Below, piece by piece: positions 1-35,384 of a stretch of DNA of 35,384 nucleotides. Position 1 is the first letter of the stretch. The number at the start of each line of letters is the position of its first letter. Origin of the DNA: Desulfobacula sp. (GTDB taxonomy: Bacteria; Desulfobacterota; Desulfobacteria; Desulfobacterales; Desulfobacteraceae); contig JAAUSZ010000018.1 in the NCBI GenBank assembly GCA_012031875.1, positions 1 through 35,384 on the forward strand, written 5' to 3'. The notes below the pieces were generated by a model. That model saw nothing but the letters and a program-made list of their open reading frames with translations. It was not told the origin of the DNA and ran no database searches. The position numbers and the translations under genes were made by a program.

Positions 1-2
1 GC

Positions 3-272
3 CAGACCGGCAGCGTCACCTATAACCTGTATTTCTCCGGGTACCGGAATGTTGAAGAAGACGCCCTGGGCCACGGGACCGTTTACCGCTATGACAGGAA
101 AAAGCGGCTCATTGCCGTAGAAAACACCCTGGGCCACGCCACCCGGACCGGATACGACGGCCGGAATTCCGACCCATCAAATCATTGCTTGACAGTTTCC
201 GGGAAAAATTTTATTGCCATAAAAGGAAAAAGATTTGTGCGGGAGCATGGAAGCATGCTGAGAGGGGCCTGA
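3..272 (+). CDS. Rhs/YD-repeat protein, C-terminal fragment (partial, left edge)
   Basis: The frame starting at base 3 is open from the window edge to TGA at 270-272. Up to about base 165 it encodes two degenerate YD (Rhs) repeat units, seen as ALGHGTVYRYDRKKRL followed by NTLGHATRTGYDGR; the underlying DNA repeats CCCTGGGCCACG. YD repeats form the shell of secreted or surface Rhs toxins and related wall proteins. After about residue 55 the repeat pattern stops, and the frame runs into the TPP riboswitch, so the real end is probably earlier or in another frame. Only the tail is visible, so toxin type and full architecture cannot be judged. I am fairly sure of the repeat family and unsure of the 3' boundary. 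Confidence 0.55.
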   Translation, partial: QTGSVTYNLYFSGYRNVEEDALGHGTVYRYDRKKRLIAVENTLGHATRTGYDGRNSDPSNHCLTVSGKNFIAIKGKRFVREHGSMLRGA

Positions 273-322
273 CCCGACCGTTACATCACCTGATCCGGAT
301 CATGCCGGCGGAGGGAACGAAT
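233..322 (+). promoter_or_regulatory. TPP (THI-box) riboswitch upstream of thiBPQ
   Basis: The sequence carries the conserved thiamine pyrophosphate aptamer elements. These are CTGAGA at 258-263, ACCCG at 272-276, and the ACCTGATCCGGAT / ATGCCGGCGGAGGGAA strand at 288-317. The closing helix P1 can be drawn as ATTTGT (233-238) paired with ACGAAT (317-322), with one G-U pair. TPP binding normally lowers expression of thiamine synthesis and transport genes. An intrinsic terminator and then thiB follow directly, so this is very probably a transcription-terminating OFF switch. Confidence 0.95.
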
Positions 323-332
323 TGACCTTTGA

Positions 333-375
333 CCATTCTCTGATCCTCAGGCGTTTTATCAGGGAATGGTTTTTT
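333..375 (+). terminator. Riboswitch expression-platform terminator
   Basis: A 12-bp stem pairs CCATTCTCTGAT (333-344) with ATCAGGGAATGG (358-369), with one G-U pair and a 13-nt loop, followed by six T (370-375). It lies between the TPP aptamer and the thiB start at 392. This is the expected layout for ligand-controlled transcription termination. I did not identify the anti-terminator pairing. Confidence 0.85.
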
Positions 376-391
376 ATTGGGAGAGTAAAAG

Positions 392-1439
392 ATGAAAATT
401 CATTATGGATTAATCGGGCTGTGTGTCATTGTTTTCGGGCTGTTGGCCTGTTCCGGGGAAAAAGAGGGCTTGCCCTCCGTCACCCTCATGACCCATGACA
501 GTTTCAGCATCAGCAATGAAGTGGCCCAGAAATTTGAGGCGGCCGTGGGGGCAAAACTGGTGGTCCTGAAATCCGGGGATGCGGGGGAGGCTTTAAACAA
601 GGCCATCCTGTCCAAGAACAATCCCCTGGCCGATATTTTTTTCGGCGTGGACAATACCTTTTTAAGCCGGGCCCTGGAGGCGGGCCTCTTTGTTCCCTAT
701 GCGCCAAAGGGGCTTGAGGCCGTTGACGGGGCTCTGAAACGGGACCCTGAAAACCGTCTCATCCCCGTGGATTTCGGGGATGTGTGTCTGAATTACGATA
801 TCCAATGGTTTGCGGATAAGGGGGAAAAGGCCCCCGGCCGGGCTGGAGGACTTGATCAAGCCGGAATATAGGGGTCTGACCGTTGTCCAGAACCCGGCCA
901 CCTCGTCTCCGGGCCTGGCCTTTCTTATGACCACCATTGCCCGGTTTGGCGAAGACGGCTATATGGATTACTGGAAAAAGCTGAAGGCCAATGAGGTGCT
1001 GGTGACCAGCGGGTGGAAGGAAGCCTATTGGGGCCGGTTTACGGCGGCGTCCGAAGGGGAGAGGCCCATTGTGGTGAGCTATGCCTCAAGCCCGGCGGCC
1101 GAGGTCTTTTTTGCCAAGACACCGCCAAAGGAAGCGCCCACGGGCGCGGTGACGGGAAACGGGTCCGCCTTCCGGCAGATCGAATTTGCCGGGATTTTAA
1201 AGGGGGCCGCCCATCCGGACCTTGCCGAAAAGGCCATGGATTTTCTTTTGTCCAAGGCCTTTCAAGAGGATATCCCTTTGCAGATGTTCGTGTTCCCGGC
1301 CCTAACCGCTGCCGAACTGCCCGAGGTCTTTACAAAGCATGCCCGGATAACGGCGGAACCGGCAGTCCTGGATTCTGGCCTTATTGACCGGAAAAGGGAG
1401 GACTGGATCAGGGAATGGGCCGAGGCCATGCTTCAATGA
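392..1439 (+). CDS. thiB: Thiamine ABC transporter, periplasmic binding lipoprotein (one frameshift as read)
   Basis: Substrate-binding component of the thiamine/TPP importer. The start is ATG 392, with GGGAGAG at 379-385 as ribosome site. Residues 1-20 form a lipoprotein signal ending in the lipobox LLAC (Cys20), so the protein is likely membrane-anchored. The N-lobe shows the ThiB-type segment LADIFFGVDNTFLSRALEAG and, further on, IPVDFGDVCLNYD. The frame breaks at about 835-850 in a C/G-rich run. The continuation LEDLIKPEYRGLTVVQNP lies in the next frame, which implies one extra base. Corrected length is about 348 aa, normal for ThiB. The stop overlaps the thiP start (ATGA). The TPP riboswitch upstream supports the substrate assignment over other family members. 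Confidence 0.9.
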
Positions 1440-3085
1440 AACAAAGGCTGTATCTTCATCCCTATGCCCTGGCCGGACTGGTTCCGGCCGGGTTTTTCCT
1501 GGTTTTTTATGTTTATCCCCTGGCCGGGATCGGGGTCAGAAGCTTTTTTAAAAACGGGCAAATGAACCCGTTTTTCCTGGACCAGGTGTTTCAGTCCCCC
1601 CGGATGCTGGGGATCATCTGGTTTACCTTCTGGCAGGCCGGGCTTTCGACCCTCCTGACTCTGGCCGCCGCCTTTCCCTGCGCCTTTGTCCTGTCCCGGT
1701 ATGCCTTCAGGGGCAAGGGGCTTCTCCAGCTTTTGGCCTCCATTCCCTTTGTCCTTCCGGCCGTGGTGACGGCTGCGGCCCTCCAGGCCTGTTTCGGTAA
1801 GGACGGGGGGATGTTCGGGGTCCGCATGGAGCATCCCCTGGCCCTGATTCTCCTGGCCCATGTGTTTTATAATTTTTCAGTCATGCTCAGGATCATGACC
1901 GGGTTCTGGTCCTCCCTCCAGGGCAGGGTCCGGGAAGCGGCCATGATGCTGGGGGCCGGTCCCTTCCGGGTATTTTCAACCATTACCCTGCCCCTGCTGA
2001 GGCCTGCGGTCCTGGCCGCCTCCACCCTGGTGTTCATGTTCTGTTTTTCAAGCTTCGGGATTATCCTGATACTAGGGGGTCCTTCCTTTTCCACCCTTGA
2101 GGCGGAGATCTACCGCCAGGCGGCCCATCTGTTCAATCTTCCCCTGGCTTCCTTTTTGTCCCTGGTGCAGATCCTGTTCACCTTTTCCCTCATGTGGGTC
2201 TATACCTCTTTTACCCGGCGGGCGGCCCGGTTCATGCCCAAGGCCCAGCAGGCGGAGCTGAAAAAACCGGTGCGGGTCTGGGAAAAGTTCATGGTGGCCG
2301 GGGTTGCGGTGTTTGTGGTGGGCTTATGCACCCTGCCGCTGGCGGCCCTGGTGGTCAAATCCTGCATGTATGAAGGACGTTTTTCCATGACCTTTTATAC
2401 GGCCCTGTTTCAAAATCTGTCCGGGTCCATATTCTATATCCCGCCGGTTCACGCCGTCCAATATTCTCTCATCTTTGCCATGATTTCCCTTTTGATAGCC
2501 CTGGGGACCGGGACCTGTGCGGCCCTGTTCATCCGGTTCTGTGACCAGCGGTTTACCTCGGCCTGGGCCTCCTTTTTTGATCCCCTGTTCATGCTGCCCC
2601 TGTCCACGTCCGCGGTGACCCTGGGCTTCGGCATGATCATCACCCTGGACCGGCCGCCCTTGAACCTGAGAACCTCGTTTTTCCTCATCCCCATTGCCCA
2701 TGCCCTGGTGGGCTTTCCCTTTGTGGTGAGATCCATCCTCCCGGCCCTGCGGTCCATTCCCCAATCCCTGACCGATGCGGCGGCCGTGCTGGGGGCCTCA
2801 CCCTTGAAAATCGCCTTCACCATAGACCTTCCCCTCATCGCCAAATCCCTGGCCGCCGGGGCCATCTTTGCCTTTACCGTCAGCCTGGGGGAATTCGGGG
2901 CCACCCTTTTTACGGCCCGGCCGGAAACCCCGACCCTTCCCGTGGCCATTTACCGGTTCCTGGGCCAGCCCGGCGCCATGAACCATGGCCAGGCCCTGGC
3001 CATGTCCGTGATCCTGATGCTGGTCACGGCCTTGGGCTTTGTGGGCATTGAAAATTTCAGAAAACACAATCCGGAGGGGTTCTGA
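1436..3085 (+). CDS. thiP: Thiamine ABC transporter permease (fused two-domain)
   Basis: Inner-membrane channel of the thiamine importer, 549 aa. It is very hydrophobic, with two homologous permease halves in one chain, as is usual for ThiP/FbpB-type permeases. Each half carries the ATPase-docking EAA-type loop: REAAMMLGAGPFRVFSTITLP at about residues 165-185 and TDAAAVLGASPLKIAFTIDLP at about 445-465. The start is set at ATG 1436 because it overlaps the thiB stop as ATGA; an in-frame ATG at 1415 would add only seven non-family residues inside thiB. Its stop overlaps the thiQ start as TGATG, indicating translational coupling. No frameshift is visible. Confidence 0.9.
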   Translation: MKQRLYLHPYALAGLVPAGFFLVFYVYPLAGIGVRSFFKNGQMNPFFLDQVFQSPRMLGIIWFTFWQAGLSTLLTLAAAFPCAFVLSRYAFRGKGLLQLLASIPFVLPAVVTAAALQACFGKDGGMFGVRMEHPLALILLAHVFYNFSVMLRIMTGFWSSLQGRVREAAMMLGAGPFRVFSTITLPLLRPAVLAASTLVFMFCFSSFGIILILGGPSFSTLEAEIYRQAAHLFNLPLASFLSLVQILFTFSLMWVYTSFTRRAARFMPKAQQAELKKPVRVWEKFMVAGVAVFVVGLCTLPLAALVVKSCMYEGRFSMTFYTALFQNLSGSIFYIPPVHAVQYSLIFAMISLLIALGTGTCAALFIRFCDQRFTSAWASFFDPLFMLPLSTSAVTLGFGMIITLDRPPLNLRTSFFLIPIAHALVGFPFVVRSILPALRSIPQSLTDAAAVLGASPLKIAFTIDLPLIAKSLAAGAIFAFTVSLGEFGATLFTARPETPTLPVAIYRFLGQPGAMNHGQALAMSVILMLVTALGFVGIENFRKHNPEGF

Positions 3086-3800
3086 TGGAAAACGAGCTGG
3101 TTCTGGACCGGGTCGGGAAGACCTTTGATGACGGCAGCCTGGTCCTGCGGCATATCGATTTGCGGCTGGCCCAGGGGACAAAACTCTCTGTGTTGGGGCC
3201 CTCGGGCTCCGGGAAAACCACCTTGCTGAGACTCATTGCCGGTCTGGAAACCCCGGATTCGGGAAATATAATTTTTGACGGGCAACGGATCAATGACCTG
3301 CCTCCCCATCAGCGGCGCTTCGGCATGATGTTCCAGGAATTTGCCCTCTTCCCCCATATGAATGTCTTTGACAATATCGGCTATGGCTTGAGGATGAAGG
3401 GGTTTTCCAGGGACTGGATCAAGTTAAGGGTGGAGGAGATGCTGGCCCTGACCGGGCTGTCCGGTTTTGAAAAGCGGCAGGTGGATGCCCTTTCCGGCGG
3501 GGAGCGCCAGCGGGTGGCCCTGGCCAGGCCTTGGCCCCGGAACCCCGGCTCCTGATGCTGGACGAACCCCTGAGTTCCCTGGACCGGGTCCTGAGAAAGC
3601 GGCTCCTGGCGGAACTGACCGCCATCCTGTCCAGGCTGAACATCACCACCCTCTTTGTCACCCATGACCATGAGGAAGCCTTTGCCGCGGGAAGCCGGGT
3701 CATCATCATGAACCAGGGAAGCATCGAGCAGGCCGGAAGGCCCGAGGAACTGGTCCAATCCCCGAAGAACCAGTGGGTCAGGGAATTCCTGGGGCTTTGA
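3085..3800 (+). CDS. thiQ: Thiamine ABC transporter ATP-binding protein (one frameshift as read)
   Basis: ATPase that powers ThiBP. The chain has Walker A GPSGSGKTT at residues 38-46, a Q-loop in MMFQEFALFP, the ABC signature LSGGERQRVALAR from residue 136, Walker B LLMLDEPLSSLD and the H-loop FVTHDHEEA. The frame breaks just after the signature at about 3528-3533. The text reads AGGCCTTGG where AGGGCCTTGG would keep the Arg-Ala-Leu-Ala reading, so one G appears missing. Corrected length is 238 aa, usual for ThiQ. The start overlaps the thiP stop and has GGAGGGG at 3073-3079. This is the last gene of the riboswitch-controlled operon. Confidence 0.9.
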
Positions 3801-3820
3801 CCCAAGCCCCTCTGCGCTTG

Positions 3821-3898
3821 CCGGGCAGGGTTCTCAAGCGGTTTCGCCGGATTCAGGATCCTTGCCCGGCCGGCGGAACCCCTTATTCCGGTTCCGCC
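3821..3898. terminator. Inverted repeats between convergent genes (possible terminator region)
   Basis: Two inverted repeats lie between the convergent thiQ and thiolase-like genes. CCGGGCA (3821-3827) pairs with TGCCCGG (3863-3869). GGCGGAACC (3872-3880) pairs perfectly with GGTTCCGCC (3890-3898) around a 9-nt loop that holds the minus-strand stop codon. Neither is followed by a T-run, so a factor-independent terminator is not proven. Confidence 0.35.
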
Positions 3899-5379
3899 AG
3901 ATTGATCCGGGCGGCTCCGTCGAATCGTAAATTCACCTTTTCCCCCACCCGGCTTTTCTGCATCAGATATTTGAACACATCCGGGTCTTGCCGGGTTCGG
4001 GCGATGAACCGGTGGCTGTCCTTGGTTTTTCCATAGATCAGTCCATAGGAAGGGGTCTGGTCCGGGGAAAAGATCACCGTATAGGTTTCAATGAGGCCCG
4101 GGCCGCTGGCCTCTGCCTTGATTGGTTCCGGGGCCTTCCCGGCCAGGGGGGATGATTGATCCTGAATAGAATCCCGGCCGATGTCCCGGGTCTTGGGTTC
4201 AGACCCGTAAACCCCGGCCGCATGCTTGTGCATGAACCAGCCCAGGGCCGTGACCAGGCCCTTTGAATAGTCTCCTTGGGTGATTTTTTCCGCCAGGGTG
4301 GCCACGGCATGGAGGCTGTAATTATTGCCCGGCCCGCCGAAAAAACCGAGGCCGCCGGTGAGGGTGAGGGGTCTTGGGTCATCCTCCTGGATGCCGATCA
4401 TCTTTTTGGCCATGGACACGGCGCAGGGAAAGCAGGAATAAAGATCAAAGCAGTCCAGGTCTTCCAGGCGGACGGCGGCCCGGTCCAGGGCCTTTTCAAC
4501 AGCGGCCCCCAGGGGAGGGCTTGAGGTGAAATCGGATTTTTGGATCATGAAGCGCTGGGAATCCTCGGCATAGCCGCCGCCGAGAAAATAGACCGTTGCC
4601 GGTTCTTTTCCGAACAGGCTTTGGCCGCCGCTTCCGACATGAGGAGGACGGCGGCCCCCTGGTCCACGGTGACAAAGGAATTCATGAATTTGGTATAGGG
4701 AAAGGCCACGGGCCGGTTGGCCGGTCCGGGGGTGATGATCTCTTCCGGTGTTTTCGGGCTCCGGGTCCAGGCAAAGGGGTGGGTTGAGGCGGTTTGGCTG
4801 AAGGCGGACCACATCCGGCCGATTTTCATGAGATAGGCGTTGAGATCCAGGCCGGAAGCGGCCCAGAGGGCGGTTTCAAACAGCGGGAATCCCTGCATGG
4901 GGTGTTCCATGCCGTGTTGGTTTTCCAGGGGCGTGGACCCGATGCGGTCATCCCCGGGGTAATCGGCGGGGATGCCCAGGAACAGGGCGCTTTCGACCCG
5001 TTCCGGGTCCGGTCCCCGCTGGATATAGGTTTCGGCTCCGGCAATGAGGACGGAATCCAGTTCGTTTCTGGCAATCATGCCCGCCGCCAGATTGATGAGG
5101 GTCTGGGGGGAATTGCCGCCGGATCCCGGACGACCTGGGTGAATCCCGGGGCGGCCCCCAGGGGCTTGGGCAAGCTGTTTGGCAGGGTCCGGATAATGCC
5201 GGCTCAGAGTCCTGACCACCATGATCCCGTCCAGGCGGGACAGAAGGGTTTCAGATCCTGCTGTCCGGGCGGCTTGCCGGGAGGCTTCCTGCATGAGCCC
5301 CAGGGGTCCCGGGTTCCCGGTTCAGATCTTTGGGCTGGAGGACTTGGCCCCAGCCGGCAACAACAACATTCGGTTCCAT
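3883..5379 (-). CDS. Thiolase-like protein with C-terminal add-on domain (several frameshifts as read)
   Basis: Thiolase-superfamily protein, annotated in relatives as acetyl-CoA acetyltransferase or thiolase-like protein type 1. The start is the minus-strand ATG at 5377-5379, giving MEPNVVVAGWGQVLQ. Recognisable segments include GGNSPQTLINLAAGMIARNE, AGAETY, FVTVDQGAAVLLMSEAAA, LDCFDLYSCFPCAV and GGLGFFGGPGNNYSLHA. The last roughly 110 residues look like the OB-type extra domain of these proteins (TYTVIFSPDQTPSYGLIYGK onward). Four indels are needed, near 5308-5313, 5168-5170, 5119-5121 and 4600-4622. They sum to zero and give about 498 aa, the family length. It sits 30 nt downstream of the NRDE gene. 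Because the indels are dense here, a real pseudogene is possible. Substrate unknown. Confidence 0.75.
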
Positions 5380-5409
5380 ATGATGCGCTATCCTTTTTCA
5401 GGTCCGGTG

Positions 5410-6177
5410 TCAGCCGGGGATGAGGAAACGGCGGTCCCTTTGTTCCAGCCTATTTCCGGCGGAATAGGTCCTTTCCGTGATATTGATATTGTTTTTTTGA
5501 TCCACAAGCATGGCAAGGGAGGATCTTGTGCCATAGTCGGGGCTCTCGATAAACAGGGGGGATAAAACTCTTTCCCATTCCAGGCCGATCCCGGTGTCGG
5601 GAAGGCTGTCATCAGGCGGGAGAGTCCGGTCCTTTAAAAGGGAGAAAAGCTGGTCCGGGGCCGGGGCGGCTGAATCTTGGAGGATCTTTTCCAGGGCTTT
5701 TTTTCCGGACTCCACCTTGGGCCAGGGCGTGTTGAGAAACCGGTTGGAAATCCCGTGGATGCCGGGAGGGATCTCTTCCATTTTACCGGTCAAATTAGTA
5801 AACCAGAAGAGCCGGTCCGGGCTTCCCAAAATCAGGTTGAATCCGTTGTAGGCATTGGCTTTGGGCGTGAAATCCCGGATAAAGCGTTCCGGTGATTGTT
5901 CCGACCCGAGAAAGTCCGGGATGATTTCCCCCCGGGAAGGGGCATTTGGCTTTAAGGCGGCCGGGTTCCGGTAATTGGTAAGGGCGGCAAAGGTTCCGTT
6001 TCTGCCGATGCCGAACCAGGTGCCGCTCTGATCCAGGTCTTTTCCGGCAAGGATGTTGGGCGGATCTTCCCAGAAATGCATGGCCGCCGTGGGCCGTTGG
6101 TAGAATTCATCCCGGTTGGCCACCAGGACCAGGGGAAAATCTTTTGACATTTTATATCCAAACAGGATTAAACACAT
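5410..6177 (-). CDS. NRDE/TANGO2 family protein
   Basis: 255-aa protein of the TANGO2 (transport and Golgi organization 2) family. It begins MCLILFGYK with Cys2, as family members do, and has the defining NRDE motif in VANRDEFYQRPT at about residues 19-30. Other family segments are SGTWFGIGRNGTFAALTNYR and the GISNRFLNTPWPKVESG block. The processed N-terminal Cys resembles Ntn-hydrolases, but the biochemical role in bacteria is not firmly established; links to heme or acyl-CoA metabolism have been proposed for the family. It precedes the thiolase-like gene on the same strand and probably shares its transcript. It is divergent from the acetyl-CoA acetyltransferase gene. The frame is intact. 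Confidence 0.88.
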   Translation of the reverse strand: MCLILFGYKMSKDFPLVLVANRDEFYQRPTAAMHFWEDPPNILAGKDLDQSGTWFGIGRNGTFAALTNYRNPAALKPNAPSRGEIIPDFLGSEQSPERFIRDFTPKANAYNGFNLILGSPDRLFWFTNLTGKMEEIPPGIHGISNRFLNTPWPKVESGKKALEKILQDSAAPAPDQLFSLLKDRTLPPDDSLPDTGIGLEWERVLSPLFIESPDYGTRSSLAMLVDQKNNINITERTYSAGNRLEQRDRRFLIPG

Positions 6178-6206
6178 GGATAAGTCCTTGTTTTTTGCCC
6201 GGCTCT

Positions 6207-6236
6207 TTGTTATTGATTTTATTTTATAGTTAAAAT
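6207..6236 (+). promoter_or_regulatory. Candidate sigma-70 promoter for the acetyl-CoA acetyltransferase gene
   Basis: TTGTTA (6207-6212), an 18-nt spacer and TAAAAT (6231-6236) lie in the 100-nt AT-rich gap between divergent genes. The -10 matches the consensus at 5 of 6 positions and the -35 at 4 of 6. The ribosome site GGAGG (6270-6274) and ATG 6281 follow. Confidence 0.35.
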
Positions 6237-6280
6237 GTAACTGTTAATAATGAAAAAATCAATATGGATGGAGGCTTTAA

Positions 6281-7566
6281 ATGAAAAACGTAGTGGTTGT
6301 CAGTGGTGTCAGAACGGCTGTGGGGTCCTTTGGCGGTGTATTAAAAGATGTTCCGGTGGTTGAGCTGGGAACCTATGTCATGAAAGACGTGTTGAAACGA
6401 GCCGGTTTGAAACCGGCAGTGGATGACTCCCAGACCGGATTCTCGCCTGATACTTTAAAAGACCAGGGCATGATCGACCTTGAGAAAAAGGATATGATTA
6501 TGATGAATCCCTGACCCCGGTATTTGTGGATGAGGTCATCATGGGCAATGTGCTCCAGGCAGGGCAGGGGCAGAATACGGCCCGCCAGGCCATGATCGGG
6601 GCGGGCATTTCCCGGCAGAGCGCCGCCTTCACCGTCAACAAAATCTGCGGGTCGGGCCTGAAGGCCATTGCCCTGGGCGCCCAGGCCATCATGGCGGGTC
6701 AGGCCGAGGTCATCATTGCCGGGGGCCAGGAAAGCATGAGCAACGCCCCCATGGCCCTGACCAAGGCCAGATGGGGCCACCGGATGGAATTGACCGGCAT
6801 CGGCCCGGTTCACGACCTCATGGTCTTTGACGGGCTGTATGAGATTTTCTACGGCTACCACATGGGCCTGACGGCTGAAAACATTGTTGAAAAATACGGG
6901 ATTACCCGGGAGGAACAGGATCAACTGTCCCTGCTCAGCCACAACAGGGCCTTTGCCGCGGTCAACGACGGAACCTTTGCCAAGGAAATCATTCCCGTGG
7001 TCATCAAATCCCGGAAAGGGGATATCATTGTGGACAAAGACGAGCGGCCTATGCAGACCAGCATGGAAAAACTCGGCAAACTGGCCCCGGCCTTTAAAAA
7101 AGGCGGCAGTGTCACTGCCGGCAATGCCTCGGGCATCAATGATGCCGCGGCAGCGGTGCTTCTCATGTCTGAAGAAAAAGCGGATGCCCTGGGCCTTGAA
7201 AAACTGGCAAAGATCAAAGCCTTTGCGTCCGGTGGCCTTGACCCGGCCTATATGGGCCTGGGGCCTGTGCCGGCCATCCGGAAGGTGCTGAAACAGACCG
7301 GCATGGGCATCGGCGACATTGACCTCATCGAACTGAACGAGGCCTTTGCGGCCCAAGCCATCGGCTGCATGAGGGAACTCGGGATCAATGTGGAAAAACC
7401 CAATGAACTGGGCTCGGGTATTTCCATCGGCCATCCCATCGGCTGCACCGGGGCAAGGCAGATGGTGACCGCCATTCACCAGATGAAGAGAAAAGGCTAT
7501 AGCACGGGTCTGATCTCCATGTGTATCGGCGGCGGCATGGGAATGGCAATGATCATCGAAAGATAA
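6281..7566 (+). CDS. Acetyl-CoA C-acetyltransferase (thiolase), one frameshift as read
   Basis: Condenses two acetyl-CoA to acetoacetyl-CoA, or cleaves it during degradation; cytoplasmic. It has a canonical N-terminus, VVSGVRTAVGSFGG. The active-site Cys lies in NKICGSGLKAIALGAQ at about residue 125. The catalytic His is in SIGHPIGCTGARQ and the second Cys in MCIGGGMGMAM. The frame breaks near 6487-6492: a one-base deletion turns the expected EKK..YDYDESLTPVFVDEV into a premature stop. Corrected length is about 428 aa, roughly 35 more than usual. The excess is an acidic insertion between AGLKP and VDEVIMGNVLQAG, ahead of the catalytic Cys. GGAGG stands 6 nt before the ATG. It looks monocistronic. 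Confidence 0.9.
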
Positions 7567-7613
7567 GTTTGTCCTTTACTTGGGTGCATGAAAATGCTAA
7601 GAAATTAATAATT

Positions 7614-7643
7614 TTTACACGCGTTAAACGTTTGAAATAAAAT
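7614..7643 (+). promoter_or_regulatory. Candidate promoter for the small membrane protein
   Basis: TTTACA (7614-7619), an 18-nt spacer and TAAAAT (7638-7643) lie in the AT-rich gap after the thiolase. The start codon of the small ORF is 20 nt further on. This is supported only by consensus matching. Confidence 0.3.
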
Positions 7644-7663
7644 GCATAAAGGGGTGTTATATC

Positions 7664-7818
7664 ATGGATATTCCCAGGAAATTAGGCATACTGATTTACA
7701 CGGCGGTTCCGGCCATTGTCGGCGGCGGGATCACCTATCATTTTTTGGCAGTTTTGTTCAGGTTATTATATTTGAAGTGCTTCTTGTTCTGGCGGCCCTG
7801 GGTTTGATCAGAAACTAA
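7664..7818 (+). CDS. Small hydrophobic membrane protein (about 51 aa, one frameshift as read)
   Basis: ATG 7664 is preceded by AAGGGG (7649-7654). As read, the frame gives 47 residues ending at TGA 7805-7807. If one T is restored to the T-run at 7740-7746, the frame continues through a better C-terminus, FFGSFVQVIIFEVLLVLAAL, to TAA 7816-7818, for 51 residues. Two membrane segments are then visible, at about residues 8-28 and 32-48. The strong terminator directly after supports an independent transcription unit. I recognise no family. The rest of the 367-nt gap between thiolase and permease holds only the candidate promoter and that terminator. Confidence 0.5.
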
Positions 7819-7839
7819 AAAAAGATGATCGTCTGATAA

Positions 7840-7892
7840 ATGTAAAGCCGTATTGTGCGGGTTTTCAGCATAATACGGCTTTACATGGTTTT
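7840..7892 (+). terminator. Strong intrinsic terminator-like hairpin
   Basis: A 19-bp stem runs from 7840-7858 (ATGTAAAGCCGTATTGTGC) to 7868-7886, with a single G-U pair and a 9-nt loop. A short T-run (GGTTTT, 7887-7892) follows. It ends the unit containing the small membrane protein and insulates the permease-gyrA group. An A-rich 5' flank could let it act on both strands. Confidence 0.75.
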
Positions 7893-7933
7893 GTCCTTTT
7901 CATTTTCCAGGCCTTGGATAGAGTGGTGACCCC

Positions 7934-9025
7934 GTGGAGCAAAATATTTCCCCAAAAGCGGTCTTTGTTTTTTTTATTGCGCTGTTCTGCATTGCCATTT
8001 TCCTTGCAGGCAAGCTCATGGCCCCTTTTTTTGCCGTCATGATTCTGGGAGTGGTTTCCACGGGGATTTTTAACCCTGTTTTCAGGGCCTTTTCAAGGAA
8101 ACTGCCGGTTAAAACCGCTTCAATCCTGACCTGCGTCCTGATCTTTTTTGTCATCTTCATCCCGGTGATCTTTTTTTTAGGGATTCTTTCCAAAGAAGCC
8201 TTTGACCTTTATGCCATGGCAAGGGATGCCGTATTTTCAAACCAGTTGAAAAACCTTCTGGAAAATACCGATATTCTGGAGCGGCTCAATGCATTCCTGG
8301 CGGGCGCCGGGATTGATATCGTCATTACCTGGGATGAACTCATCCGGCCCATTTCGGAACTGGGAAAGGTGGTGGGGTTTTCCCTGTTTGAGCAGGCCAG
8401 ATTCATTACCTCCAATGTCTTCGGCCTGGTGGTGTATTTTTTCCTGATGATGATCGTGGTGTTCTATATGTTCCTGGATGGGGAAAAATTCATCAAATAT
8501 CTGTATGACCTGTCTCCCCTGCCTGATGAACATGATGCCAAGCTTTTTGAAAAATTCATGGGCATGTCCGGTGCGGTCCTCATCGGCAACGGGATCTGCG
8601 GCTTGATCCAGGGCGTGGCAGGAGGCCTGCTGTTCTGGGGGTTGGCCCTAAATTCCCCCTTCCTCTGGGGGGTGATCATGGGGTTTTTGGCCTTTCTGCC
8701 CATTGTGGGAATAGGGGCTGTTTTAGTTCCCACAGCAGCCATCCTCATGCTGAAACAAAAGGTGATGACCGGACTTTTTGTTCTTGTGTGTTATGCCGTC
8801 CTTTCCTGGGGGATCGAGTATATGCTCAAGCCCAAAATCGTAGGAAACCGGGTCAGCATGCACCCCTTGATCGTTTTTTTTGCCATTATCGGCGGGTTGA
8901 AGGCCTATGGAATTCTCGGAATTATTTACGGACCCTTGATCGCCACCTTGTTTCTAACCCTTGCAGATATCTATTTTTCAAGTTTTCAGGCCATGGTTGA
9001 GCCCGGGAAAAATAATAAAGCGTAA
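7934..9025 (+). CDS. AI-2E family transporter (PerM-like permease)
   Basis: 363-aa polytopic membrane protein of the AI-2E/PerM family; proposed roles are export of small molecules or ion exchange. The N-terminal part has hydrophobic helices (FVFFIALFCIAIFLAGKL, then AVMILGVVSTGIF). A soluble stretch follows at about residues 85-150. The C-terminal helices carry the family-typical block GNRVSMHPLIVFFAIIGGLK and GILGIIYGPLIATLF. Start chosen is GTG 7934, the first start in the frame; its ribosome site is weak. gyrA begins 34 nt after the stop, so the two are probably co-transcribed. The substrate cannot be told from the sequence. Confidence 0.85.
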   Translation: MEQNISPKAVFVFFIALFCIAIFLAGKLMAPFFAVMILGVVSTGIFNPVFRAFSRKLPVKTASILTCVLIFFVIFIPVIFFLGILSKEAFDLYAMARDAVFSNQLKNLLENTDILERLNAFLAGAGIDIVITWDELIRPISELGKVVGFSLFEQARFITSNVFGLVVYFFLMMIVVFYMFLDGEKFIKYLYDLSPLPDEHDAKLFEKFMGMSGAVLIGNGICGLIQGVAGGLLFWGLALNSPFLWGVIMGFLAFLPIVGIGAVLVPTAAILMLKQKVMTGLFVLVCYAVLSWGIEYMLKPKIVGNRVSMHPLIVFFAIIGGLKAYGILGIIYGPLIATLFLTLADIYFSSFQAMVEPGKNNKA

Positions 9026-9059
9026 GACTAATACAGAAAAATGATTGGAGCAATGAACC

Positions 9060-11569
9060 TTGACAGAGAATAAAGACACCAATGTGACCAGTATTGAGAA
9101 GGAGATGAAACAATCCTATCTCGAATATGCCATGAGCGTTATTATCGGAAGGGCCCTGCCCGATGTCCGGGACGGGCTGAAACCGGTTCACAGGCGTTCC
9201 CTCTATGCCATGCAGCAGGTCCGCAACGACTGGAACAAGCCCTATAAGAAATCCGCGCGCATTGTCGGTGATGTCATGGGTAAATATCATCCCCACGGGG
9301 ATTCGGCCATCTATGACACCATTGTCCGCATGGCCCAGGATTTTTCCCTGCGGTATCCCCTGGTGGACGGCCAGGGAAATTTCGGGTCTGTGGACGGGGA
9401 TTCCCCGGCCGCCATGAGGTATACGGAGATCCGGATGCGCAAGATCGCCCACCAGATGCTGGCAGATCTTGAAAAGGAAACCGTTGACTTCATCCCCAAT
9501 TATGATGAGACCCTTGAAGAACCCTCGGTCCTGCCCACCAAATTTCCCGCCCTGCTGGTGAACGGATCTTCCGGCATTGCCGTGGGCATGACCACCAATA
9601 TTCCGCCCCACAACGTCAGGGAAGTGGTCACGGCCCTTATCCACCTCATCGACCATCCTTAGTGGATATCAAAGGACTCATGGACTTTATTCCGGGCCCG
9701 GATTTTCCCACCTATGGCCATATCTACGGCACCAAGGGAATCCATGAGGCTTACAGCACCGGCCGGGGCATTATTACCCTCCGGGCCAAGGTGGAAGTGG
9801 AGGAAAATAAAAAAACCGGCCAGGAAAGCATTGTGGTGACGGAATTGCCTTACCAGGTCAACAAGGCAAAGGTGGTTGAAAAAATCGCCGAACTCATGCG
9901 GGACAAGGTCATTACCGGGGCCTCCTTTGTCAGGGATGAATCGGATCGGGACGGCATGCGCATGGTGGTCGGGCTGAAAAAGGACCAGATGGCCGAGGTG
10001 GTGATCAACCAGCTCTATAAACATACCAATCTCCAGACCAGTTTCGGCATCATCTTCCTGGCCGTGGTCAATAACCGGCCCCAGCTTCTGACCTTAAAAG
10101 AGATCCTGAACCATTTCATCAGCCACCGCAGAACCGTCATTGTCCGCCGGACCCGGTTTGACCTGAGAAAAGCCGAGGAAAAGGCCCATATCCTGGAAGG
10201 ATTGAAAATCGCGCTGGAACATCTGGATGAAGTGGTGGCCCTGATCCGGGCGGCCCGTTCTCCCGAAGAAGCCAAAAACGGCCTCATGTCCACCTTCGAT
10301 CTGACGGCCATCCAGGCCCAGGCCATCCTGGATATGCGGCTCCAGCGGCTGACCGGCCTTGAAAGGGAAAGAATCATCAGCGAATACGAGGCCCTGTTAA
10401 AGGATATTGAATGGTTTAAAAAGATCCTTTCCAGTGATGAGGTGGTCCGGGGCCTGATCAAGGATGAACTCAAGGAACTGGATGAGGAATTCGGAGATGC
10501 AAGGCGGACTGAGATTGTCGAGAGTTCGGCGGAAATCAGTATCGAAGACCTGATTACCGAAGAAGACATGGTGGTGACGGTGAGCCGGAGCGGCTATATC
10601 AAGAGAAATCCGGTGACCCTCTATGTCAGCCAGCACCGGGGCGGCAAAGGCAAAACCGCCATGGGAACCAAAACCGACGATTTTGTGGAACACCTGTTTG
10701 TGGCCTCCACCCACGCCACCTTCCTGTTCATCACCAATTTCGGCAAGGTCTACCAATCCAAGGTCTATGAGCTGCCCATGGCAGGGCGCTCCAGCCTGGG
10801 AAAGGCCATTGTGAATCTGCTGAACTTTGATGAGGGTGAGAAACTGGCCACGGTCCTGACCGTGGATGAATTTGTGGAAAATAAATATGTGGTCATGGCC
10901 ACCAAACTGGGAAGAGTCAAGAAAACCGATCTGATGGATTATTCCCGGCCCCGGTCCGGCGGGCTCATCGGTGTGAAACTGGCCGAGGGGGATGAATTGA
11001 TCGCGGCCCGCATCACGGACGGAAGCATGGATGTGTTTCTGGGTTCCGACGGCGGCAAAGTCATCCGGTTCCATGAGGATGATGTCCGGGATACGGCGAG
11101 AAGCTCCATGGGGGTCCGTGGTATGCGGATCGATCCCGGGGCTAAGGTGGTGGGGATGGAAGTGCTGGGATCCCAGAACACCCTTCTGACCGTTACGGAA
11201 AACGGATTCGGAAAGCGATCTCTCACCGAGGAATACAGATCCCAGACCCGGGGCGGGAAAGGGGTCTTTTCCATCAAAACCTCCAAACGCAACGGCAAGA
11301 TGGTGTCCCTGCTCCTGGTGGACGACAATGATGAACTCATGATGGTGACGGACAAGGGCAAGCTGATCCGCACCGCCATCCAGGGCATCAATGTCATCAG
11401 CAGAAATACCCAGGGTGTCCGGCTCATTCATCTGTCCGCCGGAGAAACCCTCATCGGCATTGCCAGACTTCCTGAAGAGGAAGAAGGGCAGGGCGAAGAC
11501 ATCCTTGATCCGGAAGATTTCCCGGAAAACGAGGAGGATATTGACACCAGCCACGACACCGAATCATAA
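9060..11569 (+). CDS. gyrA: DNA gyrase subunit A (one frameshift as read)
   Basis: Cleavage-religation subunit of gyrase, which introduces negative supercoils with GyrB. The start is TTG 9060 with GGAG at 9047-9050. The breakage-reunion domain shows [17 protein letters not shown] and the quinolone region [20 protein letters not shown], with Ser and Asp at the positions where resistance mutations usually arise. The catalytic Tyr is in [10 protein letters not shown]. The C-terminal wrapping domain has the GyrA-box QHRGGKG near 10630, which supports GyrA over ParC, and an acidic tail. The frame breaks at 9655-9662, where HLIDHP meets [17 protein letters not shown]; one base appears missing, giving a false TAG. 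Corrected length is 836 aa, normal. Since gyrA is essential, the break is almost certainly sequence error. radC overlaps the 3' end. Confidence 0.95.
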
Positions 11570-12266
11570 GGGAGAAGGCCACCGGCAAAGGCTTCGGGAC
11601 CGGTTCCTGAAAAACGGGCTCCAGGGATTCCAGGATTATGAAGTCATCGAACTCCTGCTTTCCCTGAACACTCCCCGGAAAGACTGCAAGGAGAGTGCAA
11701 AGCTGCTTTTGCAGCGGTTCAAGACCTTTCCCGCCGTCCTTGAGGCAAGCCATGAATCCCTCTGCGACATTGAAGGGGTGGGGCCGGCCAACAGCCTCGG
11801 CATCCGGCTCATCAAAGAAGCGGCGGACCGGTATCTCAAGACAAGGATCATCTCAAAGGATGTGGTTCAGAACCAGAGAGATCTCCTGGAATATCTGACC
11901 CAGGTCATGGGCCATAAAACAAAGGAAGTCTTTGCCGGGATCTTCCTGGATGCCAAAAACCGGGTCCTGGCCTCTGAAATCCTTTTCACCGGGACCCTGA
12001 CCAGCAGTTCCGTATATCCGAGGGAGGTCATCATCAGTGCGCTGAAGCATCATGCCGCCGCCATGATTGTGGCCCATAATCATCCTTCCGGGGATGCAAC
12101 CCCTTCAAAAACTGATATGGACATCACAAAAAAATTGTTTTTCGCCTTAAAATATGTTGGAATCATTTTACACGAGCATATGATCATCGGCAGCGAGGGT
12201 TTTTTCAGTTTTGCGGCCCAGGGTCTGATATCACAATTTAACAAAGCATTTGAAGACGGCAAATGA
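11541..12266 (+). CDS. radC: RadC family JAB-domain protein
   Basis: 241-aa member of the RadC (UPF0758) family. The N-terminal half has a helix-hairpin-helix element (LCDIEGVGPANSLGIRLIKE). The C-terminal half is a JAB/MPN metalloprotease-like domain with the metal site HNHPSGDATPSKTD and the upstream Glu in ASEILFTG. The historical DNA-repair link is doubtful, and the cellular role is still unclear. Start chosen is TTG 11541, just after GAGGAGG (11531-11537). It gives the family length and the usual N-terminus around [14 protein letters not shown]; the longer open frame upstream is only gyrA read out of frame. It overlaps gyrA by 29 nt and the next gene by ATGA, so it is in one operon. Confidence 0.9.
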   Translation: MTPATTPNHKGEGHRQRLRDRFLKNGLQGFQDYEVIELLLSLNTPRKDCKESAKLLLQRFKTFPAVLEASHESLCDIEGVGPANSLGIRLIKEAADRYLKTRIISKDVVQNQRDLLEYLTQVMGHKTKEVFAGIFLDAKNRVLASEILFTGTLTSSSVYPREVIISALKHHAAAMIVAHNHPSGDATPSKTDMDITKKLFFALKYVGIILHEHMIIGSEGFFSFAAQGLISQFNKAFEDGK

Positions 12267-12553
12267 GCAGCGAAGACGAGACAAAAGAGTGCTTCGGCAA
12301 TCTTGATAAAGTATTCCCCATGACGGACCAGGGCCTCCGGCAGACCCCGGATGACTGTTTTTATTATTGCCCGGTCAAGACCAGATGCCTACAACAGGCC
12401 ATGGCCACAAAAGACGGGCTCCAGGTGGAAGAAGAACTCATTGAAAGGGGCGTGGGCGCCGGTGTCATCACTTTTTTTGAACGCTGGTCCCGCAAAAAAC
12501 AGGTACACCGAAAATCAAAACTCAAATTTGGAGGAACCCATGAAATCCGTTAA
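12263..12553 (+). CDS. Small cysteine-containing protein of unknown function
   Basis: 96-aa soluble protein whose ATG overlaps the radC stop (ATGA) and whose 3' end runs 14 nt into pgk. Four cysteines are visible: Cys10, then Cys32, Cys36 and Cys42 in the segment DDCFYYCPVKTRCLQQAM. A C-x3-C-x5-C cluster could bind zinc or an iron-sulfur cluster, but no family is recognised. The basic tail (RWSRKKQVHRKSKLKFGG) overlaps the pgk ribosome site. Its position between radC and pgk and the overlaps on both sides support real, coupled translation. Function unknown. Confidence 0.65.
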   Translation: MSSEDETKECFGNLDKVFPMTDQGLRQTPDDCFYYCPVKTRCLQQAMATKDGLQVEEELIERGVGAGVITFFERWSRKKQVHRKSKLKFGGTHEIR

Positions 12554-13715
12554 AGATATCCCAGTGGCATCCAAACGGGTCTTTGTCCGGGTGGATTATA
12601 ATGTGCCCCTGGATGACCGGTTGAATATCACCGATGATAACCGGATCAGGGAGACCCTGGGTCTGATCCGATACCTGATGGAAAACAAGGCAAAAATCAT
12701 CCTGGCCTCCCACCTGGGACGACCCAAGGGCAAACCGGACATGAAATACAGCCTTGCCCCGGCAGCCAAGCGCCTGTCCGAGCTGTTGAAAAGAGAAATC
12801 CGGTTTGCAGAGGATTGCATCGGTGATGCGGTTACGGAACAGGTGAGCCGTTTGAAGGAAGGCGAGATCCTGATGCTTGAGAATCTCAGATTCCACCCGG
12901 AAGAAGAGAAGAATGCCGATGACTTTGCAAAGGCCCTGGCCGGGCTTTGTGATGTCTATATCAATGAAGCCTTTGCCGTTTCCCACCGGGACCAGGCATC
13001 GGTGACCGGGATTCCGAAATTTGTGAAGGAATCCGGCGCCGGCTTTCTGCTGGAAAAGGAGATAAAGTCCTATTACGATTCCGTTGAAAGGCCCAAAAGA
13101 CCCCTTGTGGCCGTCATCGGCGGAGCAAAGGTATCGTCCAAGCTGGCCGCCCTGGAAAATATGCTTAATTGTGTGGACACGCTCATCATCGGCGGCGCCA
13201 TGGCCAATACCTTCCTGAAAAGCCGGGGCATTGACACCCAGGGCTCCATGATCGAGGAAGACCTTTTGGAAACCGCGGGCCGGATTATGCGGAAAGCCGC
13301 GGAAAAAGGGGTGGACCTTCTTTTGCCCAATGATCTGGTCTGTGCTGAAAAATTGGATCAGGATGCAGACTCAAAGACGGTTCCCATCCAAGATATCCCG
13401 GAGGGCTGGACAGCTCTGGATATCGGACCCAAAACCGCACTCCGGTATGCAAAGATCCTTAAAGACGCGGGGACCATCGTATGGAACGGACCCATGGGGG
13501 TTTTTGAAATGGAGCCCTTCATGGCCGGAACCATGGCCGTTGCCGAAGCCGTTGCCGCTTCAAAGGCATTTTCCGTGGTGGGCGGCGGGGATACCGGGCT
13601 TGCAGCCAAAAAATGCCGTATCGAGGATAAGGTCAGCTATATCTCAACCGGTGGGGGGGCCTTTTTGCACATGATGGAAGGAAAGATTCTGCCCGGGGTT
13701 GCCGCGTTGAACTAA
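12540..13715 (+). CDS. pgk: Phosphoglycerate kinase
   Basis: Glycolytic/gluconeogenic enzyme that transfers phosphate between 1,3-bisphosphoglycerate and ADP; cytoplasmic. Complete at 391 aa. The N-terminal substrate domain has FVRVDYNVPLD, ASHLGRPKGK and MLENLRFHPEEEKN. The nucleotide domain has AVIGGAKVSSKLAALENML, IIGGAMANTFLKSRG, TIVWNGPMGVFEM and the GGGDT loop. Start is ATG 12540 with GGAGG at 12530-12534; the open frame extends further upstream, but that part is the overlapping small gene. This is one of two glycolytic genes in the window, the other being eno. Confidence 0.97.
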   Translation: MKSVKDIPVASKRVFVRVDYNVPLDDRLNITDDNRIRETLGLIRYLMENKAKIILASHLGRPKGKPDMKYSLAPAAKRLSELLKREIRFAEDCIGDAVTEQVSRLKEGEILMLENLRFHPEEEKNADDFAKALAGLCDVYINEAFAVSHRDQASVTGIPKFVKESGAGFLLEKEIKSYYDSVERPKRPLVAVIGGAKVSSKLAALENMLNCVDTLIIGGAMANTFLKSRGIDTQGSMIEEDLLETAGRIMRKAAEKGVDLLLPNDLVCAEKLDQDADSKTVPIQDIPEGWTALDIGPKTALRYAKILKDAGTIVWNGPMGVFEMEPFMAGTMAVAEAVAASKAFSVVGGGDTGLAAKKCRIEDKVSYISTGGGAFLHMMEGKILPGVAALN

Positions 13716-13734
13716 AAATACAAAGGGGAAAAAC

Positions 13735-14788
13735 GTGATGTCCTGCAAACACAGGGATTGCCTGAGCCGGGAGGAAAAGCTCCGAAGATCCTATTATGAA
13801 GTGCTTCGTGATGAGCTGGACCAGTTTGCCCTGGAATATTCCCTGGTGGAATCCTATAATAATTTTTTAAGGATAAAAACCCCCTATCCCTTTGTGGAAC
13901 TCAGGGAACTCAAACCCAGGGCAAGGATTCCCACCGTTGAATCCGATGCCCAGAATTCGTTTCTCATTATTTTACGGAAGATTTTATCGAGAAAAAGCAT
14001 AAAAAATATATCCGCTATTTTGACGCCAATAAAACGACAAAGAATAATTTACTAAGGCACAAATCCTTTCCGGATGTGGAAAATTTCAACCGGGACCTGA
14101 AATTTTTTGAGACCCGCAATTTTTTTTCTCTGCTCAAATCCCTGCTGCCCATCGACTATGCCCTGTTGATCCAGAAAAGGCATAATACCATGGCAAGGTA
14201 TGCCCTGACCCATTTCCATGTCCGGATCGACTGGCCCATTACCGAGGCGGCCGAGGACCTGGCAAGGGATTTAAGATATATTTCAAAGGATCTCTATGAA
14301 AAAGGGGATGAATATGCCGAGGATTTCCAGAAAAAATTTTTGAATATTACGGGATTCCCGTCCTGGCCGGGGGAAGAAGGACGGCAGCCATTGTGGCGGC
14401 CCGGTATTTCAGCAGCTTTCCCGGGATAGCGACGGTCTATGTATCCTCCAGCGAATCCAGGGCCCTTTTAAGGATTGATGAAAGGGGCCTGTCCAAATCC
14501 GTCCTGGTCAAACTGGAGGAAGCTGATATTAAAAAGCTGGTGGATATTGCCGGGACCACACTGAACGGCTTTTCAAAAAATTATGTCATTGCCCGGCAAA
14601 GAAAGAGCTATATCTGTATTTTTAACGTCAAATATGATCATACCCTCCATGCCCTGCCTTCGGAAGGGGGCAGGCTCAGGGAGTTGAAACCGGATACCAA
14701 CTGGCTGACGGTATCAGAGGAGCAGATCCTGCCCAAACCCTCCGTCATCAACCATCCCCCCATTCCGTATAAAATGGTGTATTCATAG
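13735..14788 (+). CDS. Hypothetical protein (two frameshifts as read)
   Basis: As read, three consecutive frames each continue the other: 13735-about 13968, to about 14350, then to TAG 14786-14788. Restoring one base at about 13963-13970 joins QNSFL to YFTEDFIEKKHKKYIRYFDA. Restoring one at about 14347-14352 joins FLNITG to IPVLAGGRRTAAIVAARYFS. The corrected protein is about 351 aa. It starts at GTG 13735 or ATG 13738 behind AAGGGG. It is soluble, charged and rich in Lys, Arg and Glu in the middle, with no signal peptide or membrane segment. N-terminal cysteines occur in CKHRDC. I recognise no domain. It follows pgk by 19 nt and meets the acetyltransferase tail to tail. Sequence error is favoured over decay. 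Confidence 0.65.
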
Positions 14789-15238
14789 TTTTTTGAGCAT
14801 GGCGGTTTCATTGCAGTTGGGAAAACTGACACAGCCGATGCAATCGGACCAGACCTTGATGGGAAGAAGGTTTTTATCAATGACGGAAAACCCGAACGGC
14901 TCAAAAAAGGTCGGCCGGTAGGTCAGGGTAAAGAGGTCCGTGATCTTGAAATACACCGCCTCCTGGATGGTCCTTTCCGTCAGGATTTTTCCGATGCCCC
15001 GGCCCGTGAATCCCGGATCAACGGCCAGGGATCGGATTTCAGCCAAATTTTCCCAGCAGAACTGCAGGGCGCAGCAGCCCGCTATTTTATGGGTTTGAGG
15101 GTCTTCAAATACCCAGAAATCCCTTAAATGGTCGTAGAGTTTGCTCAGGGGCCGGGCCAAGAGTTCCCCTTTGATATTATAGAATTGAAGCAGGGCATGG
15201 ATGGATTTTACATCATCAAGAACGGCTTTTCGTATCAC
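14783..15238 (-). CDS. GNAT N-acetyltransferase, short ArgA-like (probable amino-acid N-acetyltransferase)
   Basis: 151-aa single-domain GNAT protein. The acetyl-CoA loop is seen in RSLAVDPGFTGRGIGKILTE (about residues 68-87), preceded by IAGCCALQFCWENLAEI and followed by FTLTYRPTFFEPFGF. The C-terminal SDCIGCVSFPNCNETAM with clustered cysteines is typical of the short, kinase-domain-free N-acetylglutamate synthases of delta-type proteobacteria. It would then make N-acetylglutamate, the first step of arginine synthesis. The start is GTG 15238 with AAGGA 6 nt upstream. It lies 53 nt after the HEAT/receiver gene and may be the last gene of the che transcript. No arg gene is nearby, so argA is probable, not proven. 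Confidence 0.75.
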   Translation of the reverse strand: MIRKAVLDDVKSIHALLQFYNIKGELLARPLSKLYDHLRDFWVFEDPQTHKIAGCCALQFCWENLAEIRSLAVDPGFTGRGIGKILTERTIQEAVYFKITDLFTLTYRPTFFEPFGFSVIDKNLLPIKVWSDCIGCVSFPNCNETAMLKKL

Positions 15239-15291
15239 GGCGTATCCTTATTCTAATCAACGGGCGAATGGATTTCGGTGTATTCCCGAAG

Positions 15292-16965
15292 TCAGGGCTT
15301 GATAAAGCTGTTGACGGCCTTATGGAAGGCATCGTCCGTAAAAGGTTTATGGAGAACCTGGTTGATTCCCGATTTTGTCAGAACCGTATCATTGACCCGG
15401 ATATCCCCGTCTTTTTCTTCAACAAAATCGCTCTGGGTAGTGATCATGAGGATGGGGATGTCCTGTCTTGAAAATTTTTTCCGTATTTCCCGGGTCAGTT
15501 CAAGGCCGCTGATATTGGGCATGTTCAGATCAGTAATGACCAGGTCCGGTCTTTCCTGGAGAATCCGGGGAATGGCTTCTTCGGGGCGGTCAAAGGGGAG
15601 GGGCTTAAAGCCCATGGCCGTGAGTTTGTTCTGGTAGAGCTTGAGCATCATTTTTGAGTCATCCACAACAAAAATCCGGGCCGTCCGGGTCTCGGGTTCT
15701 CCTTTCTCCGTTGCTTCGTTTTCAATGCTTTCGGCGAATTCCTTCCGGCCGATGATCCCCATTTGCTTTAAAAAGGCTTTTCGCGTGGAAGGATCAGCCT
15801 TGGTGGATACATGGGTTTTGGCAATCTCAAGGAAAGACTCTTCTTCCGCGAGAAAATTAAAAATATTACCGGCTTCCGAATCGATCAAGGCCGCCACTGC
15901 ATTTTTAGAATCTTCCGACCCTTCCCTGACCACGTTTCGTAACCCCGCCACCAGGGCCTTGGACAGATTCCGGTCAATGGCTCTGGCCGCACTCATCCGG
16001 ACGGATTCAACAGGGTCTTGCAAGCCGTGGACCAGACTAATGGCGGTTTTGGGAGACGGGATCCGTTCCATGGCCTCATAGGCGGCCTGTCGGATATTGG
16101 GGTCACTGGGCTGGGTGTTGATAATATCCAGGATAGGACTTATGGCGGCCGGGTCTCCGATGTATCCCAGGGTTGTGACCAGATGCACCAGGTAATCGGC
16201 CTCCGCGTTTTGAAAGGCCCGGGTCAGGACAGGGGTGGCCTTGGTGCCGAGTTTCATCAACTGGTCAATGGCCGTGTCCCTGACATTGGTGAGGGGAGAT
16301 CCCAAAAGAGCGGTCAATTTATCAAGGGCATACAGATCCTGCATTTCCGAAAGCGCTTCAACGGCCAGCTTATTGGATTCCTCATCCTGGCCGATGAATT
16401 CCGCCAACCGGTCCGCGGCATCATTGCCGCCCTGTTCTGAAACGGCAAGAATGGCGGCCTGCCGGATTTTTCTGTCCGGGTGGGGGGCCATTTTGGAAAA
16501 AATGGGCAAAGATCCGGGAAGCCTTAATTTTCCCAGGGCTGTAATGGCGGCGGCAAGGATATCCGGGTCCCGGTCCTCAATGATGATTTTGATGAGATCC
16601 GGCGCGGTTTCCTTTAACAGCAGCTCTCCCGCGGCCTTTAAAAACAGGAGCCTGCCTTTTTTTTCATTTTCCGTAATATAGCGGATGACCAGGTCCGTGT
16701 TCCCATAGGCCTTATCAAGAATCAATTCATACAGGGAGTCCTGAACTTTGGGATTGGATATGTCAATCCGGGTGAGATATTCAAGCAAGGGGAAAACAAT
16801 TTTTTCAGAGCCCTTGGCCAGTTCGACGAGGGCTTTGCGCTGGATATCCGCATCCACATCCGAATCCGAGGCGAATTGGAGCAAGGCCTTGGCTTTGACG
16901 ACATCCTCTTCCTTTAAACAGAAAATCAGTTCATCGATAAATTCTTTAGCGTTAATTCCACCCAT
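15292..16965 (-). CDS. HEAT-repeat protein with C-terminal response-regulator receiver domain
   Basis: 557 aa. Residues from about 10 to 370 are all-helical and repetitive, of HEAT/PBS-lyase type: for example ILAAAITALGKLRLPGSLPI, IRQAAILAVSEQGGNDAADR and VRMSAARAIDRNLSKALVAG. From residue 428 a receiver domain follows, with the acidic pair DD (435-436), phospho-acceptor Asp479 in VITDLNMPNISG, Thr509/510 and Lys540 in HKPF. The loop between Thr and Lys is about nine residues longer than in CheY. It is the last che-type gene, 12 nt after cheR. It probably serves as a phosphorylatable scaffold or output partner of this CheA. Its true role is unknown. Confidence 0.88.
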   Translation of the reverse strand: MGGINAKEFIDELIFCLKEEDVVKAKALLQFASDSDVDADIQRKALVELAKGSEKIVFPLLEYLTRIDISNPKVQDSLYELILDKAYGNTDLVIRYITENEKKGRLLFLKAAGELLLKETAPDLIKIIIEDRDPDILAAAITALGKLRLPGSLPIFSKMAPHPDRKIRQAAILAVSEQGGNDAADRLAEFIGQDEESNKLAVEALSEMQDLYALDKLTALLGSPLTNVRDTAIDQLMKLGTKATPVLTRAFQNAEADYLVHLVTTLGYIGDPAAISPILDIINTQPSDPNIRQAAYEAMERIPSPKTAISLVHGLQDPVESVRMSAARAIDRNLSKALVAGLRNVVREGSEDSKNAVAALIDSEAGNIFNFLAEEESFLEIAKTHVSTKADPSTRKAFLKQMGIIGRKEFAESIENEATEKGEPETRTARIFVVDDSKMMLKLYQNKLTAMGFKPLPFDRPEEAIPRILQERPDLVITDLNMPNISGLELTREIRKKFSRQDIPILMITTQSDFVEEKDGDIRVNDTVLTKSGINQVLHKPFTDDAFHKAVNSFIKP

Positions 16966-16977
16966 GGCCCACCCTTT

Positions 16978-17847
16978 TTATTTCTTAAATTGGTAAAACA
17001 CCGAGTTGAGATATTTTTGAGAGGCGAAAAGATCGGTATCATTGGTCAGGGATTCCGTTGATCCGATCAAAAGATATCCGTCCGGTTCAAGGACTTTTGA
17101 GATATTCTCGTAAATTCTTTTGCGGTCCTCGGTTGTAAAATAGATCATGACATTCCTGCACAGGACAATATCAAATTTTCCAAGGCCCACAAAGGGTTTC
17201 ATGAGATTCATTTTTTTAAACTGGGCCATGACCCGGACCTCGTCTTTGATCTTGAACCGGTCTTCCTTTGGTTCAAAATACCGGTTCAGCCGTCTTGGAT
17301 CAAGACCCCTGGCGACTTCGAATTTATTGTACAGTCCATAGCTGGCATAGGCGATGGCGGCATCGGATATATCCGTTCCAAAAAGATGGATATTGTATTT
17401 ATCCATGGTCACCCCCATCTCGATAAGGGTCATGGCGATGCTGTAAATTTCCTGGCCCGTGGAATTGGCCGCGCTCCAGAGCCGGATGACGGGTTTGGCG
17501 GAGTGGCGCTGGGTTCTTTTGTCAATCAGGTCCGGAAGGATTTTATATTGCAATAATTCAAAAGGGGATTTATCCCGGAAAAAATAGGTTTCATTGGTGG
17601 AGATGGCGTCGATGATATCGTTTTCAATCTCTTTTTTGAAATCCGTTTTCGCCTTGTGAAGCAGTTCTGCATAGGACGAGGCCCTATACTTTGCCAGCAG
17701 CGGATTCAACCGGGTTTCAAGCAGATATTCCTTGCCGGTGTCAAGGGCGATCCCGGAAATATCAAGAATGTATTTAGAAAAGGTTTTAAATTCTTCCGGA
17801 CTTACCGTAATTTTTGCCATAGCTGAAGCCGATATTAAATTTGACAT
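16978..17847 (-). CDS. cheR: Chemotaxis protein methyltransferase CheR
   Basis: 289-aa SAM-dependent methyltransferase that methylates glutamates on chemoreceptors. The N-terminal helical domain is followed by ISTNETYFFRDKSPFELL and the SAM-binding site WSAANSTGQEIYSIAM (Asn where many CheR have Cys). HLFGTDISDAAIAYA and the family motif IVLCRNVMIYFTTEDR follow, ending in YLLIGSTESL. It has no TPR extension and no C-terminal receptor-tethering peptide. ATG 17847 is used; Met10 (MAKITVSPEEF) is an equally plausible start, since neither has a clear ribosome site. The gene starts 4 nt after cheB ends, so translation is probably coupled. Confidence 0.93.
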   Translation of the reverse strand: MSNLISASAMAKITVSPEEFKTFSKYILDISGIALDTGKEYLLETRLNPLLAKYRASSYAELLHKAKTDFKKEIENDIIDAISTNETYFFRDKSPFELLQYKILPDLIDKRTQRHSAKPVIRLWSAANSTGQEIYSIAMTLIEMGVTMDKYNIHLFGTDISDAAIAYASYGLYNKFEVARGLDPRRLNRYFEPKEDRFKIKDEVRVMAQFKKMNLMKPFVGLGKFDIVLCRNVMIYFTTEDRKRIYENISKVLEPDGYLLIGSTESLTNDTDLFASQKYLNSVFYQFKK

Positions 17848-17851
17848 ATTA

Positions 17852-18937
17852 TCAGATTACTGTTTTGATAATTTCTTCAGCAATCTTATCCAATGGGACC
17901 ACAACATCGGCAAGGCCGGATTCAATGGGTTCCTTGGGCATCCCGTATACCGTGCAGGTCTCCTCGTTCTGGGCGATGACAAAGCTTCCGTTGTTTTTCA
18001 TCTGCACCAGTCCTTTTGAGCCGTCGGAGCCCATTCCCGTCATAATGACACCGGTTGACCGGCCCACATAATACTGGGCAATGGACCTGAACAGATAGTC
18101 CACCGAAGGTTTGCAGGAATTTTCCGGCGGATCATCGGTGATTTTAATTTTTCGGGTAAGGCCGTCTGCACCGGCAATAATTTTCATCTGTTTTCCGCCC
18201 GGTGCGATATAGATTTTTCCGGGTTCGATGGTATCCCCGTTTTCAGCTTCCTTGACGTGAAGAGCAGATTTATTGTTCAGGCTGTTGGCAAGGGAAGCTG
18301 TGAACAAAGGGGGCATATGCTGCACAATCAATACAGGGGCCTTTAGATTGCCCGGGAGCATGGGGATCATCCGGGTCAGGGCATTGGGGCCGCCTGTTGA
18401 AATCCCGATGCCCACAATTTCCGATTTGGACCGGGCGGCCGGTTTCTGGACCAGGGGTATTTTGGGCTTATCCGCCGCATCATTTAAGGGTTTGGGCTGA
18501 ACCTTTTCGTGAATTTTGAATCTTGTTTCTTTTTGCCTTTTCAGGGTATTGACAATGGGTAAGATGGCGTCTCTGACTTTTTCCATGTTCTCAGCCATTT
18601 TACCCTCATCCGGTTTGGGGACAAAGTCAAAAGCACCCAGTTCCAGCGCTTTGATGGTCATTTCACTGCCATGCCGGGTCAGGGTGGACAGCATGATGAC
18701 CACCGGGGGATGGGGCCTGTTCTTCAGGGCCTGGAGGACTTCAATACCGTTTAATTCCGGCATCTCAATATCCAGGGTGATAAAATCGGGTTTCAGGGAT
18801 TCGATTTTGGATAAAGCGATTTTCCCGTTATTGGCTGCGCCCACAACCTCAACAAAGGGGATTTCCTTTAAAACATCCCCCACTATTTTCCGGTAGACTA
18901 TGGTATCGTCAATAACAATTGCCCTGAGCTTCTCCAT
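17852..18937 (-). CDS. cheB: Chemotaxis response regulator protein-glutamate methylesterase CheB
   Basis: 361 aa. The N-terminal receiver domain has Asp10-Asp11 and phospho-acceptor Asp56 (FITLDIEMPELNG). The linker is Lys/Pro rich (about residues 133-172). The C-terminal methylesterase has the catalytic triad Ser180 (GIGISTGG), His207 (QHMPP) and Asp305 (TGMGSDG). It removes methyl groups from, or deamidates, chemoreceptors, opposing CheR, and is activated by CheA phosphorylation. The start codon shares one base with the cheW stop (TAATG). The complete triad and receiver residues indicate an active enzyme. Confidence 0.95.
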   Translation of the reverse strand: MEKLRAIVIDDTIVYRKIVGDVLKEIPFVEVVGAANNGKIALSKIESLKPDFITLDIEMPELNGIEVLQALKNRPHPPVVIMLSTLTRHGSEMTIKALELGAFDFVPKPDEGKMAENMEKVRDAILPIVNTLKRQKETRFKIHEKVQPKPLNDAADKPKIPLVQKPAARSKSEIVGIGISTGGPNALTRMIPMLPGNLKAPVLIVQHMPPLFTASLANSLNNKSALHVKEAENGDTIEPGKIYIAPGGKQMKIIAGADGLTRKIKITDDPPENSCKPSVDYLFRSIAQYYVGRSTGVIMTGMGSDGSKGLVQMKNNGSFVIAQNEETCTVYGMPKEPIESGLADVVVPLDKIAEEIIKTVI

Positions 18938-19386
18938 TATTCTTTCAGAACCTCATCAATATCCAGGATTCCGATCAATTGTTTGTCGGTTTTTAAAACC
19001 CCCTTGAAAAATTTGCCTTTGACGTTGCCGATATTGGAAGGGGAGGGTTCAATACTGTCTTTATGGGCCGAGACCACATCGCTGATGGAATCAATCAGAA
19101 GGCCGATATGCTCGTCCTCTGAATTGACAATGATATTCCTGCTGTCTTTTGTCTTGTTGACGGAATCCAGGCCCAGTTTTTTACCCAGGTCGATAATCGT
19201 GACGATCCGTCCCCTCAGGTTCAGGATGCCCTCAATATAGTCCGGAGCCTGGGGAACCTTGGTGATTTCAAAGTGTTTATTGATCTCCTGGATATTCAGG
19301 ATATTGATCCCGCAAAGGGCCCCCCCGACATAGAAGGTGGAGAATTCTAATTCGTCTGAAAAAGTCTCTTGGGTGATGTTGGCCAT
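18937..19386 (-). CDS. cheW: Chemotaxis coupling protein CheW
   Basis: 149-aa single-domain adaptor that bridges receptors and CheA in the signalling array. Typical CheW features are FYVGGALCGINILNIQEINK near the N-terminus, VPQAPDYIEGILNLRGRIVT (about residues 45-64) and GLLIDSISDVVSAHKDSIEP. Start ATG 19386 is preceded by GAGGAG. It lies between cheA and cheB on the same strand. CheA here already contains two CheW-like domains of its own. Confidence 0.95.
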   Translation of the reverse strand: MANITQETFSDELEFSTFYVGGALCGINILNIQEINKHFEITKVPQAPDYIEGILNLRGRIVTIIDLGKKLGLDSVNKTKDSRNIIVNSEDEHIGLLIDSISDVVSAHKDSIEPSPSNIGNVKGKFFKGVLKTDKQLIGILDIDEVLKE

Positions 19387-19416
19387 CTTTTTCTCCTCGC
19401 GTTAAACAAAATTAGG

Positions 19417-22400
19417 TTATTTGCCCAGACTCAATCTCTGCCGGACCACTTTCATGAGTTTTTCCCTGTCGAGTTTGATCTCATATTCATCAATGCCGAC
19501 CTTCTTGCCCTTTTCAATATGGGCGTCGCTGGCCAGAGAGGTGAGGGCAATCACATTCAGATGGGAATATTTCGGATCATTCTTAATCCGTTTGGTCAAC
19601 TCAAACCCGTCCATGTTGGGCATTTCAAGATCAGTGACCACGATGTCAATTTCATCCACCCTTGATTTCAGGAGTTCCCAGGCCACCAGCCCGTCCTCGG
19701 CCTCTATCACCTTAAATCCGTCATCTTCCATAAAGGTTTTCACCTGATTCCTGAAGAAAGCCGAGTCTTCGGCAAATAAAATTATTTTTTCCCCGGACTG
19801 GGCCATTTCCGCAGCCACTTTTTCTTCTTCCTTGAACCAGCCCGGATTCAGGATTTTCACCATCTCAAAGATATCCACCAGAAGGGTGGTGTGCTGGTTA
19901 ATGATCATGGAACCGGAAATGGAGGGTTGTTTGAGGGTGCTTTCATCAATCTCCAGGTTTATTTCCATGGCGTCGATGGGCGGTGTCACCATGAGACCCA
20001 GCTCTCTGTCCTTGATCTTGAATACAATGACCTCCTGCTGCTCCTTGGATTCAAGGGGTTTGAAATCCGCGACCTGTGATAATTCATAGAGCGGCAGGGC
20101 CCCTCCCCGGTACTGAACGACCCTGCTGTTGCCGATCTGCTCAATGGTGGAGGCCTCAATCCGCTCAATCCGCTCGACAAGGTTGAGTGGTGCGGCAAAG
20201 TATTCGGATTCGGAATTTTTAAATGTCAGCAATGCAGCCTTGTCCTTTGCCGCTGCAGCGGCTTCTTCCGCGGCCCTGGTCATCTGCCCGGCCTCGGAGA
20301 CCGCAGATAGTTCGGCCATCTGGGCAAGGTTTGAAATATCCAGAATCAAGGCCACCTTGCCGTCCCCCATAATGGTGGCCCCGGCATAGGCCGTACATTT
20401 TTTCAGGTGTCTGCCCACGGGTTTTACAACGATTTCTTCCGAGTCATGCAGTTTGTCCACCACCAGGCCGTATTTGAAGGCGCCTGCCGAAACAACGGCA
20501 ATATTGATGGCGCTTGTTGAATGATACCGGCGGTCCCCCGGCTTTCGCTGCGGGAAATCCGCGTCGCCGGCCCCGGTATCCAGGACCACCCCTTCTTCGG
20601 TGATGAGGTGTTGCCTGGACCTTCTATCTGCCAGATTCTCCCGTCTTTCAGGCAATTCTTCGCCGGCCCCGGGATCATGATAGGTCTTTTCAATGCCGAG
20701 CATTTCGGCAAGATTGAGCAGGGGCAGAAGCTCTCCCCTGAGCCTGACCACGGCGGCGTCCCCGACTTTTTCAATTTTTTCCTTGACCTGGGCTGCCGGG
20801 ATTCTCAGCAATTCATTGAGATTGACCTGGGGAACAGCGTATCTTTCATTGCCCACCGAGGTGATCTGGCTTGGGATAATGGCCAGGGTCAAAGGCAGTT
20901 TGATCTGGATATCGGTTCCCTGTCCGGGAACGGAATCCAGCTCGATGATACCGCCGAGATTGCTGATATTGGTCACCACCACATCCATGCCCACACCCCG
21001 GCCGGAAACATCGGTCACCTCCTTTGCCGTAGAAAAACCAGGCAGAAAAATGAGTTCCATCTTCTGCTTGTCTGACATTTCAGAAATCTGCTGCTCGGAG
21101 ATCAGATTTTTTTCAACGGCTGAATTGGCGATTTTATTCGGATGCAGTCCTCTTCCGTCATCGGAAATCACAATATTCACCTGCCCGGCTTCGTGGAAGG
21201 CTTTTAATATGATTTTTCCATTGGGTTGTTTTCCCATCTGCTCTCTTTCCAAGGCGGTTTCAATGCCGTGATCCACGGAGTTCCGGATCAGATGGGTCAA
21301 GGGGTCATTGATGGATTCCAGGATGGTTTTATCCAGCTCTACATCTTTTCCTTCAATGATCAGGTCAATGGATTTTCCGAGCTGATGGGACAGATCCCGG
21401 ACCACCCGCGTGAATTTATTCAGGATATTGGCGATGGGCTGCATTCTGGTCCGCATGATGGCTTCCTGGAGTTCGGAAGTGATCATGTCGATTCTCTGGC
21501 TGGATAATTCAGTGGCTTTCTGGTTTGAGGAATTGATGCCCTGGAGCAATTGGTTCCGGCTTAACACAAGTTCGCCGGCAAGGTTCATCAGGGTGTCCAG
21601 AAGCCCGACATTGACCCGTAATGAGGATTGGGGCTTGGCGCCTGCATTTGCCTCTTTTTCTGCAGCGGTCTGGGCGTCTTCCTCATTTTCCTCTGTTCTT
21701 TTAATTTCTTTGACCGCGGGGACGGCTACCGGTTTTGTTTTTTGGTTCTCAATCCCCGCTGATTTTACCGCTTTCCGGGTCGCCTGGGGTACGGCGGCCT
21801 TCTTTGTTTTTAAGGGTTTCATGACAGGAGGCTCTTCACCGGGAGTTCTATCCGCGGCAGTGACAACCATCTGGTCTGAAACCGCATGAATATATTGTTT
21901 TTTGATATCAAACAGGGTTTCCGTCATATCATATTCGATAATGGAGGCGAAAAGAACCTGGAACGGTATCCTACCGGGCACATCGTTTTCATTCAGGGTA
22001 CCCACGGAATCGAAATCAATCCTGGAGTCGATGATGACCCCTGTTTTCTGCAGGCTGTTCAGCACTTCAATGGGGTTTTTATCTTTTCGCTGAATATCAT
22101 GAATCAGGTCATATTCAACCAGGAAAAGATTTTTGCCCTCGGATTTATATTGTTCCATTTCAAAAAGCGATACCTGGGGAAAGATTCTTCCATCAGGAAG
22201 AGCAATATCGACAATCTTGGACACCATATCCTTTTTTTCTTCCGGCACCGAAGCCTTTGTAATATTCTCAAGGGCGCTGATATGATGGGAGACATCGACC
22301 TCATTGCTGGTTTCAATGTTTTTGAGCAGGTTTTCAAGTTCGTCAAACCCTTTTAATAAAACGCTGATCCTTACGGAATCCGGAATCAATTCCCTGTTCC

Positions 22401-22632
22401 GGATCAGGCCCAGTACATTTTCCAGATGGTGGGCGAGATCTTTAATAGTGGTCAACCCCATGAATCCCGCGCCGCCTTTAACCGAGTGAGCCGCTCTGAA
22501 AACATTATTCACAAGATCCAGGTCTATGTTTTCACCCGCTTCCTCAATGGTCAAAAGATCACTTTCAATATCTCCTAAATGATCAAGTGATTCTTCGATA
22601 TACATTTGTAGGGTTTCGTCATCTTCAAACAT
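19417..22632 (-). CDS. cheA: Hybrid chemotaxis histidine kinase CheA with two CheW domains and receiver
   Basis: About 1071 aa; standard CheA is about 650. The Hpt domain carries phospho-His49 in FRAAHSVKGGAGFMG. A linker rich in Lys, Ala and Glu spans about 265-335. The dimerisation helices contain LLDTLMNLAGELVLSRNQLL. The ATPase shows the N-box HLIRNSVDHGIE (His447, Asn451), DDGRGL (Asp491) and GFSTAKEVTDVSGRGVGMD. Two CheW-like regions follow (about 580-770 and 800-930). A C-terminal receiver from about 948 has Asp1001 in VVTDLEMPNMDGFEL. Start ATG 22632 is preceded by AGGAG; the in-frame ATG at 22683 lacks a ribosome site. First gene of the che operon, downstream of a plausible promoter. 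No separate cheY and no chemoreceptor gene is in the window. Confidence 0.93.
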   Translation of the reverse strand: MFEDDETLQMYIEESLDHLGDIESDLLTIEEAGENIDLDLVNNVFRAAHSVKGGAGFMGLTTIKDLAHHLENVLGLIRNRELIPDSVRISVLLKGFDELENLLKNIETSNEVDVSHHISALENITKASVPEEKKDMVSKIVDIALPDGRIFPQVSLFEMEQYKSEGKNLFLVEYDLIHDIQRKDKNPIEVLNSLQKTGVIIDSRIDFDSVGTLNENDVPGRIPFQVLFASIIEYDMTETLFDIKKQYIHAVSDQMVVTAADRTPGEEPPVMKPLKTKKAAVPQATRKAVKSAGIENQKTKPVAVPAVKEIKRTEENEEDAQTAAEKEANAGAKPQSSLRVNVGLLDTLMNLAGELVLSRNQLLQGINSSNQKATELSSQRIDMITSELQEAIMRTRMQPIANILNKFTRVVRDLSHQLGKSIDLIIEGKDVELDKTILESINDPLTHLIRNSVDHGIETALEREQMGKQPNGKIILKAFHEAGQVNIVISDDGRGLHPNKIANSAVEKNLISEQQISEMSDKQKMELIFLPGFSTAKEVTDVSGRGVGMDVVVTNISNLGGIIELDSVPGQGTDIQIKLPLTLAIIPSQITSVGNERYAVPQVNLNELLRIPAAQVKEKIEKVGDAAVVRLRGELLPLLNLAEMLGIEKTYHDPGAGEELPERRENLADRRSRQHLITEEGVVLDTGAGDADFPQRKPGDRRYHSTSAINIAVVSAGAFKYGLVVDKLHDSEEIVVKPVGRHLKKCTAYAGATIMGDGKVALILDISNLAQMAELSAVSEAGQMTRAAEEAAAAAKDKAALLTFKNSESEYFAAPLNLVERIERIEASTIEQIGNSRVVQYRGGALPLYELSQVADFKPLESKEQQEVIVFKIKDRELGLMVTPPIDAMEINLEIDESTLKQPSISGSMIINQHTTLLVDIFEMVKILNPGWFKEEEKVAAEMAQSGEKIILFAEDSAFFRNQVKTFMEDDGFKVIEAEDGLVAWELLKSRVDEIDIVVTDLEMPNMDGFELTKRIKNDPKYSHLNVIALTSLASDAHIEKGKKVGIDEYEIKLDREKLMKVVRQRLSLGK

Positions 22633-22699
22633 ATCAAATCTCCTGAAAGGGTTGTAACGCTGAAATGATTTTAAATAGTCCAATACCTCTTATTGCAGC

Positions 22700-22728
22700 A
22701 ATTTACAGAAGATATCATCAAAAGTCAA
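22700..22728 (-). promoter_or_regulatory. Sigma-70-type promoter for the che operon
   Basis: Read on the minus strand: TTGACT (22728-22723), a 17-nt spacer, TAAATT (22705-22700). The -35 matches the consensus at 5 of 6 positions and the -10 at 4 of 6, with ideal spacing. It lies in the 125-nt gap between trhP and cheA, about 70 nt before the chosen cheA start. Confidence 0.55.
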
Positions 22729-22757
22729 ACCCGGAATGCTGAAATAGGGGGACAAAA

Positions 22758-23990
22758 TTAAATTTTTCGCACAATATCATTCACCCGGCAACCGATTTCG
22801 ATTTTCATCAGAACGGTGGTATTGGGTTTGGCAGAGGCAATAGGATTACCCTGGAGATCTGTAAGTTCCAAAACCCTCACAGGCTTTGGGTTTCCATCGG
22901 GAGACAGGATTTCAATGAGGTCCCCGAGGCTGACCTTGTTCCGGATCTCTACGATATATTTCCGGTCCTCGCCGATCCCGGCAATTTTTCCGACGAAACC
23001 GTGGATTTCCCCTTTACGGCGGTTATCATAGTTTTGGAGTCTTTCGCCGGGCGTATCAAAATAGAACCCGGTGCAATATTCCCGGTGAAACACCCGGAAA
23101 AGCTCGGAAAGCCATTCCGGGTCCGTTTTATAGGTCTCCGGCGACCGGAGATAGTTGTCAATGGCATTTCGATAGGTTTTGACGACAGAGGCAAGATAGT
23201 TGATCCCCTTCATGCGGCCTTCAATTTTAAGGGAGGTGATGCCGGCCTGGATCAGTTCCGGGATGTGCTCAATCATGCACAGGTCCCTGGAATTGAAAAT
23301 ATAGGTTCCTCTCCCGTCTTCCGCGACCGGATGGTATTGATCCGGCCGCAGTTCTTCCACCACCGCGTATTTCCAGCGGCAGGGGTGGCTGCAAAGGCCC
23401 CGGTTGCTGTCCCGCCCGCTTAAAAAACTGCTGAGAAGACAGCGGCCGGAATAGGAAATGCACAGGGCCCCGTGGATAAAAGTTTCTGTTTCCATGGGGG
23501 AACGGCTGGCAATTTCCCGGATTTCGCTTAAGGATAACTCCCTTGCCAGGTTGACCCGTTTCACGCCGAGGCCGTGCCAGAATTTTACAGCATTGATGTT
23601 TGTGGTATTGGCCTGGGTGCTGAGGTGGATGGGGATTTGGGGGATGATGTCCCTTGCCAGCAGGATGATTCCGGGATCGGAGATGATAACGGCATCGGGC
23701 CCGATCTCTCCTGCTTGTGATAAAAAATCCCTGATTTTTTCCTGTTCGTGGTTTCGTGAATAGATATTACAGGCAAGGTAGACCTTAACCTGATGCTGAT
23801 GGGCAAAGGCAACGGCTTTGAAAAGCTCGGCCCTGGAAAAATTGTCTGAAAAATTTCTCAGGCTGAAGTCTTCCCCGGCCAGATAGACCGCGTCCGCGCC
23901 GTAATGGATGGCAATTTCAAGTTTTTCAAAATTACCGGCCGGCGCCAGAAGTTCAGGCTTAACCCGTGCTGCTGTAAAAATTTTCGGCAT
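22758..23990 (-). CDS. trhP: U32 family protein, TrhP-like tRNA U34 hydroxylation enzyme
   Basis: About 410 aa, strongly like E. coli TrhP (YegQ), which acts with prephenate in 5-hydroxyuridine formation at tRNA position 34. Matching segments are VKPELLAPAG, YGADAVYLAG, IHLSTQANTTNINAVKFWH, LARELSLSEIREI, FIHGALCISYSGRCLLSSF, RGLCSHPCRWKY, YIFNSRDLCMIEHI and SLKIEGRMKG. The clustered cysteines suit the iron-sulfur site expected in this group. A C-terminal U32 beta domain follows. The start is uncertain: ATG 23990 (MPKIF) or ATG 23996, whose A is also the last base of the tRNA CCA. It is immediately downstream of tRNA-Arg and probably shares its transcript. Confidence 0.88.
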   Translation of the reverse strand: MPKIFTAARVKPELLAPAGNFEKLEIAIHYGADAVYLAGEDFSLRNFSDNFSRAELFKAVAFAHQHQVKVYLACNIYSRNHEQEKIRDFLSQAGEIGPDAVIISDPGIILLARDIIPQIPIHLSTQANTTNINAVKFWHGLGVKRVNLARELSLSEIREIASRSPMETETFIHGALCISYSGRCLLSSFLSGRDSNRGLCSHPCRWKYAVVEELRPDQYHPVAEDGRGTYIFNSRDLCMIEHIPELIQAGITSLKIEGRMKGINYLASVVKTYRNAIDNYLRSPETYKTDPEWLSELFRVFHREYCTGFYFDTPGERLQNYDNRRKGEIHGFVGKIAGIGEDRKYIVEIRNKVSLGDLIEILSPDGNPKPVRVLELTDLQGNPIASAKPNTTVLMKIEIGCRVNDIVRKI

Positions 23991-23995
23991 GATCA

Positions 23996-24070
23996 TGGTG
24001 CCCCCGGCAAGAATCGAACTTGCGCACAAGGATTAGGAATCCTATGCTCTATCCACTGAGCTACGGGGGC
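23996..24070 (-). tRNA. tRNA-Arg (anticodon CCT)
   Basis: The 75-nt minus-strand sequence folds as a full cloverleaf. The acceptor stem is GCCCCCG/CGGGGGC and the D-stem GCTC/GAGC. The anticodon stem is TAGGA/TCCTT with a mismatch at its outer pair. The anticodon loop is TTCCTAA (anticodon CCT), the T-arm GCAAG-TTCGATT-CTTGC, and the discriminator A. The CCA end is encoded. It lies 5 nt after the mltD stop and abuts the trhP start. Confidence 0.96.
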
Positions 24071-24075
24071 AAAAG

Positions 24076-25920
24076 CTATTGGACGATTAAATCCTGCCCC
24101 GGGAAAATTTTGCTTTTTTTGCTCAAATGATTCAGGGCAAGGAGCCGGTCCACAGGGATTTTATATTTTTTAGCAATGGAGGCCGGGCTGTCGCCATTCC
24201 GGACCTTGTACCGGGTCACGGTTTCCTTGGGCGGGGAGGCCTGTTTCCCGGAGGAAATGGTCAGGCTCTGGCCCACGGTTAAGGCTGTCCCGGTTAATTT
24301 GTTGGCAGCCATGATGCTTTTGGTGGTGGTGTTGAATTTTTCAGCAATAGCAAACAGGTTGTCTCCCCGCTGAACCGTATATTTCTGGGGAATTTTTGCC
24401 TTTTCAGGTTTTGCAGGCCGGGTCGCCGTTTTCGGTGTGTCCTGATCATCGGATGCATTCGGAATTCTCAATTTCCTGCCCGCGGTAAGTTTTTTGGCCT
24501 TGCCCAGGTTATTGGCGGCCATGATGGCCTCCGGGGTGGTTTTATATTTTTCTGCAATGCTGAACAGGGTTTCCTGCTTCTTCACCCGATGGGTCGTATA
24601 GGAGGACGCGGGCGGGGGAGAATAGGTTGATTTGATGGAATCGGCCTTGGACAGGAACAGATCTGCTTTTTCCTCGGGAACCCTCAACTGGTAGGTCTCT
24701 TCCGGCAGCATGGCATACCTGAGTTCCGGGTTGAGATCCAGTAATACGGATTCATCCACGCCGATTTCCTCTGCAATATCGCTGAGCCGGACCTGGTTGG
24801 TGATTTCACAGGACCGGAAGGCAATGGGGGACAGGGGCTGCTCCAGGCTGATATTATATTTTTCGAGATTATTGATGATATGAAGGGTGGCAAGGAACCT
24901 CGGGACATATCGGGCCGTTTCCCGGGGCAGCTTCTGGTAAAGATCCCAGAAATTGTCCAGGTAATTGATCTTCTGGGTCCGGATGGTGCCCAGAACCCTG
25001 CCTTCGCCGCAATTATAGGCGGCCAGGGCCGTGGTCCAGTCGCCGAACAGACCGTGAAGCTCTTTTAAGTAGCTGATGGCGGCAAGGGTCGCTTTTTCCG
25101 GATCCATGCGTTCATCTATATAATGATCCCGGTTTAATCCGAATTTATATCCGGTGGAAGGAATAAACTGCCACAATCCAAGCGCTCTGGCAGAGGAAAG
25201 CGCCCTTAATTTAAACCCGCTTTCAATCAGGGGCAGCCAGGAAATCTCTTCCGGCAGGCCTGCTTTCTTTAATTCGGAGATAATATAGGGCCGGTACCTG
25301 TAAGACCGTTCAAGGGCCTGGATAAAAAAGCCCCGCTCGGGTCCGGTCAGGCTGTTGATTTCATCCTGAACAAAATTATTCATGATGAGGGGGATTTCAT
25401 TGTGTGTCCCGTTTGCAACGGTCTGCCGGGAGGCATAGATTTCAAGGATGCGTTTGGAAATCAGGAACCGGACATCTTCCTTTTGCTGATAGAATTCAGG
25501 ATAGGTTTCCGTATCGATCTCCATGATGGAGGAATAGGCCGTATCCAGATTGCTCAGCGCGTCGTCGATCTTACCCTCTTCCCACATTTCCTGGGCTGCG
25601 TTGCAAAGTTCCAGGGCCTCATCGATTTTTTGCTGGGCAAACAGATCGGAGCTCCCATTCTCTTGGTCCGAGGGGTCATCAGAATCCGATACATCCGTTG
25701 CTTCAGGGTTATCAAGACCCGAACCGGTTGAAGAGCCGTTTCCATTATATTTTTTTGAACCCGGTCCGAAAGGTTCAAGTGTGCTGTTTGCTGCGGAAAA
25801 ACCCCGGGTGTTCGGATTGGATTTTATCGCCTGATCAGAGGTCGTGGCGTGAAATGATTGCTGGCAACCTGCAAAGATCCAAAAAAATACTGAGATGATG
25901 GCAAGTTTAGATTTTAACAT
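24076..25920 (-). CDS. mltD: Membrane-bound lytic murein transglycosylase D with three LysM domains
   Basis: 614-aa lipoprotein that cleaves peptidoglycan glycan strands with anhydro-muropeptide formation. The signal ends in the lipobox FAGC (Cys19). A Ser/Asn/Gly-rich linker runs to about 90, followed by a helical segment. The SLT domain has catalytic Glu233 in LPLIESGF, then ARALGLWQFIPSTG, TTALAAYNCGEGRV and TARYVPRFLA. Three LysM repeats for glycan binding lie at about 442-485, 515-558 and 569-613 (HRVKKQETLFSIAEKYKTT, YTVQRGDNLFAIAEKFNTT, YKVRNGDSPASIAKKYKIP). Start ATG 25920 has AAGGAGAG as ribosome site. The tRNA-Arg gene starts 5 nt after its stop. Confidence 0.93.
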   Translation of the reverse strand: MLKSKLAIISVFFWIFAGCQQSFHATTSDQAIKSNPNTRGFSAANSTLEPFGPGSKKYNGNGSSTGSGLDNPEATDVSDSDDPSDQENGSSDLFAQQKIDEALELCNAAQEMWEEGKIDDALSNLDTAYSSIMEIDTETYPEFYQQKEDVRFLISKRILEIYASRQTVANGTHNEIPLIMNNFVQDEINSLTGPERGFFIQALERSYRYRPYIISELKKAGLPEEISWLPLIESGFKLRALSSARALGLWQFIPSTGYKFGLNRDHYIDERMDPEKATLAAISYLKELHGLFGDWTTALAAYNCGEGRVLGTIRTQKINYLDNFWDLYQKLPRETARYVPRFLATLHIINNLEKYNISLEQPLSPIAFRSCEITNQVRLSDIAEEIGVDESVLLDLNPELRYAMLPEETYQLRVPEEKADLFLSKADSIKSTYSPPPASSYTTHRVKKQETLFSIAEKYKTTPEAIMAANNLGKAKKLTAGRKLRIPNASDDQDTPKTATRPAKPEKAKIPQKYTVQRGDNLFAIAEKFNTTTKSIMAANKLTGTALTVGQSLTISSGKQASPPKETVTRYKVRNGDSPASIAKKYKIPVDRLLALNHLSKKSKIFPGQDLIVQ

Positions 25921-27398
<1,478 letters not shown>

Positions 27399-27410
27399 TT
27401 GATGATATGA

Positions 27411-29075
<1,665 letters not shown>

Positions 29076-29078
29076 GTC

Positions 29079-29867
29079 ATGAAGAGAAGCGCAAAAATTC
29101 TAAATTTTGCGCTTCTCTTTGTTCTTCTGTCATGTTTTTCAGCAAAGGCCGATGAAATTGATGCCGCAGAAGACGCCCGGCTTTCGGACCTGATCAAAAA
29201 GATAAAGCCTTCCATCGTGGCCGTGGGCACCTATTATTTCAATGATGTTCCCAAGGCCGCCTATCTGGGAACCGGTTTTGTCATTGACAACGGGAAAAGA
29301 ATAGTGACCAATTATCACGTTGTCCTGCCCATCCTGGAAAAAAAGAAAACCGCGTATCTGAGAATATTTCATCGGAATTTTCCCGACACCGGGATCAAGG
29401 CCGGCATCCTTGCCGTGGATGAATTTCATGATCTTGCCGTTCTGGAGCATGAGTCGGAACCGCTGCCGCCGCTGACGCTGGGGGAGTCCTCATCGGTGAA
29501 AGAAGGGTATGGGGTGATTTTTACGGGCTACCCCGTGGGCCTGGTCTTCGGGCTGAACCCCACGACCCACAGCGGCATTGTTTCGGGCATCGCCCCCCTC
29601 ATCAAGCCCAGCCCCAGTGCAAGGATTATTGACGGGGACCTGATCCGGCATCTGAACACCCCCTATGACATCCTCCAGATTGATGCCTCGGCCCTGCCCG
29701 GGAACAGCGGAAGCCCGGTCATCCTGAGAAGTTCGGGCCAGGTGGTCGGGGTCATCAATATGGTCTTTGTAAAGGGCAAAAAAGAGCATGCCCTGTCCGA
29801 GCCCACCGGTATCACCTATGCCATTCCCTCGGATTTTATCAAAGCCCTGAAAAAATCAATCCCCTGA
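29079..29867 (+). CDS. Secreted trypsin-like serine protease (HtrA-type protease domain without PDZ)
   Basis: 262 aa. Residues 1-24 are a Sec signal peptide (MKRSAKILNFALLFVLL, cleavage likely after AKA); Cys19 in LLSC makes a lipoprotein possible. The catalytic triad is complete: His in IVTNYHVVLP, Asp in DEFHDLAVLEHE, Ser in LPGNSGSPVI. No PDZ or other C-terminal domain is present, so regulated DegP-like assembly is not expected. Likely periplasmic; substrate unknown. The start is ATG 29079, the only Met near the N-terminus. It has no Shine-Dalgarno site and lies 3 nt after pyrG, which suggests translational coupling. A 15-bp hairpin occupies codons 2 to 14. Confidence 0.87.
   Translation: MKRSAKILNFALLFVLLSCFSAKADEIDAAEDARLSDLIKKIKPSIVAVGTYYFNDVPKAAYLGTGFVIDNGKRIVTNYHVVLPILEKKKTAYLRIFHRNFPDTGIKAGILAVDEFHDLAVLEHESEPLPPLTLGESSSVKEGYGVIFTGYPVGLVFGLNPTTHSGIVSGIAPLIKPSPSARIIDGDLIRHLNTPYDILQIDASALPGNSGSPVILRSSGQVVGVINMVFVKGKKEHALSEPTGITYAIPSDFIKALKKSIP
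29082..29119 (+). terminator. 15-bp perfect hairpin inside the start of the protease gene
   Basis: AAGAGAAGCGCAAAA (29082-29096) pairs perfectly with TTTTGCGCTTCTCTT (29105-29119) around an 8-nt loop, and TTTGTTCTTCT follows. It starts 6 nt after the pyrG stop and looks like a pyrG attenuator or terminator, yet it lies wholly within the signal-peptide codons of the next gene. It could limit transcription or translation of the protease. Confidence 0.5.
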
Positions 29868-29903
29868 CCAGCCGGGCGGGCGGGTTTTTATGGCCGGCTC
29901 CGG

Positions 29904-31307
29904 TTAAGGGCCCGCAATGATCAAAGATAGGGCCCGGGTCAATTTTTTAACATAGGGAAGATGCAGGAATTCATTGGGGCCGTGGGCATTGGAGCGGGGG
30001 CCCAGTACCCCGGTGACCAGGAATTTGGCCCCGGGAAATGTTTCACAGAGAAGATTCATAAAGGGGATGGAACCGCCCTCCCCGGTAAAACAGGCCGGGC
30101 TGCCGAAACAGAGGGAAGCGGCCTTGCTGATCCGGGTTTCGAGGGCAGGGGGCAACTCGGGCATATCCCAGCCCTTTGCATGCTTTAAAATATTGAAATT
30201 TACCCGGGCCCCGTAGGGCGGGTCCTTTTCCAGGATGGTTTTAAGTTTGGCCGCAGCCGGTCCCGTATCCGCGCCCGGCGGGGTCCGGATGGACAGCAAG
30301 AGTTTTGTGGATTCCCGGATGACATTGGCCGCCTTGTCCAGGGGCGGGAATCCTTCCGCGCCGGTACAGGACAGGGTGGGCTTCCAGGTGCCGCCGATGA
30401 TGAGATCGACGGGATCAAGGCTTGTGGGAAAGGCCCCTTCAACCAGGGGAAGGTTGGATATCAGGCTGTTGCCCAGAAGGGATGCAGTTTTTTGAATCTG
30501 GGCCAGCCTTTTTTCAGGGATCGGACCATGGAGTTCTTTGACCAAAATTTCCCCGGTTTTTGAATCCTCGATCCGGTCCATCAACCGCCGGATGATCCTG
30601 AAGCTGGAGGCCACCATCCCGGACGCGCCGGAATGGATGCTTTGGGTTAATATCTTTGCCTCCAGTTCACCCACAATGCCGCCCCGCAAAGAGGTGGTCA
30701 CCCACATCCGTTCATAGTCGCCGCAGCCCGAGTCCAGACAGACCACCAGACTTGGCGTGCCGATCCGGTCCCCAAGGACCTCAAGATAATAATTCAGATC
30801 CCGGCTGCCGCTTTCTTCGCAGGTTTCGATGAGGATGACGCATCTGCCGTGGGGAATTTTATGGACCTGGATGGCTTTGACGGCAAGGGCGGCAGCAAAG
30901 ACGGCATATCCGTCATCCGCGCTCCCCCGGCCGTAAAGCCGGTCGTTTTCAATAACCGGCTGCCAGGGACCCTTATTATCATCCCATCCCCGGGCCGGGG
31001 GCTGTTTGTCCAGATGTCCGTATAAAAGGAGACTCTCTTGATTCGCAGGCCCGGAGGCTTCAATCTCAACGAAAAGAACAGGGGTCCGGTCCTCCGGGGA
31101 GAGGATCTGAATCCTGGAGTTTTCAAGGGCCAGCCCTTTCAGCCAGGTTTCCGCCAGCTTCAACGCCTCCATCAGAAAGCCGGCGGAATTCCAGTCCGCC
31201 GTAAAGATGGGAGATACGGCCGGGATGGCGATATAGTCCTTTAAGGCCGGGATGGCGGACTCATCCCAGGTTTTTTCGATGAATGTCTGAATTGAATTGA
31301 TATTCAT
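29904..31307 (-). CDS. M20 family metallopeptidase (dipeptidase)
   Basis: 467-aa zinc peptidase of the M20 dipeptidase group; hydrolyses dipeptides or short peptides, probably in the cytoplasm. Metal and catalytic residues are visible in LLLYGHLDKQPPA (His, Asp), YGRGSADDGYAVFAA (Asp), LIETCEESGSRDL (Glu pair), VVCLDSGCGDYE (Asp) and the terminal GPRSNAHGPNEFL (His). The inserted dimerisation domain lies in the middle, as usual. The start is set at minus-strand ATG 31307 because AAGGGG lies 7 nt before it and it gives the family length; the frame is open further upstream to 31451 without supporting signals. It is divergent from the alpha/beta hydrolase and convergent with the protease. Confidence 0.88.
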   Translation of the reverse strand: MNINSIQTFIEKTWDESAIPALKDYIAIPAVSPIFTADWNSAGFLMEALKLAETWLKGLALENSRIQILSPEDRTPVLFVEIEASGPANQESLLLYGHLDKQPPARGWDDNKGPWQPVIENDRLYGRGSADDGYAVFAAALAVKAIQVHKIPHGRCVILIETCEESGSRDLNYYLEVLGDRIGTPSLVVCLDSGCGDYERMWVTTSLRGGIVGELEAKILTQSIHSGASGMVASSFRIIRRLMDRIEDSKTGEILVKELHGPIPEKRLAQIQKTASLLGNSLISNLPLVEGAFPTSLDPVDLIIGGTWKPTLSCTGAEGFPPLDKAANVIRESTKLLLSIRTPPGADTGPAAAKLKTILEKDPPYGARVNFNILKHAKGWDMPELPPALETRISKAASLCFGSPACFTGEGGSIPFMNLLCETFPGAKFLVTGVLGPRSNAHGPNEFLHLPYVKKLTRALSLIIAGP

Positions 31308-31422
31308 AATCATACCCCTTATACATAATCGAGCGGTTATGGGAGACAGGGTAAAACCTACAGGAAAATAAAAGCGCTTACAAGAAAATAGACCAGAACG
31401 ATATAAAAACAGGACGGTCCGG

Positions 31423-32046
31423 ATGGAAACCCAGGTTGAGATAATATGCAAAAAACTGAGGCTTGAAGGGATGCGAAATGAGGGGTCTTCAAAAAAGGCA
31501 GTGGTCGTTTCCCATCCTCACCCGCTTTACGGCGGGGACATGGATAACCCGGTGGTAATATGCATTGCCGAGGCATTTTTGAAAAAAGGATTCACCACCT
31601 TGAGGTTTAATTTCAGGGGAACGGGGAACAGTTCCGGCGCCTTTGACAATGGAACGGGAGAACAGGAGGATGTCCGGGCCGCGGTGGGGTATATGGCGGA
31701 TCAGGGATTCCAGGATATCACCCTGGCCGGGTATTCCTTCGGCGCAAGAATGAATGCAACCCTGGTGTCCAAGGGATACAGGGTAAAAGACCATGTCATG
31801 GTGTCTCCTCCGGTGGGGGCCATGAGTTTTGACGATATTGAGAAAATGCCGTGTACCGGCCTGATTGTGACGGGCGGGAAGGATGAAATCGCCCCTCCCG
31901 AGATCATCGCCCGGCATATCAAGGGGTGGGGAATTTCCCCCCGGTTTGAAATTATTGAAAATGGCGATCATTTTTATTCAGGCTGTCTTCAAAAGCTTGA
32001 AACCCGGCTGACGGACTATCTTTTTTCAAAAGAAAGAGAAGGATGA
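31423..32046 (+). CDS. Alpha/beta hydrolase
   Basis: 207-aa small alpha/beta hydrolase of the type annotated as CocE/NonD or dienelactone-hydrolase-like. It has VVVSHPHPLYGGDMDNPVV with the oxyanion-hole strand, then TTLRFNFRGTGNSSGAFDN. The nucleophile elbow is GYSFGA (Ser), an Asp lies in GGKDEIAPP, and the His is in ENGDHFYSG. No signal peptide is present, so it is cytoplasmic. Start ATG 31423 has AGGA 8 nt upstream. Substrate unknown. It ends 8 nt before the convergent acyltransferase gene. Confidence 0.85.
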   Translation: METQVEIICKKLRLEGMRNEGSSKKAVVVSHPHPLYGGDMDNPVVICIAEAFLKKGFTTLRFNFRGTGNSSGAFDNGTGEQEDVRAAVGYMADQGFQDITLAGYSFGARMNATLVSKGYRVKDHVMVSPPVGAMSFDDIEKMPCTGLIVTGGKDEIAPPEIIARHIKGWGISPRFEIIENGDHFYSGCLQKLETRLTDYLFSKEREG

Positions 32047-32054
32047 GACAGGGG

Positions 32055-32629
32055 TTACAGAGCCTGGGGATATCGGCCTGAAAGCGGGGCATAAAAAGAC
32101 CGGATGGCGTCCATATCGGCTTTTATATCCCCTGTGGTATGGAACACGGGGCCGATGCCCCCGGTTTTCTTTTTATAATCAAGGAATCCGCAGGCAATAG
32201 GGACTTTGGCTTCCCTGGCAATATGGTAAAATCCTGTTTTCCATGTCCCTCCGGTTGTTCTGGTGCCGGAAGGGGCTATGGTGATGATGAGCTTTTTTGA
32301 GGTTTCAAAGGCTTTGGCCATGGCAAGGACCACATTGTTTTTACGGACCGGTCCACGGGGATGCCGCCCAGCCTTTTCAGCAATCCCTGAAACGGCCATT
32401 TGAACATGGATCGTTTTCCCATCCAGTAAACCGGCAGTCTCAGCTTGAAAATAATCAGAAGAAAAAATACAAAATCCCAGTTGGATGTATGGGGGGCGGC
32501 TATCAGAACATATTTATGGATTTCGGGAACCCTGCCCCGGGTCTTCCACCCGGAAAGAAAAAGCAGGACAACGGCCAAAAGATAAAACAGGGGCCGGAGG
32601 ATGAAATTGTTTAATAAAATTGGCGTCAT
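32055..32629 (-). CDS. PlsC-type lysophospholipid acyltransferase-like protein (one frameshift as read)
   Basis: Small membrane-associated acyltransferase-like protein, about 191 aa after correction. The N-terminal hydrophobic segment ILRPLFYLLAVVLLFLSGW is followed by the HX4D motif in AAPHTSNWD. Then come LPVYWMGKRSMFKWPFQGL and GGIPVDRS, the acyl-acceptor region of this family. The frame breaks at about 32337-32344 beside an A-run (minus strand); one base seems missing, after which KNNVVLAMAKAF and IAPSGTRTTGGTWKTGFYHI follow. Short members of this kind exist in many bacteria; the exact acceptor (lysophosphatidate or other) is unknown. It stands alone, convergent with the hydrolase. Confidence 0.8.
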
Positions 32630-33059
32630 ACCCTTTCACCTGTCTGAAAATGATTAAAAACAAAATCATTAAAAGCCAGGCCGATCCAAAGATCAATAGG
32701 CCGGGTTCTGTTTTACACTATTCATACAAAGAAACCGGCAAGCCCGGCTTAACCCGTTTGTCAAGGCTTTGTTTCCGTCCCCCGGTTTTTTAGAGGGTTT
32801 GCATAAAATTAAAATAAGGCAAATATGGTGTATCAACTTACAAAATAAATTAAAATCAGGAAATTTTGTTATGATAGTTATAAAAATATAAAAATCTCCT
32901 TATAAAATTAAAATTATTACTTGACAAAGAAATGGGGATTGGGATAGCGTTTTAATGAAAATAGAAAATGTTCATGCTGCGTCTTTTTTATCTGAGTTGG
33001 CATCGTCTGTTTTTTAATGCTGCAATTCATAAAACCTAGTTTCATAAGGAGGAGAAACC
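32630..33059 (+). promoter_or_regulatory. 430-nt intergenic leader of the aromatic amino acid lyase gene
   Basis: No convincing gene is seen on either strand. From about 32800 to 32925 the sequence is markedly AT-rich compared with the rest of the window. It contains TTGACA (32921-32926), a 16-nt spacer and a weak -10 GATAGC (32943-32948). A strong ribosome site AAGGAGGAG (33047-33055) precedes ATG 33060. The long leader of about 100 nt and the AT-rich upstream region suggest regulated, possibly strong expression. Confidence 0.45.
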
Positions 33060-34679
33060 ATGCCGATCAAAGGAAAAACACTGACTCTGGACGGATATAC
33101 CTTAACCATTGAAGAATTGATGAAGGCAGGAAATGATCTGTCCATCAAAGTCAAGGTGGCGGATAAAAACTGGCCCAAGATTCGCGAGTGCAGAGCGCTG
33201 GTGGATAAATGGGCCAATGAAGAGCGCTGTATTTATGGTGTCAATACAAGCTGCGGCGGTCTGGTGGACTATCTTTTACCCAGAGAAAGGGATAATGATT
33301 TTCAGAAAAATCTGGTCCGGGCCATCACCACCCAGGTGGGAAAACCGTTTGAAGATTCAATGGTGAGAAAGTTCATGATCGCAAGAGCCAATTCTCTGTG
33401 CCGTGGTTTTTCCGGGATCAAGGAAAAGAACCTGAAAATTTACCTGGATATGATCAATAAACACGTTTTCCCGGTTGTCCCGAGAAAAGGATCCCTGGGC
33501 ACCAGCGGTGATTTAGGTCCCCTTGGCTGTATTGCCAGCGTTGCCTTTGGCGAATGGAAAGCCGTCTATAAAGGGAAGGTCATGCCGGGAAAAGAAGCCA
33601 TGGCTGCCGCCGGTGTTGAGCTCATGCATTTGAATGCCAAGGAAGGTCTTTCCCTGATCAATGGAACCTCCGGAATGGTGGGGCTTGCCTGTACGGTGAT
33701 CTCGGAAGCGACCAATACATTGAAAAATTCCGATATCATTGCCGCTTTTGCCATTGAAACCCTCATGGGAAGATTTAATCCCTTTGATCCCATTGTCCAT
33801 GAGCAAAAATATCACCCCGGTCAATACGCCACTGCCATGAATTTAACCAAGCTTCTCAAAGGAAGCGGATTGGCCATTGATGAGCTGGAACTCTCTATCA
33901 AACTTCAGTCCACCCTCAAGGAACACAAAGGGGTGTCCGTGGCGCATATCCCGGTTGAAGACGCCTATTCCATCCGGTGCACGCCTCAGTTTGTAGGGCC
34001 CACCAAAGAAGCGGTGCAACATGCCCGTGAGGTTCTTTTAAGGGAACTCAATTCCAGCAATGATAATCCACTGATTTTTACCGAACTGGATACATTTTTC
34101 CATAACGGCCATTTCCATGGCCAGCCCATCTCTTTTGCCATGGACTGCCTGGGAATCGCAATGGTGAATCTCGGGGTTGTCAGTGACCGGCGCATTGACA
34201 GATTCATGGATGAACACCACAGCACAGGGCTTCCCCCCTTCCTCTGCAAGGAAGACACCGGGGTCCGCATGGGCCTTATGGGCGGTCAGTTTATGACCAC
34301 CTCCCTTGTGGCAGAGAACAGAACCCTTGCTGTACCGGCTTCCATCCAGTCCATCACGTCAACGGCGGATTTCCAGGATATTGTCAGTTTTGGCCTCATT
34401 GCCGGAAGAAAAGCCCGGAAAATTGTTGAAAACACCAATCACATTCTTTCTTTTGAATTGCTTTGCGCAGCCCAGGCAGCCGACATCAGAGGGCCCGAAA
34501 AATTGAGCCCGGCCGGCAAAATCATGTACAAAGCCGTGCGGGAAACCCTGGAGTATATGAATTATGACAAGGTATATATTGATGACCTGGAAGAACTGAA
34601 AAAAAGGATCGAATCCGGCGAGTTCGTAGAAAGGGTTGAAAAAGAAGTGGGCGAGCTTTTGATCGTCCATGAAAAATAA
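33060..34679 (+). CDS. MIO-dependent aromatic amino acid ammonia-lyase/aminomutase (HAL/PAL family, EncP/AdmH-like)
   Basis: 539 aa. Enzymes of this family remove ammonia from, or shift the amino group of, an aromatic amino acid, using the self-made MIO cofactor. The MIO triad is Thr148-Ser149-Gly150 in GSLGTSGDLGPLG, instead of the usual Ala-Ser-Gly. Catalytic Tyr59 lies in YGVNTSCGG. Asn201 (LINGTSGM), Tyr303 and Arg306 (DAYSIRCTPQ) and LNSSNDNPL are conserved. NGHFHGQ and the stretch MGGQFMT to STADFQDIVSFG are also typical. The TSG triad, YGVNTS motif and late sequence resemble, from memory, EncP (phenylalanine ammonia-lyase/aminomutase) and AdmH (phenylalanine aminomutase) rather than histidine ammonia-lyase. 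Which activity dominates is not decidable here. A PLP aminotransferase gene follows after 20 nt. The frame is intact. Confidence 0.9.
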   Translation: MPIKGKTLTLDGYTLTIEELMKAGNDLSIKVKVADKNWPKIRECRALVDKWANEERCIYGVNTSCGGLVDYLLPRERDNDFQKNLVRAITTQVGKPFEDSMVRKFMIARANSLCRGFSGIKEKNLKIYLDMINKHVFPVVPRKGSLGTSGDLGPLGCIASVAFGEWKAVYKGKVMPGKEAMAAAGVELMHLNAKEGLSLINGTSGMVGLACTVISEATNTLKNSDIIAAFAIETLMGRFNPFDPIVHEQKYHPGQYATAMNLTKLLKGSGLAIDELELSIKLQSTLKEHKGVSVAHIPVEDAYSIRCTPQFVGPTKEAVQHAREVLLRELNSSNDNPLIFTELDTFFHNGHFHGQPISFAMDCLGIAMVNLGVVSDRRIDRFMDEHHSTGLPPFLCKEDTGVRMGLMGGQFMTTSLVAENRTLAVPASIQSITSTADFQDIVSFGLIAGRKARKIVENTNHILSFELLCAAQAADIRGPEKLSPAGKIMYKAVRETLEYMNYDKVYIDDLEELKKRIESGEFVERVEKEVGELLIVHEK

Positions 34680-34699
34680 GAAACCGAGGATAAGATGCC

Positions 34700-35384
34700 A
34701 TGCCTAAAGAAAACCTTGGAGTTGAAGAACAGATTGAAAAGAAGATCGCGGATGCCTACCGGGATAGATTTCCGGTCTCAAAAAAGCACCATGAAGAGCT
34801 GATCCAATATATTCCCGGTGGCGCCACCCGAAGTTTGAGTTATTTCAAACCCTTTCCCATCCATATTGAATACGGTGAGGGGGCCTTTGTTTTTACTCCC
34901 GAAGGCCATAAGCTGTTGGATGTCACCAATGCCTATGGCGCCATTGTCCATGGGCACGGCGACCCGGATGTGGTCAAAGCGGTCCAGGCCGGGATTGCCA
35001 GGGGGTCCCAGTATTCCAGCCCCACCCGGGGCCAGTACAAACTTGCCAAGCTTTTGTGTGAACGGGTGCCGGGGTTTGACCGGGTCAGGTTTCTGAATTC
35101 CGGAACCGAAGCCACCCTCTTTGCCATGAGAACGGCCAGGGCCTATGCAGGGAAAGACAAGATATTGAAAATGGTGGGCGGCTTCCACGGCACTCATGAC
35201 AGCGTGGCCGCCTCCACCAAGAAGAACGTCATCACAGCCGGTATTCCCAAGGGCATGACCCAGGATATGCTGGAAGTGACCTTTAATGATTTGAGGCCCT
35301 GGAAAAAAAGGTCAGGGAAAACGCGTCGGAGCTGGCGCCGTGATCATGGAACCCTTTCTCGGGGCGGCGGGGTGGTGCTTCCGA
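34700..35384 (+). CDS. Class III (glutamate-1-semialdehyde aminomutase-like) aminotransferase, partial, frameshifted
   Basis: N-terminal part of a PLP enzyme of fold type I, class III, cut by the window edge. Start ATG 34700 (MPKENLG) has GAGGA at 34685-34689. Visible are YIPGGATRSLSYFKPFPIHI, DVTNAYGAIVHGHGDP, the PLP-phosphate loop NSGTEATLFAMR and GGFHGTHDS. The PLP lysine is beyond the edge. The N-terminus, with its ARS/TRS-Arg and long lead segment, is more like beta-phenylalanine aminotransferases than like HemL. The frame is lost near 35297 (missing G before AGGCC), again near 35333, and probably near 35373; corrected text reads EALEKKVRENASELAAVIMEPF. It is likely in an operon with the MIO enzyme. 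Confidence 0.8.
   Translation, partial: MPKENLGVEEQIEKKIADAYRDRFPVSKKHHEELIQYIPGGATRSLSYFKPFPIHIEYGEGAFVFTPEGHKLLDVTNAYGAIVHGHGDPDVVKAVQAGIARGSQYSSPTRGQYKLAKLLCERVPGFDRVRFLNSGTEATLFAMRTARAYAGKDKILKMVGGFHGTHDSVAASTKKNVITAGIPKGMTQDMLEVTFNDLRPWKKRSGKTRRSWRRDHGTLSRGGGVVLP

Follow-up and report, generated by a model that had tools for sequence, protein, structure and literature searches.

Genes at the end of the window

The window, by which we mean the whole stretch of 35,384 nucleotides that was analysed, is an entire contig (C105), and two neighbouring genes lie at its end, the second of which continues on another contig of the same genome (C264):

33046..33054, forward strand: AAGGAGGAG, a strong Shine-Dalgarno-like motif preceding the MIO gene, as read from the sequence
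33060..34679, forward strand: MIO-type aromatic amino acid aminomutase, 539 aa, TSG at 148-150; predicted L-Phe 2,3-aminomutase yielding (S)-beta-phenylalanine (step 1)
34700..35384, forward strand: class III PLP transaminase, 5' part, truncated by the contig end; predicted (S)-beta-phenylalanine aminotransferase (step 2)
C264, 5036-5899, minus strand: remainder of the transaminase gene, overlapping the window contig C105

The MIO gene is a single open frame of 539 aa (33060-34679), and the transaminase ATG at 34700 lies 20 nt past its stop codon. As the window is a complete contig, the transaminase gene runs off its end. The final ~100 bases of C105 show three single-base gaps relative to the overlapping C264, which has one gap itself, and the remainder of the gene continues in frame on C264, so that the odd transaminase residues beyond about codon 200 are most likely a contig-tail error. 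Chance is ruled out because MIO orthologs of at least 82% identity occur in 47 of the 86 genomes of the family (9 of the 47 being partial matches).

The MIO enzyme

An earlier note on this DNA had read the first gene as an intact member of the HAL/PAL family with a Thr148-Ser149-Gly150 triad. This reading is borne out by a match to Pfam Lyase_aromatic over the full model (526 bits) and by the invariance of the triad in all 38 distinct full-length orthologs, a count from which family matches of at most 42% identity (HAL and other clades) were left out. TSG is also found in the AdmH-type rows from Vibrio and Streptomyces, while ASG stands in its place in the HAL rows and in that from Roseibium. 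Among the NCBIfam models the best match is the AdmH/EncP-type phenylalanine aminomutase (D-beta-Phe forming), TIGR04475, whose lead over the next model is 180 bits, all others scoring at most 484 and the HAL models 462-484. Since the score of 664 bits lies below the cut-off of 800, the protein is filed as AdmH-like, short of equivalog status. The best PDB match is AdmH (3unv), and identity is 44.5-47.4% to three AdmH-type rows versus 36.5% to the histidine ammonia-lyase of the same genome. A 16-row tree, which carries long-branch warnings, places the protein with the AdmH group (support 100/99) and apart from tyrosine aminomutase and three hut-type HALs, and does not join it with the histidine ammonia-lyase of the own genome; the expectation that it would not group with true histidine ammonia-lyases has thus held.

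Residues of the predicted pocket point in the same direction. Ile89 stands in a column that is His in the hut HALs and in tyrosine aminomutase and Val in AdmH, and Gln439 in a column that is Glu in the hut HALs; the three hut HAL rows keep both His and Glu, which we take to be His83 and Glu414 of P. putida. Across the 38 orthologs the first column holds Ile 33 times and Val 5 times, and the second holds Gln throughout. Against the hutH model the protein scores 462 bits (cut-off 539), compared with 698 for HutH of genome G055, in which a genuine hutH above the cut-off adjoins hutU ~30 kb downstream. Histidine ammonia-lyase was therefore rejected as an identity on the basis of pocket residues, HMM scores, the tree and the separate hutH-hutU cluster. 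Where L-Phe or Tyr had been suggested as substrate, we infer from the pocket residues that phenylalanine fits, with Tyr, and likewise His, disfavoured.

The class III transaminase

The second frame matches Pfam Aminotran_3 and contains GGATRSLSYFKPFP, the Arg-containing segment that had been noted in a class III PLP enzyme 20 nt further on. In PDB searches, the top match of the full-length transaminase is the beta-transaminase 6k8h and that of its N-terminal 74 aa is the beta-Phe aminotransferase 4ao9, with three HemL-type entries ranking between these two at full length; by this ranking the protein does not fall firmly with HemL, an outcome that the earlier note had named as refuting its reading. 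Full-length similarity to the HemL entries is nearly equal to that to the beta-transaminases. The HemL models give 350 bits with the G055 ortholog in both cases, against cut-offs of 527 (TIGR00713) and 398 (PRK00062). A separate HemL-like protein is encoded on contig C142 of the own genome; because its own scores also fall short of the HemL models (266 bits for a cut-off of 527, 275 for one of 398), it is no more than a candidate for the genome's HemL.

The Arg aligned to R41 of VpAT (4ao9), which according to PMC9850050 binds the substrate carboxylate, is present without exception in the 42 distinct full-length rows. Of the four residues in the proposed beta-Phe transaminase motif, R41 is kept and Y76 is Tyr, whereas V43 is replaced by Leu and E75 by Ala; 6k8h likewise lacks E75, having N70, as described in PMC10589169. 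A second Arg ("PRG") is kept in 43 of 45 transaminase rows, the two exceptions both coming from contig C264. AlphaFold models of the transaminase and of the BKACE discussed below, built from 6-row alignments, have a mean pLDDT of 40.9 each.

The downstream genes

As seen on C264 and in relatives, the genes that follow encode an Lrp regulator, a beta-keto acid cleavage enzyme (BKACE), an acyl-CoA ligase and a TRAP transporter; BKACE, ligase and transporter fit a breakdown pathway of the kind whose genes the earlier note had proposed to seek downstream. The third enzyme belongs to the BKACE/Kce family (DUF849) by a full-length match. Its HxH, Glu and Asp are invariant in 38 of 38 rows, and one Arg position is Lys in 5 of the 38; by analogy with Kce, we presume that the HxH binds the metal and that Glu and Asp are catalytic. 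The best NCBIfam model is that for 3,5-dioxohexanoate (350 bits, cut-off 430); the Kce model gives 213 (cut-off 382). Because the enzyme lies below the cut-offs of these characterised subgroups, its substrate has to be inferred, and would be benzoylacetate.

Of 47 genomes, 39 have the BKACE gene and the MIO gene on one contig, and in the remaining 8 the contig stops short of the BKACE position (a 42% match in G059 was left out of the BKACE counts). The BKACE gene follows the transaminase gene, directly or past the Lrp gene, in every copy that is long enough. The ligase is one of the FadD-like acyl-CoA ligases and is 73% identical to a ligase of the phenylacetate cluster of D. multivorans, a cluster with ligase and TRAP genes in which no match to the MIO enzyme, transaminase or BKACE was found.

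A candidate route from phenylalanine to benzoyl-CoA

Judged by gene content and order, conservation, residue patterns and co-occurrence, the end of the window probably carries the first gene and part of the second of an L-phenylalanine catabolic operon in a Desulfobacula-like sulfate reducer. The operon would convert L-Phe by way of (S)-beta-Phe and benzoylacetate to benzoyl-CoA and acetoacetate, and we consider this route the probable one. In the first step L-Phe would have its amino group shifted by the MIO enzyme from C2 to C3, which gives (S)-beta-phenylalanine. The class III transaminase would then transfer this group to a keto acid, so that 3-oxo-3-phenylpropanoate (benzoylacetate) is left. 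In the third step the BKACE would exchange acyl groups between benzoylacetate and acetyl-CoA, releasing benzoyl-CoA and acetoacetate; the unstable keto acid would thereby be protected from decarboxylation to acetophenone. The ring-degradation pathway, for which had and bamA are present in the own genome, would take up the benzoyl-CoA, while acetoacetate would be activated, possibly by the operon acyl-CoA ligase or by a CoA transferase, and cleaved to acetyl-CoA. As a guess, the Lrp-type regulator senses the amino acid and the TRAP system imports the substrate.

It is unlikely, by contrast, that the MIO enzyme acts mainly as a phenylalanine ammonia-lyase, with cinnamate being activated by the operon ligase and beta-oxidised to benzoyl-CoA while transaminase and BKACE act elsewhere. 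MIO aminomutases and lyases do share one common mechanism and EncP-type enzymes are capable of both reactions, and an acyl-CoA ligase gene follows the BKACE gene in most copies reaching that far. This leaves no role, however, for the transaminase and BKACE, which stand behind the MIO gene in every copy long enough to tell, and the ligase is missing from the cluster of genome G001 even though MIO enzyme, transaminase and BKACE are kept there.

Slightly less likely again is a third step by way of a CoA ester, in which the operon ligase makes benzoylacetyl-CoA for cleavage by a thiolase and the BKACE is secondary. The FadD-like nature of the ligase and a thiolase-domain protein encoded upstream in G001 are in its favour, as is the route of Aromatoleum aromaticum, which according to PMC4729919 pairs a benzoylacetate-CoA ligase with a thiolase not yet identified. 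Against it stand the place of the BKACE gene behind that of the transaminase in every copy long enough, the absence of the ligase from the G001 cluster, the 73% identical ligase in the D. multivorans phenylacetate cluster, where no BKACE match was found, and the lack of any thiolase among the eight operon proteins of G055. The earlier note had taken the beta-amino acid to a 3-oxo acid and on to benzoyl-CoA; in the route preferred here that overall course stands, while its ligase and thiolase step gives way to a BKACE acting on the free 3-oxo acid with acetoacetate as the co-product. With this one step changed, its interpretation is supported at the level of sequence comparison.

Transport and the work on Desulfobacula toluolica

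The TRAP proteins of G055 are 74.7-90.2% identical to those of G246, which is taken as Desulfococcus multivorans and in which they lie at roughly the published map position, and the counterpart in D. toluolica, described as supposedly importing phenylalanine/phenylacetate, is given as 74-90% identical to that of D. multivorans (PMC5109826). Very probably, then, the operon transporter is the D. toluolica system for which a link to phenylalanine/phenylacetate has been published; a PDB search with its binding protein returned no informative match. Counting against the proposed route, the same source postulates that D. toluolica degrades Phe through phenylpyruvate and phenylacetyl-CoA, and it gives other proteins, as well as atoAD, as raised on phenylalanine/phenylacetate (PMC5109826). 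It is no more than an idea that atoAD handles the acetoacetate that the BKACE would release. Hits to the AtoA-type model TIGR02429 were limited to 4 of 86 genomes, G000 and G055 not being among them; the broader Pfam CoA-transferase family scores above its cut-off in all 5 genomes examined for it, G055 having three pairs of hits and G000 one.

The transporter also bears on whether the same three-step logic could serve tyrosine or another arylalanine and lead to 4-hydroxybenzoyl-CoA or an analogue, which we regard as improbable. Few pocket residues set ring specificity, and the BKACE and transaminase patterns leave the ring substituent free, but none of the 38 orthologs has the His of tyrosine aminomutase and the hut HALs, all carrying Ile or Val in that column, and the matching TRAP system has been linked to phenylalanine/phenylacetate (PMC5109826).

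Relation to known systems

The proposed phenylalanine route would be an aromatic counterpart to lysine fermentation, in which the amino group is moved to the beta position, oxidation gives a beta-keto acid, and acyl exchange with acetyl-CoA yields a CoA ester and acetoacetate. The three-stage logic is common to both; lysine fermentation, however, uses a radical-SAM mutase and a dehydrogenase where an MIO enzyme and a transaminase are found here, and the BKACE here is of a distinct subgroup (213 of 382 bits with the Kce model) with a predicted aromatic product. To the AdmH/EncP aminomutases of andrimid and enterocin biosynthesis the MIO enzyme is alike in family, TSG triad and pocket residues, but identity is 44-50%, and its gene belongs to a predicted catabolic operon in anaerobes, not to an antibiotic cluster. 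The second enzyme shares its fold class and carboxylate-binding Arg with the (S)-beta-phenylalanine transaminases of the aerobes Variovorax, Paraburkholderia and Sphaerobacter, (S)-selective beta-Phe transamination being known from Paraburkholderia (PMC6150868); in these aerobes the keto acid is described as yielding substantial acetophenone, whereas here a cleavage enzyme is encoded downstream and the motif is partly different.

For the third step, triacetate acetoacetate-lyase of phloroglucinol degradation offers the same BKACE chemistry (PMC10470551), and its 3,5-dioxohexanoate model is the best match; the BKACE here nevertheless scores under that model's cut-off (350 of 430), and its predicted substrate is benzoylacetate. 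Benzoylacetate also precedes benzoyl-CoA in acetophenone/ethylbenzene degradation by Aromatoleum aromaticum (Apc, Bal), where, as described in PMC4729919, it arises by carboxylation and a ligase activates it. The phenylacetyl-CoA/phenylglyoxylate route of anaerobic degradation likewise starts at Phe and ends at benzoyl-CoA (PMC9765128), but loses C1 and C2 of Phe by decarboxylation, both of which the proposed route would retain as acetoacetate.

No beta-phenylalanine route to benzoyl-CoA is described, by title or abstract, among the open-access literature matches listed. On balance we lean towards an undescribed anaerobic beta-phenylalanine route that is widespread in Desulfobacteraceae, in which an antibiotic-type MIO aminomutase would work in primary catabolism, BKACE acyl exchange would deliver benzoyl-CoA with no ATP-dependent activation of an aromatic acid and no loss of Phe C1 and C2 as CO2, and the operon would include the phenylalanine-linked TRAP system of D. 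toluolica. Phenylalanine is a constant part of the protein buried in anoxic marine sediment, where sulfate reducers are major final oxidisers. For marine sulfate-reducing bacteria the route would be a new way to use a common nutrient of oxygen-free sediments, and a second way to benzoyl-CoA with two side-chain carbons retained as acetoacetate would shift carbon and energy balances. If true, it would also bring into primary metabolism a type of enzyme, the MIO aminomutase, that is known from plants and from antibiotic synthesis, add an aromatic substrate to the BKACE family, and supply beta-phenylalanine mutases and transaminases that are matched to each other.

Distribution and ring-degradation genes

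When 395 genomes sampled from the phylum, that of the window among them, were searched with the MIO protein, the own genome was the only match (E up to 1e-118). Plasmid searches with the MIO enzyme, transaminase and BKACE returned relatives all below 60% identity, and the trio is in none of the gene tables, themselves incomplete, of the five plasmid regions examined. That beta-Phe is instead made as a building block or solute and tailored by the transaminase or ligase is very improbable: the three AdmH-like relatives whose plasmid regions were examined do have biosynthetic genes alongside, but no NRPS or PKS is among the eight G055 operon proteins or apparent from protein sizes and N-termini in the frame lists (most proteins there not being searched), and the BKACE and ring-degradation genes indicate breakdown.

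Of the 50 genomes with the operon, 48 have the benzoyl-CoA ring-degradation genes bamA or had, as against 2 of the 36 without it, an association inflated by kinship. Two of the positives, G038 and G043, count through bamA fragments alone; the operon genomes in which neither gene was found, G044 and G076, are 77-78% complete, and the two with ring genes and no operon are G033 and G068. Ring-degradation genes serve other aromatics too. On contig C48 of the own genome had and bamA exceed their curated cut-offs (477 and 558 bits), and the MIO gene of G001 has bamA ~4 kb and had ~7 kb upstream. Within genus g4, the operon is present in 2 of 19 genomes, and ring genes are found in those 2 only.

Predicted route from phenylalanine to benzoyl-CoA

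The gene pair that the earlier note had described at the end of the window is present, with a gap of 20 nt between the stop of the MIO gene and the start of the transaminase gene. Each was recognised by an open frame and a family match:

33060-34679, + strand: MIO-family enzyme, 539 aa
34700-35384, + strand: class III PLP transaminase, start of the gene only

Together with a β-keto acid cleavage enzyme (BKACE) encoded further downstream, these enzymes most likely form a three-step route, every step of which is predicted from family, residues and gene context. The MIO enzyme would convert L-Phe into (S)-β-Phe, the transaminase would turn this into benzoylacetate, and BKACE would use acetyl-CoA to release benzoyl-CoA and acetoacetate. 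Lysine fermentation follows the same logic, and an acyl exchange of the same type by a known BKACE is described for triacetate in PMC10470551. Benzoylacetate is an established benzoyl-CoA precursor in acetophenone degradation, where a ligase and a thiolase perform the conversion (PMC4729919, in part) in contrast to the exchange proposed here. In aerobic Paraburkholderia, part of the benzoylacetate decarboxylates to acetophenone (abstract of PMC6150868), a loss which direct cleavage by BKACE would limit. Candidates for handling the acetoacetate are the ligase of the operon and Pfam CoA transferases, the latter present in 5/5 genomes checked; a narrower AtoA-type model matches in only 4 of 86 genomes. 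Every enzyme family involved is already known; what would be new, if the route is true, is the way these families are combined, together with the aromatic substrate and the setting. Among the papers listed by searches of open-access literature, none describes this phenylalanine route by title and abstract.

Family and probable substrate of the MIO enzyme

Judged by sequence, the MIO enzyme is closest to the AdmH/EncP kind. It scores 664 bits against the model for D-β-Phe-forming aminomutases, under the cut-off of 800, with every other model at 484 or below, and its nearest solved structure is AdmH. All 681 matching plasmid records lie below 60% identity; of the best 15, 14 are annotated as D-β-Phe-forming aminomutase (46.9-50.1% identity) and the remaining one, on a Roseibium plasmid (44.3%), merely as aromatic amino acid lyase. 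The comparison with HAL and AdmH that the earlier note had proposed places the enzyme with AdmH, Vibrio, Streptomyces and Roseibium rows at a support of 100/99, in a 16-row tree for which the program issued a long-branch warning; three hut-type histidine ammonia-lyases (HALs) and tyrosine aminomutase fall outside this group.

Two pocket columns that bear on substrate choice favour phenylalanine over tyrosine and histidine. The first holds His in hut HALs and tyrosine aminomutase, Val in AdmH and Ile in the window enzyme (33 of 38 orthologs have Ile and the other 5 Val), while the second holds Glu in hut HALs and Gln in the window enzyme and all 38 orthologs. The family also possesses a hutH of its own, separate from the MIO gene: in G055, taken as Desulfobacula toluolica, it scores 698 bits against a cut-off of 539 and adjoins hutU about 30 kb downstream.

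Among 395 genomes drawn evenly over the phylum, a search at E up to 1e-118 matched the MIO enzyme in the window's own genome only; within this sample it therefore seems restricted to the family. The 30 related loci all stem from metagenome assemblies, many of them labelled Desulfobacula, Desulfotignum or Desulfobacteraceae, and the two nearest full-length relatives among them, both labelled Desulfobacula, show 99% identity across the MIO protein.

Other MIO-family proteins were encountered. Loci L098, L099 and L102 represent another clade of the family (33-35% identity to the window protein) with an ASG triad, the HAL-like His, and Gln where hut HALs have Glu. In a distant protein on a long tree branch (L100, G082:C6), the triad reads Ala-Cys-Gly (GSVGACGDL) rather than Ala-Ser-Gly. 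On a Roseibium aggregatum plasmid (L095, 8013-9608), the gene of an AdmH-like enzyme with an ASG triad adjoins genes for amino acid adenylation proteins and for a subunit of methylaspartate mutase.

The transaminase

In favour of the β-transaminase assignment of the earlier note, the full-length G055 transaminase and a profile built from six rows of other copies both find the Sphaerobacter β-transaminase 6k8h as best structure match, an enzyme active on aromatic and aliphatic β-amino acids (PMC10589169, in part), and the N-terminal 74 residues match the β-phenylalanine aminotransferase 4ao9 best. The Arg equivalent to R41, which binds the substrate carboxylate in β-Phe aminotransferases (excerpts of PMC9850050), is invariant in 42/42 full-length rows. 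A second Arg, in a "PRG" motif aligned to 4ao9, is present in 43 of 45 rows. Both exceptions come from contig C264 of the window's own genome, where the DNA differs by an apparent pair of small indels. Against the assignment, three HemL-type entries (300-290 bits) outscore 4ao9 (287) over the full length, with 6k8h at 308, and the motif residues E75 and V43 of β-Phe transaminases are replaced.

Operon conservation and benzoyl-CoA genes

In G055, the genes run in the order MIO, transaminase, Lrp/AsnC regulator, BKACE, AMP-forming acyl-CoA ligase and the TRAP components DctP, DctQ and DctM. Contig C264 retains this order up to DctQ, and contig C20 opens with an 81% identical DctM. An acyl-CoA ligase, one of the downstream genes that the earlier note had thought worth seeking, lies between BKACE and TRAP in both genomes. 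Ring-degradation genes occur on contig C48 of the window's own genome, where had scores 477 bits and bamA scores 558, each above its cut-off.

Along its entire length BKACE matches DUF849/Kce proteins, and its HxH and Glu-Asp pair are invariant in 38/38 rows. Of 86 family genomes surveyed, 47 carry a MIO ortholog, which is partial in 9 of them; counting genomes with either MIO or BKACE gives 50. BKACE shares the MIO contig in 39 of the 47 (38 by script, plus a partial copy in G075); in the other eight (G000, G040, G044, G047, G051, G066, G071 and G079) that contig stops short of the BKACE position. Lrp is absent from the G001, G017 and G019 copies, and the G001 cluster lacks the ligase, which leaves MIO, transaminase and BKACE as the constant core. 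G001 also has a 307-aa frame between MIO and transaminase. In L011, from a relative (G042), a ligase homolog (86% identity, at 1756) lies upstream of MIO and the contig ends inside BKACE.

Upstream of MIO, G001 carries genes for a thiolase-domain protein and an SDR as well as had and bamA. The distance to MIO is about 7 kb for had and about 4 kb for bamA, whose frame is interrupted close to its end. Between bamA and MIO are three frames that resemble a TRAP system; the first of these gave no family match at E 1e-60. Across the survey, bamA or had occurs in 48/50 operon genomes vs 2/36 others (Fisher p = 4e-19, uncorrected for kinship), a count in which bamA includes seven genomes with fragments below cut-off; G038 and G043 enter through such fragments alone. 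The stricter count of MIO against cut-off-passing bamA alone gives 35/47 vs 4/39. Kinship accounts for part of this association, but in genus g4 the operon is limited to 2 of 19 genomes (G017, G019), and ring genes occur in the same two alone. As exceptions, the operon stands without ring genes in G044 and G076 (77-78% complete), and ring genes stand without the operon in G033 and G068.

Possible transport of phenylalanine

G246, taken as Desulfococcus multivorans, encodes at map position 2.78 Mbp TRAP proteins that share 74.7, 79.7 and 90.2% identity with their counterparts in the G055 operon, and a ligase that shares 73%. Since PMC5109826 gives 74-90% identity between the D. multivorans TRAP and a supposed phenylalanine/phenylacetate importer of D. 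toluolica, the G055 operon TRAP is very probably DctM9Q9P9. According to the same source, a phenylpyruvate route has been postulated for D. toluolica, in which IorAB and AtoAD were raised on phenylalanine/phenylacetate. It also shows that a TRAP system and ligase can act in phenylacetate use independently of the MIO core, which a search of G246 did not find. Beside the TRAP and ligase genes of G246, loci L141-L142 (2.765-2.800 Mbp) hold proteins whose N-termini suggest a 2-hydroxyacyl-CoA dehydratase, its activator and 3-hydroxyacyl-CoA dehydrogenases, and a cinnamoyl-CoA-type β-oxidation from phenyllactate to benzoyl-CoA is possible there.

Assembly quality and other features of the window

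The window is one of 357 contigs in an assembly that contains small indels. Its final ~100 bases differ from contig C264 by three single-base gaps, and the remainder of the transaminase is in frame on C264. A thiB-like gene is divided over overlapping frames (392-871 and 810-1439, +), probably by an indel. The gyrase subunit A region (9060-11569, +) likely holds another, as its frame at 9662 begins at model position ~198 and is immediately preceded by a separate 200-aa frame (9060-9662, +). Rfam places a TPP riboswitch (229-333, +) ahead of a set of genes for a thiamine-type ABC transporter (392-3555, +), and a tRNA gene at 23999-24070 (-).
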